Shown here: positions 1-64,000 of the stretch, piece by piece | Position numbering within the stretch: position 1 is the stretch's first letter | Layout of the letters: each line of letters opens with the position of its first letter | Origin: Clostridia bacterium | Lineage (GTDB): Bacteria > Bacillota > Clostridia > Oscillospirales > Acutalibacteraceae | NCBI GenBank assembly: GCA_017521425.1 | Contig: JAFXCQ010000008.1 | Coordinates: forward strand, 62,001-126,000 | Length of the DNA stretch: 64,000 nt | Direction of reading: 5' to 3' | Made by a program: the position numbers and the translations under genes | The notes under the pieces: generated by a model | What the model was told of the DNA's origin: nothing | Seen by the model: only the letters and a program-made list of their open reading frames with translations | Database searches by the model: none

Positions 1-1
1 T

Positions 2-559
2 GTACCTAACCAATTGACAATTGTAAGAATTATTCTTACTCCAATTTTTCTCGCATTGTTTTTAGCACCTATTCCACATCATTACTTAATAGGTTTAATT
101 GTTTTTGCAGTTGGTGCAATTACAGATTTCCTTGATGGTAAAATTGCAAGAAAAAATAATATCGTTACGGTATTCGGACAATTAGCAGACCCTGTTGCCG
201 ATAAAATTCTCACAACTGCGGCATTACTTGCGTTTATGCAGTTTGGTCTTTGCAATATCTGGATTATTATGATAGTATTATTAAGAGAATTTACTATTAC
301 TTCATTCAGATTAGTGGCAACTGCACAAGGAGTTGTTATTCCTGCTAATTTCTATGGTAAATTAAAAACTGTTTCACAAATGGTTTTTTCAATTTTGATT
401 ATGATTATGGCAGAGCTTTACGATGCAGGTATTTTACCTGAAGGCTTCCCATTAACAATTGTTTCAAATGCACTTTTATGGGTAACTGCAATTCTTTGTG
501 TTATCTCAGGTGTAATTTATGTTAAGCAATCAATTAAAATTATAGATTTTTCCAAATAA
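2..559 (+). CDS. pgsA: CDP-diacylglycerol--glycerol-3-phosphate 3-phosphatidyltransferase, 5'-truncated by window edge
   Basis: Membrane enzyme that transfers a phosphatidyl group from CDP-diacylglycerol to glycerol-3-phosphate, the committed step of phosphatidylglycerol synthesis. The CDP-alcohol phosphotransferase signature (D-x2-D-G-x2-A-R-x8-G-x3-D-x3-D) is visible in the stretch around TDFLDGKIAR and LADPVADK. Several hydrophobic segments follow, as expected of a polytopic protein of about 180 residues. The frame is open back to base 2 and reads VPNQLTIVRIILTP, which matches the usual pgsA N-terminus. The TTG at 14 is therefore very unlikely to be the start, and the true start lies just upstream of the window. 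cysS follows after 18 nt and is probably cotranscribed. Confidence 0.93.
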   Translation, partial: VPNQLTIVRIILTPIFLALFLAPIPHHYLIGLIVFAVGAITDFLDGKIARKNNIVTVFGQLADPVADKILTTAALLAFMQFGLCNIWIIMIVLLREFTITSFRLVATAQGVVIPANFYGKLKTVSQMVFSILIMIMAELYDAGILPEGFPLTIVSNALLWVTAILCVISGVIYVKQSIKIIDFSK

Positions 560-577
560 TAAACCGTGGAGGGTAAA

Positions 578-2011
578 ATGCAACTTTATAACTCACTTTC
601 ACACAAAAAAGAAGATTTCAAAACAAACGAGCCAGGTAAGGTTAATATGTATACCTGTGGCCCTACTGTTTATCACTTTGCTCATATAGGTAACCTCCGT
701 AGCTATATTATGGAAGATATTTTAGAAAAATATCTTCGTTACTCTGGCTACGATGTAAAACGCGTAATGAATATTACGGATGTTGGACACCTTTCATCTG
801 ATGCAGATACAGGTGAAGATAAAATGGTTAAGGGTGCAAAAAGAGAAAATAAAACTGTTATGGATATAGCAAGATTTTATACAGATGCATTCTTTAAAGA
901 CTGTGAAAAGCTCAACATTAAGAAGCCTGATGTGGTAGAACCGGCAACAAATTGTATTGAAGAATTTATTGCAATGGTACAAGGTCTTTTAGAAAAGGAT
1001 TTTGCTTATATTGCAGGTGGCAATGTTTATTTTGATACATCAAAATTAGACGAATATTACGTTTTCAATAAGCACGACAGCGAAGAGCTTATGGTAGGTG
1101 TTCGTGACGGTGTTGAAGAGGATAATAATAAAAGAAATAAAAATGACTTTGTTTTGTGGTTTACAAAATCAAAGTTTGAAGAACAGGCTTTAAAATGGGA
1201 TTCACCTTGGGGTGTTGGTTATCCTGGCTGGCATATTGAATGCTCTGCAATAAGTCTTAAGCATTTAGGAGAATATCTTGATATTCACTGCGGCGGTATT
1301 GATAACGCATTCCCACACCATACAAACGAAATTGCACAAAGTGAAGCATATATTGGTCATAAATGGTGTAACTACTGGTTCCATGTTCTTCACCTTAATA
1401 CAAATAGTGGTAAAATGAGTAAATCAACAGGCGAATTTTTAACTGTTTCATTACTTGAGGAAAAAGGCTACAATCCTTTAGCATACAGATTTTTCTGTCT
1501 TCAGTCACATTACAGAAAATCGCTTGTATTCAGTTACGAAAACCTTGACAATGCTCAGGGAGCTTTCAATAAGTTACTCGTAAAAATTGCTGCTTTAAAA
1601 GATGATGAGTCTGAAGCAATTGACGAAAATGCAGTAAAAGAATTAACAGAGAAATTCAAAGCGGCACTTGATAATGATATAAATACATCTTTAGGTGTTA
1701 CTGTGCTTTATGATGTTTTAAAAGCTAAAACAAATGATAAAACAAAGCTTTTCTTACTTAATGATTTTGACAGAGTTTTGTCTTTAAGTCTTTTAGACGA
1801 AGCAAAAAAATTAAAGGAAAGCAAAAAAGAAGAAGTATCTGCACCTGCAGCAGATGATGACTTCAGTAAATATGTAGAAGAGCAATTAGCACTCAGAGCT
1901 GAAGCCAAGAAAAACAAAAACTGGGCAGAGGCAGACAGAATTCGTGATGAATTAACCCAGAAAGGTGTAAAGATTCTTGATACACCAGACGGAGCGAAAT
2001 GGTCACTTTGA
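578..2011 (+). CDS. cysS: Cysteinyl-tRNA synthetase
   Basis: Class I aminoacyl-tRNA synthetase that charges tRNA-Cys in the cytoplasm. It shows the N-terminal CGPTVYHFAHIGN block (zinc cysteine and HIGH-type motif), the zinc-site region WHIECSAIS and PHHTNEIAQSEA, and KMSKSTGEF as the KMSKS loop. At 477 residues it has normal length, ending in the helical anticodon-binding region. I chose the ATG at 578 because GGAGGG at 568-573 sits just upstream. A GTG at 566 is in frame but would overlap that ribosome site. The gene lies 18 nt behind pgsA, leaving no room for a T-box leader. Its last codons overlap a perfect hairpin (2004-2030). Confidence 0.97.
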   Translation: MQLYNSLSHKKEDFKTNEPGKVNMYTCGPTVYHFAHIGNLRSYIMEDILEKYLRYSGYDVKRVMNITDVGHLSSDADTGEDKMVKGAKRENKTVMDIARFYTDAFFKDCEKLNIKKPDVVEPATNCIEEFIAMVQGLLEKDFAYIAGGNVYFDTSKLDEYYVFNKHDSEELMVGVRDGVEEDNNKRNKNDFVLWFTKSKFEEQALKWDSPWGVGYPGWHIECSAISLKHLGEYLDIHCGGIDNAFPHHTNEIAQSEAYIGHKWCNYWFHVLHLNTNSGKMSKSTGEFLTVSLLEEKGYNPLAYRFFCLQSHYRKSLVFSYENLDNAQGAFNKLLVKIAALKDDESEAIDENAVKELTEKFKAALDNDINTSLGVTVLYDVLKAKTNDKTKLFLLNDFDRVLSLSLLDEAKKLKESKKEEVSAPAADDDFSKYVEEQLALRAEAKKNKNWAEADRIRDELTQKGVKILDTPDGAKWSL

Positions 2012-2030
2012 TTGCTTTGCAATCAAAGTG
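2004..2030 (+). repeat. Perfect 12-bp hairpin across the cysS stop codon
   Basis: Arms 2004-2015 (cactttgattgc) and 2019-2030 are exact reverse complements around a 3-nt loop. The hairpin includes the last cysS codons and the stop. No T-run follows, so it is not a standard terminator. It could stabilise the mRNA 3' end or be part of the adjacent dispersed repeat. Confidence 0.6.
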
Positions 2031-2040
2031 AGGTAAAAGA

Positions 2041-2198
2041 TAAGAGTGAATAGTGAAGAGGTAAGGAACTGCGTTGCTATTGTAATAGTTGCAAGTGTGC
2101 AAGTGGCAAGTAGGCAAGTACTCCAAGAAAATTCATTTAAATTATAATGCCGACCGCAGGTCCCAAAATTTTCAATTTTCAACTTTCAATTAAAATTA
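2041..2198 (+). repeat. Dispersed variable-hairpin element, copy A
   Basis: Intergenic repeat between cysS and yhbY. The left end holds gtgaatagtgaag (2045-2057) and a small hairpin aac-tgc-gtt (2067-2075), then attgtaat (2079-2086). The middle is an octamer-like run of gcaagtgt units (about 2087-2117). The right end is attataat (2141-2148), hairpin gacc-gca-ggtc (2152-2162), then a ttttcaattttcaacttt-type arm (2168-2192). The same arms recur near 46.4 kb and 62.3 kb with other stem sequences. The element runs almost up to the yhbY ribosome site at 2201. Confidence 0.75.
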
Positions 2199-2212
2199 AC
2201 GGAGTTAATGTT

Positions 2213-2590
2213 ATGTTAAATAGTAAACAACGTGCCGAGTTACGAGCAGAGGCAAACGGATTAGACCCGATTTTTCAAATCGGCAAAGAAGGCGTTACAG
2301 AGTCTGTAATCGCACAGATAGAAGATACATTTAATACACGTGAGCTTTTCAAAGTAAAGGTTCATCTTGAAACATCACCTGAGTCACCAAAAGAAATTGC
2401 TTCTAAAATAGCAGAAGCAACAAAATGTGATGTTGTTCAGGTTGTTGGCGGTACAATAGTGCTTTTCAGAATTAACTTAATGTTAAGACAAAGAGCGGCT
2501 GAAAAGAAAAAGAGAGCAAAAGAAAAAGCCGAAAAAGAAGCTATCAAGAGAAGAACTGAACGCAAAAAAAGAAAGTACGGAGTACAATAA
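2213..2590 (+). CDS. yhbY: YhbY/CRM-domain RNA-binding protein
   Basis: Small KH-like RNA-binding protein of the CRS1-YhbY family, linked in other bacteria to 50S ribosome assembly. The CRM fold covers about residues 1-95, with the GKEG loop (in QIGKEGVTES) and the conserved VVQVVGGTIVLFR strand. A highly basic tail rich in Lys, Arg and Glu follows (about residues 98-125), longer than in the E. coli protein and likely to contact RNA. I chose the ATG at 2213 because GGAG (2201-2204) lies 8 nt upstream. An in-frame ATG at 2147 lies inside the dispersed repeat and has no ribosome site. Confidence 0.9.
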   Translation: MLNSKQRAELRAEANGLDPIFQIGKEGVTESVIAQIEDTFNTRELFKVKVHLETSPESPKEIASKIAEATKCDVVQVVGGTIVLFRINLMLRQRAAEKKKRAKEKAEKEAIKRRTERKKRKYGVQ

Positions 2591-2727
2591 GTATAATATT
2601 TCGACTTTTTTCTGCAAAATAATTGCTTTTTACAGAATTCGATTACATTAAAAATTTCAAAATGTAACGAAAATTGTGTCAATTTCTTAATTTTTTGTAT
2701 AGATTTATGCAATTTATAACAAAATAG

Positions 2728-2772
2728 AGGTCTTTTATAGTGCAACTTGTGCATTGTAAAAGGCCTTTTTAT
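2728..2772 (+). terminator. Rho-independent terminator after yhbY
   Basis: Long stem with some G-U pairs between aggtcttttatagtgca and tgcattgtaaaaggcct (2728-2765), followed by a T-rich tract. It closes the pgsA-cysS-yhbY transcript. The rest of the 2591-2895 gap is AT-rich, with a small inverted repeat at 2804-2817 and no clear promoter. Confidence 0.75.
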
Positions 2773-2895
2773 ATGTTACAATGTCAACTGTTCGCGGGAA
2801 TTGTTACAACTTTGTAATAATTAGCAACAAAATTGAAATAATTAAGTATAAATGAAATAGCAAATACTCAAAATTATGAAAGGCAAAATTATTCT

Positions 2896-4530
2896 ATGAT
2901 TAAAAGCAGAATTAAAAGCGCCATAGCAGTAGTTCTTATTGCGGTTCTTGCAGTAGTTCCTATGTTCAGCGTAAACGCGGCTGCTAAAAATGTTGAATAC
3001 AGCGCCTCCTCATCTTATATGAGCAGCAGCTACTACAAGGCACTTTGTGAGGTTGAACTCACAGGTGACCAGGTAACAGATATTTGTAATATAGCAAAAA
3101 CACAGGTTGGTTATCACGAAAGTGGTGATAACTACACTGAATATGGCAGATGGTACGGCAGACAAAGCTACTGGTGTAACGTTTTCGTTTCATGGTGTGC
3201 TCATGTTGCAGGTGTTCCAACATCTGTTTTTCCTAAATTAGCAGGTGTAGGCAGTGCCTACTCTTCCACACTTCCATCAGTTGGTGCTGATTGTTTTAAA
3301 TTCGGCACAAAGCCGGTTGAACCAGGCGACCTTCTTTTCAGTTGCACTTGTTCAGGCAGCTTTGGTTGTATTGACCATGTTGGTCTTATTGTAGATGTAG
3401 ATGACCAATATATTTATACAGTTGAAGGAAATATGTCAGACGCGGTAAGAGCTATTACTTACCCTGTATCAACAGGTTATTCAGCTCACAACCATGCTCG
3501 TATCAATTATATTGCGCGTCCTAACTATCAGGACCGTTCTGCAAAAGTTTCAGATATCAGCAGAGCAGATGCTATCAAAACAACAGAAAATAGTATTTAT
3601 GCACTCTTTGATATGTCACTTCCATACAGCGAAGCAGAGTCAGTCTGCAAACTTATGGGTGGTCACCTTGTAGCAATTACAAGTGAAGAGGAGCAGGAAA
3701 TAGTAAACGAAGTTATCGAAAATGGCTCTTACGATAAGTATTACATCGGTTTATCAGATGAAGAAAACGGTACTTATCTCTGGGGTAGTGGCGAAGAATA
3801 CGATTATACTAATTTAACAGGTTCTTCAAGAGCTAATTTCAGCGCAGTTATCGTAAATGCTGATGGCACTTGGCAGGAAACTGTAAGCGATAAGAGACAG
3901 ACTGGATTTATCTGTGAAATTCAGATTGATAAAATGATTCCTGTTAATACTGCATCCTTCGGTGGTAGCAGATATGAAATTTATGACAGCTCTTTAACCT
4001 ACGAGCAGGCTACTGCATTTGCAAAAGCAAAAGGCGGTAAATTAGCAGAAATTGAAACAACCTCTGAAAATCAGCTTCTCTCACTTCTTCTTAAACAGTG
4101 CGACCAGTATTATTTAGGTGTAAGTGGTACAAAGCGCGAGGTTACTTCAATAGATTACAGTAACTATAAATCAAAGGTTAAGTATAATAACGGTAAAGAA
4201 AACTATGCTGTAATGCTTAACGATGGCACAGCAAAATGGTCTGTTGCAGGTATTTTTGAAGCAAAGACTTTAACAGGCTTTGTTGTAGAATACGATGAAA
4301 CAGAAAAATGCACAGTTACTTTCGATGCAAATGGTGGTTTAAATACACCTAATGAGCAAATTGGTGAATCAGGTGCAAAAATTGTAATCAGCGACACACA
4401 ACCAACATTAAAAGGTGCAAAATTCCTCGGTTGGTCAGAAGATAAAGATTCTAAAGAGGCAGAAATTAAATCGGGTGACAAAATCACACTCGATGAAAAT
4501 GTAACTCTTTATGCAATCTGGGCAAAATAA
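2896..4530 (+). CDS. Secreted CHAP-domain protein with two C-type-lectin-like domains and an InlB-type repeat
   Basis: Probable extracellular peptidoglycan hydrolase or amidase with binding modules, 544 residues. Residues 1-30 form a signal peptide (KSRIKSAIAVVLIAVLAVV, cleavage near NAAAK). About residues 60-215 are a CHAP/NlpC-P60-like domain: YWCNVFVSWCAHVAG supplies the catalytic Cys and CIDHVGLIVDV the His. About 230-350 and 355-465 are two C-type-lectin-like domains (MGGHLVAITSEEEQEI; KGGKLAEIETTSENQ). The last 75 residues match the Listeria-Bacteroides/InlB B repeat (VTFDANGG, FLGWSEDKD, TLYAIWAK). It stands alone between terminators, so it is monocistronic. A C-type lectin fold does not prove sugar binding; protein or glycan ligands are both possible. 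Confidence 0.85.
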   Translation: MIKSRIKSAIAVVLIAVLAVVPMFSVNAAAKNVEYSASSSYMSSSYYKALCEVELTGDQVTDICNIAKTQVGYHESGDNYTEYGRWYGRQSYWCNVFVSWCAHVAGVPTSVFPKLAGVGSAYSSTLPSVGADCFKFGTKPVEPGDLLFSCTCSGSFGCIDHVGLIVDVDDQYIYTVEGNMSDAVRAITYPVSTGYSAHNHARINYIARPNYQDRSAKVSDISRADAIKTTENSIYALFDMSLPYSEAESVCKLMGGHLVAITSEEEQEIVNEVIENGSYDKYYIGLSDEENGTYLWGSGEEYDYTNLTGSSRANFSAVIVNADGTWQETVSDKRQTGFICEIQIDKMIPVNTASFGGSRYEIYDSSLTYEQATAFAKAKGGKLAEIETTSENQLLSLLLKQCDQYYLGVSGTKREVTSIDYSNYKSKVKYNNGKENYAVMLNDGTAKWSVAGIFEAKTLTGFVVEYDETEKCTVTFDANGGLNTPNEQIGESGAKIVISDTQPTLKGAKFLGWSEDKDSKEAEIKSGDKITLDENVTLYAIWAK

Positions 4531-4545
4531 TATTGAATAATGCTA

Positions 4546-4579
4546 CTGCTACAAGTTTTTCTTGTAGCAGTTATTTTTA
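4546..4579 (+). terminator. Rho-independent terminator after the CHAP protein
   Basis: Perfect 10-bp stem ctgctacaag / cttgtagcag (4546-4555, 4561-4570) with a TTTTT loop, followed by ttattttta. Confidence 0.9.
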
Positions 4580-4592
4580 TTGGTAAAAACTG

Positions 4593-4622
4593 TTGCTATA
4601 AAGTATATATTTGTGGTATAAT
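4593..4622 (+). promoter_or_regulatory. Sigma-A-like promoter for the ABC exporter pair
   Basis: TTGCTA at 4593-4598 and TATAAT at 4617-4622, 18-nt spacer, just downstream of the preceding terminator and 80 nt before the exporter start. Confidence 0.65.
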
Positions 4623-4702
4623 TAAAATGTATATCTATGAGATTTATGGTGGAATGAGTTATCAGGCTTGCCCGAAAAATTATGAAAGGATGTGAGTTTT
4701 TT

Positions 4703-6457
4703 ATGATAAAACTTTTTAAATATTTAAAACCGCATAAAAGATTCGCAATCTTTACAGTTATTCTTGCGGCTATAAGTAATATTATGACATTAGGTTTTCC
4801 GCTTATGATGTCAATGCTTATAAATAATGGTATTTCAAAAGGTGACTTAAGCTACATAAAAAATATTGGTATTGTTATGATTGCTCTTTGTACAATAGCA
4901 ATGTTTATTTCAATTGCCAACAGTTACTGCTCAAGTAAAGTTTCTGCCCTTTTTACAGGGGACTTAAGAAGAATGGTGTTTTCCAAAATACAGACATTCT
5001 CACAAGGCGATATTGATGAAATAGGTATTCCGTCACTTATTACAAGAACAACAAATGACATAAGACAAATAGGTGAATTGTTGATTGCACTTTTAAGAAG
5101 TATAATTTCTGTGCCTATTATGTTAATCGGTGGCACTGTAATGGCGGTTGTTATGGACCCGGGTCTTTCGCTTGTGCTTTTGATTATTTGCCCCGTTATA
5201 GCAGTAATTGCACTTGTTATAGCAAAAACTGTCGTTCCTTTCTTTAAAAAAATCCAAAAGGGTGTGGACGAGCTTAATCTTGTAACACGCGAAAAACTCA
5301 ATGGTGTAAGAGTTATAAGAGCATTCAACAGAACAGAATATGAAGAAAGACGCTTTAAAAAAGCAAATGATGATTTAACCGGACTTAATTTAAAAGTTTC
5401 ACGAATTTTTGCAGGTCTTCTTCCTGTTGCAACCCTTCTTATATTTATGATTATAGCAGTACTTATTGTTGTTGGTTATGATCAGGTTAATAAGCTTACA
5501 GACCCAAAAGAAATTGCAAATACAATAGGTGATTTACAGGCATTTATAATTTACCTTGTATTTATAGTTGCTGCTTTAGCATCTGTTGCCGCAATGTTTG
5601 TTATGATTCCTCGTGGTAAAATTTCTGCAAACAGAATAAACGAAATTTTAGACCACGAATTAAAAATGTCGGTAAGAGAAAAAACAACAGAAGAAAATGA
5701 TGGAACAATTGAATTCAAGAATGTTGTTTTTGACTATAAAGATGAAGATGGTAATGTAAAAAGAGCACTTAATAATGTAAGCTTTGTTGCCGAAAAAGGT
5801 AAAACTACTGCAATTATCGGTAGCACAGGTAGCGGTAAAAGCACGGTGCTTAACTTAATTCCTCGTTTTTATGATGTTACAGATGGTGCTGTGTTAATTG
5901 ATGGTGTCGATGTAAGAGAAATGGATTTTGCATCAATTTACGAAAAATTGGGCTACATTCCACAACAGGCATTTTTATTTAGCGGTACTGTTGCAGACAA
6001 CTTAAGATATGGTAACGAAGATGCTACTGATGAAGAATTATGGGAAGCATTAGAAATTGCACAATCCCGTGATTTTGTCGAGAAATTACCACAGAAATTA
6101 GAAAGTATGGTTTCACAGAATGGTACAAACCTTTCTGGTGGTCAAAGACAAAGACTTTGTATTGCAAGAGCAATTGTCAAAAAAGCAAAATTCTATATGT
6201 TTGACGACAGTTTTTCTGCATTGGACTTTATTACAGACAGTAAATTAAGAGCGCAGTTAAAAACAGCTCTTACAGCTTCTGCTATAATTATTGTAGCGCA
6301 GAGAGTTGGTACTATAATAGATGCCGACAATATTATTGTTCTTGAGAATGGTAATATTGCAGGCCAGGGTACTCATAAAGAGCTTTTAGAAAATTGTGCA
6401 GTTTATAAAGAAATGGCAGATTCTCAACTCAGCAAAACGGGGGTGAGTGACGAATGA
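4703..6457 (+). CDS. ABC exporter half-transporter, degenerate-site subunit of a heterodimer
   Basis: Membrane-spanning ABC exporter subunit, 584 residues: six-helix membrane domain (about 1-320) and nucleotide-binding domain (about 335-575). Walker A is GSTGSGKST and the signature is LSGGQRQRLCIARA. The catalytic Glu after Walker B is replaced by Asp (MFDDSFSALD, Asp502), and the switch His is replaced by Gln (VAQRVGT, Gln533). This is the pattern of the degenerate site in TM287/288- or BmrCD-type heterodimers. I preferred the ATG at 4703 to the one at 4682 because AAAGGATG lies between them. The next gene overlaps by 4 nt and encodes the partner. Substrate unknown; drugs, lipids or peptides are typical. 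Confidence 0.9.
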   Translation: MIKLFKYLKPHKRFAIFTVILAAISNIMTLGFPLMMSMLINNGISKGDLSYIKNIGIVMIALCTIAMFISIANSYCSSKVSALFTGDLRRMVFSKIQTFSQGDIDEIGIPSLITRTTNDIRQIGELLIALLRSIISVPIMLIGGTVMAVVMDPGLSLVLLIICPVIAVIALVIAKTVVPFFKKIQKGVDELNLVTREKLNGVRVIRAFNRTEYEERRFKKANDDLTGLNLKVSRIFAGLLPVATLLIFMIIAVLIVVGYDQVNKLTDPKEIANTIGDLQAFIIYLVFIVAALASVAAMFVMIPRGKISANRINEILDHELKMSVREKTTEENDGTIEFKNVVFDYKDEDGNVKRALNNVSFVAEKGKTTAIIGSTGSGKSTVLNLIPRFYDVTDGAVLIDGVDVREMDFASIYEKLGYIPQQAFLFSGTVADNLRYGNEDATDEELWEALEIAQSRDFVEKLPQKLESMVSQNGTNLSGGQRQRLCIARAIVKKAKFYMFDDSFSALDFITDSKLRAQLKTALTASAIIIVAQRVGTIIDADNIIVLENGNIAGQGTHKELLENCAVYKEMADSQLSKTGVSDE

Positions 6458-8406
6458 AAAACAAAACTCCTGTTTTAGACGAAAAAAGATTGAAACGATT
6501 AGAACGAAGACGCGCTACAAGAGAAATAAGGTATTCTTCGTATCGTGAGGTCCGTAAGGGCGAAGAAAAGGCAGAGTCTTTTAAAACAAGTGCAAAACGC
6601 CTTGCGGGTTATATCTGGAAGCAGAAGGCTGCTTTTATAATTGTTGTAATAACTTGTGTGATTTCGTCAGTCTTCAGTGTACTCGGGCCCGATTATATAG
6701 GGCAGGCGCTCGATTTACTTAACGAGCAGGTTGAAATTAAGTTAAACGGTGGTCTTATTTCAGCAGCTTCGCTTTTGCCTTGTATTAAAGCACTCGTAAT
6801 CATTTATGGCGGAATGGCGGTATTTTCATTCATTCAGCAATATGTGATGGCAGGTGTAACCGCAAAGGTTGTAAGAGAATTACGCGAAAAAATCAATGAG
6901 AAGCTTTCATCGTTACCACTCAAATATTATGACAGTAATTCAAATGGTGATATTTTAAGCCGTATAATGAATGATGTTGATAATATAAGTAACACACTTC
7001 AGCACAATTTAATTTCTGTTGTATCCTCTGTAATTACAATTGTCGGTGTGTTTATAATGATGGTGATTACAAACTGGTTTTTAACATTGTTTATAGTTTT
7101 GCTTGTACCATTCACAGCAACCATCGCTTTAAAAGTTCTTTCAATTTCAAGAAAACTCTTTAAAAAACAATGGGACAGAACTGGTGAGCTCAATGGTCAC
7201 GTTGAAGAAATTTACACAGGCCATAAAATTGTAAAAATCTTCGGGCAGGAGCAATTAGCAGAAGATGAATTCAATGATATAAATGACGAGCTTGTTGAAG
7301 TAAGCAGTAAAGCACAGTTTATTTCGGGGACAATTAGTCCGTTCATAAATTTAATGGATAATGTCGGCTATATTTTAGTTGCAATTATCGGCGGTTATTT
7401 AATAGTAAATAATGGTGTATTTTCAGTTGGTGGCACAGTAATTTATGATATGGGTACTGCTTTTTCAATCGGCGGTATTCTTACATTTATTACTTACTCA
7501 AAGCTTTTTACCTCCCCAATGTCAACTCTCGCACAGATTGCTAATACAATTCAATCCTGTATGGCATCTGCAGAAAGAGTGTTTAAACTCTTTGATGAAG
7601 AAAGTGAAGTTGACGCACCAACAAGTGAAGAGCTCACTTTTAATGATAGCATTAAATTCGAGAAGGTTTCATTCTCTTATTCTGAGGACAAGCCTTTAAT
7701 GGAAAATCTTGATTTGACAGTTAAAAAGGGAAGCCTTGTGGCACTTGTAGGCCCTACAGGTGCGGGTAAAACAACTTTTGTAAATCTCCTGATGCGCTTT
7801 TATGATGTTAATAGTGGTAAAATTACTATTGACGGTAAAGACATAAGAACAGTAAAGCGCGATGATTTAAGAAAGCTTTATGGTATGGTTTTACAGGAAA
7901 CCTGGCTTTTTGATGGTACTATAATGGATAATATCCGTTATGGTAAGCTTGACGCAACAGATGAAGAGGTTTATGAGGCTTGCAGACTTTCAGGTGCAGA
8001 AGATTTTATTAAGCTGCTTCCTGACACATATAACACAAGAATTACAGAGAATGGAGAAAATCTCTCTGGTGGTCAGAAACAACTTATTACAATTGCAAGA
8101 GCCTTCTTAAAGAATCCGTCAGTGCTCATACTTGACGAAGCAACCTCTTCTGTTGATACAAGAACAGAGCTTCTTGTGCAAAAGGGTATGAATGAGGTTA
8201 TGAAGGGTAGAACAAACTTTGTTGTTGCTCACAGACTTTCTACAATCCGCAAGGCAGACGAAATTCTGTTTATAGATAATGGTACAATAAGAGAACGCGG
8301 TACTCACGAAGAATTACTGAAAAAACGCGGACTTTATTATGCTATGTACAAAAGTGGTTTTGGGACTTTAGTTGAAACTACAGAAACACTTTCAACCGAT
8401 TATTAA
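6454..8406 (+). CDS. ABC exporter half-transporter, consensus-site partner subunit
   Basis: Partner of the preceding exporter, 650 residues, starting in a 4-nt ATGA overlap (translational coupling). A basic N-terminal extension (about residues 1-50, KRLKRLERRRATREIR) precedes the six-helix membrane domain. The NBD has Walker A GPTGAGKTT, signature LSGGQKQLITIARA, Walker B LILDEATSS with catalytic Glu562, and the switch His593 in VVAHRLST. All catalytic residues missing from the first subunit are present here, so the two subunits together should form one full and one degenerate ATP site. The loop after TM4 carries an extra hydrophobic, glycine-rich stretch (near GGYLIVNNGVFSVGG). Substrate cannot be read from sequence. 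Confidence 0.92.
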   Translation: MKNKTPVLDEKRLKRLERRRATREIRYSSYREVRKGEEKAESFKTSAKRLAGYIWKQKAAFIIVVITCVISSVFSVLGPDYIGQALDLLNEQVEIKLNGGLISAASLLPCIKALVIIYGGMAVFSFIQQYVMAGVTAKVVRELREKINEKLSSLPLKYYDSNSNGDILSRIMNDVDNISNTLQHNLISVVSSVITIVGVFIMMVITNWFLTLFIVLLVPFTATIALKVLSISRKLFKKQWDRTGELNGHVEEIYTGHKIVKIFGQEQLAEDEFNDINDELVEVSSKAQFISGTISPFINLMDNVGYILVAIIGGYLIVNNGVFSVGGTVIYDMGTAFSIGGILTFITYSKLFTSPMSTLAQIANTIQSCMASAERVFKLFDEESEVDAPTSEELTFNDSIKFEKVSFSYSEDKPLMENLDLTVKKGSLVALVGPTGAGKTTFVNLLMRFYDVNSGKITIDGKDIRTVKRDDLRKLYGMVLQETWLFDGTIMDNIRYGKLDATDEEVYEACRLSGAEDFIKLLPDTYNTRITENGENLSGGQKQLITIARAFLKNPSVLILDEATSSVDTRTELLVQKGMNEVMKGRTNFVVAHRLSTIRKADEILFIDNGTIRERGTHEELLKKRGLYYAMYKSGFGTLVETTETLSTDY

Positions 8407-8452
8407 GATTTTATTAGTAATTTAATTCTTTTTGAAAGGATAGATGATAAAG

Positions 8453-9835
8453 ATGAATAACACAGAAAAATCTATGGAAAAGCTTGTTGCTCTTTGTAAG
8501 GGCAGAGGCTTTGTGTATGCAGGTAGCGAAATTTATGGCGGACTTGCAAATACATGGGATTATGGTCCTTTAGGTGTTGAACTTAAAAACAATATTAAAA
8601 ATGCGTGGAGAAAAAAGTTTATTCAGGAAAATCCATACAATGTTGGTCTTGACAGTGCAATTCTTATGAATCCACAGACATGGGTTGCTTCTGGTCATCT
8701 TGGTGGCTTCTCTGACCCGTTAATGGACTGTCGCGAATGTAAAACTCGTCACAGAGCAGACAATCTTATTGAAGACTTTGACGGTACTGTTGTTGCAGGC
8801 TGGTCAAATGAACAAATGATGGATTATATTAAAGAAAAGGCAATTCCTTGCCCAGATTGTGGTAAACACAACTTTACAGATATCCGTCAGTTTAACTTAA
8901 TGTTCAAAACCTTCCAGGGTGTTACTGAAGACAGTAAAAACGAGCTTTACTTAAGACCTGAAACTGCACAGGGTATTTTCGTAAACTTTGCAAATATTCA
9001 GAGAACTACAAGAAAAAAAGTACCTTTCGGTGTTGCACAGATTGGTAAATCATTCCGTAACGAAATTACACCCGGTAACTTTATTTTCCGTGTTCGTGAA
9101 TTTGAACAGATGGAACTTGAATTTTTCTGTAAACCAGGCACAGACCTCGAATGGTTTGAATATTGGAGAGGCTTCTGCCGTGACTGGCTCTATTCATTAA
9201 ACATTAAAGCAGAAAACCTTCGTCTTCGTGACCACGATAAAGAAGAGCTTTGCTTCTACTCAAAAGCAACAACAGACTTCGAGTACTTATTCCCATTCGG
9301 TTGGGGTGAGCTCTGGGGTGTTGCAGACAGAACTGACTACGACTTAACTCAACATATAAATACATCAGGCAAGAGCCTTGACTATTTTGACCCTGAAACA
9401 AATGAGCGATACATTCCTTATGTTATCGAGCCATCTTTAGGTGTTGAAAGACTCTTCCTTGCAATTCTTACAGAGGCTTATGATGAAGAGGTTGTTGACG
9501 CAGAAAAGAATGACACCCGCGTTGTTCTTCGTCTTCACCCGACTCTTGCACCATATAAATGTGCAGTGCTTCCACTTTCAAAGAAATTAAACGAAAAAGC
9601 AACAGAAGTATTCACCACACTTTCAAAGAAATTCAATGTTGAATTTGACGATGCAGGTTCAATTGGTAAAAGATATCGTCGTCAGGACGAAATTGGTACA
9701 CCTTACTGCATTACTTATGACTTCGAGAGTGAAGAAGATAACTGTGTAACAGTCCGCGACAGAGATACAATGGAACAAGTAAGGATTCCGATTGCAGATT
9801 TAGTTAAGTATATTGAAGAGAAAATTGAATTTTAA
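8453..9835 (+). CDS. glyQS: Glycyl-tRNA synthetase, single-chain dimeric type
   Basis: Class II synthetase charging tRNA-Gly, 460 residues. It is the alpha2 type found in many Firmicutes, not the split GlyQ/GlyS type. Motif 1 lies near [13 protein letters not shown], motif 2 is [19 protein letters not shown] and motif 3 is [20 protein letters not shown]...CPDCG pair suggests a structural zinc site near residues 85-140, and the C-terminal 110 residues are the anticodon-binding domain. Starts at 8444 and 8453 are both possible. AAAGGA at 8435-8440 is too close to the first (3 nt) and 12 nt from the second, which I prefer. Only 46 nt separate it from the exporter gene, so no T-box is present. 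Confidence 0.95.
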
Positions 9836-9840
9836 CAGTA

Positions 9841-9875
9841 AAAAAGGAAGCACGATTTTTCGTGCTTCCTTTTTA
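9841..9875 (+). terminator. Bidirectional terminator between glyQS and the minus-strand operon
   Basis: Perfect 15-bp stem (aaaaaggaagcacga and its complement, 4-nt loop). The A-run on one side and T-run on the other allow termination of both converging transcripts. Confidence 0.93.
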
Positions 9876-9927
9876 TTAGTTGAATTAAAATGTACGTACC
9901 GTACTGCAACAAGAAGTGAATTCGATT

Positions 9928-11394
9928 TTATAAATCAGTAGCTTCTTCAGTGCTTGTTGCGGTTGTATCCGGTGCGGTTTCTTCGTCTGCAAGAGTTGTT
10001 GTTTCGGGCTCAATAATTGTTATCACAAATTCGGCTGTCCATAAGTTTAAGAAGTCGTTGAAGTTATCAACATATTCAAGCACAACTGTTTTTGTACCCG
10101 GCTTTGCTGTGGTTGGTATATATTGCAGTGTTACATCGTCGCTAACGTCTACAACTGTGCCATCATCCAAATATGCTTTTACAACAATGCCCTCCAATGA
10201 AAATTCCTCGTTAACATAATACGTTGTTTTTGTCGGAAGCTTTTCAATTTCAACCTTCGTTACATAAAGAAACGTATCAGTAGTTGTTGATTCTGGTAGA
10301 TTTGCATGATGCTTTTTTGTTTCCATAATTATATTCTCGGATGTAGTCGGTGTAGTTTCAATTGTTTCGGTTTTGTTTTCTTCTGGCTTGCTTGTGGAAT
10401 TGTCAACGTTATCATTTATTTTCTTATTAGAAACAATAAACGTCATTCTTTCCTGAATGCTTTCGTGACCGTGACCTGTTCCGAAGCCACCGTGGTCAGA
10501 GGTTACGATAATAAGCCAGTCCTCGGTGTCATAAGTAGGTCTTGCCTTAATTGCATTAAGAACTTCAAAGCCGTATTTGTCTGCGGCTTTAAAAGCTTCA
10601 ACGTAACCGGGATTGTTAATTGTAAAGCCGTAGCTGTGTCCGGTTGAGTCAGTCGGCTCGTAAATTACAAAAATGAAATCGGCACAATCTTTTTTAGATA
10701 TTTCGTTCAACGTATATTCGTGAGATGCTTCATCGTTTTTGCATTTGTTAAATGAAACGTTAAGCTTGTTTTCTTCGCAATATGCCTTCTCTTCAAGATA
10801 CGTAGCATCATCATCTGTGAAATGACCTGCCCATCTTGTAATGAATGAGGCGCTGTCAATTACTTTTTCTTCAGTAAGAGTTGTTAAAAGTGTTTTTGGT
10901 TCAACCGCTTTTGTAATACCGTTTCCCGTAATTTTGTGCTCATCTGCCCACTTTCCTGTAAGAATTGAACACCACCCAGGTGCGGTAGAAGTCATTTGAG
11001 TGTTTTCTTGAGGGTAGTTAACACCACCGCAATAAGCAAGGTTTATAGATGCACCGTCATCTAACAATGAATTGATAGCGCTATTTTCAGCTTGTATTTC
11101 CTTAAGCACATCTGCGCGACAACCGTCATAGCCGATAATAATTGCTTTCTTTTCGGTTTTTCCTTCTGCCAAAGGAGATTCAAAATGCTCTTTAACCATA
11201 TTATAAAGCTCGGTTTGCGGAATAGCAGTTTCAATAGTGTTTTCGTAATTTACCAAGGCAACATTTTGTCTGTATAATTCTTCTGTGTCAGCAGAATCAT
11301 TTGCATATTTCATTTTTGGAATCAAAATAGCGGAAGCAATAACGCCACCAACTAAAATAAGAGCTAAAACAACAATTAAGATTTTCTTCTTCAT
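9928..11394 (-). CDS. Membrane-anchored type I phosphodiesterase/nucleotide pyrophosphatase-like protein with Ig-like domain
   Basis: Extracytoplasmic alkaline-phosphatase-superfamily hydrolase, 488 residues. An N-terminal signal or anchor (about 4-27) precedes the catalytic domain (about 83-340). Visible metal and nucleophile positions are YDGCRAD, the nucleophile Thr in MTSTAPGWCS, EPTDSTGHSYG and SDHGGFGTGHG. A Thr/Glu-rich linker then leads to a Big_3-like Ig domain (about 375-465) and an acidic Thr-rich tail. It is the last gene of the minus-strand run and overlaps its upstream neighbour by 4 nt. Its position behind nucleoside-salvage genes suggests release of nucleosides from external nucleotides, but phospholipid or sugar-phosphate substrates are equally open. 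Confidence 0.75.
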   Translation of the reverse strand: MKKKILIVVLALILVGGVIASAILIPKMKYANDSADTEELYRQNVALVNYENTIETAIPQTELYNMVKEHFESPLAEGKTEKKAIIIGYDGCRADVLKEIQAENSAINSLLDDGASINLAYCGGVNYPQENTQMTSTAPGWCSILTGKWADEHKITGNGITKAVEPKTLLTTLTEEKVIDSASFITRWAGHFTDDDATYLEEKAYCEENKLNVSFNKCKNDEASHEYTLNEISKKDCADFIFVIYEPTDSTGHSYGFTINNPGYVEAFKAADKYGFEVLNAIKARPTYDTEDWLIIVTSDHGGFGTGHGHESIQERMTFIVSNKKINDNVDNSTSKPEENKTETIETTPTTSENIIMETKKHHANLPESTTTDTFLYVTKVEIEKLPTKTTYYVNEEFSLEGIVVKAYLDDGTVVDVSDDVTLQYIPTTAKPGTKTVVLEYVDNFNDFLNLWTAEFVITIIEPETTTLADEETAPDTTATSTEEATDL

Positions 11395-12776
11395 AAATTC
11401 AACTCCTTTTCTGTGTTCGTTTTACCAGAAAAATTTATAAATTCAACACAATCTTTTTTTATAACACTCGTAGCCATTCCGAAAATCATAAAGAAAAACG
11501 GTGTGGTGTAAAACATTGAATTACCAAATAGTGAAGAGAAAACATAAGTACCAACTGTACACACAAGACCTATTACAATTGGATTGTCTATTTTCTTTTT
11601 AAAATAAGTAACTGTGAAGGTAACAACAGAAATTAAATAAAATATTGCAGCAGGTATGCCTAAAGCGGCTGCGTGCTGAAGAAATTCATTATGCGGTCTC
11701 GTATCAGTAAGACCAACTGCCAAATAAGGCTCTTCTAAATTATCAGGACCAAATCCAAAAACAGGTTTTTCTTTAATAAAATCTATTGCGTGTAACCACA
11801 AAAGCCATCTTGTAGTACCTGCCTGAAGGGCTTCTTCACTTCTTGTATCTTTAATAATAGTACCGAAATCAATAAAAACCTGAAGCACATCAAGTAACGG
11901 ACTTTTACCGGTAAAAATTGAAATTATTGTTACAAAAATAAATGTTATGAATATAAAAATACAATGCTTTAATATTTTTCTGTTAAAAAGTGCACTTGCA
12001 AAAATTAAAGCACAACCACCAAAAATTATAGCGAGAAATGAACCGGTGGAATTAGTAAGAATATTTCCGTAAAGAAGAAAACCGACAAGAATCAATCGTA
12101 AAAAAAATTTAATTTTGTCTTTCTTTGTATTTAAGTTTAATCTTAATATCTCTACTGTGCTTAAAATGGTTGCTAAGCAAAAATAATAACCCGCATGGTT
12201 TTTCTGGTAAAAAACGGAATGAATTTGTTCTGTATGAAATTTAAAATTTAATACAGGCGAATTTATTATCATAAATACTGCAAGTATAAAAGCAACAGTG
12301 CTTAATAAATTAAATAAAATATGTAATTTATTACCCTTTGCGGCGATATATCCGCAACCGAAAAAACCACAGTATGCAAAGTACATAAGAAGCCCTTCTT
12401 CGCGGTATGAGCTTCCGTAAAATGAAATTTCAGGGTTGGTTGAAAATATACAGGCAAAAATGCTCCAGATAAGCATCATAAATAAAAATACAGGAACAAT
12501 ATTCAGTTTAAAATACTCAATATTTTTTAGTCTGAATGAAAATCTTCCTACAAAAAACGAAAGAAGTGTTACACCGCACCCTAAAAAACCAAAAAACAGA
12601 ATGTAATTGGTCAAAAATGAGTAATAGCCTGTAAAAAGTGCAATAAAGGGTGTTGAAATGATTGCCACTAAAATGAAAAAAGCACAGTTAATTAAAATGT
12701 TGTAATCGAGAATACTTAAAAGCTCTTTTACAGTAGTAGCTTTTTTCATTTCATTAAAATTTGCTTTTAGATTCAA
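11391..12776 (-). CDS. O-antigen ligase/polymerase-like membrane protein
   Basis: Polytopic membrane protein, 461 residues with about ten to twelve hydrophobic helices. It carries the family hallmark of a large outside loop before the late helices, followed by RPHNEFLQHAAALGIP, whose HNEFL resembles the conserved loop of WaaL/Wzy-type enzymes. Such proteins ligate or polymerise lipid-linked glycans, so in a Gram-positive an envelope glycan or exopolysaccharide role is likely. The start is TTG at 12776 with GGGAGG 7 nt upstream. It lies 23 nt behind the lipoprotein gene and overlaps the phosphodiesterase gene by 4 nt. The glycan substrate is unknown. Confidence 0.75.
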   Translation of the reverse strand: MNLKANFNEMKKATTVKELLSILDYNILINCAFFILVAIISTPFIALFTGYYSFLTNYILFFGFLGCGVTLLSFFVGRFSFRLKNIEYFKLNIVPVFLFMMLIWSIFACIFSTNPEISFYGSSYREEGLLMYFAYCGFFGCGYIAAKGNKLHILFNLLSTVAFILAVFMIINSPVLNFKFHTEQIHSVFYQKNHAGYYFCLATILSTVEILRLNLNTKKDKIKFFLRLILVGFLLYGNILTNSTGSFLAIIFGGCALIFASALFNRKILKHCIFIFITFIFVTIISIFTGKSPLLDVLQVFIDFGTIIKDTRSEEALQAGTTRWLLWLHAIDFIKEKPVFGFGPDNLEEPYLAVGLTDTRPHNEFLQHAAALGIPAAIFYLISVVTFTVTYFKKKIDNPIVIGLVCTVGTYVFSSLFGNSMFYTTPFFFMIFGMATSVIKKDCVEFINFSGKTNTEKELNL

Positions 12777-12799
12777 AATGTATCCTCCCAGGATAGAGA

Positions 12800-13558
12800 T
12801 TAGTTTTTAATTTCTTTGAAGTCCTGACTTAACCAAAAATCGGAAACAGAAAAATTGAATTTCTTCTCAAGCTTTTCCCTGTATTCATTTTCAGTTAATT
12901 CAGATTTGCCTTTTTCTGTTTGCTCATAAAAGCTTACAGAATCGCTCGTAGCTGTGTTGTGTGAGGATTCGCTGTAAAGGGCATACATCTCTTTTAATTC
13001 ACCGTTTTCTAAATCTGAAATGGTGTTTATTGAATCTGCTGCGCCGCCGGAGCCTTGCGTAATAAGAACACCTTGTTGATTTATAGTAGCTCTATGACGC
13101 GACCAAAAAGCATCCAACAATGTTAAAGTCTCGTTGTAAATGGTAAAAATAGCGATTATGCTATAATCTTTTCTTACCCAGAATAATTCATCAATACCGT
13201 CATTATTCATATCATACAAAATATAACCGTAATAATCAATGCTAAAGGCTTCCTCTCCGGTTGGCAGTTCTGCTAACATATTTGCCCAATGCTCGCTGTT
13301 GCCTGATGCAATCGCTGCTTTTAAGTCATCACTTATGTTAGGAAGAAATGTACCGTTGTTATATTTTTCTTCAAAATCATCTGAAAGACGAAAATCAAGA
13401 ATTTTTTTGTAATCGTTAATTAAATCAACATATAAAAACGGTTTTACGTTGTTTGTGGTTTCTGTTGTTTCTGGATTTTTGGAATTTACAGAGCTTTTAC
13501 ATGCAGAAAAATTAAATAAAAAAACAAAAATAAGAGTAAAAGCTAAAGCCTTTTTCAT
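12800..13558 (-). CDS. Putative lipoprotein of unknown function
   Basis: 252 residues. The N-terminus is a lipoprotein signal, with hydrophobic LAFTLIFVFLFNF followed by lipobox FSAC and a Ser/Thr/Asn linker. The central stretch YILYDMNNDGIDELFWV is an acidic DxNxDGxxE-like loop, as in EF-hand or FG-GAP-like calcium sites in many Clostridia lipoproteins. I recognise no enzyme. The ribosome site GAGG overlaps the stop codon of pdp, with only 2 nt between stop and start, so translation is coupled to nucleoside catabolism genes. Confidence 0.65.
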   Translation of the reverse strand: MKKALAFTLIFVFLFNFSACKSSVNSKNPETTETTNNVKPFLYVDLINDYKKILDFRLSDDFEEKYNNGTFLPNISDDLKAAIASGNSEHWANMLAELPTGEEAFSIDYYGYILYDMNNDGIDELFWVRKDYSIIAIFTIYNETLTLLDAFWSRHRATINQQGVLITQGSGGAADSINTISDLENGELKEMYALYSESSHNTATSDSVSFYEQTEKGKSELTENEYREKLEKKFNFSVSDFWLSQDFKEIKN

Positions 13559-13560
13559 AT

Positions 13561-14862
13561 TTACCTCACAATTTCATAAATAAGTGAAATTTCGTTGGGC
13601 TTTTCCCCTGAAAATTCTATTGCCGAGAGGAACTTTTCTTTTGCAGATTTTATTGTGTTTTCACTATTGGTATAAAGTGTGGCGATTATATCGCCTTTTT
13701 TTATTTTATCGCCTGTCTTTTTATTTAAAATTATACCGGCAGTCATATCTATTGTGTCGTCTTTCTTTTCACGACCTGCACCTAAAACAACAGATGAAAT
13801 ACCAATTTCTTCTGCATTCATAGAAGAAATATAACAGTCATTTTCTGCAATTATATCTTCTTTAAATTGTGCTTTCGGAAAGTTATCAGGATTTTCAATC
13901 CAATCTCCGTTACCGCCTTGTGCTACAACCCATTCCTTGAGCTTGTTAAAAGCACTACCATCAGAAATTGCATTTTCAACTAATTCACTTGCTTCTTCTG
14001 TATTTATGTTTTTTGAAAGTGCAACAATTTCTGCAGCAAGAGCACAAGCAACAAATTTTAAATCCTCAGCACCTTTACCCTTTAAAATTTCTATTGCTTC
14101 AATAACCTCAAGTGAATTGCCAATATTTTTGCCAAGAGGTGTATTCATATCGGTAATAATAGCCGCCATATTTCTGTCATTGTTTTTACCGATTTTAACC
14201 ATCTCTTCTGCAAGTGCTTTTGCGTCTTCAGGTGTTTTCATAAAAGCACCGCTACCACATTTAACATCAAGCACTATTGTGTGAGACCCTGCCGCTAATT
14301 TTTTGCTCATAATGCTTGAAGCAATAAGCGGAATACTGTCAACAGTTGCAGTAACATCTCTGAGAGCATAAAGCTTTTTGTCGGCAGGGGTTAAATTACC
14401 TGTTTGACCAATAACTGCAATACCAATATTTTTAACTTGCTCAAAAAATTCTTCATTAGTAAGAGAAGTATTAAAGCCGTCAATTGACTCTAATTTGTCA
14501 ACAGTACCGCCTGTGTGACCTAAACCGCGACCACTCATTTTTGCGATAATACAGCCTAAAGATGCAACTATTGGTGCTACAATTAAAGTTGTTTTATCAC
14601 CAACGCCACCGGTTGAGTGTTTGTCGACGGTTTTATTTCCGAACCCGGATAAGTCAACAGTATCACCCGAATTTGCCATAGCAAGTGTGAGCTCCGCAGT
14701 TTCTTTTTCGGTCATACCATTAAAGAAAATTGCCATTGTAAGAGCTGATGCCTGATAGTCGGGGATAGAGCCATCAGTATAACCCTTAACAAAAAATTCA
14801 ATTTCTTCTTTTGTTAATTCTTTATTGTCACGCTTGTTTTTTATAATATCATACATTCTCAT
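13561..14862 (-). CDS. pdp: Pyrimidine-nucleoside phosphorylase
   Basis: Phosphorolysis of uridine and thymidine or deoxyuridine to the base and (deoxy)ribose-1-phosphate. The 433 residues match the Pdp/DeoA family length. The glycosyltransferase family 3 phosphate-binding loop is seen in KHSTGGVGDKTTLIVAP. SGRGLGHTGGTVDKLES is the classical thymidine/pyrimidine phosphorylase signature, and the C-terminal domain continues to residue 433. Start at 14862 has GGAG 10 nt upstream and overlaps the cdd stop by 4 nt. Substrate range (pdp versus deoA) cannot be settled by eye. The sugar phosphate formed feeds DeoB, encoded two genes upstream. Confidence 0.93.
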   Translation of the reverse strand: MRMYDIIKNKRDNKELTKEEIEFFVKGYTDGSIPDYQASALTMAIFFNGMTEKETAELTLAMANSGDTVDLSGFGNKTVDKHSTGGVGDKTTLIVAPIVASLGCIIAKMSGRGLGHTGGTVDKLESIDGFNTSLTNEEFFEQVKNIGIAVIGQTGNLTPADKKLYALRDVTATVDSIPLIASSIMSKKLAAGSHTIVLDVKCGSGAFMKTPEDAKALAEEMVKIGKNNDRNMAAIITDMNTPLGKNIGNSLEVIEAIEILKGKGAEDLKFVACALAAEIVALSKNINTEEASELVENAISDGSAFNKLKEWVVAQGGNGDWIENPDNFPKAQFKEDIIAENDCYISSMNAEEIGISSVVLGAGREKKDDTIDMTAGIILNKKTGDKIKKGDIIATLYTNSENTIKSAKEKFLSAIEFSGEKPNEISLIYEIVR

Positions 14863-15269
14863 TTTGCTAAAATCTCCGGTTTGAAAGAGTGTGGTAGCAA
14901 GTCTTTTAATAAAACTTTGTCATAATTCTCGTTTTCTCTGACTATTAAAATTTCAAAATCATCGCTACAAAATTCACGCATAACTTGTCTGCAAACACCA
15001 CAAGGTGGAGTAGAGGAGGATATTATGCCATTTTTACCACCGACAACTGCGATTTTTAAAAAGCTTTTTTCATTTTCAGAAATTGCTTTAAAAAATGCAA
15101 CGCGTTCTGCACAAACAGTGGGGCTGAATGCAACATTTTCAATATTACAGCCTGTGTAAACAGTACCATTTTCAGTAAGTAATGCCGCACCTACTTTAAA
15201 ATTCGAGTAGGGTGAATATGAATTTTTCATAGCATCAATTGCTTTTAAAACCAATTCTTTATCTGTCAT
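14859..15269 (-). CDS. cdd: Cytidine deaminase
   Basis: Zinc enzyme converting (deoxy)cytidine to (deoxy)uridine, 136 residues, the small homotetrameric type. The catalytic block is CAERVAFFKAI, with Cys replacing the His of the dimeric type, and PPCGVCRQVM supplies the other two cysteine ligands. Glu of CAE is the proton shuttle. It lies 6 nt after deoB and overlaps pdp by 4 nt. Its product is the substrate of Pdp. Confidence 0.95.
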   Translation of the reverse strand: MTDKELVLKAIDAMKNSYSPYSNFKVGAALLTENGTVYTGCNIENVAFSPTVCAERVAFFKAISENEKSFLKIAVVGGKNGIISSSTPPCGVCRQVMREFCSDDFEILIVRENENYDKVLLKDLLPHSFKPEILAK

Positions 15270-15275
15270 AATTTA

Positions 15276-16391
15276 TCAACCCATTAAAAGATTTTTTACT
15301 TTTTCTGCAACGAATGTAAATCCGTCGATTGTGCCATTGTTTTTAGGTTCAATATTTTCACCATACATAATAAACGGAACATATTCTCTTGTGTGGTCGG
15401 TGCTTATATCTCCGGGGTCACATCCGTGGTCGGCAGTAATAATTAAAACATCATCACTTTTCATATTCTGCATGAAGGAAGGCAACCATTTGTCAAAATC
15501 ACTTAATGCTTTAGCATAGCCTTGAACATCATTTCTGTGACCATAAACCATATCAAAATCAACAAGATTTATAAAGCAAAGCCCGTTAAAATCTTTCTTC
15601 TGATATTCGAGTGTTTTTGCCATTCCGTCATCATTATTTTTTGTGTAGGTGTATTCGGTAAGACCTTTGCCTGCAAAAATATCATTTATTTTGCCAACAC
15701 CAATTACATCGAAGCCCTTGTCTTTTAATTTATCTAAAACAGTGTCTTCTGGTGGCTCTAATGAAAAATCGTGTCTTCGAGATGTTCTTTTAAATGGATA
15801 TTCGCCCTCAAAGGGTCTTGCAATAACTCTTCCAACACCAAGTTCGCCCACTAATAATTTACGAGCGATTCTGCAATATTCGTAAAGAGTTTCGGGTGGT
15901 ACAATACTTTCGTGTGCCGCAATCTGAAAAACACTGTCAGCAGAGGTGTAAACTATTAAAGCACCAGTTTTTAAATGCTCTTCGCCATAATCTTTAATAA
16001 CCTCCGTGCCGGAGTATGGCTTGTTACAAAGAACACCGCGACCTGTAAGGCGGGAGAATTCATCTAAAAGTTCTTTCGGGAAACCATTCGGGAATGTAGG
16101 CAAGGGTTTTTCGGAAACTATACCCGCAATTTCCCAATGACCTATTGTAGTGTCTTTGCCTTTGGATTTTTCACGAAGACGAGCAACCTCGCTTTTTAAT
16201 TCACCCTTACCTAAATATGAAAGTCCGTCAATCTCTGTAAAGCCTAATTCTTTAAGATTATCTATATTAAATTCCTTTGACTGTGAAATACTTTTGATTG
16301 TGTTTGCACCCTTATCACCGAAGCTTTGGGCATCAGGTGCTTCGCCAATTCCACAAGAATCAAGAACTATAAGAAATACTCTTTTTGCCAT
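15276..16391 (-). CDS. deoB: Phosphopentomutase
   Basis: Interconverts (deoxy)ribose-1-phosphate and -5-phosphate, linking phosphorolysis to central metabolism. At 371 residues it is slightly shorter than many DeoB proteins. Metal-site motifs of the alkaline-phosphatase superfamily are visible at both ends: LDSCGIGEAPD near the N-terminus, GKDTTIGHWE in the middle, and ADHGCDPGDISTDHTREYVP near the C-terminus. The first base of the start overlaps the last base of deoD. No deoC aldolase is seen in this window. Confidence 0.95.
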   Translation of the reverse strand: MAKRVFLIVLDSCGIGEAPDAQSFGDKGANTIKSISQSKEFNIDNLKELGFTEIDGLSYLGKGELKSEVARLREKSKGKDTTIGHWEIAGIVSEKPLPTFPNGFPKELLDEFSRLTGRGVLCNKPYSGTEVIKDYGEEHLKTGALIVYTSADSVFQIAAHESIVPPETLYEYCRIARKLLVGELGVGRVIARPFEGEYPFKRTSRRHDFSLEPPEDTVLDKLKDKGFDVIGVGKINDIFAGKGLTEYTYTKNNDDGMAKTLEYQKKDFNGLCFINLVDFDMVYGHRNDVQGYAKALSDFDKWLPSFMQNMKSDDVLIITADHGCDPGDISTDHTREYVPFIMYGENIEPKNNGTIDGFTFVAEKVKNLLMG

Positions 16392-17119
16392 TATTTATTC
16401 TCCAATTCGACTGCAGTTTCAAGTGCCAATTTCATCATATCTGTAAATGAGTTCTGTCTTTCTATTGCAGGGAGAGATTCACCTGTAATCAGGTGGTCAG
16501 AAATTGTGAAAATAGCACCTGCGCGTTTTCCTGCTCGTGCAGCATTCATAAAGAGTGCTGCTGCTTCCATTTCAACTGCGAGTACACCCATTTTCTGCCA
16601 GTTAGCTGAAAGCTCTGGTGTATCGCCATAAAACACATCAGAAGAAAGTACATTACCAACCTCGTATTTTAGTCCTAATTCTTCTGTTTTTTCTACTATT
16701 GTTCTTAAAACAGTAAAATCTGAAATAGGTGCAAAGTCACCTGGTAAATTAAAGGTGTGACTGTATCTTGAAGTGGTGCAGGCACCTTGTGCAATAACAA
16801 TGTCACGCACCTTTACTTTGTCGCACATACCACCAGCAGAGCCGATTCTTATAATATTATCTACATCGAAGAAGTTAAAAAGCTCGTAACTGTAAATTCC
16901 GATAGATGGCATACCCATACCTGAAGCCATAACAGAAACACGAGTATTATTGTAAAAACCCGTGTAGCCTTGAATTCCACGGACATTGTTTACAAGTTCT
17001 GCTTTTTCCAAAAAATTTTCTGCTATAAATTTTGCTCTTAACGGGTCACCCGGCATAAGCACAGTTTTTGCAAAATCTTCTGGCTTCGCGTCAATGTGCG
17101 GTGTTGGATAGTTTTTCAT
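16391..17119 (-). CDS. deoD: Purine-nucleoside phosphorylase, DeoD type
   Basis: Hexameric PNP that phosphorolyses purine (deoxy)nucleosides, 242 residues. Family motifs are the start THPHID-like block (PTPHIDAKPEDFAKT), VLMPGDPLRAKFIA, SGMGMPSIGIYSYEL with the phosphate-binding Arg and Ser region, IRIGSAGGM, EMEAAALF and SDHLITGE. AAGGAG lies 10 nt before the ATG. Only 37 nt separate it from the upstream ABC exporter gene, without a visible terminator, so it probably belongs to the same transcript. Confidence 0.95.
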   Translation of the reverse strand: MKNYPTPHIDAKPEDFAKTVLMPGDPLRAKFIAENFLEKAELVNNVRGIQGYTGFYNNTRVSVMASGMGMPSIGIYSYELFNFFDVDNIIRIGSAGGMCDKVKVRDIVIAQGACTTSRYSHTFNLPGDFAPISDFTVLRTIVEKTEELGLKYEVGNVLSSDVFYGDTPELSANWQKMGVLAVEMEAAALFMNAARAGKRAGAIFTISDHLITGESLPAIERQNSFTDMMKLALETAVELENK

Positions 17120-17156
17120 AAAATCAACTCCTTAATAATTTTAAAATAAACTAAAA

Positions 17157-18914
17157 CTAATTGCTGTACATTTCATAAAGTTTAGCATAAATGCCATTCT
17201 TTTTAATTAAATCTTCGTGAGTACCGCTTTCTTCAATTCCGTCATTTGTCATAACAAGAATATTATCAGCATTTTTTATTGTCGTTAAGCGGTGAGCGAC
17301 AATTAAAGTCGTTCTGCCCTGTGCCAATAAATCAAGCGATTTTTTAACGATTTGTTCGCTTTCGTTGTCAAGAGCGCTTGTCGCTTCGTCAAGAATAAGA
17401 ATTTTAGGATTCTTTAAAAATACACGAGCAATGCTTATTCTTTGCTTCTGACCACCAGAAAGCTTGACACCGCGTTCACCAACATAGGTGTCATAGCCTT
17501 TTGGTAAGCCCTCAATAAATTCGTGAGCACCTGCAAGACGAGCGGCATTATAAATATCTTCGTCAGTTGCGTCTTTTAAGCCATAGGCAATATTTTCTTT
17601 TACTGTGCCAGAGAATAAATAAACATCCTGCTGAACGACACCAATATTAGTTCTCAGAGATTTTAAAGTAACATCCTGAATATTTGTATCATCAATTAAA
17701 ATTTCGCCACTTGTAATTTCATAAAATCTCGGAATAAGATTACAAAGAGTAGTTTTACCACTTCCTGAAGGACCAACAAGCGCAACCTTCTGCCCTTTTT
17801 CAATGTGAATATTTAAATTTGTAAGAACATTTTCAGTAACATCTGAGTATTTGAACGATACATTTTTAAAATCAATATTACCTTCGTTTACAGTTAGTTC
17901 TTTTGCACCTTGTTTGTCTTTTATCGATGGTTCAATATCCATAATTTCCGTAAAACGTTCAATACCTGTCATACCACGTTGGAATTGCTCTGCAAATTCT
18001 ACAATTCTTTTTATCGCAGTTAAAAGAACTGAAATATACATTAAGTAGGCAACATAGTCTGCTGCTTCAATTTTTTTGTTGATTAAGAAAAGACCACCCG
18101 CAATTACCACTACAATATACATAACGCCTTCAAAGACTCTGTTTACAGAGTGGAAAGAGCCCATATATTTATAAACGGTAGATTTGATATCAAGATAGCC
18201 AACATTGCCTTTTTTAAATTTATCTTCCTCAATATGTTCATTTGCGAAAGATTTTACAACACGGATTCCTAAAAGACTGTCTTCAATCTGACTGTTCAAT
18301 TCACCAACTTTTTTTCTTGACTCCTTAAAACCGGAACGCATTTTGTGATTGAAATGTGTAAGAATTATAATCATAACAGGCAATACAGAGAACATTATGA
18401 GTGTCAACGGAACATTCATAAATGCTAAAATTGAGAAAGATGCAATAATTTTAATCCCCGCTATAAAAAATTCTTCGGGGCAGTGGTGTGCAAATTCTGT
18501 AACATCAAAAAGGTCAGATGTTATTCTCGACATTAAAGTACCGACTTTTGCATCATCATAAAATGAAAATGGCAATTTCTGAAGATGACCGAAAAAGTCT
18601 TTTCTCATTTCAGTTTCTATTTTTGTACCCATTATATGCCCGATTGATGACATATAATAGTAAGCAAGGGCATCAATTATTTTTAAAATAATATAAACTC
18701 CGCCAAGCATTAAAATGAATTGAATCGTAAGATTTTGAGGACTTTCCGTCGCTGTGCCTGTAATTGAACGTACTATCATCGGTAACGCTAATTCACAAAG
18801 CGTGGTGAGAGCGGCACAGAATAAGTCAAAGCTTAATGTGCCAAGATGTCTTTTGTAGTAGGGCATAAATCTTTTAATAAGACCGCCCTTTTTTGCTTGT
18901 TTCTCTGTTTTCAA
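17157..18914 (-). CDS. ABC exporter half-transporter with intact catalytic site
   Basis: MsbA/BmrA-like half-exporter, 585 residues: six-helix membrane domain (about 15-310) and NBD (about 330-570). Walker A is GPSGSGKTT, the signature LSGGQKQRISIARV, Walker B LILDEATSALD with catalytic Glu, and the switch His lies in VAHRLTT. All residues for homodimeric function are present, unlike the exporter pair at 4.7-8.4 kb. I chose the TTG at 18914 because AGGAG lies 7 nt upstream; an in-frame TTG at 18941 has no ribosome site. First gene of the eight-gene minus-strand run. Substrate unknown; nucleoside uptake is unlikely, as this fold exports. Confidence 0.9.
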   Translation of the reverse strand: MKTEKQAKKGGLIKRFMPYYKRHLGTLSFDLFCAALTTLCELALPMIVRSITGTATESPQNLTIQFILMLGGVYIILKIIDALAYYYMSSIGHIMGTKIETEMRKDFFGHLQKLPFSFYDDAKVGTLMSRITSDLFDVTEFAHHCPEEFFIAGIKIIASFSILAFMNVPLTLIMFSVLPVMIIILTHFNHKMRSGFKESRKKVGELNSQIEDSLLGIRVVKSFANEHIEEDKFKKGNVGYLDIKSTVYKYMGSFHSVNRVFEGVMYIVVVIAGGLFLINKKIEAADYVAYLMYISVLLTAIKRIVEFAEQFQRGMTGIERFTEIMDIEPSIKDKQGAKELTVNEGNIDFKNVSFKYSDVTENVLTNLNIHIEKGQKVALVGPSGSGKTTLCNLIPRFYEITSGEILIDDTNIQDVTLKSLRTNIGVVQQDVYLFSGTVKENIAYGLKDATDEDIYNAARLAGAHEFIEGLPKGYDTYVGERGVKLSGGQKQRISIARVFLKNPKILILDEATSALDNESEQIVKKSLDLLAQGRTTLIVAHRLTTIKNADNILVMTNDGIEESGTHEDLIKKNGIYAKLYEMYSN

Positions 18915-19034
18915 AATGTTTCTCCTGTTTCTATATAACAATAAATTTAATTCTATAATACAATAATATCACAAATATTTTAAAATGAAAACTGTTATAT
19001 TTTACGATATTTAAGCAAAATATTTGTAATAGTA

Positions 19035-19063
19035 TTGATTTTTCAAAAAATTTCATATATAAT
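19035..19063 (+). promoter_or_regulatory. Promoter of tRNA-Leu
   Basis: TTGATT (19035-19040), 17-nt spacer, TATAAT (19058-19063), 22 nt before the mature tRNA 5' end. It lies in the divergent gap shared with the ABC exporter gene. Confidence 0.8.
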
Positions 19064-19085
19064 ACAACAGTTGAAAAAAATATAT

Positions 19086-19172
19086 GCCGGTGTGATGGAA
19101 TTGGCAGACGTGACGGACTCAAAATCCGTTGATGGCGACATCGTGTGGGTTCGAGTCCCACCACCGGCACCA
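19086..19172 (+). tRNA. tRNA-Leu(CAA)
   Basis: 87 nt including an encoded CCA. Class II tRNA with a long variable arm (tgatggcgacatcg). The anticodon loop ctcaaaa sits on the stem acgga/tccgt and gives anticodon CAA (codon UUG). The acceptor stem gccggtg pairs with caccggc, and the T-loop ttcgagt is normal. Confidence 0.96.
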
Positions 19173-19208
19173 AAAATAAAGCACTTGCCAAAGCAAGTGC
19201 TTTATTTT
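19173..19208 (+). terminator. Terminator of tRNA-Leu
   Basis: Perfect 16-bp stem aaaataaagcacttgc with its complement, CAAA loop, starting directly after CCA. The 3' arm ends in tttatttta. Confidence 0.93.
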
Positions 19209-19210
19209 AT

Positions 19211-19370
19211 CCAATCCGCAGGGTTGGTATGAAATCGCCGTCAGGCGTATGTAATCACGCTTTAGCGTGTATGTCATCATATGGTGTATGTGATCTGCGG
19301 ATTGATTACATACATTTATAATAATTACATACCGAAACGAGTTTCGGATTACATACAATGCTTCGCATTG
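19211..19370 (+). repeat. Hairpin array with TATGTAATC / ATTACATA linkers, copy 1
   Basis: Short perfect or near-perfect hairpins in tandem: ccaatcc-gca-gggttgg (19211-19227), cgcc-gtca-ggcg (19236-19247), cacgc-ttta-gcgtg (19256-19269), ccgaaac-ga-gtttcgg (19332-19347), caatgc-ttc-gcattg (19356-19370). Linkers resemble tatgtaatc in the left half and gattacata, its complement, in the right half, so the whole block is also an overall inverted repeat. A longer pair aatccgcag / ctgcggatt spans the left half. No coding capacity seen. Confidence 0.8.
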
Positions 19371-19395
19371 ATTTATTGTAGATTTGTTGTATAAT
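19368..19395 (+). promoter_or_regulatory. Promoter of tRNA-Ala
   Basis: TTGATT (19368-19373), 16-nt spacer, TATAAT (19390-19395). The -35 overlaps the last arm of the hairpin array. The tRNA begins 16 nt after the -10. Confidence 0.65.
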
Positions 19396-19411
19396 CGTTA
19401 CAATTAATTAC

Positions 19412-19487
19412 GGGGGCGTAGCTCAGCTGGGAGAGTGTTTGACTGGCAGTCAAAAGGTCATGGGTTCGAGCCCCACCGTCTCCACCA
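19412..19487 (+). tRNA. tRNA-Ala(GGC)
   Basis: 76 nt with encoded CCA. The anticodon loop ctggcag on stem tttga/tcaaa gives GGC (codon GCC). The acceptor stem gggggcg/cgtctcc contains G3-U70, the alanine identity pair. The T-stem shows one A-C mismatch (49-65), which is tolerable. D-arm and T-loop are normal. Confidence 0.93.
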
Positions 19488-19521
19488 AAAATAAAGCATC
19501 GCGAAAGCGGTGCTTTATTTT
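19488..19521 (+). terminator. Terminator of tRNA-Ala
   Basis: Stem aaaataaagcatcgc with gcggtgctttatttt (one G-U pair), GAAA loop, starting directly after CCA and followed by ttat. It shares its outer stem sequence with the tRNA-Leu terminator. Confidence 0.92.
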
Positions 19522-19524
19522 TAT

Positions 19525-19695
19525 CCAATCCGAAGGATTGGTATGTAATCACGCTTTAGCCTGCATGTAATTACCGAAGGTGTATGTAATCCCTCAAGCC
19601 CTGTATTTCCTAAGCTTCCTTCGTATTGATTACATTCCACTTGTAGTGGATTACATACGCAACTAATGTTGCGATTACATTCCGTCTTACGACGG
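19525..19695 (+). repeat. Hairpin array with TATGTAATC / ATTACATA linkers, copy 2
   Basis: Second array, placed after tRNA-Ala exactly as copy 1 is after tRNA-Leu. It begins with the same ccaatcc stem but a GAA loop (19525-19541). In the right half, hairpins ccact-tgt-agtgg (19637-19649), cgcaac-taat-gttgcg (19658-19673) and ccgtc-ttac-gacgg (19682-19695) are separated by attacata or attacatt, a period of 21-24 nt. The left half has tatgtaatc and atgtaatt linkers with weaker stems. Most stems differ from those of copy 1. Confidence 0.8.
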
Positions 19696-19891
19696 ATTTT
19701 ATCTCGTAACACCATTGGGTTTCAGCGGTTTTCACTTTTTTCTGAAAGAGTAATTTAACGGTTTTGACCACAAATTTGCCCACTTATAGAAAAATTATTG
19801 AGAAAAAGCAATCATTTTTTCAACTAAGTTTGCCTTACGGTAAATGAAGCACTAACGCATTGAAGTTGCCAAGCTTACGAACAAACTTTAT
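19696..19891 (+). other. Gene-free stretch with a repeat remnant
   Basis: No gene seen between the second array and the next promoter. A long-range pair aagtttg (19826-19832) / caaactt (19882-19888) encloses an irregular segment. The motif tacgaacaaactt (19876-19888) recurs in nearly exact reverse complement at the end of the cloverleaf element near 40.6 kb (aagtttgttcgta), so this may be a degraded copy. Confidence 0.4.
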
Positions 19892-19920
19892 TTTACAAAA
19901 ACTTTGCTATATGTTATAAT
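19892..19920 (+). promoter_or_regulatory. Promoter of the small membrane protein gene
   Basis: TTTACA (19892-19897), 17-nt spacer, TATAAT (19915-19920), 35 nt before the start codon. Confidence 0.7.
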
Positions 19921-19954
19921 TATCTTAATAGATTATTTTAAAGGGGAAGATTTT

Positions 19955-20218
19955 ATGGGAGTTAAATGGAAAGATATGCCTGTGACACATAAAATAGCAA
20001 AAATTGTTTTGGGTAGTGTGAGTGCACTTGGATTAGTGCTTATTGTATTAGACGAATTCAAGGTAATAGATTTTAATAAAATTTACTCCGCTTTATTTGG
20101 TGTAACAAATTTATGTAATGCATATCTTGTATGGAATGAAAAAAGAACAATCGCATATATTTGCATTGGTGCAGCAGTAATTCTTTTTCTGTCGTTTTTT
20201 GTAATGTTTTTTGTTTAA
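19955..20218 (+). CDS. Small membrane protein of unknown function
   Basis: 87 residues with about three hydrophobic segments (near VLGSVSALGLVLIVL, YSALFGVTNLCNAYLVW and ICIGAAVILFLSFFVMFFV). The start ATG at 19955 is preceded by GGGGAAG at a good distance; an in-frame upstream start at 19904 lies before the promoter -10 and is rejected. It has its own promoter. I recognise no family. Confidence 0.6.
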   Translation: MGVKWKDMPVTHKIAKIVLGSVSALGLVLIVLDEFKVIDFNKIYSALFGVTNLCNAYLVWNEKRTIAYICIGAAVILFLSFFVMFFV

Positions 20219-20273
20219 TATATGATTAACCTACCTTACTGAGTCCTACAATTTTATTATTGGTGGTGATACT

Positions 20274-20543
20274 ATGTTTCCTGCAAATTTAGATGGTGCA
20301 AAGGTTTTGTTTTATACACCAAATGACAATTATGGAGAAATTAAGTTACCGAATGGTGAAACAGCAGATAAATATTGCTATCTTGCAATTTGTAAATACG
20401 ATGATGAGAGGAATTACTACCTTTTCTGTTGTAACGAGAAGTACGAGGTTGTAAACGATACAGTGTGGGAAAGTGTAGAAAAATGTATGAGTGTAGCATC
20501 TTCATACAATGAAAACATAGAGTGGGTGAATTATTATGTCTAA
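20274..20543 (+). CDS. Hypothetical small protein
   Basis: 89 residues, soluble-looking, rich in Tyr, Asn and Cys, with no signal peptide. GGTGGTGA precedes the ATG. It overlaps the GH99-like gene by 8 nt, so both are likely translated from one message. I recognise no family, and no catalytic motif is visible. Confidence 0.55.
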   Translation: MFPANLDGAKVLFYTPNDNYGEIKLPNGETADKYCYLAICKYDDERNYYLFCCNEKYEVVNDTVWESVEKCMSVASSYNENIEWVNYYV

Positions 20544-21666
20544 CTACGATATTGCTGCATTTGTGTGGCCGTCATATACAGGTGACGAAAAAAGAACAAG
20601 AATTTTCTGGCCTGACGGAATTGGTGAATGGCAGACTGTAAAAGCTATGACAAATAAAGGCTATAAAGGTTGCAGATGGCCTCGTGTTCCTTTGTGGGGA
20701 TATGAAAACGAAGCGGACAGTACTGTTATGGAAAAACAGATTGAGTGTGCAGTTTCTTATGGTGTTAATGTGTTTATTTATGACTGGTACTGGTACGATA
20801 ACCGCCCATTTTTAGAAAACTGTCTTAATGATGGATTTTTAAAAGCAAAAAATAATGGAAAAATGAAATTTTGTCTTATGTGGGCAAATCACGATGCAAA
20901 TCATTTGTGGGATAAGCGAAATTCTGATAATGATTTGTCAACAGTTATCTGGAGCGGTGTTGTTACACCAAAAATTTTCTCCGAAATCTGCGACAGAACA
21001 ATTGAAAAATATTTTAAAAGAGAAAATTATTATTGCATTGATGGTTGCCCTGTTTATATGATTTTTGATATAGACAATTTTATCCGTTCATTTGGTACAA
21101 GTGACGAGTGTAAAAAAGGACTGGAAGAATTCAGAAGAAAAACAGTTGAAGCAGGTTTTTCAGGACTTCATTTTCAGGTTGTTCATTGGCGTGACAGAAT
21201 TTTCAACTGGTTAAAGGATGAAGATTCAAATAAGGGTGCCTGTTCAAGTGAAATGTACGAATTTTTAGGTGTTGATTCTGTAACAAGCTATAACTGGGGT
21301 TGCTCTGCAGATTTAGATGGCGACTTTAATGACGTTACAGAAAACTATGTAAAAGCAATAGAAAAAGAGTCGGAAAATCTTACAATTCCATTTTACCCGA
21401 ATATTTCAGTCGGTTGGGATAACAATGTAAGATTTAATAACTTCGTTCCCGGAGTAATTGAAAACAATACACCTGAAAATTTTAAAACAGCCTGTGAAAA
21501 AATTAAAAAATTCGCAGATACCTCACTTGAAAAAGGTATTATGAAATCACCTTTTATAACTATAAACAGTTGGAATGAATGGACTGAAACAAGCTACCTT
21601 GAGCCAGATGACCTTTATGGTTATGGCTACCTTGAAGCGATTAAATATGTTTTCGGAGAAAAATAA
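20536..21666 (+). CDS. GH99/WbsX-like glycan-active protein
   Basis: 376 residues resembling the WbsX-type glycosyl hydrolase/transferase family related to GH99 endo-mannosidases. Recognisable blocks are the N-terminal AAFVWPSYTGDE, CAVSYGVNVFIYDWYWYDN, FCLMWANHD and the C-terminal NSWNEWTETSYLEPD, typical of this TIM-barrel family. No signal peptide is seen, so it probably acts in the cytoplasm or on imported sugars. It sits between an overlapping small gene and an esterase gene (2 nt away), forming a compact carbohydrate cluster. The exact linkage cleaved is unknown. Confidence 0.8.
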   Translation: MSNYDIAAFVWPSYTGDEKRTRIFWPDGIGEWQTVKAMTNKGYKGCRWPRVPLWGYENEADSTVMEKQIECAVSYGVNVFIYDWYWYDNRPFLENCLNDGFLKAKNNGKMKFCLMWANHDANHLWDKRNSDNDLSTVIWSGVVTPKIFSEICDRTIEKYFKRENYYCIDGCPVYMIFDIDNFIRSFGTSDECKKGLEEFRRKTVEAGFSGLHFQVVHWRDRIFNWLKDEDSNKGACSSEMYEFLGVDSVTSYNWGCSADLDGDFNDVTENYVKAIEKESENLTIPFYPNISVGWDNNVRFNNFVPGVIENNTPENFKTACEKIKKFADTSLEKGIMKSPFITINSWNEWTETSYLEPDDLYGYGYLEAIKYVFGEK

Positions 21667-21668
21667 TT

Positions 21669-22481
21669 ATGAGTAATAGTTTTTCTGTTTTAAAAGATAT
21701 ACCTTACGGAGAACACGAAAGACACACTTTTGATTTGTTTATACCAGAAAAGGCAGAAAACAAATCAGGAGTTATACTTTTAATTCACGGTGGTGGCTGG
21801 AGTAACGGTGACAAATCAGATTATAAAAACGAGGCGGAAATTTACGTTTCTTCAGGGTATATCTGTGCTGCTATGAATTATCGTTTCGTTACTGAAAAAA
21901 TAAATGTATTTCACGAGCTTGATGATATAGCTTCTGCATTAAATACTATAAAAGAAAAATGCGAAGAATACGGTTTCAATATTAAAAACACGATTTTAAT
22001 AGGTGCTTCTGCGGGGGCGCACTTGTCACTCCTTTACGCTTACACAAGAAAGTGCGAAGCACCAATAACACCCGTTGCAGTCGGTGCTTTCTGTCCGCCT
22101 GTAAACTGTTGGGTAGAGAATTTTCTTATGGGCATTAAAGGAGAGTTTGAAGATTGGAAATATGGCGTTCTTTCAAATTGTTGTGGTGTAAAAATTACTA
22201 AAGATACACTTTTAAATGAAGCGCAACAAAATGCATTAAAAAAGATGTCGCCACAAATTTATGTTTCAAAGGAATGTGTACCAACTGCAGTTTTTCAAGG
22301 TGTGTTTGATGATCTTGTGCCATTTGAACACTCCGAATTATTTATAGACAGTCTTATAAAAGCAGGCGTAAGAAACGACTTTTTAGTTTATGAAAATTCA
22401 GGTCACGCACTCGACAAAGATCCTGACAAGACAGATGAGTCAAGAAAAATAGTTTTAAGTTATGCTGAAATGTATTTTTAA
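21669..22481 (+). CDS. Alpha/beta-hydrolase esterase
   Basis: 270 residues, a BD-FAE/esterase-lipase-like fold. The oxyanion-hole motif HGGGWSNGD, nucleophile elbow GASAGAHLSL, a late Asp (FDDLVPFEHS) and His (SGHALD) make a full Ser-Asp-His triad. No signal peptide. It starts 2 nt after the GH99-like gene and is likely cotranslated. The likely job is removing acetyl or feruloyl groups from imported oligosaccharides, inferred from context. Confidence 0.82.
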   Translation: MSNSFSVLKDIPYGEHERHTFDLFIPEKAENKSGVILLIHGGGWSNGDKSDYKNEAEIYVSSGYICAAMNYRFVTEKINVFHELDDIASALNTIKEKCEEYGFNIKNTILIGASAGAHLSLLYAYTRKCEAPITPVAVGAFCPPVNCWVENFLMGIKGEFEDWKYGVLSNCCGVKITKDTLLNEAQQNALKKMSPQIYVSKECVPTAVFQGVFDDLVPFEHSELFIDSLIKAGVRNDFLVYENSGHALDKDPDKTDESRKIVLSYAEMYF

Positions 22482-22492
22482 AAGGTTTTACT

Positions 22493-22558
22493 ATGAGCAA
22501 ATTTTCAACTGATTTCTCGGATTTAACAAAATATGCGGCAGAATCTAACTTTAAATAA
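22493..22558 (+). CDS. Possible 21-residue ORF
   Basis: Starts 11 nt after the esterase stop with AAAAGG upstream, and ends 14 nt before the next gene. The peptide begins MSKFSTDFSD. Its length and position would suit a coupling or leader peptide, but it could equally be chance or a remnant of a lost gene. Confidence 0.25.
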   Translation: MSKFSTDFSDLTKYAAESNFK

Positions 22559-22572
22559 GGGGTAATTTTGTT

Positions 22573-25227
22573 ATGGAAAAAATAAAAAACAGTAAAAAAA
22601 TAATTTGTGAAATATTGTGCCTTGTGCTTGGTATTGCGTGTTCTCTTATAGGACTTTATTATTACCATTTTCAATACCTTTGCTATAGATACACACCACT
22701 TCTGTTTATTCTTGCAATAGTTGTGTGCCTTGGTAGTGCTTTACTTTCTTTGTGTATAAGTATTGCAAAAAACAAAGATAAAAAAGCAAAAATTAAAAAT
22801 TCACTTCTATCTGCCTTATTAGTTGCAATAATTCTTTTGGTGGTTACATTTATAATAAATTTAATTGTTGGTAAGGGCGAGTTTCAGTTAGTAGGTTTAA
22901 TTGTTCCCGTTTATTTAACTTTTGTTATAACTGTTGTCTTAACCGTGGTTTGTGTTTTTGCAATTTTCAGTAAAAAAACATTGAAATCAATTGCCACACT
23001 TGCAGTTTTTATAGGATTTGTTGCAGGTAGTTATTCGTATATCGGCACACATATAGGTGATATAATATATGAAAACTATAAAGCTCCTGCACCAGTTCTT
23101 TCAACGTATAAAGAAATAGAAGATGATGAAAAAATGATTAAAGGCGATTTTTATGTAAGCACAAAAGGAAACGACAGCAACAATGGTAGCAAAGACGCTC
23201 CGTTCCTTACAATCGAAAAGGCAATTGAAGCAGTTAGAAATACTGACAAAACAAATAAAAGTGGTATTACCGTTTGTATAGAAGCAGGTGAATACTGCGT
23301 TTCTTCGTTGGAGTTTGCGAAAGAAGATTCTGGTACAAAGGAATGTCCAGTTACATACTGTTCTTATAACGGTGAAGTAGTAATCAATGGTGGTGTTACA
23401 CTTTTAAGTGATGATTTTGAAAGTGTGAAAAATTACCCTGAATTTTCAAAAAGACTTTCAGAAAATGCACAGGAAAATGTTGTTGTAATTGATTTGACAA
23501 AAGCACCTTATTCACTTACCGAAAAGAATTGGGGTAAATTATGTGCTATAGGTTCATATCATACTGCTGAAAATTACGATGGTGACTATGTAGGTCCGCT
23601 TTATTGTGAACTTTTTGTTGACGATATAAGACAAACACTTGCAAGATATCCTGACAAAGATTATCTCTATACAGAAGAGGTTGTAAAAACAGGGTTAGGA
23701 AAAGAATCTGATGGTGCTCTTACAGAGGTTGAAAACTGGAGTGAAATCCGTAATCCTGAAAGTGATGTCTATAAGGTAAACGCAGAGCTTAGTGAGAAAA
23801 TATCTGGTTGGGAAAATCTCAGTGACGTCTGGATGTTCGGATACTGGAAATATGATTGGGCGGATGCTTCATCACCAATTGGTAGTTTTAATGCCCAGAC
23901 AGGTGAGCTTTCACCAAAATTTGTAAGTCTTTATGGTACAAAAACAGATGCACCATATTATTTCTTTAATGTATTTGAAGAATTGACTGCAGAGGGCGAG
24001 TGGTATTTAGACAGAGAAAATGGCTTGCTTTTCCTCTGGAAGCAGGAAGGCTTTGAAAATTCAAAAATTGACCTTTCGTTGTCACTTGAGCCAATAATAA
24101 GTGCTGAGGTTGATTATATTACCTTTGACGGAATTACCTTTAAGGGTACAAGAGATGATGGAATTGTTATAACAGGTGATAACAATAAGATTCAGAATTG
24201 TGTCATTAAAAATGTTGCGGGTAATGCACTTCTTATGACGGGTAGTAATAACCTCGCTTACAACAATGAAATTACAAGAACAGGTAAGGGCGGCATTATT
24301 CTTGACGGCGGTGATACTGAAACTCTTACTGATGGTAATAACATAGCAGATAATAACTATATTCACCATTGGTCAGAAATTTATCAGACATATCAGCCTG
24401 CAGTAACATTGCTTGGTGTTGGTAATATATGCAGTCACAATGAAATGCATGACTCTCCGCACGAAGCTATTACATACAAAGGCAATAATCATATAATTGA
24501 GTATAATAATATTCATAATGTTTGCTTGCTTTCTGATGATGCGGGTGCAATCTACTCAGGCAGAAGCTGGGTATGGTATGGTAATATCATAAGATATAAT
24601 TGTGTTTCTGATTTAGGCTCGTTAGAGTTTACTCCTGACGGAATTTATCTTGACGATGCACTTTCGGGTCAGACTGTTTATGGGAATATATTAGTAAATG
24701 TTCCGGGTAATTCAATTCACATCGGTGGCGGACGTGATAATATAGTAACTAACAATATTATTATAAATTACGGTGAAAACGTAGTAAGATTCGATGATAG
24801 AGCAAGAGAGGGCGCTTTAGAAAGAGGTTGGTTTACTCACGCTTATACAGATACCGGAGATATGTGGGAGGCACTTTACAGTTCCCCTTGGCAGAGTGAA
24901 GTATGGCAAGAAAAATTACCTCAATATAAGTCTATGACCGATGATATTGAAAAAGCAGATTTACCGGAATATATACCTAATCCTACAAGTGTTATTAAGG
25001 GAAATCTTATGGTAGGAAACGGAATAAGACTTGGTGAAATATATACTTCAGTTTATAAATTCAGCGACATATCACAGAATGAACTTTATTCACTTGACAA
25101 AATGAATGAAATCTTTGTCGATGCAGAAAATGGTAACTATAATATCAGAGATATTGAAAAAATAAGGGAAAGAATTCCTGATTTCCAGAACATTCCACTT
25201 GAAAAGATTGGAAGGGTAGCAGAATAA
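22573..25227 (+). CDS. Polytopic-membrane-anchored right-handed beta-helix protein
   Basis: 884 residues. The first about 180 hold five hydrophobic helices (near residues 12-30, 38-62, 75-97, 102-127, 135-152). After a short linker the outside part starts with FYVSTKGNDSNNGS, the typical opening of DUF1565/right-handed parallel beta-helix proteins. Runs such as NNKIQNCVIKN, NNLAYNNEITRTG, ICSHNEMHDSP and IRYNCVSDLGS are consecutive rungs. Such folds include polysaccharide lyases and glycosidases. The substrate is unknown, but it follows GH99-like and esterase genes. A multi-helix membrane domain in front of a beta-helix is uncommon. Confidence 0.75.
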   Translation: MEKIKNSKKIICEILCLVLGIACSLIGLYYYHFQYLCYRYTPLLFILAIVVCLGSALLSLCISIAKNKDKKAKIKNSLLSALLVAIILLVVTFIINLIVGKGEFQLVGLIVPVYLTFVITVVLTVVCVFAIFSKKTLKSIATLAVFIGFVAGSYSYIGTHIGDIIYENYKAPAPVLSTYKEIEDDEKMIKGDFYVSTKGNDSNNGSKDAPFLTIEKAIEAVRNTDKTNKSGITVCIEAGEYCVSSLEFAKEDSGTKECPVTYCSYNGEVVINGGVTLLSDDFESVKNYPEFSKRLSENAQENVVVIDLTKAPYSLTEKNWGKLCAIGSYHTAENYDGDYVGPLYCELFVDDIRQTLARYPDKDYLYTEEVVKTGLGKESDGALTEVENWSEIRNPESDVYKVNAELSEKISGWENLSDVWMFGYWKYDWADASSPIGSFNAQTGELSPKFVSLYGTKTDAPYYFFNVFEELTAEGEWYLDRENGLLFLWKQEGFENSKIDLSLSLEPIISAEVDYITFDGITFKGTRDDGIVITGDNNKIQNCVIKNVAGNALLMTGSNNLAYNNEITRTGKGGIILDGGDTETLTDGNNIADNNYIHHWSEIYQTYQPAVTLLGVGNICSHNEMHDSPHEAITYKGNNHIIEYNNIHNVCLLSDDAGAIYSGRSWVWYGNIIRYNCVSDLGSLEFTPDGIYLDDALSGQTVYGNILVNVPGNSIHIGGGRDNIVTNNIIINYGENVVRFDDRAREGALERGWFTHAYTDTGDMWEALYSSPWQSEVWQEKLPQYKSMTDDIEKADLPEYIPNPTSVIKGNLMVGNGIRLGEIYTSVYKFSDISQNELYSLDKMNEIFVDAENGNYNIRDIEKIRERIPDFQNIPLEKIGRVAE

Positions 25228-25295
25228 TTGGCAGAAATTTCAGATGAGATGAACGCAAATTGGGATTTAATTACATAAAAGAATAATAATAAATG

Positions 25296-25345
25296 AAAAT
25301 CACCAAATTTTCGGGCGAAAGTCTTGAAATTTTGGTGATTTTATG
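25296..25345 (+). terminator. Terminator of the carbohydrate cluster
   Basis: Stem aaaatcaccaaattt with aaattttggtgatttt (one bulge) around a 15-nt loop. A promoter for the V-ATPase operon lies inside its 3' half. Confidence 0.65.
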
Positions 25346-25352
25346 TTAAAAT
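25324..25352 (+). promoter_or_regulatory. Promoter of the V-type ATPase operon
   Basis: TTGAAA (25324-25329), 17-nt spacer, TAAAAT (25347-25352). The -35 and spacer lie inside the preceding terminator stem. Confidence 0.6.
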
Positions 25353-25401
25353 CGATTTTGGTATTTTATATACAGAAATCAATAGAAAAGGAGAGAGCTT
25401 T

Positions 25402-26010
25402 GTGGAAGTACAATTACAGGAGCTTATCGACCAGATTAAAAAAGACGGTGTAGAAGCAGCAGAAACTCAGGCTGAAGCTATACTTACTGCGGCAAAATCA
25501 GAAGCTGAAAAAATTATTTCTGATGCAAAGGCGCAAGCTGACAAGCTTATGCTTGACGCAAAAGCAGAAAATGAAAGAACAGTAAAATCAGGCGAAGATG
25601 CTCTTCGTCAGGCAGGCAGAAATTTACTCATTTCTTTCAGAGAAAGTGTTTCTAAAGAACTTAAAGCCATTTTAAGTGAAAATGTTTCTGGAATTTATTC
25701 AAGTGAAGAATTGGCAAAGATTATTGTAAAAGCAGTTGCTGAGTGGACAAGTAAAAAAGATGCTGAAGATTTAACTGTTATTCTTAATAGTGAAGATTTA
25801 AAGAAACTTGAAGAAACAGTTCTTTCAGGTCTTAAGGACAAAATGCAGAATGGTGTTACTCTTAAAGCAAACGATAATTTTGACGGTGGTTTCCGTATTG
25901 CTGTAAATGAGGGTGGAGCTTATTACGATTACTCAAAAGATGCTGTAACAGAAATGTTGTCAGCTTATCTTAGTCCTAAAATTGCAGCACTTTTAAGAGA
26001 GGCTGAATAA
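25402..26010 (+). CDS. atpE: V-type ATP synthase subunit E
   Basis: Peripheral-stalk subunit of the rotary V/A-ATPase, 202 residues. The N-terminal about 90 residues are a long Ala/Glu/Lys-rich coiled coil (AEAILTAAKSEAEKIISDAK), and a globular C-terminal domain binds the head. GTG start with AAGGAGA 8 nt upstream. First gene of a seven-gene operon; a 2-nt gap leads to the next gene. No separate G/H-type stalk gene is present in the operon. Confidence 0.85.
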   Translation: MEVQLQELIDQIKKDGVEAAETQAEAILTAAKSEAEKIISDAKAQADKLMLDAKAENERTVKSGEDALRQAGRNLLISFRESVSKELKAILSENVSGIYSSEELAKIIVKAVAEWTSKKDAEDLTVILNSEDLKKLEETVLSGLKDKMQNGVTLKANDNFDGGFRIAVNEGGAYYDYSKDAVTEMLSAYLSPKIAALLREAE

Positions 26011-26012
26011 TT

Positions 26013-26567
26013 ATGGCTGAGTATTATTTAATATCTCAACTGCCCTCATTAGACGGACTTTCAGAGAATGTTCCTATGCCGATTACAGAAGAACGCTTTT
26101 TTGAACTATGTGAGCGCTTTTTAAGTAAAAAGTTACAGGAGGAGCTTCGTAACCTGAAGCTTATGCCATCAAGAGATTATGAAAAATCAAATTCTTCTCT
26201 TGTTGAAAAGTGGAACGATGGTGAGCGCAAATTGCGTCTTGTTCTTGCTAAAGCCCGTGCAGATAAAATGAAAAAACAGTTCGAGATGAATGAAAACTCC
26301 GTTCCTGTCGAGCTTCAACAGGCGGTACGCGAGGCAGTAGAAATTGAAAATCCAATGGAAGCAGAAAAATTCCTTAATAAATACAGATTAGATTTTTTAG
26401 AGTCTTTAAGACCTATGGATTCTTTTTCAGAAGATTTTGTTTTCTATTACGGACTTAAGTTAAAGTTAATTTCGCGTATTAAACAGTTTGATACTGAAAG
26501 CGGAGAAACTGCATATAAGAATATTTACAGCTCCATTATGAGTGGAGAAAGATTGGAGGTTATATGA
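26013..26567 (+). CDS. V-ATPase operon protein, DUF2764 family
   Basis: 184 residues, mostly helical, charged. Its size, its position between subunits E and A, and the opening YYLISQLPSLDG match the DUF2764 proteins found at this place in V-ATPase operons of Chlamydia, Treponema and Bacteroidetes. It probably takes the place of subunit C or helps assemble the enzyme, but direct evidence is lacking. The stop codon overlaps the start region of atpA. Confidence 0.8.
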   Translation: MAEYYLISQLPSLDGLSENVPMPITEERFFELCERFLSKKLQEELRNLKLMPSRDYEKSNSSLVEKWNDGERKLRLVLAKARADKMKKQFEMNENSVPVELQQAVREAVEIENPMEAEKFLNKYRLDFLESLRPMDSFSEDFVFYYGLKLKLISRIKQFDTESGETAYKNIYSSIMSGERLEVI

Positions 26568-28336
26568 TGACCGAAAATATAGGTAAGGTTGTAAGCGTTA
26601 ATGGTAACCTCGTCTCAGTAAGGTTTACTGGCGATGTTTCCATGAACGAAATTTGTTATGTTAAAGTAGATGATGTTAAACTCAAAAGTGAGGTTATCCG
26701 TATAAAAGGGGATATCGCACAGATTCAGGTTTATGAAATGACAGGCGGTATTAAATGCGGTGACGATGTTGAATTCACTGGAGAAATGTTATCTGCTCAG
26801 TTAGGCCCTGGTCTTTTAGGTCAGGTTTATGACGGACTTCAGAATCCGTTGCCTATTTTAGCGGAGCAAGCAGGTTGGTTTTTAGAGAGAGGTATTTATG
26901 CCGATGGCTTAAATACCGAAAAGAAATGGGAATTCACACCAACTGCAAAGCCGGGTGATACTTTAAAAGCCGGTGAATATATAGGCACAGTTCCTGAAGG
27001 ACCATTTACTCACAAAATATTTATTCCTTTTAATTTGCTTGGTACTTATACAGTAAAATCAATCAATGAAAAAGGGGAATACACAGTAAATGAAACAATC
27101 GCGGTAGTAACAGATGAACGCGGTAAAGAAATAGAGATTTCTATGGCATTCAGATGGCCCGTAAAACGTGCAGTTAAATGCTACAGCGAAAGATTAGCAC
27201 CACAGGAAACAATGGAAACAAAGGTGCGTCTTATAGACTCATTCTTCCCTGTTGCAAAGGGCGGAACATACTGTACACCTGGTCCTTTCGGTGCAGGTAA
27301 AACAGTTTTACAGCATACAACATCAAAATATGCCGATGTTGATATAGTTATTATTGCTGCTTGTGGTGAGCGTGCCGGTGAGGTTGTTGAAACTCTTACA
27401 GAGTTCCCAGAATTAACTGACCCTAAAACAGGTCGTTCACTTATGGAAAGAACAATTATTATCTGTAATACTTCATCAATGCCAGTTGCTTCCCGTGAAG
27501 CATCAGTTTATACGTCAGTAACACTTGCAGAATATTACAGACAAATGGGTCTTCATGTTCTTCTTCTTGCAGACTCAACTTCTCGTTGGGCACAGGCATT
27601 AAGAGAAATGTCTGGTCGTCTTGAAGAAATTCCAGGTGAAGAAGCATTCCCTGCTTACCTTGAATCATATATTGCAGCATTCTATGAAAGAGCGGGTTAT
27701 GTTCGTTTACCTGATGGTAGCACAGGCTCTGTTACAATCGGCGGAACAGTTTCTCCTGCGGGTGGTAACTTTGAAGAACCTGTTACACAGGCAACTCTTA
27801 AGGTTGTTGGTGCATTCCATGGTCTTTCTCGTGAACGTTCAGATGCCAGAAAGTACCCTGCAATTGACCCACTTATTTCGTGGTCTAAATATAAGACAGT
27901 AACTGATTCTAAAAAATCAGCATTTTGTAAGAACATTCTTCTTGAGGGTGACGAAATCGGCTCTATGATGAAGGTTGTTGGTGAAGAGGGTACCAGTCTT
28001 TCTGACTATCAGGTATATTTAAAAGCTGAAATGCTTGACGCAGTTTATCTTCAACAGAACTCTTTTGACTTGATTGAAGCGAACTGCACAAGAGAGCGTC
28101 AATGCTATGTTACAGATAAGCTTATCCGTATTCTCGGTAGCGAATATGTTCTCGACAATAAAGACGATGCGCGTAGTTTCTTTAACCGTATGCGTCAGAA
28201 GTTTATCAACTGGAATTATACAGAATTCGAAAGTGATGCATTTAAAAAGGCAGAACAGGAAATTGACGAAATGTATAATGAAGGTAAAGGTGCTATAAGT
28301 GCACAGGCAGAGCTTCTTTTAAAGGAGAGTGAGTGA
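26567..28336 (+). CDS. atpA: V-type ATP synthase catalytic subunit A
   Basis: Catalytic ATP-hydrolysing or -synthesising subunit, about 589 residues. P-loop GPFGAGKT at residues 239-246, catalytic GER in [12 protein letters not shown], the [16 protein letters not shown] block, and the A-type non-homologous insertion after the N-terminal barrel. Two adjacent ATGs (26564, 26567) are possible. GGAGG at 26555-26559 is 7 nt from the second, which I prefer. The length is normal. Three A and three B subunits form the head. Confidence 0.97.
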
Positions 28337-28338
28337 TA

Positions 28339-29634
28339 ATGGGAAAAATTTATAACAGAATTGAATCAATTACAGGTAACGTTATCACTGTAAAAGCTGA
28401 CGGTGTTCGCTATAACGAATTAGCACAGATAAATACACAATTTGGTAAATCTCTTGCACAGGTTAATAAAATTGATGGTGATACAGTTTCTTTACAGGTG
28501 TTCGCAGGTGGTCAGGGTGTTTCTACCGGTGACGAGGTTCGCTTCTTAGGTCAGGAAATGCGTGTATCATTCAGCGAAGATTTATTAGGTCGTATTTTTA
28601 ACGGTTCAGGTGAGCCAAGAGATAAAGGCCCGGCACTTACAGAAAATATGAAGCCTATCGGTGGCCCATCAGTTAACCCTACAAAGCGTATTCTCGCTAA
28701 CAGAATGATGAGAACTAATATCCCTATGATAGATATGTTCAATACATTGGTTGTTTCACAGAAGCTTCCTATTTTCTCAATTTCTGGTGAGCCTTACAAC
28801 CAGCTTCTTGCACGTATTGCATTACAGGCAGAGGCAGATGTAATCGTGCTTGGTGGTATGGGTCTTAAATATGACGATTTCCTTTATTTTAAAGAAGAAC
28901 TTTCAAACGGTGGCGCTTTAAGTAAAACAGTTATGTTTATTCATACTGCATCTGACCCTACTGTTGAATGTATGATGATTCCTGATATGTCTTTAGCAGT
29001 TGCAGAACAATTTGCTTTACAGGACAAGGATGTATTAGTGCTTCTTACAGATATGACAAACTTCGCAGACTCAATGAAAGAAATTGCGATTACACAGGAA
29101 CAAGTTCCATCTAACCGTGGTTATCCTGGTGACCTTTATTCTCAGCTTGCTTCTCGTTATGAAAAAGCGGTTGACTTTGCAAATTCAGGCTCTGTTACAG
29201 TTCTTGCAGTTACTACAATGCCTGGTGACGACGTTACTCACCCTGTTCCTGATAACACAGGTTATATTACAGAAGGTCAGTATTATCTCAAAGGCGGTAG
29301 AATTGAGCCATTCGGTTCACTTTCACGTCTTAAACAGAATGTTAACAGTAAAACCCGTAAGGACCACCGTATCCTTATGGACTCAATGATTAGGTTGTAT
29401 TCATCTTACAAAGAAACAATTGAGAAGAAAAACATGGGCTTCTCAATGAACCGTTGGGATGAAAAATTATTGAAATATGGTGAACTTTTCGAAAACAAGC
29501 TTATGGACTTGTCAGTTAACTTATCACTTGAAGATTCACTTGATTTAGGTTGGCAGATTTTAGCAGAATGTTTTGAAAAGGATGAAACCGGAATTAAGTC
29601 AGACCTTACTGATGAATTCTGGCCTGTAAAATAG
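28339..29634 (+). CDS. atpB: V-type ATP synthase subunit B
   Basis: Non-catalytic head subunit, 431 residues. It has the B-type N-terminal barrel and [15 protein letters not shown] in place of a P-loop, as expected. It also carries the [14 protein letters not shown] and [18 protein letters not shown] blocks that complete the nucleotide pocket at the A-B interface. I chose the ATG at 28339 (AAGGAGAG upstream) over a GTG at 28333, which is too close to the ribosome site. Only 2 nt follow the atpA stop. Confidence 0.96.
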
Positions 29635-29674
29635 GTTAGTGAATTCAATTAAATAAAGTAAGGAGGACAGAGTT

Positions 29675-30307
29675 TTGGCAAAAATCAAACTAACCAAAAA
29701 CGAGTTAAAGGTACAAAAAGATGCTCTTAAAATGTACCGGAGATATTTGCCTACACTGACACTTAAAAAGCAACAGCTTCAATCGGAAATAAGAACTATT
29801 GAAGCAAAAGCTATTGCAGTAAGACAAGAACGAGAAAACTTAGAAAAAGGTTTTTCTTCGTGGATTGCTGTATTCAGTGAAGAAAGTGCTTTCCCTGATG
29901 GAATAATTACCGTTAGTAACATCCGTAAGGGTGTTGGAAATATTGCAGGTGTTACAATTCCGACTTTCGAGGGTGCGGATTTTGGGAGAGGCGACTATGA
30001 TTTATATGAAACACCGCTTTGGGTAGATATTGCCGCAAACCATATGGAAAAAGCAATGTCTTTAGACTTAGAGGCGGAAGTGTTAGACGAACAAGTAAGA
30101 CTTTTAGAAAAAGAACTTCTTTCTACTTCACAAAGAGTTAACTTGTTTGAAAAGGTTAAAATCCCCGAAACAGAAGAGAACATCAAAAAGATATCTATTT
30201 ATATGGCAGACCAGCAGGTAAGTGCAGTTGTGCGTTCTAAAATTTCAAAACGCAAAATTGCAGCCCGTGACGAAGTATCTTCAGAAATGGAGGTTCAAGC
30301 GTTATGA
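29675..30307 (+). CDS. atpD: V-type ATP synthase subunit D
   Basis: Central rotor shaft, 210 residues, predicted antiparallel coiled coil: N-terminal LTKNELKVQKDALKMYRRYLP and a C-terminal helix ending in KISKRKIAARDEVSSE. TTG start with AGGAGG 8 nt upstream. No gene for the usual shaft partner F is seen in the operon. The next gene overlaps by 4 nt. Confidence 0.92.
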   Translation: MAKIKLTKNELKVQKDALKMYRRYLPTLTLKKQQLQSEIRTIEAKAIAVRQERENLEKGFSSWIAVFSEESAFPDGIITVSNIRKGVGNIAGVTIPTFEGADFGRGDYDLYETPLWVDIAANHMEKAMSLDLEAEVLDEQVRLLEKELLSTSQRVNLFEKVKIPETEENIKKISIYMADQQVSAVVRSKISKRKIAARDEVSSEMEVQAL

Positions 30308-32220
30308 TAGTGCCTATGAAAAAAGTTTCTCTCATGATTATGGGAGATAAGAAAAAAGATACGCTCAAAAAACTTCGTAAGTTAGGAATTCTTCATATTG
30401 AAATAACAGAGGGCTCTGGTAAAAAAATAGAAGAATTAAAAGAACAGATTGCTTTACTCGAGGGAGCTATTTTCAGTGTAAGTGAAAAGAAAAATAAAGA
30501 TGTTGAAACGAAAGATGCAACAAAAGATGAGGCTCTCAATATTTCAAAAGAAATCGCTTCACTTGCAGAAGAAAAGAAAGTTTGTCTTAGTGAAAAAATC
30601 ACATTAAGCGGAGAACTTGAGCGAATTAAAAACTGGGGCGAAATCGCACCAGCAACTATTGCAGAATTAAAGTGTAAAGGTGTTGAGGTTTCATTTTATG
30701 AAATGCCAAATGCTGAATATGACACTTTAGGCGAAGCAGTAAAAACAGTGAGTATTGAAAAAACTAAAAATTCAGTTAAATTCCTGTTAATTAAAACAGG
30801 CAATGAGGGTGAAGACGAGGTTATTGACTCACTCAGAAATTACAGATTTGAGTTACCTAAGATTTCAAATCAGGAGATAACTTTAAAAATCGAAGAAAAA
30901 ATTAACCGTATTGCAGAAATAGATGAAAAAATTTCTTCTTACGCAGGTTACGTTAAGAGTATGAAAAATGCTATTAAAACTTGTGAAAAAGAAATTGAAT
31001 TTGAAGTTTACAATACTGGTATGGCAGATGAAAGCGTATCCTCTGACGGAAATATTTCTATTGCATATTTCACAGGATATGTTGAAGAAGAAAATCTTCC
31101 GAAAATTAAAGAAACCGCTAAAGAAAATTCTTGGGGACTTATAGTAAGTGACCCTACTGAAGAAGATAATGTACCAACAAAACTTAAAAATAATAAGTTT
31201 GTAAGTCTTATTTACCCATTAACAGACTTCTTAGGTACTGTGCCTGGGTATTTTGAATACGATATTTCTGGTTGGTTCTTGGGCTTTATTCTTATTTTCT
31301 TTGGTATTATATTCGGTGACGGTGTCTATGGACTTCTTTTAACAGTGGTTGCTGCCGCATTGATTATAAAAAACAAAACTGCAAAAAAAGAAATTCCACC
31401 CGCATTTTTACTTTTAGGCTTATTTGGTCTTTCAACAGTACTGTGGGGTACAGTAACTTGTACTTGGGGTGGTCTTCCTGCAGAAAAATTACCACATTTC
31501 TTACAAGCAATATCAGTTCCGGTTATTTCAAATGTGTATGCAGATAAAATCTGGTATCCATTTTGGACTAATGGAGAAGCGGGACTTACAACCGCACAGA
31601 ATTTGCAGATATTCTGCTTCTCACTTGCACTTATTCAGCTCGTTGTAGCTCATATTAAGGTAGCAAAACGAAACAGAAAATCAATTAAAATTCTCGGTGA
31701 TTTCGGTTCAATATTCCAGCTTATTGGTATTTACTATGTAGTATTAAGCTTCGTTGTAAACCCGCAGGTTTTCCCATTCGGACTTGTAATAAGTGGAATT
31801 CCGGTAGGAACAGTCGCTTTAGTGCTTGTTATAGTTGGCTTTGTAATGAGTTTTGTATTTTCAAACTACGAGGGAAGCGTTGTAAAATCCATTTTAGAAA
31901 GCCTTAAAAACATAGTTTCTGTTTTACTTGGCGTGGTAAACGTTTTCTCAGATATAGTTTCTTATATAAGACTCTGGGCGGTTGGTCTTGCAGGTGCGGC
32001 AATTTCTGCAACTGTAAATGAACTCGCAAGTCCGTTACTCGGCAATCTTATGTTTATGGTAATTGCTGTAGTGCTTTTAGTATTCGGTCACGGACTTAAT
32101 ATGATATTAAATGTTTTGTCAGTTATCGTTCACGGTATAAGACTTAACACATTAGAATTTTCATCACACTTGGATATGTCCTGGAGTGGACATAAATTCA
32201 AGCCATTCAATGAAGAATAA
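30304..32220 (+). CDS. atpI: V-type ATP synthase subunit I (a-type stator)
   Basis: Membrane stator subunit forming the ion half-channels, 638 residues. The N-terminal half is cytoplasmic, with two coiled coils (near residues 35-105 and 190-240). The C-terminal half has about seven to eight membrane helices. The essential arginine is Arg556 in YIRLWAVGLAGA, and the late GHGLNMILNVL block is conserved. ATG at 30304 overlaps the atpD stop (4 nt) with GGAGG upstream. Confidence 0.95.
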   Translation: MIVPMKKVSLMIMGDKKKDTLKKLRKLGILHIEITEGSGKKIEELKEQIALLEGAIFSVSEKKNKDVETKDATKDEALNISKEIASLAEEKKVCLSEKITLSGELERIKNWGEIAPATIAELKCKGVEVSFYEMPNAEYDTLGEAVKTVSIEKTKNSVKFLLIKTGNEGEDEVIDSLRNYRFELPKISNQEITLKIEEKINRIAEIDEKISSYAGYVKSMKNAIKTCEKEIEFEVYNTGMADESVSSDGNISIAYFTGYVEEENLPKIKETAKENSWGLIVSDPTEEDNVPTKLKNNKFVSLIYPLTDFLGTVPGYFEYDISGWFLGFILIFFGIIFGDGVYGLLLTVVAAALIIKNKTAKKEIPPAFLLLGLFGLSTVLWGTVTCTWGGLPAEKLPHFLQAISVPVISNVYADKIWYPFWTNGEAGLTTAQNLQIFCFSLALIQLVVAHIKVAKRNRKSIKILGDFGSIFQLIGIYYVVLSFVVNPQVFPFGLVISGIPVGTVALVLVIVGFVMSFVFSNYEGSVVKSILESLKNIVSVLLGVVNVFSDIVSYIRLWAVGLAGAAISATVNELASPLLGNLMFMVIAVVLLVFGHGLNMILNVLSVIVHGIRLNTLEFSSHLDMSWSGHKFKPFNEE

Positions 32221-32238
32221 TTTAAAGGAGTGTTCATT

Positions 32239-32664
32239 ATGAATTTAGGTTTATTAGGAACAGCATTAGCTATGGGTATTGCAGCAATTGGTTCTGCAAT
32301 CGGTATTGGTATCGCAGGTCAGGCATCTATTGGTGCTTGGAAAAAATGTTATATGAGTAACAAAGCAGCACCTTTCATTCTTACAGTTTTCGCAGGTGCT
32401 CCGCTTACACAGACAATTTACGGGTTCCTTTTAATGCAACAAATGAAGGGCGCAGACGCAGACCCTATGTTCTTATTCGGTCTTGGTATTGCTTCTGGTC
32501 TTGCAATGGCAGTTTCTGCTTTCGTACAAGGTAAAGCAGGTGCTGCAGGTGCTGACGCATTAGCAGAAACAGGTAAAGGTTTCTCACAATACATTACAGT
32601 TGTTGGTCTTTGCGAAACAGTTGCCCTCTTCGCACTCGTTTTCAGCATGGTTGCTTTAGGCTAA
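32239..32664 (+). CDS. atpK: V-type ATP synthase subunit K (ring proteolipid)
   Basis: Rotor-ring proteolipid of 141 residues: two fused helical hairpins (four membrane helices). The ion-binding Glu126 (GLCETVALF) occurs only in the second hairpin. Thr57-Gln58 (PLTQTIYGF) and Gln97 (FVQGKAG) match the Na+ ligands Thr64, Gln65 and Gln110 of the Enterococcus hirae NtpK ring, so Na+ coupling is likely. I chose the ATG at 32239 because AAAGGAG ends 9 nt upstream; a GTG at 32230 overlaps that ribosome site. Last gene of the operon. Confidence 0.93.
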   Translation: MNLGLLGTALAMGIAAIGSAIGIGIAGQASIGAWKKCYMSNKAAPFILTVFAGAPLTQTIYGFLLMQQMKGADADPMFLFGLGIASGLAMAVSAFVQGKAGAAGADALAETGKGFSQYITVVGLCETVALFALVFSMVALG

Positions 32665-32679
32665 GTTTTATTAAAATAT

Positions 32680-32722
32680 TCCACCGGACGAAATTTTGAA
32701 ATTTCGTTCGGTGGATTTTTTG
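32680..32722 (+). terminator. Terminator of the V-ATPase operon
   Basis: 15-bp stem tccaccggacgaaat / atttcgttcggtgga (one G-U), 6-nt loop, followed by ttttttg. Confidence 0.93.
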
Positions 32723-32730
32723 TTGTATAG

Positions 32731-32759
32731 TTGATTTTGTTTTGTAGTAATGGTAAAAT
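32731..32759 (+). promoter_or_regulatory. Promoter of the 32.8-35.0 kb gene trio
   Basis: TTGATT (32731-32736), 17-nt spacer, TAAAAT (32754-32759), 36 nt before the start codon. Confidence 0.65.
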
Positions 32760-32795
32760 TGAAATAGTAATTGTCTGAAAATATAGGGTGAGAAA

Positions 32796-33191
32796 ATGTT
32801 ATTCTATAGTTTTAATAATCAGGATGAACGCAGAGCGTTTGGTGGTTCTGATTTTTTAGAGTTGCAGTTTTGTAAACTAAAAAAAGGAACAAATATAAAA
32901 TCAATTGTAGCAACTCGGAATATTGTAGATTGGCGTAACGACTCCTTATATGTATGCGGTGATGATACAGATGTTTTTTATAAGCAATACAAAGATGTAT
33001 TTAAAAATGGTGTGTATAACAATTTAAAAAGTGGAGATATTGATTTTTTCGGTATCAACTATTATTCACCTGAACTTGTTGAAGAAATGATTAAAACCAT
33101 AGAAGTGAATAAACCTGAAGATTACAGAATTATTTTAGTGTGGCTCAATAAAGCAAAAGATTTTAATGGTGTTTACATTCTTGGAGTGTAA
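32796..33191 (+). CDS. Hypothetical protein
   Basis: 131 residues, soluble, with no signal peptide and no motif that I recognise. The N-terminal half is rich in aromatic residues (FYSFNNQDERRAF), and the C-terminus ends in a hydrophobic strand (YRIILVWLNKAKDF). GGGTGAG precedes the ATG. First gene of a three-gene unit with the kinase-like and peptidase-GNAT genes. Confidence 0.55.
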   Translation: MLFYSFNNQDERRAFGGSDFLELQFCKLKKGTNIKSIVATRNIVDWRNDSLYVCGDDTDVFYKQYKDVFKNGVYNNLKSGDIDFFGINYYSPELVEEMIKTIEVNKPEDYRIILVWLNKAKDFNGVYILGV

Positions 33192-33208
33192 TATGAAAAG
33201 GAAAACAA

Positions 33209-33700
33209 ATGAAAAAAGTAATAGTTATAGGTTGCCCGGGCAGTGGAAAAACAACCTTTGCAGAGAAGTTACAAAAGGAAACAAATCTACCGTTATACTA
33301 TCTTGATGCGGTGTGGCATAAACCTGATAAAACCCATATTTCAAGAGAGGAATTTGACGAGAGAATAGCGGAGATATTTGCTACAACAGAGTGGATAATT
33401 GACGGGAATTATAACAGAACAATTGAAATGCGTTTAAAAGAAAGCGATACAGTAATTTTATTTGATTTACCTACTGAAGTCTGTATGCAAGGTGCTACTG
33501 AAAGACTTGGTAAAGGCAGATATGATATGCCTTGGATTGAAACAGAATTAGACCCTGAATTTGCAGGGTTTATTAAAGAATTTAAAGAAAAATCTCTACC
33601 GAAAATATATGAATTACTTGAAAAATATAAAAATGAAAAACAAATTGTGATTTTTAAATCAAGAGAAGAATCGGACGAGTATCTGGAGAATATTAAATGA
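33209..33700 (+). CDS. P-loop NTPase, adenylate-kinase/FlaR-like
   Basis: 163 residues with an N-terminal Walker A GCPGSGKTT. YYLDAVWHKPDKT and WIIDGNYNRTIEMRL are typical of the 'topology modulation'/FlaR-like small kinases often annotated as AAA or adenylate-kinase-like. VILFDLPTEVC is the likely Walker B strand. Substrate unknown. It starts 17 nt after the previous gene and overlaps the next by 4 nt. Confidence 0.8.
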   Translation: MKKVIVIGCPGSGKTTFAEKLQKETNLPLYYLDAVWHKPDKTHISREEFDERIAEIFATTEWIIDGNYNRTIEMRLKESDTVILFDLPTEVCMQGATERLGKGRYDMPWIETELDPEFAGFIKEFKEKSLPKIYELLEKYKNEKQIVIFKSREESDEYLENIK

Positions 33701-34968
33701 AAATTATCAATTCTTGCGGAAAAATAAAATCAATATTTAAAAATGGCTTTAGTATTAACTTGTGGCGAGAATACGCAACTGAAATATCAGAAGAATTACC
33801 AGCAAAATGCGAAAATGATGCTAAAAGTTATGATTTTAATAAAGATGTTTTACCTGTAATAGAACTTGCTTTAAATGAAGAGAAAATTGACTTGGTCAGC
33901 AAAAATTTTCAATTGGTTGCAAATAAATTAAACAAAAATCTTTCAAAACTTTTTAAAGAAGAACCTGACATTGATATTATTCTTTATTTAGGTCTTTGCA
34001 ATGGTGCCGGTTGGGCAACAACTCTCAACAACAAAAACACTGTTTTGTTAGGTATTGAAAAAATCATTGAACTTAACTGGTACGATGAGAAAAATTTGAG
34101 CGGATTGATTTTGCACGAAATTGGTCACTTGTGGCATAAACTTAATGGGAATTTTGATATTCCTACATTTACAAAGCGCAGAAAATCAATAGCGCAACTT
34201 TACTGTGAAGGTATAGCAATGGTTTGCGAACAGATTTTGTGTGGTGATGATGAATTTTATCATCAGGATAAAGATGGTTGGCTTAACTGGTGCTATGAAC
34301 ACGAAACCGAAATAAAAAAAGAGTATCTTTGCAGACTTAATAAAAAAGAAAGTGTTCAGGATTTCTTCGGTGATTGGTCTTCTTATAACGGACATTCAGA
34401 TGTTGGCTATTTTTTAGGATGTAGGTTTATCAGACATCTTATGAAAAGATACCCTTTAAAAGATATAGCAAATATGAAATATAAAACACTCAACAAAGCA
34501 TTTACAGAGTTTGCAAGTACTGTTATAGAGAAACTTGATGTTAAAGATTATAACAAGTGTTCAAATATCTGGAATATGAAAACCCAACCTCTCGCAGAAA
34601 CCTGGCGAAAAGAAATTGAAACAGGTAACCGTATTGTTTTTATTTATAAAATCAATGGTGAGTTTATAGGTGAGGGTGCATTGGTGTTAGATACGGGCGA
34701 CCCTGATTACACAATCCCGGAAAAAAGAGTTTATGTTTCAAGAATGATAGTGAAAAAAGAATACCAGAACCGTGGAATTGGTAGTGAAATCTTAACTCTC
34801 CTTATAGCGAAAGCAAAAGAAATGGGATTTTCTGAAATGACAATTGGTGTAGATAAAGATAATGTCAATGCTTTACATCTCTATAAAAAATTCGGTTTTA
34901 CCGAAGTTCTTTTTGACGGTGCAGATGAAAATGGTGAGTATTTCAAGTTAATGAAAAAAATACATTAA
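33697..34968 (+). CDS. Fusion of a zinc-metallopeptidase-like domain and a GNAT acetyltransferase
   Basis: 423 residues. The N-terminal about 290 residues include LILHEIGHLWHKLNG, an HExxH zinc motif in a helical setting, with a possible third ligand in YCEGIAMVCEQIL. The C-terminal about 125 residues are a GNAT fold: VSRMIVKKEYQNRGIGSEIL is the acetyl-CoA-binding motif A, and NVNALHLYKKFGFTEV is motif B. The reading frame is continuous across the junction, so this is a real fusion. Substrates are unknown; a peptidase paired with N-acetylation could act on the same peptide. Confidence 0.75.
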   Translation: MKIINSCGKIKSIFKNGFSINLWREYATEISEELPAKCENDAKSYDFNKDVLPVIELALNEEKIDLVSKNFQLVANKLNKNLSKLFKEEPDIDIILYLGLCNGAGWATTLNNKNTVLLGIEKIIELNWYDEKNLSGLILHEIGHLWHKLNGNFDIPTFTKRRKSIAQLYCEGIAMVCEQILCGDDEFYHQDKDGWLNWCYEHETEIKKEYLCRLNKKESVQDFFGDWSSYNGHSDVGYFLGCRFIRHLMKRYPLKDIANMKYKTLNKAFTEFASTVIEKLDVKDYNKCSNIWNMKTQPLAETWRKEIETGNRIVFIYKINGEFIGEGALVLDTGDPDYTIPEKRVYVSRMIVKKEYQNRGIGSEILTLLIAKAKEMGFSEMTIGVDKDNVNALHLYKKFGFTEVLFDGADENGEYFKLMKKIH

Positions 34969-34974
34969 AACTAA

Positions 34975-35003
34975 TTTTATTGCATAAAAATTTATGATAT
35001 AAT
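34975..35003 (+). promoter_or_regulatory. Extended -10 promoter of the rRNA methyltransferase operon
   Basis: Weak -35 TTTTAT (34975-34980), 17-nt spacer, TATAAT (34998-35003) preceded by TGA, giving a TGnTATAAT extended -10. Confidence 0.6.
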
Positions 35004-35031
35004 AGTTATATTTTAGACGGGCGGTGGTAAT

Positions 35032-35784
35032 ATGTATAACTTCTTTGTGGATGAAAGTGAAAAGCAAGGTAACAGTTTTATAATTACAGAGTCGGACTTT
35101 AATCATATAAGTAATGTACTTCGTATGAAAACTGGTGATGAAATTTTAGTCAGTTGTAACGGACAAGCATCACTTTGCAAAATCGAAATTTTTTCTGATT
35201 ATATAAAAGCTGAAATTGTTGAAGAAAATTACCACGATACCAATTTGCCTATAAAAATTCATTTATTTCAAGGGTTACCAAAAAGCGATAAAATGGAACT
35301 CATAATTCAAAAAGCGGTAGAATTAGGTGTAGAAGAAATTACACCTGTTGAAATGAACAGATGCGTTGTAAAAATTGAAGAAAAGAAAAAGAAAAGTAAA
35401 AAAGAGCGTTGGCAATCTATTGCAGAAAGTGCCGCAAAACAGAGCAAACGCGTTATTATTCCCAAGGTAAATGATATCATTTCTTATAAACAATTTTTAG
35501 AAAAAACAGAAGAACTTTCGGTTCTTTTAGTGCCTTATGAAAATAAAGATGGAATGAAAGCGACAAAAGACGCGTTATCACTCATAAAAAGCGGTGATAC
35601 AGTTGGAATTTTAATAGGTCCAGAAGGTGGATTTGAAGAAAAAGAAATAGATTTAGCAACCGAAAAAAACGGTAAGATTATTTCTTTAGGTAGCAGAATT
35701 CTTCGTACAGAAACTGCCGCAATTGCATCTGTTACAATGTGTATGCTTTATGCAGAGATGAAACTAGGAGATATTAACGAATGA
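35032..35784 (+). CDS. rsmE: 16S rRNA m3U1498 methyltransferase
   Basis: SPOUT-fold methyltransferase, 250 residues. A PUA-like N-terminal domain (NHISNVLRMKTGDEI) precedes the knotted SAM-binding domain with LIGPEGGFEEKEID and LGSRILRTETAAIA, diagnostic of RsmE. GGCGGTGG precedes the ATG. The stop overlaps the next start (ATGA), so both rRNA modification genes are coupled. Confidence 0.96.
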   Translation: MYNFFVDESEKQGNSFIITESDFNHISNVLRMKTGDEILVSCNGQASLCKIEIFSDYIKAEIVEENYHDTNLPIKIHLFQGLPKSDKMELIIQKAVELGVEEITPVEMNRCVVKIEEKKKKSKKERWQSIAESAAKQSKRVIIPKVNDIISYKQFLEKTEELSVLLVPYENKDGMKATKDALSLIKSGDTVGILIGPEGGFEEKEIDLATEKNGKIISLGSRILRTETAAIASVTMCMLYAEMKLGDINE

Positions 35785-37139
35785 AGACATTACCAATAGA
35801 TTTTGAAAACAGAATGAAAAATCTTTTAGGTGATGAATTTGAAACTTACAAGGCTTCTTTGGAAGATGAGCCTGTAAGGTCATTTCGTGTTAATACCGAC
35901 AAAATTTCACTTGAAGATTTTAATAAAATAGATGTTTTTAATACAGAAAAAATTCCATATTCACCTACAGGGTTTTATTTTAATTTCGACAAAATAGGTA
36001 ATCATCCGTACCACCACGCAGGTATGATTTATGTGCAGGAGCCTGGCGCTATGGCACCCGCAGAGTGTCTCCCATTAGAGAGTAACTGGGTAGTTTTAGA
36101 TATGTGCTCTGCCCCCGGAGGTAAAAGCTCACAGCTTAAGAATAAACTGGGTGAAAACGGAGTGCTTGTGTCTAACGAAATTATTCCGTCAAGATGTAAA
36201 ATTCTTACAAGTAATATTGAAAGATTAGGACTAAAAAACACAATTACTACTTGTATGGATTCAGGGCGACTTGCAAGACTTTACCCTGAAACTTTCGACT
36301 TAATAATGGTAGATGCACCTTGCTCGGGTGAAGGTATGTTCCGTAAAGAACAGATTGCAATTGACGAATGGTCAAAAGAAAACGTGGAAAAATGTGCCAT
36401 TCGCCAGATGGAAATTTTAGAAAATGCTTCAAAATGTCTTAAAAATGGCGGTTACATTGTGTATGCAACCTGTACATTTTCTTTAGAAGAAAATGAAATG
36501 CTCATAGATTCATTTTTAAACAATCACTCCGAATACGAACTTTTAAGAGTTAATGAAGAAGTCGAAAAAAATACTTCTGATGGTATATTCTTTGACGGAT
36601 GCAAGTGCGAAAATATTCACTACACACGGCGAGTTTACCCACATAAAAATAAAGGTGAAGGTCAGTTTATGGCGCTTCTTCATAATACCGACCCTGAAAG
36701 ACAAACGGAGTTAAAAAAATCAAAAAGTAGAAATTTAAAAATAGATGAAACTGTTTTCGATTTTCTCGATAGTGTGCTTACTACATATGATAAAGATAGT
36801 GTAAAAATGAATAACGATACACCAATTTATTTTACAGGTGATTTTGATACAACAAAAGCAACTGTTTATATGAAAGGTGTTACAATCGGCGAAATAAAGA
36901 AAAATTATATTCAGCCACACCATCAGTTTTTTATGGCGATGGGTGAAAGTTTCAAAAGAAAAATCGAACTTTCAGTAGATAGTGAAGAAATAAAAAAATA
37001 TTTACACGGAGAAGAATTTAGTACGACTTGCGAAAATGGCTGGGCGGTTGTAACAATAAATGGTTGTTCTTTAGGTGGCGTAAAGGTAGTAAATGGCAGA
37101 GCCAAAAATCACTACCCGAAGGGGTTGAGATTAAAATGA
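35781..37139 (+). CDS. NOL1/NOP2/Sun-family rRNA m5C methyltransferase, RsmF-like
   Basis: 452 residues. The N-terminal SAM-dependent domain has DMCSAPGGKSSQL (SAM loop) and DAPCSGEGMFRKE (motif IV with the release Cys), plus YATCTFSLEENE carrying the motif VI nucleophile Cys. The C-terminal about 150 residues form the RsmF-type extra domain and PUA-like end. Overlaps of 4 nt on both sides place it in one operon with rsmE and the ECF gene. The exact target base is not certain. Confidence 0.92.
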   Translation: MKTLPIDFENRMKNLLGDEFETYKASLEDEPVRSFRVNTDKISLEDFNKIDVFNTEKIPYSPTGFYFNFDKIGNHPYHHAGMIYVQEPGAMAPAECLPLESNWVVLDMCSAPGGKSSQLKNKLGENGVLVSNEIIPSRCKILTSNIERLGLKNTITTCMDSGRLARLYPETFDLIMVDAPCSGEGMFRKEQIAIDEWSKENVEKCAIRQMEILENASKCLKNGGYIVYATCTFSLEENEMLIDSFLNNHSEYELLRVNEEVEKNTSDGIFFDGCKCENIHYTRRVYPHKNKGEGQFMALLHNTDPERQTELKKSKSRNLKIDETVFDFLDSVLTTYDKDSVKMNNDTPIYFTGDFDTTKATVYMKGVTIGEIKKNYIQPHHQFFMAMGESFKRKIELSVDSEEIKKYLHGEEFSTTCENGWAVVTINGCSLGGVKVVNGRAKNHYPKGLRLK

Positions 37140-37675
37140 ATAAACGAAATACTACATTAAAGCTTATATTATCTGCAATGTTTTTGGCACTTTCATTCGT
37201 TATGCCATTTATTACGGGGCAGATTCCACAGGTTGGTGCTATGCTTTGCCCGATGCACATACCGGTAATTCTTTGCGGATTTGTCTGCGGAGCACCGTGG
37301 GGACTTTTAGTGGGTGCTACGGTACCGCTTCTTCGTTCATTTATACTCGGTATGCCACCATTATTCCCGACCGCAGTTTCAATGGCGTTTGAGCTTGCGA
37401 CCTACGGACTTTTAGCAGGGCTTTTATATCGTGTATTACCAAAAAAGAAAATAAATATTTATGTTTCACTTGTTTTGTCAATGATTGTTGGCAGACTTGT
37501 GTGGGGTGTAGTACAATTCTCTCTGATGGGATTTGATTTAGAAAAATTTCCGTTATCTGTATTCTGGGCGGGTGCAGTCGTTAATGCACTTCCCGGTATT
37601 ATAATTCAGTTAGTTCTTATACCTATAGTGATAGTAATTCTTGAAAAATCAAGAATTACAGAAAAACTTAAATAA
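37136..37675 (+). CDS. ECF transporter substrate-binding (S) component
   Basis: 179-residue membrane protein with six predicted helices, and MHIPVILCGFVCGAPWG followed by PLLRSFILGMPPLFPT as in vitamin-type ECF S components. It binds a small vitamin or precursor and works with shared EcfA/A'/T encoded elsewhere; the ligand is not evident. ATG at 37136 has AAGGGG 9 nt upstream and overlaps the methyltransferase stop. An in-frame upstream ATG at 37028 would lie deep inside that gene and is rejected. Confidence 0.85.
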   Translation: MNKRNTTLKLILSAMFLALSFVMPFITGQIPQVGAMLCPMHIPVILCGFVCGAPWGLLVGATVPLLRSFILGMPPLFPTAVSMAFELATYGLLAGLLYRVLPKKKINIYVSLVLSMIVGRLVWGVVQFSLMGFDLEKFPLSVFWAGAVVNALPGIIIQLVLIPIVIVILEKSRITEKLK

Positions 37676-37680
37676 ATAAG

Positions 37681-37725
37681 TAACCGAGTAGATTTTTAAA
37701 TGAAATCTACTCGGTTATTATTTTA
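37681..37725 (+). terminator. Bidirectional terminator, rsmE operon / phosphoesterase
   Basis: Perfect 15-bp stem taaccgagtagattt with its complement (37681-37695, 37703-37717), then ttattttatttta. It lies between converging genes. Confidence 0.92.
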
Positions 37726-39039
37726 TTTTACTGTAATAGTATTTTCTAATACCTGGCCTTTTTTAGCATAAGGTGTGTAAGAAGAAACCTTTACTTTGTA
37801 ATCACCTTTTTCTAATTTTCCAAGGTTTACTTTTACATCATCATCAGTTGCTCTTACATATTCAGAAATAACAGTTTTTTCAAACACATTTTTGTTGTTG
37901 CTGTCTTTTACTGTTATTTTGTAGTTTTCAGCTTCGTAATAACCTCTTGCTTCAGGGAAAGAAATTATAGTTTCACCATTTTCATTTACAGTATTTTTAA
38001 CCTCTGATTTTTCAGGGAATTGTGGGACTGTGTCAAGTGACTTCTGCTTTGCCCATGTGTAAGTTCTTTTTGAAGAATCACTTAAGTTAGTGAAATAGTA
38101 ATCTATATTCTTAAAGAACATTCTGTTTTGTGCGTCGTAAAGTTTAAGGCTTACATTACCATTTTTATCTACTTCGACAACCCACGCAGCAGCAGAGTCA
38201 CCGGGTGCATCGACGTCGCCTTCTATGTAATTTAAGTTACCCATAAGCGCTTTTAAAGAACCGCAACCAATAGCAGTAAATTCACCTTGCCATACATTTC
38301 TCGGGTCGCTTGGTGAATAATGAGAGTGACCTGAAAAGTCAACTACTTGTGGGTAGTCGCTTAAAACTTTTCTTATATCAATATCACTCCAGTTAATACT
38401 ACCATAAACTGTGAGAGTAGGGTGTGGGTGCTGGTAAACAAAAACCGGTTTGTTCGGGTCTTCTTTTGTAGCGTTGTCGAGTCTTTCTTTTAACCACTCT
38501 GTCTTGCCTTTAAATGTTTCGCCGTTGTCATCATAAGAAACACCAATAAAATGATAACCTTTTATAACAATATCTGTGTCAACATTTTCGTTTATCATTT
38601 TTTTATAAACATCATAACCTACAGTTGCATCAACATCACGATAATTTATAAATTCGTGGTTGCCCAAAACTGTAAGTAATTGAGTTTCATCTTTTAAAAC
38701 TGAATCTACAATTTTATTGAACATAGCGTATTCTTCTTCCGCACCGCCACCCGCAAAGTCACCAACAACCATTAACGCATCGAGGTTTTTGTAGTTTTGT
38801 GTTTCGGAATATTTGTAAATATCAGTTATTAAATTCTTGAGTCTTATTGCATTTATCTGGTCTTCGTCACCATCTAAATGAATATCTGAACAAGCAATAA
38901 AGCGAAGAATCGGCTCGAAATCTTCAGGTGTGGAAATTTTTTCACCGGTAAAACCGCTTTTAAAACCGGTTAATAAATAAACAACCCCTACAAGTGAAGT
39001 AAAAAGTTTTGCAATCATTTGTGAAATAAAATTTGGCAT
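37723..39039 (-). CDS. Secreted/anchored calcineurin-like metallophosphoesterase
   Basis: 438 residues. Hydrophobic N-terminus (MIAKLFTSLVGVVYLLTG, anchor or uncleaved signal). The dinuclear metal-site motifs appear in order: CSDIHLDGDE, VVGDFAGGG, LGNHEF, YQHPHP and FSGHSHYS. A C-terminal beta-sandwich (about residues 340-438, AENYKITVKDSNNK) probably binds substrate or wall. I chose the ATG at 39039 because AAAGGGG precedes it; an upstream in-frame ATG at 39087 overlaps the promoter. Substrate unknown. Confidence 0.85.
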   Translation of the reverse strand: MPNFISQMIAKLFTSLVGVVYLLTGFKSGFTGEKISTPEDFEPILRFIACSDIHLDGDEDQINAIRLKNLITDIYKYSETQNYKNLDALMVVGDFAGGGAEEEYAMFNKIVDSVLKDETQLLTVLGNHEFINYRDVDATVGYDVYKKMINENVDTDIVIKGYHFIGVSYDDNGETFKGKTEWLKERLDNATKEDPNKPVFVYQHPHPTLTVYGSINWSDIDIRKVLSDYPQVVDFSGHSHYSPSDPRNVWQGEFTAIGCGSLKALMGNLNYIEGDVDAPGDSAAAWVVEVDKNGNVSLKLYDAQNRMFFKNIDYYFTNLSDSSKRTYTWAKQKSLDTVPQFPEKSEVKNTVNENGETIISFPEARGYYEAENYKITVKDSNNKNVFEKTVISEYVRATDDDVKVNLGKLEKGDYKVKVSSYTPYAKKGQVLENTITVK

Positions 39040-39075
39040 AACGGACCCCTTTTTCTTTCTAAATCTATTCCTATA

Positions 39076-39104
39076 ATTATAGCACAATAAATTTACTTAT
39101 GCAA
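39076..39104 (-). promoter_or_regulatory. Promoter of the metallophosphoesterase gene
   Basis: On the minus strand TTGCAT (39104-39099), 17-nt spacer, TATAAT (39081-39076). Confidence 0.75.
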
Positions 39105-39134
39105 CAAGGATGCCACACTAATTGTAAAAAACAC

Positions 39135-39163
39135 TTTTAATTTTTAGTTTATTATGATATAAT
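39135..39163 (+). promoter_or_regulatory. Extended -10 promoter of the TPR-protein gene
   Basis: TATAAT at 39158-39163 preceded by TGA (extended -10). A weak -35 TTTTAA lies at 39135-39140 with a 17-nt spacer. Divergent from the phosphoesterase promoter. Confidence 0.6.
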
Positions 39164-39202
39164 GTTTAAAGCAATAGACAATTTGTTAGAGGGTGAAGAT
39201 AT

Positions 39203-40282
39203 ATGGATATAAATGAATTTGCAGAAAAATTGACTGAATTTGGAATAACAAATGAGAATTACGAAAAATGGCGTGAGATACACGGGAAGTTGTTTGGTGA
39301 TTTATTTTTATGTGCATTTGAGGAGAGTGATGAAGCACAGATTCACTTTACTGCAGCGGTGACCAATATATCGGAAAATGAATGTAAAAAAGCAGTTACA
39401 AAGTTAAAAATAGCTGAATCACTTTGTAATAATGAGCATGATGAAATGGCGGTTAATTATTTTACGGGTCTTTGTTATGAACTTACAAAAGACTTAAAGA
39501 AAATGGGGAAATATTATAGCAGACTTCTCTATAGTGATATGAATTTTATATTCCCGTTAGCATTTACTCCATATTACAGAACTGCAAAATTTGCACAAAG
39601 AGACTCTGAATGCACAAAAGCAATTTACTATTACAAAAAGGCATTAGAAATATATGAAGATAAAAAATTAACCCGTGAACAATCAAAAATAGTAAGTTTC
39701 ATTTATTATGATTTAGCAACTGTTTATTTGTATTGTCACGAATACGAAAAATCAGTAACTACAATGGAAAAATCGTATAAATATGATAGTTCACAAAATT
39801 CATTCAGAGATTATGTAGTAACTGTTTTAAATGCACTTTCAGGCGAAAAAGCCAGAGTTGGTTTATTACTCTCTCAATTGTCGCCACACTTCATTGAAAG
39901 TTGCAAACCTATGACAGAAGCAATATTTAAAGGTGAAGATTTACACTATTACGTAGTACCACAAGACAGAACAAAATATAAAAGTTTTTGGGATGATTTA
40001 ACAAAAGAAAAAGAACTCTTGGAAGATTTAATTCTTGATAGAAAAGGCAGAAGAGCGGCAAAAACTATATCTCGCAAATTAACAAAAACGTTACCGTTTG
40101 TTCAAAGGGATTTAGCTTGTAAAATTGAAAAAACGGATACTGGATTTATAGTGAGATGTAAAAATTACTGTGTTAAAACTTTAAATAGTGAATATGAAGC
40201 ATTATTTTCAATGAAACCTGAAAGTTTTGAAAATTGGGAGTTTGTTTCTGTGAATGAATTTGAAAAAGGTGAATATAAATGA
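39203..40282 (+). CDS. TPR-like helical-repeat protein of unknown function
   Basis: 359 residues, no signal peptide. The middle (about 60-230) reads as tetratricopeptide-like helix pairs: AVNYFTGLCYELTKDLKKM, CTKAIYYYKKALEIYED, YYDLATVYLYCHEYEKSVTTMEKSYKYD. The C-terminal 100 residues are charged with a beta-rich end. It probably acts as a scaffold or sensor. Overlaps the next small gene by 4 nt. Confidence 0.65.
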   Translation: MDINEFAEKLTEFGITNENYEKWREIHGKLFGDLFLCAFEESDEAQIHFTAAVTNISENECKKAVTKLKIAESLCNNEHDEMAVNYFTGLCYELTKDLKKMGKYYSRLLYSDMNFIFPLAFTPYYRTAKFAQRDSECTKAIYYYKKALEIYEDKKLTREQSKIVSFIYYDLATVYLYCHEYEKSVTTMEKSYKYDSSQNSFRDYVVTVLNALSGEKARVGLLLSQLSPHFIESCKPMTEAIFKGEDLHYYVVPQDRTKYKSFWDDLTKEKELLEDLILDRKGRRAAKTISRKLTKTLPFVQRDLACKIEKTDTGFIVRCKNYCVKTLNSEYEALFSMKPESFENWEFVSVNEFEKGEYK

Positions 40283-40521
40283 TTTATTATAAAGTGTTTC
40301 ATTTCTTTATAACAAAACAAAAAGAGCATTTTCACTTTTTTAATATTGGTATCTACGATAGTTTGAAAAAGGCAAATGATGCAATTGAAGAATTAAAAAC
40401 AAAACAAGGGTTTTCTTTAAGGCCAGATAAATTCTATATTATAAAAACTGTAAAATTCAAAACCCCTGATTGTCTTAATAAAACTTTTTTTGAAGATGGA
40501 TTTAAAAGTTATAAATATTAA
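40279..40521 (+). CDS. Hypothetical small protein
   Basis: 80 residues, soluble, rich in Phe, Lys and Tyr, starting in a 4-nt overlap with the TPR-protein gene. The pattern FNIGIYDSLKKANDAIEEL followed by KFYIIKTVKF suggests a small alpha/beta fold that senses or modulates. I recognise no family. Confidence 0.55.
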   Translation: MIYYKVFHFFITKQKEHFHFFNIGIYDSLKKANDAIEELKTKQGFSLRPDKFYIIKTVKFKTPDCLNKTFFEDGFKSYKY

Positions 40522-40546
40522 GGGGATAGGAAAAAAGATGCAGAAC

Positions 40547-40632
40547 GGACAAACTGAGCAAAATCAAGGCTTTAGACTTGGTTTTGCTTGCCCGAAGGCG
40601 TACAAGGGTACGTCGAGTGGCGAAGTTTGTTC
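40547..40632 (+). repeat. Cloverleaf-like structured repeat element
   Basis: An outer stem ggacaaact (40547-40555) / agtttgttc (40624-40632) encloses three hairpins: gcaaaatcaag / cttggttttgc (40558-40587), gcc-cgaa-ggc (40590-40599) and cgtac-aagg-gtacg (40599-40612). GC content is higher than the flanks. A 32-codon ORF (40538-40636) with a fair ribosome site runs through it but is probably incidental. Its right end is shared with the remnant near 19.88 kb. Confidence 0.6.
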
Positions 40633-40675
40633 GTAGTATAAAACATATTTTTTCATCAATTTTAGATTTCACATA

Positions 40676-40719
40676 TTTTAAAAGGGGTTCTATAGGCTTA
40701 TTAAACCTACAGAACCCCT
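40676..40719 (-). terminator. Terminator of the MacB-like ABC gene
   Basis: Stem aaggggttct...agaacccctt (40681-40719) with internal mismatches. On the minus strand it is followed by a TTTTAAAAT tract. Confidence 0.7.
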
Positions 40720-40767
40720 TGCTAGATCTGGTTTTATACGGTCTGCGCTTTTTTTACATCCTCTTTT

Positions 40768-43700
40768 TTATTCAGTTCTTAATGCTACAACAGGGTCTTT
40801 CTTTGCCGCTTTGCGTGATGGAATAAGTCCACCCATAATTGTTATTAAAACACTTATCGCTATAAGTGCAACTGCAGCAAGAATCGGTAATTGTGCGTTG
40901 AGGTTTTCAATTTCTGTAACGCGTTCTATTATTGCGTTAATCGGGAATAAGGCAAGGAATGAAATTATAACACCTAAAAGTCCCGAACAACAACCAATAA
41001 TAAATGTTTCTGCGTTAAACACTTGTGAAATATTGCTTTTTGAAGCACCTAATGCACGAAGAATACCTATTTCTTTTGTTCTTTCCATAACTGAAATATG
41101 GGTAATAATGCCTATCATAATACAAGAAACTATAAGTGAAATTGCAACGAAAGCTATAAGTACATAAGAAATACCATTTATGATTGTTGTAAGCGAAGAT
41201 GTCAGAAGTGCTATATAATCGGTGTAAATAATTTGTTCTTCTTCACTTTTTGTACTGTTGTAATCTACAATACAGGCAGAAACCATATCTTTATCTTCGT
41301 AACTGTCAGTATAAATACTTATAGATGATGGTGAATCATAACTTACAAGACCGAACTGCGATAAATTATCATCGTAAGTTGCTTCACCTATATATTGGTC
41401 GTAAATAGTAAGAAGCATTTCTGTGTCAGGATTATCGTCAACCCATTCGTCAAGTCTTTCTGCTAATTTTGAGTCTTCAGTCATAGATGACATTTCGTTC
41501 ATCGCATTCTGAATTTGCTTCATAACACCAGCCATCATCTGTAACTGTGTCTGGGATTGAATTAAAGCGCTTTGTTGACCGGCAATTACCTGCTGAGCAC
41601 CAGAAAGAGCATCTTGCTGCTGACCTAAAGCAGACTGTGCTTGTGAAATCATATCTTGTTGCATATCAATTGTGTTTTGTGCATGGCTTAATGCCTCTTG
41701 TTGCCCTGCTATAACTCCTTGTTGCTGTTCAATAATTGCTTGTTCAGGAGTTGTTACAGGAACAGTAGTGTCTTGCTCTGTAGAAGTTTCTTCATTTTCA
41801 GTTGAAGGTACAGTGGTTTCAACAGGCGAAGTAGTGCTTGTTGTAGGTACTGTTGGTTTTTCAGTAGTCGGAACAGACGGTTTTGTCATATCCGGTGTTA
41901 CACTACCTGTGCCATTTGGTTTTGTTGCAGGAACTGATGTGCCGGGCATTGAAGAAGGCATATTTGGTATTGACGGTATATTAGGCATAGAGAATGAAGA
42001 TTTATTATCTTCTTCTGAATTTCCTGAAAAGAGTACCATTCTGTATAAATTTGCTTTACCTTGTTCATCGAGAGATTTTATGTAATTTTTTGCTTCTTCT
42101 TGTTTTTCTTCATCACTTGAAGCATCAAATTTTGTACCGCTTAAAATATTTATAGACGGAGTTTTCTTCTGTGCTTTTACAATTTCGCTTTTTTCTGTAT
42201 GCTCAATAATATAATCGGTAAGCAAATGAGTGTAAGCAATCGGAGTGGAAATTGTAGTGTTTTCTGCATCTTCACTCGGACGTATGATACCAACAATTTT
42301 AAGTTTTGTTTTGTTTTCGGTTAATTCTTTTTCATATTCTTCATAATCTTCAATTTTTGTGAAAGTTCCGTTGTCATTTTTTAAGTACATATCACAAGCG
42401 GGCACTAAATAGAAGGTATGAGAAGTAATTTTGTCGTAATTTATAATTATATTTTCTGCTTCTTTACCATTTTCAATTTTTTCTACCGCGTTATCATATT
42501 GTTTTTTTGTAATGAACCCTAATTGATATAATTCGTCGGCAGAAATGGTGTTTCTTCTGTTTACAACCAAAAGAACCTCGTTATATTTTTCAGGCCATAC
42601 ACCATATATAAGGTCGTAATTGTCAGTAACAATACTACTTATAATTTCACCATCTGTGCCTTTGATTATTTCTGAGAAATTTTTTGCACTATCGTCTTGT
42701 TCGCCACCAAAAAATGAAGAAAAGCCTGAGAAAAATCCACCATTTTCATCTTCATTTACTTCTGAATCTGAATCAATGAATTTTTTGTCATCGTTATAAG
42801 AAAAGGCAGAGAATTTTATATCGTAAGAGTAAACAACACCATTTTCGCCTATATATTGCTGAATCGGACTGCTTGGGTCATCAAGGTATTTTTTAAATTC
42901 TGTTAAATTGTTCTTTTTAATGGTTGAAGTCATTGTTTCTTTTGCTTCAAGAGAACCGTAATCCGCATAAACTGCATTTTTAAATTTCTTTTTCTCTTTT
43001 TCGTTTTTGTTTTGTTGGTCTTTGTTTTCTTTTTCATTACCATCAGAGCCAAACATACCAAGTGCGTCAAATGCAGTTGAATCTATTGTTATAGGGTAAG
43101 ATTCCATGGTCTTTTTCTGAACATTGTCAATATAATCGCTCATTCCCTGTGAAAGTGAAAGAATAAGAGCAATACCAATAATACCTATAGAGCCCGCAAA
43201 TGAAGTTAAAATTGTACGCGCCTTTTTAGTTTTTAAGTTGTTGAAGCTTAATGAAAGTGCAGTTAAGAAGGACATAGAAACCTTGTTTTTTATAGCTTTG
43301 CTTTTTGTTTCTTCTGCAGCATCACAAGGGTCGGTGTCGCTTACAATTTTACCATCTAATAAATTCACAACTCTTGTAGAATATTTTTCTGCAAGTTCAG
43401 GGTTGTGAGTAACCATAACAACAAGTTTGTCTTTTGCGATTTCTTTAAGTAAATCCATTATCTGAATACTTGTTTCGCTGTCAAGAGCACCTGTAGGTTC
43501 GTCTGCTAAAAGAATATCGGGGTTGTTAATTAAAGCACGGGCAATTGCAACTCTCTGCATTTGACCGCCCGACATCTGATTTGGCTTTTTGTTTATGTGG
43601 TCAGTTAGACCGACTTTTTTTAAAACTTCAACCGCTCTTTCACGGCGTTCTTTTTTAGAAACACCCGAAAGAGTTAAAGCCATTTCTACATTAGAGAGTA

Positions 43701-43998
43701 CAGTCTGATGCGGAATTAAATTGTAACTCTGGAAAATAAAACCTATTGAGTGGTTTCTGTATGTATCCCAGTCTGCATCTGTATAATTTTTGGTAGAAAC
43801 ACCGTTAATTATAAGGTCACCACTTGTGTAACGGTCAAGTCCGCCAATAATATTTAAAAGTGTGGTTTTACCTGAACCACTCTGGCCTAAAATTGAAACG
43901 AATTCATTGTCGCGAAAATTTACACTTACATCTTTAAGTGCGGTTTGTGTAGTGTCACCCATCTGATAAATTTTAAAAATGTTTTTTAACTGCAACAT
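40768..43998 (-). CDS. MacB/FtsX-type ABC transporter, fused ATPase and permease, with coiled-coil insert
   Basis: 1076 residues. The N-terminal LolD/MacB-type ATPase (about 1-225) has Walker A GQSGSGKTT, MSGGQMQRVAIARA, and Walker B LLADEPTGALD. TM1 lies near 259-286, then a large extracytoplasmic region. The C-terminal FtsX domain has three helices (about 933-1065) and the ERTKEIGILRALGASK motif. The outside region has a Pro/Thr-rich linker (about 669-746), then a strict heptad repeat of the form x-(I/L)-x-x-(A/Q)-Q-x (about 749-822). Such mechanotransmitters drive export of peptides or lipoproteins or act in stress signalling; here the substrate is unknown. AAGGAAA precedes the ATG. Confidence 0.9.
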   Translation of the reverse strand: MLQLKNIFKIYQMGDTTQTALKDVSVNFRDNEFVSILGQSGSGKTTLLNIIGGLDRYTSGDLIINGVSTKNYTDADWDTYRNHSIGFIFQSYNLIPHQTVLSNVEMALTLSGVSKKERRERAVEVLKKVGLTDHINKKPNQMSGGQMQRVAIARALINNPDILLADEPTGALDSETSIQIMDLLKEIAKDKLVVMVTHNPELAEKYSTRVVNLLDGKIVSDTDPCDAAEETKSKAIKNKVSMSFLTALSLSFNNLKTKKARTILTSFAGSIGIIGIALILSLSQGMSDYIDNVQKKTMESYPITIDSTAFDALGMFGSDGNEKENKDQQNKNEKEKKKFKNAVYADYGSLEAKETMTSTIKKNNLTEFKKYLDDPSSPIQQYIGENGVVYSYDIKFSAFSYNDDKKFIDSDSEVNEDENGGFFSGFSSFFGGEQDDSAKNFSEIIKGTDGEIISSIVTDNYDLIYGVWPEKYNEVLLVVNRRNTISADELYQLGFITKKQYDNAVEKIENGKEAENIIINYDKITSHTFYLVPACDMYLKNDNGTFTKIEDYEEYEKELTENKTKLKIVGIIRPSEDAENTTISTPIAYTHLLTDYIIEHTEKSEIVKAQKKTPSINILSGTKFDASSDEEKQEEAKNYIKSLDEQGKANLYRMVLFSGNSEEDNKSSFSMPNIPSIPNMPSSMPGTSVPATKPNGTGSVTPDMTKPSVPTTEKPTVPTTSTTSPVETTVPSTENEETSTEQDTTVPVTTPEQAIIEQQQGVIAGQQEALSHAQNTIDMQQDMISQAQSALGQQQDALSGAQQVIAGQQSALIQSQTQLQMMAGVMKQIQNAMNEMSSMTEDSKLAERLDEWVDDNPDTEMLLTIYDQYIGEATYDDNLSQFGLVSYDSPSSISIYTDSYEDKDMVSACIVDYNSTKSEEEQIIYTDYIALLTSSLTTIINGISYVLIAFVAISLIVSCIMIGIITHISVMERTKEIGILRALGASKSNISQVFNAETFIIGCCSGLLGVIISFLALFPINAIIERVTEIENLNAQLPILAAVALIAISVLITIMGGLIPSRKAAKKDPVVALRTE

Positions 43999-44073
43999 AC
44001 AGTTTCCTTCTTTCTGTTATAACAACAAGATTTTTATAAAAAGAAATATTTATGCCGCAAACAATATTTCGTT

Positions 44074-45243
44074 TTACTTTTTAAGTCTATTTAAATTTTC
44101 TATAAGCAATGCACCGAGCAATAAAAACACAAGTAAGAATATCGGAAAAAGTGATATATTTATATGATTTGCTATAATTCCAAAAAGAGGTGGCATAAAT
44201 GACGAACCGGTGTAAGCAAATGCCATTTGTACACCAACAACTGCCTGAGAATTTTCTTTGCCGAAATTTACTGGTGTTGAATGTATAATTGCAGGGTAAA
44301 CAGGTCCGTTGCCAAAACCTGCTATGAAAATACCCGCAAGGCAAATGAATGTATTGTTAAATGGTAAAATCATCAGCAGCAATCCAATAGTTGCAACAGT
44401 ATAACCAAATCGAATCATTTTTTTGTCGCCTGTCTTATCAGCGAAAAAACCTGTTACTAAACGACTGACTGTCATACCTAAATAAAAAAGCGAAGCATAT
44501 TTTGCTGCCATATCAACAGAAAAGCCTTTGCCTAAAACCAAAAAACTACTTGTCCACGAAAAAGCGGTTGCCTCTACTGCGCAAAAAGCGAGAAAAGCAA
44601 ACAGAACACTTTTAACTCCTTTGATTTTAAAAATTTCTTTGAGTTTTTTAGGTTGTGGCGTTTCTTCTTTACTGTCACTTGCAAAGTTGTTAGTTTTAAT
44701 CTTTTTCCACAAAGGGATGCTTATAAAAAGAATGATTGTGAGAATTATCTGAATAATTCCGACAGTTCTGTAACCATTTGCCCATTGTTCGTTTTTCGAA
44801 AGCCAGAACCCCATAATATAAGGACTGATACTTGCACCTACACCCCAGAAACAATGAAGCCAACTCATATGTTTTGAGGCGAAATGAAGTGCAACAAAAT
44901 TATTCAGTGCTGCATCAACTGCACCTGCACCAAGACCTAATGGTATAGCACAAAGAATCAAGTGCCAGAATTTACTGCAGAAAGAAAAACCTAAAAGTGC
45001 AGTTGCCGTCATACCAACACTTATTGAAGTTACAATTCCCGCACCGAGTTTACGAGTGAGTTTATCTGAAAAAAGACTTGCTATAATTGTACCGCCCGAA
45101 ATTGTCATTGTTATAATACCGGCAAAAGATAGAGGAACACCTAAAGAGGGTTGTAAAACTGGCCACGATGCACCAAAAAGTGCATCCGGAAGCCCAAGAC
45201 TTATAAATCCCAGATAAATAATTGCAAGAAGAATAGTAAACAT
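44074..45243 (-). CDS. Major facilitator superfamily transporter
   Basis: 389 residues with twelve predicted helices. The MFS loop motif between TM2 and TM3 reads FSDKLTRKLGAG, with the matching FADKTGDKKMIRFG in the second half. The family type (FucP/YfkF-like or sugar/drug) cannot be fixed. GGTGG precedes the ATG. It is separated by 75 nt from the start of the ABC gene downstream on the same strand. Confidence 0.88.
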   Translation of the reverse strand: MFTILLAIIYLGFISLGLPDALFGASWPVLQPSLGVPLSFAGIITMTISGGTIIASLFSDKLTRKLGAGIVTSISVGMTATALLGFSFCSKFWHLILCAIPLGLGAGAVDAALNNFVALHFASKHMSWLHCFWGVGASISPYIMGFWLSKNEQWANGYRTVGIIQIILTIILFISIPLWKKIKTNNFASDSKEETPQPKKLKEIFKIKGVKSVLFAFLAFCAVEATAFSWTSSFLVLGKGFSVDMAAKYASLFYLGMTVSRLVTGFFADKTGDKKMIRFGYTVATIGLLLMILPFNNTFICLAGIFIAGFGNGPVYPAIIHSTPVNFGKENSQAVVGVQMAFAYTGSSFMPPLFGIIANHINISLFPIFLLVFLLLGALLIENLNRLKK

Positions 45244-45332
45244 TTAACCACCATTCTTAATTTTATCATTGTGTATAAAAAATTGCAAGAGAATTCAGTA
45301 CGGTAGTAGTCAAAAGTCAGTTTATTTTGTGA

Positions 45333-45361
45333 TTGATTTGTCTGTACAATTGGATTATAAT
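45333..45361 (+). promoter_or_regulatory. Promoter of the CE15-like gene
   Basis: TTGATT (45333-45338), 17-nt spacer, TATAAT (45356-45361), 30 nt before the start codon. Confidence 0.75.
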
Positions 45362-45391
45362 GAAAGAAAATATGAAAAAAGGGGAAATATT

Positions 45392-46429
45392 ATGTTGCTT
45401 CAGGAATTAAAAAACAGGAATTTGCCGGAGCTTAAATCACGTGAAGAAATGATTGAGATATTGCAAAGCGAAATTTACGGTAAAAAACTCCCTGACCCTG
45501 AAAAAGTCGAATTTATAAAAGAAGCTGAGCCTATGGTGCCACGCTTTTGTGCAAATAAGGCGAGTATCTATAAAGTAACGGCAAAATGTACACTTAATGG
45601 AAAAGAGTTTTCTTTCCCATTTTACGAAGTTTTGCCTAATGATAATGAGAAACATCCGTTTTTCATTCACGTAAATTTCCGTGACGACAACCCTGACAGA
45701 TACCAACCGACAGAAGAAATTATTGATAATGGCTTTGCAGTTTTAACTGTTTGCTATACAGATGTTACTTCTGATGACGATGACTTTACAAATGGACTTG
45801 CAGGAGTGCTTTTCCCAGATGGAAAAAGACAAAGTGATGATTCGGGTAAAATCGCAATGTGGGCGTGGGCGGCAAGTAGATTGCTTGATTATGCTGAAAC
45901 ACTTTCCCATAAACTTGATTTAGAAAAAAGTGTAATTTGTGGTCATTCAAGACTTGGTAAAACCGCACTTGTAGCGGCTATGTTTGATGAGCGGTTCAAA
46001 TTCAGTTATTCAAATGATTCGGGTTGTAGTGGTGCCGCTCTTGCAAGGGGTACTACCGGCGAAACAGTAGAAGATATTTGTGACAGATTTCCATTCTGGT
46101 TTTGTGAGAATTATAAAAAATATGTAAATAACGAAGAGAATATGCCATTTGACCAGCATTATTTAATCGCTTCAATTGCACCAAGATATGTACTTATAGG
46201 TAGTGCAAAAGAAGATGCCTGGGCACACCCGCAATCAGAGCAATTAGCTTGTGTTGCCGCGTCACCTGCATTTAAAAATCCATTTGATTGTGAAAATAAA
46301 TTTGCTGAAGCGGGTGACGAATTTTTTAATGGTGATTTAGGTTATCATATGAGAAATGGTACACACTACTTTAGCCGTGAGGATTGGCAGAAGCTTATTA
46401 AGTTTGCGGAAGGAAAAATTGAAAATTGA
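45392..46429 (+). CDS. CE15/glucuronoyl-esterase-like alpha/beta-hydrolase
   Basis: 345 residues, no signal peptide. The nucleophile elbow GHSRLGKTALV corresponds to the G-x-S-R-x-G-K motif of CE15 glucuronoyl esterases and related acetyl-xylan esterases. SNDSGCSGAALARG, ASIAPRYVLIGSAKEDAWAHP and the late NGTHYFSREDW, supplying the His, fit that family. It would cut ester links on plant-type glycans, probably on imported fragments. I chose the ATG at 45392 (AAAGGGG upstream), since an earlier in-frame ATG precedes the promoter. The last three codons and the stop lie inside a dispersed repeat. Confidence 0.75.
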   Translation: MLLQELKNRNLPELKSREEMIEILQSEIYGKKLPDPEKVEFIKEAEPMVPRFCANKASIYKVTAKCTLNGKEFSFPFYEVLPNDNEKHPFFIHVNFRDDNPDRYQPTEEIIDNGFAVLTVCYTDVTSDDDDFTNGLAGVLFPDGKRQSDDSGKIAMWAWAASRLLDYAETLSHKLDLEKSVICGHSRLGKTALVAAMFDERFKFSYSNDSGCSGAALARGTTGETVEDICDRFPFWFCENYKKYVNNEENMPFDQHYLIASIAPRYVLIGSAKEDAWAHPQSEQLACVAASPAFKNPFDCENKFAEAGDEFFNGDLGYHMRNGTHYFSREDWQKLIKFAEGKIEN

Positions 46430-46675
46430 AAATGAAAAATTAAAAATTTCGGAAGTCCTGCGGACTTGATTATAATTAGACATTTATAAAGAAAACTACA
46501 TTCTTTCATTTAAAGGTTATTGTAAACCTTAAAAGATAGTATGTAGTTTGTTTTTTAGAATAAAGAAGATAAAATAAATGATAAATGAAACGACAAATTA
46601 ACTTTTACAACAAATTATTATAATAGCGTCGCAGACCATTAATTTTCAATTTTCAACTTTCAATTTTCAATTCAA
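46419..46675 (+). repeat. Dispersed variable-hairpin element, copy B, full inverted repeat
   Basis: Left arm ttgaaaattgaaaatg... (46419-46450), hairpin aagtcc-tgc-ggactt (46453-46467), attataat (46469-46476). The core holds a terminator-like stem. Right end attataat (46615-46622), hairpin gtc-gca-gac (46628-46636), then attttcaattttcaacttt arm (46641-46672). It fills the gap between the esterase and exchanger genes. No ORF in the core. Confidence 0.75.
46494..46556 (+). terminator. Terminator inside repeat copy B
   Basis: Long imperfect stem aactacattctttcattt / aaaagatagtatgtagtt with an inner aaggtt / aacctt pair (46494-46548), followed by tgttttttag. It probably ends the esterase transcript. 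Confidence 0.65.
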
Positions 46676-46698
46676 AAAACTCAGTTTTCTGAATTATA

Positions 46699-46727
46699 TT
46701 GATAAATTTTTCCAATTGTGGTAATAT
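46699..46727 (+). promoter_or_regulatory. Promoter of the Na+/Ca2+ exchanger gene
   Basis: TTGATA (46699-46704), 17-nt spacer, TAATAT (46722-46727), 32 nt before the start codon. Confidence 0.65.
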
Positions 46728-46759
46728 AAAAGTATATAAACATAAAAGGGGTTTTAAAA

Positions 46760-47824
46760 ATGTCTGAATTATTAGTTCCGGTGCTTTTATTAGCGTTCGG
46801 TTTCGTGTTACTCATTAAAGGTGGCGACTGGTTTGTTGACGGTGCAACAGGTATTGCTCGTCGTTTTCATTTACCAGAGATTTTAATTGGTGCTACCGTA
46901 GTTTCAATTGGTACTACTTTACCTGAAGTTATGGTTTCTGCCGGTGCAGCCGCAGGTGGTAATGGTTCAATTGCCTATGGTAATGCAATCGGTTCAATTA
47001 TTTGTAATACATCTTTAATTGCGGCTATTACTATTTCGGTAAAACCGGGAGAAGCAGCAAGAAAAAGTATGATTTTACCTGTTGCTTTCTTCTTTGGTTC
47101 TGCAGCATTTTACTGTGGTACAGCGTATTTAACGGGAGAATTTTCACGTCTTACCGGTATTCTTTTACTTATTACATTCGTTGTTTATATGGTGACAACT
47201 GTTATAAGAATGAAAAAAAGTGCAGCACCTATTGAGGTTGTTGAAAAAGAAGAGAAAGTTGGCGCTCTCACAAGTGAAGAAGAATTAGAAGCACAAAGCG
47301 GCGAAGACCATGTTGTTGAATCAAAAGAAAAAGGCACAAAAGATAGCCTTTTAAAAGATATTATTATGTTGGTTTTTGGTGCGGCAGTTATTGCAGTCGG
47401 TGCAGATTTACTTGTTGATAACGCAACAATCGTAGCAAAAGCACTCGGTGTTTCAGACGCAGTTATCGGTCTTACAATTGTTGCTTTAGGTACATCACTC
47501 CCGGAACTTGTAACTGCTATTACATCACTTGCAAAAGGTCACGGTTCACTTTCACTCGGTAATATTATCGGAGCCAACCTTTTCAATTTAGTTCTTGTAA
47601 GTGGTACTGCTATTACAATAAATCCGTTTACAGTTCCGTGTTCAGGTTTAATCAATGGTATTAACTCTTCACTTATTCTTGATATTCCTGTAATGCTCAC
47701 AGTAATGCTCATACTCACAGTACCAACAATGATAAAGCAAAAACTTTCTCGTTGGCAGGGCATTTTAATGCTTGGCATTTATGTTGCGTTTATTGGTCTT
47801 AGTTTTGTTGTTGGGGCTAATTAA
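46760..47824 (+). CDS. CaCA-family Na+/Ca2+ exchanger
   Basis: 354 residues, about ten membrane helices in two inverted halves. The two alpha repeats are clear: GATVVSIGTTLPEVMVSAGA with GNAIGSIICNTSLI, and LTIVALGTSLPELVTAITS with GNIIGANLFNLVL. A charged cytoplasmic loop of about 50 residues (KEEKVGALTSEEELEAQSG) separates them. It exchanges Na+ (or K+/H+) for Ca2+, and could use the Na+ gradient made by the V-ATPase. AAAGGGG precedes the ATG. The gene has its own promoter and terminator. Confidence 0.93.
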   Translation: MSELLVPVLLLAFGFVLLIKGGDWFVDGATGIARRFHLPEILIGATVVSIGTTLPEVMVSAGAAAGGNGSIAYGNAIGSIICNTSLIAAITISVKPGEAARKSMILPVAFFFGSAAFYCGTAYLTGEFSRLTGILLLITFVVYMVTTVIRMKKSAAPIEVVEKEEKVGALTSEEELEAQSGEDHVVESKEKGTKDSLLKDIIMLVFGAAVIAVGADLLVDNATIVAKALGVSDAVIGLTIVALGTSLPELVTAITSLAKGHGSLSLGNIIGANLFNLVLVSGTAITINPFTVPCSGLINGINSSLILDIPVMLTVMLILTVPTMIKQKLSRWQGILMLGIYVAFIGLSFVVGAN

Positions 47825-47825
47825 G

Positions 47826-47978
47826 TAGCAAGTATGCAAGTGTGCAAGTTACAAGGGTTATAAAAAAGACTTTATCCTATCATTTCAGTTACAAAAACTT
47901 GAAATGATAGGATTTTTCTATTATCTGATACCTGATATTTAATTATTACTTGCCACTTGCATACTTGCACACTTGCAA
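47826..47978 (+). repeat. Inverted octamer repeats flanking a terminator
   Basis: Left, three gcaagtNN octamers (47828-47851). Right, their complement as four acttgcNN units (47948-47977). Together they form a long, out-of-register inverted repeat around the exchanger terminator. Similar octamers lie in repeat copy A (about 2087-2117). Confidence 0.7.
47875..47918 (+). terminator. Terminator of the Na+/Ca2+ exchanger gene
   Basis: Perfect 13-bp stem tcctatcatttca with its complement (47875-47887, 47900-47912), then tttttcta. Confidence 0.93.
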
Positions 47979-47988
47979 CTATTTTTTA

Positions 47989-48017
47989 TTGCTAAAAAAA
48001 GAAATTTATGCTAATAT
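47989..48017 (+). promoter_or_regulatory. Promoter of the membrane peptidase gene
   Basis: TTGCTA (47989-47994), 17-nt spacer, TAATAT (48012-48017), 38 nt before the start. Confidence 0.65.
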
Positions 48018-48055
48018 AAAATTAACTTTCAGAATTATTAAGGGGAAAGAGTTTA

Positions 48056-50353
48056 ATGAAAAAACTAAAGAATAAATATATATTAGGTGTAATTCTAAGT
48101 GTTGTTCTGGCGTTTTTCTGGATTTTTTTAACTGTGTTTTTGACAAAGGGAAAAGAAATTTCAGATTTTAATGAAACAGAAAGTATAATTTTCGGTGTGT
48201 TTGTTGCTGTGGAAGTTATGACATGGTCAGTTGCTTTTGCATTTGCTATAATGTTGGGAAAAAAGTATCAGCCAAAAATTCAACAAGTGTCAGAAATTGA
48301 TTTTTCTAAAAGAGCAAAGGCAGAAAAAAGAAAAGAGTGTGCTGTGTCAATATTTGTAGTGGTTTCAGCTTTCTTGTTACAGTTAGGTGGAATTGTTTTT
48401 GCTAAAAATTTTGAAAATAAATTTACAAATAGTTCGATAATTACTGCTTTTGTAGTTTCAATTGTAATACCAATCATATTACTTGCAGTAAATATAATTT
48501 TACAAAAATTCAAAAAATCTGAATTAGATACTCAAAATGTAAAAGAAATTACAGAATTTATTTTATCGCATAGAGAATCGGCAGAGGAAACAACTAAACA
48601 AAAGGAATCACTTCTTGAAAAAATAATAATTAAATCACAAACTTTAGCAATAGTTTATGGTGTTTGTGGAATTGTTTTCAGTGTCAGTTCGGGTATGTTT
48701 TGTAAAATCTATGGAACTGATTTTTTGGTGCCACTTTGTTGGGTTTCTGTTCTTTTTATTCTTTGTGCGTTATCTCGTATAAGAGTAAAGCAAAAAGTTT
48801 ATGAAGATGAAGAAAAATTTTATTTAGCTGAAACTGAATATCCTGAAATATATAAAGTAACAAAAAAAGCGGCAGATATACTCGGTTGCACAGGTAAAAT
48901 AAAAATATTACTTACTGACGATTGTAATGCGGGAATCAGCAAAAATGATAACAATTATTTTATAACTCTCGGCGTTGTATTACTTAATATTTTTACAAAA
49001 GAAGAACTTTACAATGTATTGTTACATGAATTTTCACATGTAAGCGAAAAGAATTTGTGTAATGTAAAGTTACTTAATTATAATGAATGGTTGTGTTATG
49101 GTAATACAACAAATTTGTTTTCCGCTTTTATTAAATGGTTTTTTGTTTTTCTTGATGAAAAATATAAAAAGGAATATTTTTTATATTCGTATGCATCTTC
49201 GGTTACAAATGAAGAAACTGCAGACAAAGAAATGTTGAAAAATGGTGACAAAAATGTTGCCGCTTCAGCCTTGATTAAACTCAAATATAACGAACTTTAT
49301 GATTGGGAAACAGGCACTTATGATGAAGAATGTGTTTTTGAACCAGAAGAATTACAAAAAGGATTAGTAGCCAAAAGCATAGAAAATTTAAAAAGCAGGA
49401 TAATAAGCAGAAAAGAATTCTGGAACAGGTTTATTGATATAGAAATTTTATCCCGTTCAGCTTCTCACCCTACTTTAAAAATGCGTCTTGAGCGACTGGG
49501 TGTGAAAAATTATGAGATTTTGCCTTTTGAAAATAGTGGTGAGTATCAAAATGAATGTAAAAAGGCTTTAGAACAGGCAGAAACGCTGCTTTACGAAGAA
49601 AAAGAAAGTCTTTACGAAGAAGGGCGAAAGTCAATTTATCTTGATTCGTTAGAAATAATTGAAAACTGGGAAAAATCAGGTAAACCAATTATTGCTTCGG
49701 AATATGCTGATGTAGTTGTAGCGCTTCGTCAACTTGGTAGAAATATAGAAGCAAATGAATGTTGCAAACGGGCAATAGATGAGCTTTCTGACATAGCAAG
49801 TAGTTATGCACATTTTATGTATGGTTGCTTTTTATTGCACAGTTTTAATGATGAGGGTTTAAATCATATATATAAAGCAATTGAAAATAGTAATTTTATT
49901 GAAGAAGGTCTGGAAAATATAGGTAAATTCTGTTGCCTTACAGGAAACAAAGAAGAACTTGAAATTTACCGTGAAAAAGCGGTTGATTTGATTCAGAGTG
50001 CAAATGATAAATATATCAAAATGCAATTTATTGATAAAAAAGATGTGCTTGTGACAGAAAATTTACCAGATGGAATGTTAGAAGATATTTTGAGTTTCAT
50101 TAAATCAATAGATGAAAATAAAATCAGAAAAATTTATCTTGTGCGTAAGGTTATTACAGATGATTTTTTCACCAGTGCATTTATAATTGATTTTGAAGAT
50201 AATGTCGATGATGAAATTAAAAATAAGGTTATGCATAAAATATTTTCTTTTTTAGATAAATGCTTTGATTGGCAATTTTCACTGTTCTTTTTTGAAGAAA
50301 TCGGTAATGTAGATATAGAAAAAATTGAAAACAGCTGTGTTTTTGTAAAATAA
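48056..50353 (+). CDS. Polytopic M48-like zinc metallopeptidase with C-terminal repeat domain
   Basis: 765 residues. Six predicted helices fall in the first about 250 residues. The peptidase motif LLHEFSHVSEKN starts its HExxH at His324, and EETADKEM near residue 386 fits the ExxxD third-ligand motif of M48 (HtpX/Ste24-like) enzymes. The C-terminal about 230 residues include TPR-like helices (EYADVVVALRQLGRNIEANECCKRAI as two helices) and a beta-containing end. It probably cleaves membrane or secreted proteins. AAGGGGAAAG precedes the ATG. The next gene follows after 24 nt. Confidence 0.75.
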   Translation: MKKLKNKYILGVILSVVLAFFWIFLTVFLTKGKEISDFNETESIIFGVFVAVEVMTWSVAFAFAIMLGKKYQPKIQQVSEIDFSKRAKAEKRKECAVSIFVVVSAFLLQLGGIVFAKNFENKFTNSSIITAFVVSIVIPIILLAVNIILQKFKKSELDTQNVKEITEFILSHRESAEETTKQKESLLEKIIIKSQTLAIVYGVCGIVFSVSSGMFCKIYGTDFLVPLCWVSVLFILCALSRIRVKQKVYEDEEKFYLAETEYPEIYKVTKKAADILGCTGKIKILLTDDCNAGISKNDNNYFITLGVVLLNIFTKEELYNVLLHEFSHVSEKNLCNVKLLNYNEWLCYGNTTNLFSAFIKWFFVFLDEKYKKEYFLYSYASSVTNEETADKEMLKNGDKNVAASALIKLKYNELYDWETGTYDEECVFEPEELQKGLVAKSIENLKSRIISRKEFWNRFIDIEILSRSASHPTLKMRLERLGVKNYEILPFENSGEYQNECKKALEQAETLLYEEKESLYEEGRKSIYLDSLEIIENWEKSGKPIIASEYADVVVALRQLGRNIEANECCKRAIDELSDIASSYAHFMYGCFLLHSFNDEGLNHIYKAIENSNFIEEGLENIGKFCCLTGNKEELEIYREKAVDLIQSANDKYIKMQFIDKKDVLVTENLPDGMLEDILSFIKSIDENKIRKIYLVRKVITDDFFTSAFIIDFEDNVDDEIKNKVMHKIFSFLDKCFDWQFSLFFFEEIGNVDIEKIENSCVFVK

Positions 50354-50377
50354 ATACACACTTCAGGAGGAATAAAT

Positions 50378-52864
50378 ATGCTGAAAAAAATAAAAGATAA
50401 CTGGATTGTTGACTTAAGTGTCACGACTGTGTTGTTGGGGTTAATGTGTTATGCGGCATATTCGTTGTGGTACATATTTGACGGAACTTTAAGCAGTGGA
50501 GATGTTCATCTTTATACAGCACTTACAAGCGTTGCACTTGGTTGGTTTATGATGATGTTCATAAAAACATTATTCAAAAATGCTAACTGGATTTTAAAAC
50601 TCGTTACATTTTTAGCAGGTTGTGCCTTTTTTCAGGGGTTGATATGGGGAATAAATGCAAAAATGAACCCTGTAATGAACGACACAACTTACAATGATGA
50701 TAATACTGTCATTACAGTATATACGGTTGCATTTGTTTTATCTGCAATTCTTCTTTTAGTAACATTTATTATAAAAGCGATAAGAAAACCAAGAATTTTC
50801 AATGCAATTTTTGCAGTCATTTATTTTGCGGTTACTTGCGGAGGGACAGTTATTCTTAACGAAGAAAATATTAAGGCACTCGAATATAAAAAGAATATTC
50901 AGTTTGACAGAGTAAGTGCTACAGAAATGAACGTTTCTGACGAAGACCAGGAACTTTGTAGAAACTGGTTTAAAAGCAATTTTTTAGTTGAAAATGCAAG
51001 TTATCCATTTACTTTTAAGGTTGACGGAGTAGAGTTTAACCCTGCTGATTGGGAAAAGTCATTTGAACCAAAAACTGCAGGTGCGGGCGTTTCTTATATT
51101 ATTGATTACAAAATAGTTTTAAAAAATAAAAACAATGGACTTCAGGTAACAGTTGAAGCAACTCAGTTTTCTCTGAATGCAACTTGTCAATGGACTGTTT
51201 ATATTAAAAACATAGGTACAGAAAACTCCGGAGTAATAAGTGATTTTTATGCTTTAAATTCATCATTAGGTACCGGTAAGGCAGAACTTTACTATTCAAT
51301 GGGTAGCGATACTGCGGCAAGCGACTTTTCACTCATTAAAAAAGATTTATCTGCTAAAACATTTGGTTTTGGCGGTGTAGATGGTAAGCCTACAGAAAAT
51401 TATCTTCCATATTTCAATATCTTCGGTGAAGAGTTTGGTATGGTTGTGGGTATCGGTTGGACTGGTCAATGGGCATCATCGTTCAGTAATAAAAACGGTG
51501 AAACTGTTATTACCGCAAAGCAAGAGAATTTTAATGCATACCTTCTTCCCGGTGAAGAAGTCCGTTCACCACTTGTTTCAGTAAGCTTTTATGAGACGTA
51601 TGAGACTGACAATGCTTTAAAGGGCTTTAATATGTTCAGGGAGTGGATAATGGACTGCGTTTACCCTGAAAATGTAACAAAGAGTTCTTATACAGTAATG
51701 GAGGTTGCAGGACCAATGTCAACAAGAACTTCTGATGAAATCATTGAAGTTCTTGATGGTTTGGATAAAGAGGTATTTGAGCATACAGATGCATTCTGGA
51801 TGGATGCAGGTTGGTACAGTTACAACGAAGGCTGGTACGATGGCGTTGGTAACTGGACTGTAGATAAAAACAGATATGACAATGGTATAATTGAACTTTC
51901 AGATTATGCAAAGAAAAAAGGTCTTGGGCATACTCTCTGGTATGAGCCTGAAAGAGTTTTCCCGGGTACAGAGTTCTACAATGTAGGCTCACAAAATGAA
52001 GAATGGCTTATTTCTGTAGATGGTGAAGAAAACCTTATGTGGAATCTTGCAGACGAGGAGGCTTTCAAGTATTATGCTGATTACATTTTAGCTTCTCTCA
52101 AAGAAAATGGGGTTACAATTTATCGTCAGGACTTTAACTTTGCTCCACTTAAATATTGGCAGAAAGCAGATAGTGAATATTATGATGGCAGAACAGGTAT
52201 CTGCGAAAACCACTATGTTACAAACGAATATAAATATTTAGATTATCTTATAGAAAATGTAGATGGACTTATAATAGACAACTGTGCGTCAGGTGGTAAA
52301 AGGCTTGATTTAGAAATGGTTTACCGTAGTATTGCATTCTGGAGAAGTGACTATAACTGTGATTATCACCCTGATTTATTTGAAGCAACTCAGGCACAGA
52401 CTTATGGTATTTCATTCTGGTTACCAATAACAGGTGCAAATCTTTATATGGCTAATGAGTATGCCTGCAGGTCTGCTATAATGCCACTTATGCTTATGGA
52501 TTTCTTCTCGCATCAGAATCCTGAATTCCAATATTACAATGAACAGAGAGCAAAGATGGGTGAAAGATATTACCCGATTGAGTTCGGTAGTTTTGATAAA
52601 GATAAAATGTTGGCAATGCAGTTCTCAACTGAAGATGCAAGTAGTGGTATGGCTCTTATTTATAAAAGAGCAAATGTAAAAGATAGCGAATATACACTTT
52701 ACTTAAACGGACTTCATACTGCTACAAAGTATAATGTTTATGATTTTGACAATCCCGAAAAAGTTTATACAATGGAAGGCATTGAGCTTATGAATTATGG
52801 TCTTACATTACCTTTACCCGAAGGCGAAAAGGCAATGATAATTATGTTTGAAGCAGAAAAATAA
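50378..52864 (+). CDS. GH36-like alpha-galactosidase with a polytopic membrane N-terminus
   Basis: 828 residues. Residues 1-160 hold five predicted membrane helices, then a GH36/GH31-clan enzyme. The nucleophile Asp585 lies in IYRQDFNFAP, and the acid/base is probably Asp658 in FWRSDYNCD, after the family block CASGGKRLDLEMVYRS. LWYEPERVFPG is also conserved. The likely activity is release of alpha-galactose (or N-acetylgalactosamine) from glycans at the membrane outer face. AGGAGG precedes the ATG. The DUF218 gene starts at its stop codon. A multi-helix anchor is unusual for GH36. Confidence 0.83.
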   Translation: MLKKIKDNWIVDLSVTTVLLGLMCYAAYSLWYIFDGTLSSGDVHLYTALTSVALGWFMMMFIKTLFKNANWILKLVTFLAGCAFFQGLIWGINAKMNPVMNDTTYNDDNTVITVYTVAFVLSAILLLVTFIIKAIRKPRIFNAIFAVIYFAVTCGGTVILNEENIKALEYKKNIQFDRVSATEMNVSDEDQELCRNWFKSNFLVENASYPFTFKVDGVEFNPADWEKSFEPKTAGAGVSYIIDYKIVLKNKNNGLQVTVEATQFSLNATCQWTVYIKNIGTENSGVISDFYALNSSLGTGKAELYYSMGSDTAASDFSLIKKDLSAKTFGFGGVDGKPTENYLPYFNIFGEEFGMVVGIGWTGQWASSFSNKNGETVITAKQENFNAYLLPGEEVRSPLVSVSFYETYETDNALKGFNMFREWIMDCVYPENVTKSSYTVMEVAGPMSTRTSDEIIEVLDGLDKEVFEHTDAFWMDAGWYSYNEGWYDGVGNWTVDKNRYDNGIIELSDYAKKKGLGHTLWYEPERVFPGTEFYNVGSQNEEWLISVDGEENLMWNLADEEAFKYYADYILASLKENGVTIYRQDFNFAPLKYWQKADSEYYDGRTGICENHYVTNEYKYLDYLIENVDGLIIDNCASGGKRLDLEMVYRSIAFWRSDYNCDYHPDLFEATQAQTYGISFWLPITGANLYMANEYACRSAIMPLMLMDFFSHQNPEFQYYNEQRAKMGERYYPIEFGSFDKDKMLAMQFSTEDASSGMALIYKRANVKDSEYTLYLNGLHTATKYNVYDFDNPEKVYTMEGIELMNYGLTLPLPEGEKAMIIMFEAEK

Positions 52865-53466
52865 TGAGAAGTAAAAAATGTAAAATTCTTGTTGCTTCGG
52901 GTGCGGTGATATTTCTTTCAGTTGTTATTGCGTTATCAATTGCTATCAATATCTGGAATTACGGAAAAATTGACGAAAAAGCACCGTCGGATGTCGCAAT
53001 CGTTTTAGGTGCATCTGTTTGGGAAGATGGTGTTTCACCAGTTTATCGTGAACGAATAAATCACGCAATTACACTTTACGAAGACGGATTTGTTGATTAC
53101 ATAATTTTAACCGGGGGCTTTGGTGAGGGTAGTTATAAATCTGATTCACAAGTAGCAAAAGAATATGCTTTATCACAAGGTGTACCCGAAGAAAGAATTT
53201 TAATAGAAGAAAAATCTACTATTACAGAAGAAAATCTTGAATTTTCAAAAGAAATAATGGTAGAAAATAATCTTAAAACTGCAATTATTGTCAGCGACCC
53301 GCTTCATATGAAAAGGTCAATGCTTATGGCTGAAGATTATGGGATAAATGCAATTTCTTCACCGACAACTACTTCAATGTATAAATCATTAAAAACAAAA
53401 ATACCGTTTTTGTTAAGAGAAGAGTTTTTCTATGTTGGGTATTGTGTTGTAAGAGTTTTCAGATAA
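52864..53466 (+). CDS. DUF218/SanA-YdcF family protein
   Basis: 200 residues: one N-terminal membrane helix (LVASGAVIFLSVVIALSIAI) and a DUF218 domain with VAIVLGASVWEDG, ILTGGFGEG and VSDPLHMKRS, typical of SanA (vancomycin exclusion in E. coli) and YdcF. It is thought to act on envelope precursors, though the reaction is not known. The start overlaps the GH36 stop by 1 nt. Confidence 0.88.
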   Translation: MRSKKCKILVASGAVIFLSVVIALSIAINIWNYGKIDEKAPSDVAIVLGASVWEDGVSPVYRERINHAITLYEDGFVDYIILTGGFGEGSYKSDSQVAKEYALSQGVPEERILIEEKSTITEENLEFSKEIMVENNLKTAIIVSDPLHMKRSMLMAEDYGINAISSPTTTSMYKSLKTKIPFLLREEFFYVGYCVVRVFR

Positions 53467-53490
53467 GACGAATTTAAAGGAGATACTGTT

Positions 53491-53856
53491 TTGATAAATG
53501 GTTATAAATACAAAGCGGATGATATATTTTATCTTGTAAAAAAACATTATTGCCCTAAATGTGGCTCTCGACTTAAAAGGGCTTTAGTTTCAAAGGTTGT
53601 AAATTCTGAGTCTCCGGAAGCTAAGAATTATGACTTCCGTCATTATGATTTTGGCAGAATGAAAGGCGATGTCAAGTTTTATTGGCACGATTTTCAATGT
53701 GCGGATTGTGGAAAACAATTAACAGTCAATGAAATGAAAAGATACGAGGGTGTTGACACTAAAAAAATAACTTTTACAAAATTTATGCGTATTGTAACCT
53801 GGACAATAGTTGCAATAGCATTTATTGTTGAACTCATAAAAGTGATTTTTAATTGA
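53491..53856 (+). CDS. Zinc-ribbon membrane protein of unknown function
   Basis: 121 residues. TTG start with AAAGGAG 8 nt upstream. CPKCGSRL near residue 23 and CADCGKQL near residue 70 form a four-Cys zinc ribbon. A C-terminal helix (MRIVTWTIVAIAFIVELIKV) anchors it. It is 24 nt after the DUF218 gene, so probably in that operon. Function unknown. Confidence 0.65.
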   Translation: MINGYKYKADDIFYLVKKHYCPKCGSRLKRALVSKVVNSESPEAKNYDFRHYDFGRMKGDVKFYWHDFQCADCGKQLTVNEMKRYEGVDTKKITFTKFMRIVTWTIVAIAFIVELIKVIFN

Positions 53857-53881
53857 CTTTACTGTCGAAAATTGTTAGAAT
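53853..53881 (+). promoter_or_regulatory. Promoter of the SPFH gene
   Basis: TTGACT (53853-53858), 17-nt spacer, TAGAAT (53876-53881). The -35 overlaps the stop of the zinc-ribbon gene. Confidence 0.7.
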
Positions 53882-53923
53882 AAAAGAACCAAGTTAATTG
53901 GATTTGAAAGGGTGGAAATTATT

Positions 53924-54715
53924 ATGAAAAAGAATGTAGTAAAAATCGTGATTGCAGCAATTTGCATTGTACTCGTTGCCGGTGTGTGTTTAACTTGTTT
54001 TACAGTAGTTAAAGCAGGTCACACAGGTGTAGTTTTAACTTTTGGTGCAGTTGAAGAAAATGTTTTTGAAGAGGGCTTACACTTCAAAATGCCATTGGTA
54101 CAGACAGTTGTTCAGATGAATAACCGTACTCAAAAGGTAGAAACAGAGGGTAGTGCATCTTCAAAGGACTTGCAGATTATTTCTTATGTTGTTGCAGTAA
54201 ACTACCACGTAAGAAGTGAAGCTTCTGCATCTCTTTATCAGAATGTTGGTAAGGATTATGGTACAGTAATTATTGTTCCTGCAATTCAGGAAAGCATCAA
54301 AGCAGTTACTGCACAGTTTACTGCAGAAGAGCTTATTACAAAGCGTCAGACAGTTGGCGACCAGATTAAAGAAGCATTATCTGAAAAAATCAATTCTTAC
54401 GGTATAGAAGTTGAAATTTTCAACATTGTAAATTTCGATTTCTCTGAAGAATTCAATGCTGCGGTTGAGGCAAAACAAACTGCACAGCAACAAGCGCTTA
54501 AAGCAGAGCAGGACCTTGTAAGAATTGAAGTTGAAGCTAAACAAAAAATCGCACAAGCAGAAGCGGAAGCTGAAAGCATCAGACTCATTCAGGAAGCACT
54601 TGCAAAATCACCGGATTATGTTGATTATGTTAAGTGGAACAAATGGGACGGCAAGTTACCAGAGGTTATGGGTAGTGATGGTGTTCTTGTTGATGTAGGC
54701 GATTTGGCCGAATAA
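53924..54715 (+). CDS. SPFH/prohibitin-family membrane protein
   Basis: 263 residues: N-terminal membrane helix (IVIAAICIVLVAGVCLTCF), SPFH domain (about 30-195, with AGHTGVVLTFGAVEENVF) and a coiled coil rich in Ala, Gln and Glu (about 180-228). Such proteins build ring or microdomain scaffolds in the membrane. I chose the ATG at 53924; a GTG at 53912 lies inside the AAAGGGTGG ribosome site. It has its own promoter and terminator. Confidence 0.9.
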   Translation: MKKNVVKIVIAAICIVLVAGVCLTCFTVVKAGHTGVVLTFGAVEENVFEEGLHFKMPLVQTVVQMNNRTQKVETEGSASSKDLQIISYVVAVNYHVRSEASASLYQNVGKDYGTVIIVPAIQESIKAVTAQFTAEELITKRQTVGDQIKEALSEKINSYGIEVEIFNIVNFDFSEEFNAAVEAKQTAQQQALKAEQDLVRIEVEAKQKIAQAEAEAESIRLIQEALAKSPDYVDYVKWNKWDGKLPEVMGSDGVLVDVGDLAE

Positions 54716-54743
54716 TAAATACATAAAAACAGCAAAAACCAAG

Positions 54744-54781
54744 TGCTCGTAACCATTTATAGTTACGAGCATATTTTGTTA
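54744..54781 (+). terminator. Terminator of the SPFH gene
   Basis: Perfect 10-bp stem tgctcgtaac with its complement (54744-54753, 54762-54771), 8-nt loop, tail tattttgtt. Confidence 0.88.
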
Positions 54782-54801
54782 ATATAAGCATTGATTTTTT
54801 C

Positions 54802-54830
54802 TTGACAATGTGTATAAATTGTATTATATT
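54802..54830 (+). promoter_or_regulatory. Promoter of the mgtE leader
   Basis: Consensus -35 TTGACA (54802-54807), 17-nt spacer, TATATT (54825-54830). Transcription from here gives a leader of about 260 nt before mgtE. Confidence 0.85.
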
Positions 54831-54883
54831 TATTTATGTACTTTTTATAATTTTTAAAATTGATTTTAAAGGGGGAAAAACAG

Positions 54884-54988
54884 ATGGACGCTGGCGGTAG
54901 TTGTAGTCACGCGAGAAATAAAATCCGATATTTTGGCGGTTTGGAAATAAGTGCCGAAGTGGCATCTGTTTTAGGTGTTATTGACTGA
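54884..54988 (+). CDS. Possible 34-residue leader peptide upstream of mgtE
   Basis: Starts with MDAGGSCSHARNK and ends GVID. It has a strong ribosome site AAAGGGGG at 54868-54875, 8 nt from the ATG. Its start codon lies in the 5' strand of the leader's closing helix and its stop in the second hairpin, so ribosome movement would change the RNA fold. It may be a true attenuator peptide or an accidental frame within a structured RNA. Confidence 0.45.
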   Translation: MDAGGSCSHARNKIRYFGGLEISAEVASVLGVID

Positions 54989-55034
54989 AAAATTAACATT
55001 TTTCGGTTTTGTGGCATTATGTGAATTTTAACCG

Positions 55035-55062
55035 CCGGGCAGTATGCTCGGTTTTTTTATTT
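55035..55062 (+). terminator. Attenuator-type terminator before mgtE
   Basis: 7-bp stem ccgggca / tgctcgg (one G-U, GTA loop) with a run of seven T, located between promoter and mgtE and therefore suited to conditional readthrough. Confidence 0.8.
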
Positions 55063-55100
55063 CTTAACCTGAAGGGTATATTAAGATTGGAGGTTAAGAT

Positions 55101-56453
55101 ATGGATAAAGACATTATCATAAAATTATTTGAGAAAAAAGAATATAAAGCTATAAAAAGCATTTTTGACACAATGAATCCTGTTGATACTGCTACTCTTT
55201 TACCAGAATTCGATGAAAAAGAAATGGTGCTTTTATTCAGATTGATTCCGAAAGAAAATGCTGCTATGGTTTTCACTTACCTTGAAGCAGATTCTCAGCA
55301 AGTGCTTTTAGAGGCATTTACTGATAAAGAGTTAAAGCACATTATGGATGAAATGTTCATTGACGATGCTGTTGACGTTATTGAAGAAATGCCTGCTAAT
55401 GTTGTAAGCAGAATGTTAAGTGCGGCAGGCGATAAGAGGGAAAGTATAAACCAAATTCTAAACTACCCTGAAGACAGTGCGGGTAGTATTATGACTCTTG
55501 AATACATCACACTTTTGCCTACAATGACAATTGGTGATGCACTTAAAAAAATCAAATCAATTGGTGCAAAATTTGAAACAGTTTATACCTGTTATGTTGT
55601 TGAAAAACATAAATTGTTAGGTATTGTTACTGCAAAAGAGCTTTTGACACAGGATGATAGTATTACTATTTCCGATGTTATGGAAACAAATATTATTACG
55701 GTAAATACCCACGCAGACAAAGAAGAGGTTGCTAATTTGTTAAATAAATACGACTTTTTAGCACTTCCTGTTGTTGATGTTGAAAATTGTATGGTTGGTA
55801 TAGTTACAATTGACGACGCGATGGATGTTATCTTAGAAGAAGCAGAAGAAGATATTCAGATGATGTCCGGTATTACACCTACAGATAAGCCATTCTTAAA
55901 GACATCTGTTTTTGAAATTTTCAGAACAAGAATTCCGTGGCTTTTAATTCTTATGCTTTCTTCAACCTTTACAGGAATTATTATTTCATCCTTTGAAACT
56001 GCACTTGAAAAGTTGGTTGTGCTTACTGCGTTTATTCCTATGATTATGGGTACAGGCGGTAACTCCGGTAGTCAGGCATCTGTTACAGTTATCCGTGGTC
56101 TTTCATTGGGTGAAGTTGATATTAAAGATGTTATGAAAGTTCTCTGGAAAGAATTAAGGGTTTCAATTCTTTGCGGTGTTGTAATTGCCGTTGCAACATT
56201 CTTAAAAGTTTACTTTATAGATGGTTTTGTTATGGGTACAGAAAATGTATCTTTGGTAGTTTCTATGGTTGTAGCCCTGACACTTTGCGTAACAGTTATA
56301 GCGGCAAAACTCATTGGTTGCGTTTTACCGTTACTTGCTAAAAAAATGGGTTTTGACCCTGCAGTTATGGCAAGTCCGTTTATCACAACATTAGTAGATG
56401 CTATTTCACTTTTAGTTTATTTTGGTATTGCAAAGGCATTTTTGCCTATATAA
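55101..56453 (+). CDS. mgtE: Magnesium transporter MgtE
   Basis: 450 residues: N-terminal helical Mg2+-sensing domain (about 1-125), two CBS domains (about 135-255; DVMETNIITVNTHADKEEV), a plug helix, and a five-helix pore domain (about 270-450) with the signature MGTGGNSGSQASVTVIRG. It imports Mg2+ (possibly Co2+) and is gated by intracellular Mg2+. GGAGG lies 7 nt before the ATG. Expression is probably controlled by the leader upstream. Confidence 0.95.
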   Translation: MDKDIIIKLFEKKEYKAIKSIFDTMNPVDTATLLPEFDEKEMVLLFRLIPKENAAMVFTYLEADSQQVLLEAFTDKELKHIMDEMFIDDAVDVIEEMPANVVSRMLSAAGDKRESINQILNYPEDSAGSIMTLEYITLLPTMTIGDALKKIKSIGAKFETVYTCYVVEKHKLLGIVTAKELLTQDDSITISDVMETNIITVNTHADKEEVANLLNKYDFLALPVVDVENCMVGIVTIDDAMDVILEEAEEDIQMMSGITPTDKPFLKTSVFEIFRTRIPWLLILMLSSTFTGIIISSFETALEKLVVLTAFIPMIMGTGGNSGSQASVTVIRGLSLGEVDIKDVMKVLWKELRVSILCGVVIAVATFLKVYFIDGFVMGTENVSLVVSMVVALTLCVTVIAAKLIGCVLPLLAKKMGFDPAVMASPFITTLVDAISLLVYFGIAKAFLPI

Positions 56454-56590
56454 TGATTGTAATTAGTCGAAACGCAGTTGCGTTTCGTAAAAGCCGATTT
56501 TATCGGCTTTTAGCAAAATTGTATTTCATAAACACAATTTTGCATTACAGTCATTGAAAGGAATATAGTCGAATTTTCAAAGAAAATTCG
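56452..56590 (+). repeat. Cloverleaf-like structured element after mgtE plus an extra hairpin
   Basis: The outer stem aatgattgtaat (56452-56463) pairs with attacagtcatt (56544-56555), 12 bp with one G-U. It encloses three hairpins: cgaaacgca-gt-tgcgtttcg (56468-56487), aaaagccgat-ttt-atcggctttt (56489-56511), gcaaaattgt / acaattttgc (56513-56543). A fourth, cgaattttc-aaa-gaaaattcg, lies at 56570-56590. The outer stem overlaps the mgtE stop codon. No T-run typical of a terminator follows. Confidence 0.75.
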
Positions 56591-56622
56591 ATACCAAATA
56601 ATAAAAGATTTCGGAGAAATTT

Positions 56623-57738
56623 ATGAGTTTAAAATTTAAAAATGGAAAATTTACAATTTTACAAGTAAGCGACCCGCAAGATTTACAATATGTAAGAAAA
56701 ACAATGATGAAAATGCTTGATAAAGCATACGACAGAGTAAAGCCTGATTTGATTGTGTTTACAGGTGACAATGTTTTAGGTAACCATTTTCGTGACGCAA
56801 GAACTCTCACCCCGCTTTTTGTTAAAACAAAAGAGGCAGAGTTCAAAGCAATGGAAATTGCAATAGAAAAACTTTTAAGACCTGTTGAAGACAGAAAAAT
56901 TCCATTTTCTATGATTTATGGTAATCACGATGATATGAACGAGATTACCAAAAAAGAACAGTCAGATATTTACAGACGATATCCACATTTTGTAGGTCTC
57001 GATAATGATATTGAAATATTAAAAGACGAAACTTTCAATATACCGATTTATTCAGAGGATGGTAGTGAGGTTAAATTTAATATATGGATGCTTGACAGTG
57101 CATGGAAAGATAAGGAAGAAGACAAGTGCTATAGTCAGGTTAAGCCCGAGGCAATAGAGTGGTACAAGAAAAAGAGTGCCGAATTAAAAGCACAAAATGG
57201 CGGAGTACCCGTGCCATCTTTAATGTTCCAGCACATTCCGTTAATAGAAATGCTCGATTTAATGGAAGAATGTAGTAAAGATGACGAGGGTGCATTCGAA
57301 GGTCCTGACGGAAAATACTTTAAAGCAAAGCCGTGTGTTGATGGCGAAATCGGTGAGTATATATGCACTGTTTCACAAGGCAACGGTCAGGTAGAAGCAA
57401 TTAAAGAGTGCGGTGATATAAAAGCAATTGTTTTTGGTCACGACCACCAGAACTGCTTTACAACAACACTCGACGGTATTAACATTGTGCAGACTCCTTG
57501 CGCATCTTTTCGTTGCTATGGCAGACGTTCACGTGGTGTAAGAGTTTTCACAATTGATGAAAAAACAGGTGATTACGAAACAGAGCATCTTAATTATAAA
57601 GACTTATGTGGCGACAGCTTAAAGGCAGAGTTAGAATACATCTGGGATGCAGACGGAATGTTAAAAGAAAAAATTCTTTTATGCTGTGGTGTAGGTCTTA
57701 TCACAACGACAATAAAACATATTTTTAAGAGAAAATAG
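56623..57738 (+). CDS. Calcineurin-like metallophosphoesterase, cytoplasmic
   Basis: 371 residues, no signal peptide. Metal-site motifs in order: VSDPQDLQ, FTGDNVLGNH, YGNHDDMNE, FQHIPLIEM and FGHDHQNCF. It resembles Icc/purple-acid-phosphatase-like proteins of Clostridia. GGAG lies upstream of the ATG. It stands 27 nt before the glycerophosphodiesterase gene, so the pair may act on phospholipid or wall-polymer fragments; substrate unknown. Confidence 0.85.
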   Translation: MSLKFKNGKFTILQVSDPQDLQYVRKTMMKMLDKAYDRVKPDLIVFTGDNVLGNHFRDARTLTPLFVKTKEAEFKAMEIAIEKLLRPVEDRKIPFSMIYGNHDDMNEITKKEQSDIYRRYPHFVGLDNDIEILKDETFNIPIYSEDGSEVKFNIWMLDSAWKDKEEDKCYSQVKPEAIEWYKKKSAELKAQNGGVPVPSLMFQHIPLIEMLDLMEECSKDDEGAFEGPDGKYFKAKPCVDGEIGEYICTVSQGNGQVEAIKECGDIKAIVFGHDHQNCFTTTLDGINIVQTPCASFRCYGRRSRGVRVFTIDEKTGDYETEHLNYKDLCGDSLKAELEYIWDADGMLKEKILLCCGVGLITTTIKHIFKRK

Positions 57739-57765
57739 TATTTATAACATACAGGAGAAAGAGAA

Positions 57766-58530
57766 ATGGCAAAAATCAATGTTATTTCACACAGAGGAGC
57801 AAATATGGTAGCCCCTCAGAATACATTACCGGCATTTAAAAAATCTTTCGAGATTGGTTGCGATGGTGTAGAAACAGATATTCACTTAACAAAAGACGGT
57901 GTACCGGTTTTGTGTCACAATTTCACTATTGATGACACATCAACCGGTAAAGGTGCAATTAAAGATATGACTTTGGAAGAGCTTTTACAGTTCGACTTTG
58001 GTTCATATAAAGGTGAGGAATATAAAGATACTAAAATTCCACTTTTAGAAGATTTCATTAAGCTTTGCAAAGAAAATAACGTAGAAGTGCTTAATATTGA
58101 ATTGAAAAGCGAAGTTCCGGGCGAAGCACCAATTGAATTCCCTAAAGTGACAATTGAGCTTGCTAAAAAGTATGATATGTTCGATAAGTTAATTATTTCT
58201 TCATTTGACCCTGCTATTTTAGTTGTGTGTAAAAAACTTGACGCGAAATGCAAAACAGGTCTTCTCTATGCACCGGATAAAAAAATTGGCAGAAGAATTA
58301 TGTTTAAGCCATTTAAATTTGCAAAAGAAATTAAAGCGGATGCACTTCACCCATACAGTGCTTTAGTTACAAAGGAATATGTAAAAAAAGCAAACAAAGA
58401 GGGTATAATGGTAAACCCTTGGACTGTTAATAAAGAAAAGGAAATTAAAAGACTTATTCATTGTGGAGTAACAGGAATAATCACAGACAATCCCGGTTTG
58501 TGCAATAAGCTTATAGAAGAAAATAAATAA
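57766..58530 (+). CDS. ugpQ: Glycerophosphodiester phosphodiesterase
   Basis: 254 residues, cytoplasmic. It hydrolyses glycerophosphodiesters to glycerol-3-phosphate and an alcohol. Catalytic and metal positions are visible: SHRGAN (His), GVETDIHLTKDG (Glu and Asp), CHN (second His) and NIELKSE (Glu). Two family positions differ: the usual PENT is PQNT, and the usual HD after the second His is HN; core ligands are kept. AGGAG precedes the ATG. Confidence 0.92.
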   Translation: MAKINVISHRGANMVAPQNTLPAFKKSFEIGCDGVETDIHLTKDGVPVLCHNFTIDDTSTGKGAIKDMTLEELLQFDFGSYKGEEYKDTKIPLLEDFIKLCKENNVEVLNIELKSEVPGEAPIEFPKVTIELAKKYDMFDKLIISSFDPAILVVCKKLDAKCKTGLLYAPDKKIGRRIMFKPFKFAKEIKADALHPYSALVTKEYVKKANKEGIMVNPWTVNKEKEIKRLIHCGVTGIITDNPGLCNKLIEENK

Positions 58531-58540
58531 TTATTAAGTG

Positions 58541-58574
58541 ATACCTGAGTATAATAATACTTGGGTATTATTTA
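58541..58574 (+). terminator. Terminator after the glycerophosphodiesterase gene
   Basis: 12-bp stem atacctgagtat / atacttgggtat with two G-U pairs and AATA loop, tail tatttaatt. It lies just before the next gene, so it may be leaky. Confidence 0.6.
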
Positions 58575-58592
58575 ATTAGGAGTCTGAAATTT

Positions 58593-58898
58593 ATGACAGT
58601 ATTTGAAAAAATATATGAAGTAGTAAAAACAATTCCGAAAGGCAAGGTTGCTACTTACGGACAAGTTGCACTTCTTGCCGGCAATCCTCGTTGGGCGAGA
58701 GTTGTTGGTTATGCACTTCATAAAAACCCACAACCGGGAATTATACCTTGTCACAGAGTTGTAACGCGAAATGGTGAGGTTGCTAAAAGTTTCGCTTTCG
58801 GCGGTGAAAATGCACAAAGAGAACTTTTAGAAAAAGAAGGGGTTGTTTTTGAAAGTGATGGAACAATCGACCTTAAAAAATATGGTTGGTTGGGTTGA
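58593..58898 (+). CDS. MGMT-type O6-alkylguanine-DNA alkyltransferase domain protein
   Basis: 101 residues consisting only of the DNA-binding/active-site domain. The catalytic Cys is kept (PCHRVV, Cys53), with the helix-turn-helix arginine finger near NPRWARVVGYAL. Its length and lack of an N-terminal domain match the alkyltransferase-like proteins, but those have Trp in place of Cys, so this one may really accept alkyl groups. AGGAG precedes the ATG. Confidence 0.85.
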   Translation: MTVFEKIYEVVKTIPKGKVATYGQVALLAGNPRWARVVGYALHKNPQPGIIPCHRVVTRNGEVAKSFAFGGENAQRELLEKEGVVFESDGTIDLKKYGWLG

Positions 58899-58905
58899 TA
58901 TCGTA

Positions 58906-58934
58906 TTGTAAATATATTGAATATATGATAAAAT
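58906..58934 (+). promoter_or_regulatory. Promoter of the glutaminase-A-like operon
   Basis: TTGTAA (58906-58911), 17-nt spacer, TAAAAT (58929-58934), 41 nt before the start. Confidence 0.65.
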
Positions 58935-58975
58935 TTCATTAGCATTTTTATTTATAATCGAAAGGAAAAATTTTT

Positions 58976-60862
58976 ATGAAACTTCGCGCACCATCTATTC
59001 CGCTTATTACAATTGACCCATATTTTTCAGTATGGTCAAGAGATGAAATTATAAATTTTTATGAAACAGAGCATTGGACAAACAAACCGAACAATATAAT
59101 CGGTACAGTTTTTATAGATGATAAAGAATATTTGTTTTTAGGTTATGACAGAGATATATTGAAGTTAGAGCAGAAATCTATTGATATAGATGCATTTTCA
59201 TCTACTGTGGTAATGGAAAATGATATTATTTCACTTAACTTAAAATTCACTTCACCTGTTCTTATAAACGATTTAGAACTTTTAACACGTCCCGTGTCAT
59301 ATTTAGAGGTTGATTATAAATTGAAAGATAGTAAAAATCATAATGTTAAAATTGATGTTCGCGTAAGTGATGAGCTTTGTCTTGATGAAGCAGGGCAGAA
59401 TGATGTAGTAAAAGAAGAAGTGAAAGCAGAAAATCTCATTGGTATGAAAATGGGGAACGTTGAGCAAAAGCCACTTAACAAAAGTGGTGACGATATCCGT
59501 ATTGACTGGGGCTATGTTTATCTTCTTACAAACGGTAAAAACGCAGTTACCAAAACAAGCGATAGGCATGGTAAAGAATATATACATACAGTTTGTGATG
59601 TAAATGAAAATGAAGAAACTTTATTCTTTTTTGCTTACGATGATATTGAAAGCATTGAATATTTTAAAAAGCCGTTAAAATCTTATTGGAACAGAAATGG
59701 TAAGACTGTTCTTGAAGCAGTTAAAGAAGCAAATGATGATTATAAAGAAACTTTAAAAAGATGTAACGAATTTTCAGAAAAACTTTATAGTGATGCAGTA
59801 AAAGCAGGTGGCGAAAAATATGCTGAATTACTTTTACTCGCATATCGTCAGGTTATGGCGGCTCATAAATTAGTGTTAGATGAAAACGGAGAAATCCTTT
59901 ATGTATCAAAAGAGTGCAACTCAAACGGCTGTGCTGTAACTGTCGATGTAAGTTACCCGTCAACCCCGTTATTCCTTTTATATAATCCAGAATTAGTAAA
60001 GGGTATGATGCGACCAATTTATAAGTATGCAGAGAGCGACGAATGGACTTTCGATTTCGCACCACATGATGTTGGGCAATATCCATTAGTAAACGGTCAG
60101 GTTTATGGCGAGAATAAACTTATTTATCAGATGCCGGTTGAAGAATGTGGAAATATGCTCGTTATGGAAACTAACGTGGCACTCGCTACAAAATCAACGT
60201 TATTTGCAGAAAGTCACATTGAAACTCTTGAAAAATGGTGTAAATATTTAATTGAATTCGGTGCTGACCCGGGCAATCAGCTTTGTACAGATGATTTTGC
60301 AGGTCATTTAGAGCATAACTGCAACCTTTCACTTAAAGCAATTATGGGGCTTCGTGGTATGGCAATTATTATGGAAATGTCGGGGGACAAAGAAAAAGCT
60401 TCATTTTATAAAGCAGAAGCAGAAAAAATGGCAGAAAATTGGCTGAAAACTGCTGTTGATGAAAATGGTGAAAGTCTTTTAGCCTTCGACAGACCTGGTA
60501 CTTTCTCAATGAAATATAATATGGTGTGGGATAAGGTCTGGGGAACAGGTCTTTTCTCACAGCAGTTTATGGATAACGAACTCAAAAACAACAAAAAATA
60601 TTTCAATAAATACGGAATGCCACTTGATTCAAGAGCAGACTACACAAAGAGTGACTGGCTTGTGTGGGTTGCTTCAATGGCGAGTGATAAAAAGACTTTT
60701 GAAGATTTTATAGAACCACTTTGGCTTTCGTACAACGATTCTACAACAAGGGTTGCAATGACTGATTGGTATGATACGAAATCAGGTAATATGGTTTCAT
60801 TCAAACACCGTACAGTTCAGGGCGGTTTATTCATGAAAATATTGATGGAGAAAGAATTTTAA
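58976..60862 (+). CDS. Glutaminase A-like family protein (DUF4964/5127/4965/1793 architecture)
   Basis: 628 residues. The opening LRAPSIPLITIDPYFSVWS, the middle YRQVMAAHKLVLDENGEILY, and the (alpha/alpha)6-barrel-like part with DFAPHDVGQYP, TDDFAGHLEHNCNLSLKA and MKYNMVWDKVWG match the family of fungal glutaminase GtaA and bacterial homologues. Unlike most secreted members, it shows no signal peptide. The real substrate may be a carbohydrate or glutamine derivative. GAAAGG precedes the ATG. Its stop overlaps the next start. Confidence 0.8.
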   Translation: MKLRAPSIPLITIDPYFSVWSRDEIINFYETEHWTNKPNNIIGTVFIDDKEYLFLGYDRDILKLEQKSIDIDAFSSTVVMENDIISLNLKFTSPVLINDLELLTRPVSYLEVDYKLKDSKNHNVKIDVRVSDELCLDEAGQNDVVKEEVKAENLIGMKMGNVEQKPLNKSGDDIRIDWGYVYLLTNGKNAVTKTSDRHGKEYIHTVCDVNENEETLFFFAYDDIESIEYFKKPLKSYWNRNGKTVLEAVKEANDDYKETLKRCNEFSEKLYSDAVKAGGEKYAELLLLAYRQVMAAHKLVLDENGEILYVSKECNSNGCAVTVDVSYPSTPLFLLYNPELVKGMMRPIYKYAESDEWTFDFAPHDVGQYPLVNGQVYGENKLIYQMPVEECGNMLVMETNVALATKSTLFAESHIETLEKWCKYLIEFGADPGNQLCTDDFAGHLEHNCNLSLKAIMGLRGMAIIMEMSGDKEKASFYKAEAEKMAENWLKTAVDENGESLLAFDRPGTFSMKYNMVWDKVWGTGLFSQQFMDNELKNNKKYFNKYGMPLDSRADYTKSDWLVWVASMASDKKTFEDFIEPLWLSYNDSTTRVAMTDWYDTKSGNMVSFKHRTVQGGLFMKILMEKEF

Positions 60863-61956
60863 TGGACGAAAACAAACAGAGTGCTGAATTACAGAATAGT
60901 GAAGTACCACACAAACGCAGAAAGCGTTATTCAGGTACACATCCTAAAAAATTCAGTGAAAAGTATAAAGAGTTAAATCCTGAAAAATATAAAGAAGATG
61001 TAGCACATATTATTGCTCGTGGTGCTACACCCGCAGGTATGCACATTTCTATAATGGTGCAGGAAATTTTAGATTTTTTAAATATTCAACCGGGACAAAT
61101 TGGTTTGGATGCTACTTTAGGCTATGGTGGGCACACTAAAGCTATGCTTGAAAAATTAGAGGGTAAAGGGCATATTTATGGTCTTGATGTTGACCCGATT
61201 GAGTCTGAAAAGACTAAAAAGCGACTTGCCGAAGCAGGTTTCGGAGAAGATATTTTAACAGTAAGACTTCAGAATTTTAAAGATATTGATAAAGTATCAG
61301 AAGAGACAGGGCACAAGTTTAATTTTATTCTTGCAGACCTCGGTGTTTCATCAATGCAGATTGACAACCCCGAAAGAGGCTTTTCATACAAAGTAGATGG
61401 TCCTCTTGATTTAAGACTTAACCCACAAAAAGGTGTAAGCGGCGCCGACAGATTAAAGCAATTAACAAAAGCAGAAATTGAAGGTATGTTAATTGAAAAT
61501 GCAGACGAGCCTTATGCCGATAAAATAGCAACTGCAATTTGTCGTTGGAGAGGTCAGAAAAGACCGATTGAAACTACAACTGATTTAAGAAAATGTATTA
61601 CAGAAGCGCTTTCATTTCTCCCTAAAAATGAGCAGAAAGAAGCAATTAAAAAATCGTGTCAACGTACCTTTCAGGCAATAAGAATTGACATAAACAGTGA
61701 ATTTGAAGTGCTTTATGAATTTTTAGAAAAATTGCCATCTGTTTTAGCACCCGGTGGCAGAGTTGCGGTTTTAACATTCCATTCAGGTGAAGACAGATTA
61801 GTAAAAAAAGCATTCAAAGAATATCACCGTCAGGGTGTTTTCAGCGATGTTGCCCGTGATGTTATAAGACCGACCCAGGAAGAATGTTTTAGAAATAGCA
61901 GAGCAAAATCGACAAAGATGCGTTGGGCGGTAAGGTCACTTCGCTCCAGTGAATAG
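60862..61956 (+). CDS. RsmH-like 16S rRNA m4C1402 methyltransferase, divergent paralogue
   Basis: 364 residues. An N-terminal basic extension of about 65 residues (PHKRRKRYSGTHPKKFSEKY) precedes the MraW/RsmH fold. Motifs are LDATLGYGGHTKAML, YGLDVDP, LADLGVSSMQIDNPERGFSY, GPLDLRLNP, FQAIRIDINSEFE and TFHSGEDRLVKKAF. Differences from canonical RsmH include Gly-Tyr-Gly-Gly at the SAM loop and FHSGED in place of FHSLED. It lies outside any division-wall cluster, suggesting a second copy with another or duplicate target. Its start overlaps the preceding stop. Confidence 0.8.
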   Translation: MDENKQSAELQNSEVPHKRRKRYSGTHPKKFSEKYKELNPEKYKEDVAHIIARGATPAGMHISIMVQEILDFLNIQPGQIGLDATLGYGGHTKAMLEKLEGKGHIYGLDVDPIESEKTKKRLAEAGFGEDILTVRLQNFKDIDKVSEETGHKFNFILADLGVSSMQIDNPERGFSYKVDGPLDLRLNPQKGVSGADRLKQLTKAEIEGMLIENADEPYADKIATAICRWRGQKRPIETTTDLRKCITEALSFLPKNEQKEAIKKSCQRTFQAIRIDINSEFEVLYEFLEKLPSVLAPGGRVAVLTFHSGEDRLVKKAFKEYHRQGVFSDVARDVIRPTQEECFRNSRAKSTKMRWAVRSLRSSE

Positions 61957-61990
61957 TGAATAATTGTGGGACCTGCGTCGGCATTATAAT
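61949..61990 (+). repeat. Dispersed variable-hairpin element, solo left end
   Basis: gtgaatagtgaataatt at 61949-61965, hairpin gac-ctgc-gtc (61970-61979) and attataat (61983-61990). It matches the left end of copy A (2045-2086), with a changed stem, and overlaps the last codons of the RsmH-like gene. Confidence 0.6.
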
Positions 61991-62032
61991 ATTTTGTTTT
62001 TATTCGTAAATACTAACTTCAGGTGATGAAAT

Positions 62033-62281
62033 ATGAATAAAAATGATAAAAAGAAAAATTTAAAAGAACAGGGTGTAGATGAATATCAGGTTGAAATGAC
62101 ACCATCGGCGGTTTCTGTTGGTGACGCACCTGACGATTCGTTTCAATTAGTAAATAAATACGGAACTTATGAAATTCAACCAACTGCGGATACAGATAAC
62201 AAGTTCCCAACTATTGCACAAGGCTTTTCACGAAAAGAACAAGAACGAGAAAGACTTGATGAGAAAAGTGGAGAAAAATAA
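62033..62281 (+). CDS. Hypothetical hydrophilic small protein
   Basis: 82 residues, strongly charged, likely flexible at both ends (KNDKKKNLKEQG; RKEQERERLDEKSGEK). The middle FQLVNKYGTYEIQPTADT is the only part likely to fold. CAGGTGATG precedes the ATG. No family recognised. The gene end touches a dispersed repeat. Confidence 0.5.
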   Translation: MNKNDKKKNLKEQGVDEYQVEMTPSAVSVGDAPDDSFQLVNKYGTYEIQPTADTDNKFPTIAQGFSRKEQERERLDEKSGEK

Positions 62282-62465
62282 TTGAATGTTGAAAATGGAA
62301 AATTGAAAATTTCGGGGCTACGCCGTAATTATAATTTTTAATAGTAAATATTTTGTTTCGTTTATGGTTATTTGATGTAAAATAATGTTTTTTAATGGTA
62401 TTATTATAAAATCAAACACGAAGTGTTTCCTGAATTTTCAATTTTCAACTTTCAATTCTCAATTA
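62281..62465 (+). repeat. Dispersed variable-hairpin element, copy E, full inverted repeat
   Basis: Left arm ttgaaaatggaaaattg (62290-62306), hairpin ggc-tac-gcc (62316-62324), attataat (62328-62335). AT-rich core without ORF. Right end attataaa (62403-62410), hairpin aaacac-gaa-gtgttt (62414-62428) and aattttcaattttcaac arm (62433-62457). Confidence 0.72.
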
Positions 62466-62519
62466 AGTTAAGGAATTACTTATTTTATTGCAAAAATGAT
62501 ATCAAGAAAGGGTGTTCCT

Positions 62520-63191
62520 GTGGGAAAGATAATTGCTCTCGGTGGCGGAGTTTTTGAAAATGGCGAGGTGTTGCCAATAATCGAAAAAATTTATGAAATC
62601 TGCGGTAAAAATAATCCGTCAGTTTTATATTTACCGACTGCTGGGTTTGACGATATGGATGACGCAGAAATTATTTTAAAACCATTCAAAGAACGTTCAA
62701 CTACTGTTGATTCTCTTCTTTTAACAGATGAAAGTTTAACTGAAGAAGATGTAAAAAACAAAATTCTTTCTGCTGATATTATATATGCAGGTGGCGGCAA
62801 TTTAGAATTTTTAATGAATACCTTTAAAAAGACTAAAGCAGATAAATATTTAAAAGAAGCATACGAAAAAGGCGTTGTGCTGTCAGGGCTTTCTTCGGGT
62901 GCTATGTGCTGGTTCGAAATGGGCTGGGACGATTGTGGCGAAGACCATTCATTTGTATTCGTGGAGTGTCTTGGTATTTTAAAGGGGTGCTTCTGCCCAC
63001 ATTACGAGGGTAAAACCTGGAATAATTTCAAACACGCAATCAAAACAATTGATTTTGATGGAATAGCAGCAGAAGATGGAGCCGCACTTACATATGTTGA
63101 TGGTGTTTTCGGCACAGTGAATGGTACAGAAGATGGCGATGTTTTCGTGTTTAAAAGAGATAATGATTATAAAGAAGAATTGTTTAAATAA
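62520..63191 (+). CDS. Peptidase S51 (dipeptidase E-like)
   Basis: 223 residues. The serine nucleophile is Ser126 in GLSSGAMCW, with the S51 opening GKIIALGGG and GGNLEFLM. Catalytic Glu and His are probably in GWDDCGEDHS and CPHYEGKTW. Such enzymes cleave Asp-X dipeptides or cyanophycin fragments. I chose the GTG at 62520 because AAAGGG lies 7 nt upstream; an ATG at 62496 has no ribosome site. Confidence 0.88.
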   Translation: MGKIIALGGGVFENGEVLPIIEKIYEICGKNNPSVLYLPTAGFDDMDDAEIILKPFKERSTTVDSLLLTDESLTEEDVKNKILSADIIYAGGGNLEFLMNTFKKTKADKYLKEAYEKGVVLSGLSSGAMCWFEMGWDDCGEDHSFVFVECLGILKGCFCPHYEGKTWNNFKHAIKTIDFDGIAAEDGAALTYVDGVFGTVNGTEDGDVFVFKRDNDYKEELFK

Positions 63192-63194
63192 ATG

Positions 63195-63235
63195 AAAAAC
63201 CTTTCAGAGCGTAAAAATCTGAAAGGTTTTTGTTA
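63195..63235 (+). terminator. Bidirectional terminator between S51 and TetR genes
   Basis: Perfect 14-bp stem aaaaacctttcaga with its complement (63195-63208, 63218-63231). It overlaps the TetR stop codon. Confidence 0.9.
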
Positions 63236-63778
63236 TTGATTATCAGTTGATGGCAAAACAGGTTTGCTGTTCATAATTTTAAGCATTATTTCAGTAAGCT
63301 CTTCAGGAGTTTCTTTACAATCCGTTTCAAGCCAGGTTACATAAACAAAAAATAAAGCACCAATCCTGTAGCTTTCATAATAATTCTTTATAGAATCATC
63401 TACCCTGAAAGAGCCTTTAATAAGCAAAAATGATTCGTAAAGTAAGGTCGAAAGATTTGCTGAAACCAAAATTTTTGTAATTTCACTGTGTGAGCACAGG
63501 TGAGTGAAAACCGAGAGTATATAATCGTAATATGAATTTATTTGCTTTTCGTTTAATTCTGCAATAAATTTTAAAGAAATATCATTCAAATAATTCTTTA
63601 AAATTAAATCCTTAGATTCAAAATTTCGGTAAATGGCATTTCTTGAAACGCCTGCCTTTTTAGCAATTTCGGTAAGTGTAATGCTTCCGTAGGTCTTTTC
63701 TTTTAAAAGATTTATAAGTGCTAAAAAAACACATTCCCTTGTAAAAGCTTTAGCCTCGCGGTTACAAGAGTTAGACAT
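63233..63778 (-). CDS. TetR/AcrR-family transcriptional regulator
   Basis: 181 residues. The helix-turn-helix spans about residues 25-60 (GSITLTEIAKKAGVSRNAIYRNFESKD), with a helical ligand-binding half resembling the TetR_C_33 type. GGGG precedes the ATG. Divergent from the secreted-protein gene cut by the window edge, whose start region holds a palindrome suited to TetR binding. Confidence 0.92.
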   Translation of the reverse strand: MSNSCNREAKAFTRECVFLALINLLKEKTYGSITLTEIAKKAGVSRNAIYRNFESKDLILKNYLNDISLKFIAELNEKQINSYYDYILSVFTHLCSHSEITKILVSANLSTLLYESFLLIKGSFRVDDSIKNYYESYRIGALFFVYVTWLETDCKETPEELTEIMLKIMNSKPVLPSTDNQ

Positions 63779-63818
63779 AACAAAACACCCCTTTTTGTTA
63801 CAGCATATTTTATGAATA

Positions 63819-63847
63819 TTGAAACTTCCAACTCATTTATATATAAT
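63819..63847 (+). promoter_or_regulatory. Promoter of the secreted-protein gene at the right edge
   Basis: TTGAAA (63819-63824), 17-nt spacer, TATAAT (63842-63847). Confidence 0.8.
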
Positions 63848-63866
63848 GTTATAGTAATAAATTGTG

Positions 63867-63880
63867 GTAACAAATGTTAC
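63867..63880 (+). promoter_or_regulatory. Candidate TetR operator
   Basis: Palindrome gtaac-aaat-gttac about 15 nt after the expected transcription start, between divergent genes. A further gtaac half lies at 63888-63892. Confidence 0.45.
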
Positions 63881-63925
63881 ACCTTATAGTAACATAATAT
63901 TTATCCGATTTCAAGGAGGCTAATT

Positions 63926-64000
63926 ATGAAAAAAGTTCTTTCAGTTTTTTTAGCAATGTTATTTTGCTTTTTAACAGTTTCACTTGCTGTATCTGCAGCA
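63926..64000 (+). CDS. Secreted protein, N-terminal fragment (cut by window edge)
   Basis: Only the first 25 codons are seen. They form a signal peptide: MKKVLSVFLAML, a hydrophobic core and VSAA near a cleavage site. AAGGAGG lies 6 nt before the ATG. It has its own promoter and is probably controlled by the divergent TetR protein. Function unknown. Confidence 0.8.
   Translation, partial: MKKVLSVFLAMLFCFLTVSLAVSAA

Follow-up and report, generated by a model that had tools for sequence, protein, structure and literature searches.

The window, meaning the whole 64,000-nucleotide stretch of clostridial DNA analysed here, contains a gene for an MgtE-type Mg2+ transporter, preceded by a leader in which a putative promoter, a short open reading frame (ORF), a perfect 10-bp helix and an intrinsic terminator follow one another closely (Table 1). 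The gene upstream of the leader has a terminator-like hairpin of its own (54743-54772), detected on both strands. Terminator-like sites number 4 in the interval 54600-55200, against 0.2 expected from shuffled sequences, and the folding of 54868-55065 is better than that of all 200 of 200 dinucleotide shuffles (z -3.65). Promoter-like sites are not enriched in the same interval (4 against 3.2 expected from shuffles), and because they are no commoner than in shuffles the promoter call depends on its 11-of-12 match to consensus and on its recurrence, judged by eye, in relatives, several of which within the genus have the same spacing (also by eye). Most relatives carry a stronger SD, GGAGTG or GAGGTG, than the SD-like sequence of the window leader. 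Helix P1 is perfect, by eye, in four loci of the genus (L001-L004). Several inverted repeats (cgaaacgcagttgcgtttcg; aaaagccgattttatcggctttt) were noticed by eye just 3' of mgtE, at 56460-56580 of the window.

Table 1. The mgtE leader and gene, in window coordinates
Feature	Position	Strand	Remarks
Sigma-70-type promoter, TTGACA-17-TATATT	TTGACA 54802-54807, 17-nt spacer, TATATT 54825-54830	+	11/12 consensus
SD-like purine run, AAAGGGGG-type, 5' of leader ORF	54869..54876	+	
P1, perfect 10-bp helix	54877..54972	+	AAAACAGATG 54877-54886 with CATCTGTTTT 54963-54972
Leader ORF, 34 codons: MDAGGSCSHARNKIRYFGGLEISAEVASVLGVID	54884..54988	+	stop TGA 54986-54988; homologous ORFs in L002-L017 and beyond
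Antiterminator strand A, GGCGGTT	54935..54941	+	leader codons 18-20
Antiterminator strand B, AACCGCC	55030..55036	+	overlaps terminator base
Intrinsic terminator	55034..55058	+	8-bp stem 55034-55041 with 55045-55052; T-run 55052-55058
mgtE, putative controlled gene	55101..56453	+	PF01769 (MgtE), PF03448 (MgtE_N), CBS domains

A preliminary description of this locus had already proposed the TTGACA promoter, the 10-bp helix, the terminator and the pairing of GGCGGTT with AACCGCC, and all of these are present at, or within one base of, the positions claimed; what it overlooked is the conserved 34-codon leader ORF, whose ATG start codon (54884-54886) lies inside the 10-bp helix. It had also noted that no M-box precedes this mgtE, and had suggested a search with Rfam models. 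Over the whole window this search gave no family at threshold, the best sub-threshold match in the leader being rseX (24.4 bits, where the cut-off is 50), while the M-box covariance model (RF00380) found no match in the window or anywhere in its own genome, and a known riboswitch was on these grounds rejected as the identity of the leader. Membership of a known peptide family was likewise rejected, six leader peptides having no NCBIfam or Pfam match up to an E value of 10. A leader-peptide family for Mg2+ transport genes in Clostridia was not found described in the open-access literature (bioRxiv lay outside the scope of this search).

The upstream region of mgtE was compared across a genus set consisting of the locus in the window and 16 others (L001-L017), and the leader ORF is present in all 17. 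The encoded peptide is MDAGGSCSHARNKIRYFGGL or MDSGSSCGHARNKIRYFGGL in L001-L004, and MDSGSSGHGRSS or a close variant of it in the other loci, with about 12 N-terminal residues conserved within the genus. Among 11 genus leaders, pS and pN are 0.113 and 0.022 for codons 2-12, as against 0.61 and 0.52 for codons 13-28. The low pN in codons 2-12 implies selection on the peptide, and the low pS implies that the nucleotides are constrained too; this synonymous-site constraint counts against a purely peptide-based model, which does not predict it. Conservation of the SD, of the reading frame and of the peptide together point to translation of the leader ORF.

The effect of a translating ribosome on the leader RNA was modelled in 16 of the 17 genus leaders by stepping a ribosome along the ORF codon by codon and folding the RNA left free on its 3' side. 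L006, in which no T-run terminator was found, was excluded from this set and from the A:B comparisons, and the terminator of L005 was assigned by hand to the second T-run. The readout was the probability that the terminator's three closing pairs form, a measure chosen after averaging over the whole stem had blurred the effect, because A:B displaces only the terminator base. Averaged over the 16 leaders, this probability was 0.73 for ribosome-free RNA. It was 0.20-0.33 while the P site occupied codons 5-12, reached 0.59 at codon 13, and stayed at 0.89 or above from codon 14 to codon 29. The window leader gave 0.1 for P-site codons 5-8 and 10-12, rising to 1.0 by codon 14. The step from codon 10 to codon 16, over which the terminator base passes from open to closed, was at least 0.53 in 15 of the 16 leaders (it was only 0.07 in L009), with a mean of 0.73 against -0.01 when the stretch from codon 14 to the terminator was shuffled; the step in L013 was equalled by one of 20 shuffles. 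Not every leader was open with the P site at codons 5-7: in L003 and L013 the base of the terminator remained largely paired, and in L011 and L015 it did so in part. Ribosome-free RNA favoured the terminator in 12 of the 16 leaders and was already antiterminated in the other four (L005, L010, L011 and L016). When the ribosome sits at codon 10, 13 of the 16 minimum-energy folds have strand A starting 49-53 nt beyond the A of the ATG. A ribosome at about codon 12, the point at which conservation of the peptide stops, would have its leading edge there.

Covariation of the helices in homologous leaders had been put forward, with the preliminary description, as a check on the structure, and the antiterminator helix A:B does covary; as no significant Rfam hit emerged either, the structure first described withstands both checks proposed for it. 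The two strands change together between groups of leaders, as GGCGGU/ACCGCC, CAGCGAC/GUCGCUG, CCGAUGAUA/UAUCGUCGG and CAGCGGUAC/GUACCGCUG; cognate duplexes have an energy of -15.3 kcal/mol, against -10.8 kcal/mol for exchanged ones, and none of 10,000 permutations was as good as the cognate set. The cognate partner ranked first in only three of the 16 leaders, because many leaders share A and B types, and in L013 the cognate duplex is weaker than that leader's own average exchanged duplex. Antiterminator and terminator are, as judged from sequence and predicted folding, mutually exclusive and kept so by covariation in the genus. The folding step and the covariation of A with B together indicate that ribosome position can, in silico, set the outcome at the terminator.

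The distribution of such leaders was assessed using a strict rule (an ATG start, an SD match of at least 5, 12-60 codons, an acidic residue at positions 2-4, and a location 40-400 nt upstream of the gene), applied to 118 mgtE upstream regions obtained in three fetches (30 + 28 + 60), with the pattern-fetched loci L031-L051 excluded. The rule was satisfied in 57 of the 118, whereas 50 shuffles gave 3.9 on average and never more than 9; L001-L005, which fail the SD requirement, were scored as misses, and about half of the upstream regions are without a leader by this rule. When L001-L017 are set aside the figure is 45 of 101, in which L020, a distant mgtE copy from the same genus as the window, is counted with the non-genus rest; among 402 other genes from 80 loci, taken as a control, it is 13. 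An independent pattern, ATGGANNCNGGNAGYAGY, had matches in 21 of 291 genomes of the class, six of the 21 being located before mgtE. The peptides fall into two styles, GSS...GRS (MDAGSSSGTNPDGR, MDTGGSSAVPGRSS, MDNIPGRSS) and acidic-proline (MDFDPLP, MDASPLP, MDSGPLP), the second of which resembles the enterobacterial leader peptide MgtL in carrying an early acidic residue and a proline motif. The mgtE leader of L025, CEPDPLPSPDPKKSRK, is strikingly like the EPDP/PLP of MgtL, within a leader of the GRS type. In four acidic-proline leaders (L125, L131, L137 and L123) the ORF overlaps the start of mgtE by 4-38 nt, which suggests translational coupling. At L019, FMN and SAM riboswitches lie directly downstream of mgtE (L019:2837-2970 and 3738-3838).

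The codons used at the GR motif are also distinctive. The arginine is encoded by CGA in 61 of 71 leaders, and in 48 of the 55 outside L001-L017 (counts that ignore kinship), and the preceding glycine by GGG in 37 of 61. In the mgtE-based leaders CGA accounts for 28 of 35 arginine codons at the motif, against 8 of 48 at later positions (Fisher p 7e-9, kinship again ignored). For comparison, CGA makes up 4% of the 473 arginine codons, and GGG 4.7% of the 1,088 glycine codons, in the long ORFs of the window. The window leader itself has AGA at the GR-like place, which argues against a strict need for CGA, and has CGA at codon 15. The arginine tRNA anticodons seen are ACG, TCT, CCT and CCG (30 of 36 tRNA matches having been taken as loci; of the six others, four, all of 81-90 nt, were not seen in any locus), and on this evidence the likely reader of CGA is the tRNA with anticodon ACG, which normally carries inosine at its first position. 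Codon 10 (Arg10) of mgtL in E. coli K-12 is also CGA, the same codon 10 as in most of the window's genus. In a bacterial his-leader assay CGA proved a slow codon, according to an excerpt of the published account (PMC4046918).

Comparative sequence and folding models make it probable, in our judgement, that the window leader is a leader-peptide transcription attenuator for mgtE. A ribosome held within about the first 12 codons would leave A free to pair with B, opening the base of the terminator; a ribosome that had moved past codon 13 would cover A, and the terminator would form. At low Mg2+ the ribosome would halt on the conserved first codons, or fall off them, and mgtE would be transcribed; with ample Mg2+ it would run through the leader and transcription would stop. 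The halt would probably be caused by the nascent peptide, with its acidic residue 2 (compare MgtL and mgtQ), aided in most relatives by the slow pair GGG-CGA. Stalling fits the genus better than pure drop-off, because ribosome-free RNA mostly terminates. That low Mg2+ would hold the ribosome back we infer from the identity of the genes under control and from what excerpts of the literature say of MgtL, corL and mgtQ. The leader probably responds to low Mg2+ through its translation. In the published analogues, so far as the excerpted accounts go, a leader that is poorly translated at low Mg2+ switches a Mg2+ transporter on (PMC11282234, PMC11552253, PMC8092293).

The low synonymous divergence of codons 2-12 could alternatively mean that the RNA of these codons is itself the aptamer of a metal-binding riboswitch that merely overlaps a short ORF and needs no translation, and both the conserved GGG-CGA-AGT wording and the better-than-chance fold of the leader would agree with this. 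Yet the SD, the start codon and the reading frame are all retained, the third bases of the glycine and serine codons around CGA vary, relatives of the PLP type with quite different RNA still keep an acidic leader ORF, and an Rfam match is absent, so that we regard such a riboswitch as unlikely. The preliminary description had suggested a riboswitch, possibly of a new class; this was not supported, since what homologous leaders share is an SD followed by an apparently translated ORF, a segment of which is complementary to the terminator base, with no aptamer-like core. The sensor is more likely to be the translating ribosome than an RNA aptamer.

The genes that follow such leaders were surveyed by a pattern scan (an SD followed by codons for MDxG(S/G)(S/N), one genome per species), which matched at least 120 stretches, most of those listed coming from Clostridia. 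Among the 120 matches listed, mgtE homologues lie downstream in 76 (52 in the first 80 and 24 in the further 40, which agree with the first 80). MgtA-type ATPases follow in 27, of which nine were recognised by tblastn and 18 by NCBIfam models (TIGR01524/NF011702); 16 of these 18 pass the TIGR01524 cut-off, and the incomplete genes of L162 and L207 fall below it. There is one instance of mgtC then mgtA (L213), one truncated P-type ATPase N-terminus (L195) and one corA (L255, Trichococcus palustris); in L255 a short remnant of a P-type ATPase N-terminus, scoring below the Pfam cut-off, separates the leader from corA (L255:7157-7999). The downstream sequence is too short in three (L155, L230 and L240). 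The remaining 11 (L149, L158, L178, L181, L189, L192, L202, L235, L243, L249 and L258) are without a Mg transport gene, most of them falling inside long ORFs or coming from distant groups, proteobacteria among them. Five matches are doubtful, namely L145 and L174 (mgtE far downstream), L211 (leader overlapping the gene), L245 (leader frame continuing into the gene) and L252 (from Nitrospira, with the ATPase at a distance of 1.2 kb). The mgtA or corA cases include Phascolarctobacterium faecium, Trichococcus palustris, a Coriobacteriia and a Propionibacteriaceae genome. Independently of the pattern, the strict rule was satisfied in 10 of 23 mgtA genes of the class, of which L302 and L305 are unconvincing, and L295 and L296 are near-identical. 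The attenuator layout and the link to Mg2+ that had been proposed for the window leader are borne out.

These neighbours also bear on whether the leader might answer to some other stress on translation than Mg2+, such as a scarcity of charged tRNA (Gly, Ser or Arg) or a ribosome-targeting drug. The layout is that of an amino-acid attenuator, and the genus leaders are rich in glycine and serine and contain a slow arginine codon; but, apart from the 11 of 120 without one, a Mg2+ transport gene lies downstream in 106 of 109 listed stretches, the other three being unreadable, and the styles are united by the transport gene and an acidic residue near the start rather than by any single amino acid, which leaves this alternative quite improbable. 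That the ORF encodes a small protein acting in trans, for example on the transporter, is scarcely credible: the N-terminus is indeed conserved, with a low pN, but conservation covers only about 12 residues, the remainder being free to change (pN 0.52), it stops at the predicted switch codon, and ORF and terminator covary.

Leaders of these styles also occur alongside the M-box, which is present in 66 of the 291 genomes of the class. Of 20 mgtE loci scanned for it, 11 had been picked for a known M-box near mgtE, and those 11 hold one; in nine of them (L100, L114, L119, L125, L127, L131, L134, L136 and L137) a leader ORF of these styles is situated between the M-box and mgtE, as judged by eye, and L104 and L074 are M-box loci without a leader ORF. 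Five of the nine tandem leaders satisfy the strict rule, and L114 is without an early acidic residue. Such tandems possibly combine two Mg2+ sensors in one leader.

By our own rule, a T-run terminator is present in 13 of 99 leaders outside the genus, and the case for a terminator version is confined to the window's genus; elsewhere the output either differs or was missed. A general switch by SD sequestration outside the genus was considered and rejected: in leaders without a terminator, mean SD accessibility is 0.28 when ribosome-free, 0.22 with the ribosome at the motif, and 0.21 with it at the stop codon (n=81, 81 and 69, respectively). In L147, L153, L171, L200, L201, L206, L212, L018 and L055, codons 4-6 (GGAAGTAG) can pair with TACTTCC, shortly before the SD of the gene. 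As TACTTCC is also able to pair with that SD, a translational output is possible in this subset, as a lead only. Pairing runs of this type of at least 7, with G-U allowed, were found in 53 of 78 leaders, against a shuffle mean of 53.5, which is no excess; Watson-Crick-only pairing within 76 nt of the gene was found in 10 of 78, against a mean of 2.8 in shuffles (maximum 8) and of 6.0 with permuted partners (maximum 11). These pairing tests covered leaders that begin M[DE]xG, less near-duplicates and L144, L158 and L211.

So far it is in enterobacteria, chiefly with mgtA, that Mg2+ sensing through leader translation has been elucidated. If the leaders described here work likewise, the principle would be widespread in Clostridia, acting on unrelated transporter families, and in some species would operate behind a Mg2+ riboswitch; the many natural peptide variants would allow one to ask which features of nascent chain or codon make translation sensitive to Mg2+. 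A bolder proposal, which we offer as speculative and rather doubtful, is that Clostridia have their own ribosome-based Mg2+ sensor, in which an acidic nascent peptide of about 12 residues and the conserved rare pair GGG-CGA, with CGA read by an ACG (inosine-type) tRNA, would make elongation past codon 12 dependent on Mg2+. Such a module would control mgtE, mgtA, mgtC and corA, replacing the M-box in some lineages and stacking behind it in others, and would have acidic residue 2 and the codon-10 CGA in common with enterobacterial MgtL by convergence or deep ancestry.

Several known systems invite comparison. The M-box (RF00380) is also a Mg2+-linked leader of mgtE, in many Bacillota, but is an RNA aptamer. 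In Mycobacterium tuberculosis an M-box is likewise followed by a conserved upstream ORF, uORF2, with a conserved proline; in the excerpted account, however, its actinobacterial peptide is described as mycobacteria-specific (PMC12810186). The ilvB uORF of Corynebacterium resembles the model proposed here in that ribosome position selects antiterminator or intrinsic terminator, and differs, in the portion of the source available, in being enriched in amino acids of the pathway, whereas the window leader precedes an ion-transport gene (PMC11109978). The 'mgtE motif' of Thioalkalivibrio also lies upstream of mgtE, but by its description in part of the same source it is a structured RNA, reported only in Thioalkalivibrio, with the SD and start of mgtE in a stem (PMC11109978). 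In mgtQ, of the Salmonella mgtCBRU operon, Asp2 and Glu5 are said, in extracts from the report, to destabilise the ribosome, raising transporter output (PMC8092293). Like the window leader, mgtQ has acidic residues in a short ORF linked to a Mg2+ transporter; it differs, according to the same extracts, in having eight codons, in being intergenic and in acting on the translation of mgtB via its RBS (PMC8092293).

The closest parallel is with MgtL, which precedes mgtA in E. coli and Salmonella and whose translation, as summarised in excerpts of the published work, decides mgtA transcription (PMC11282234, PMC11552253). In both cases an SD-bearing short ORF, with an acidic residue at position 2, is located between a promoter and a Mg2+ transport gene, although that gene is mgtE in the window. 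MgtL has an EPDP/PLP motif, whereas the window peptide has Asp2 and no proline in its conserved part; and MgtL acts on a Rho-dependent terminator, whereas the window has an intrinsic terminator and a covarying antiterminator. Because the window leader departs from MgtL in these two features, the proline motif and the type of terminator, it is not classed as MgtL. It is read instead as an attenuator that operates in the manner of MgtL, with a different peptide and with termination of the intrinsic type.
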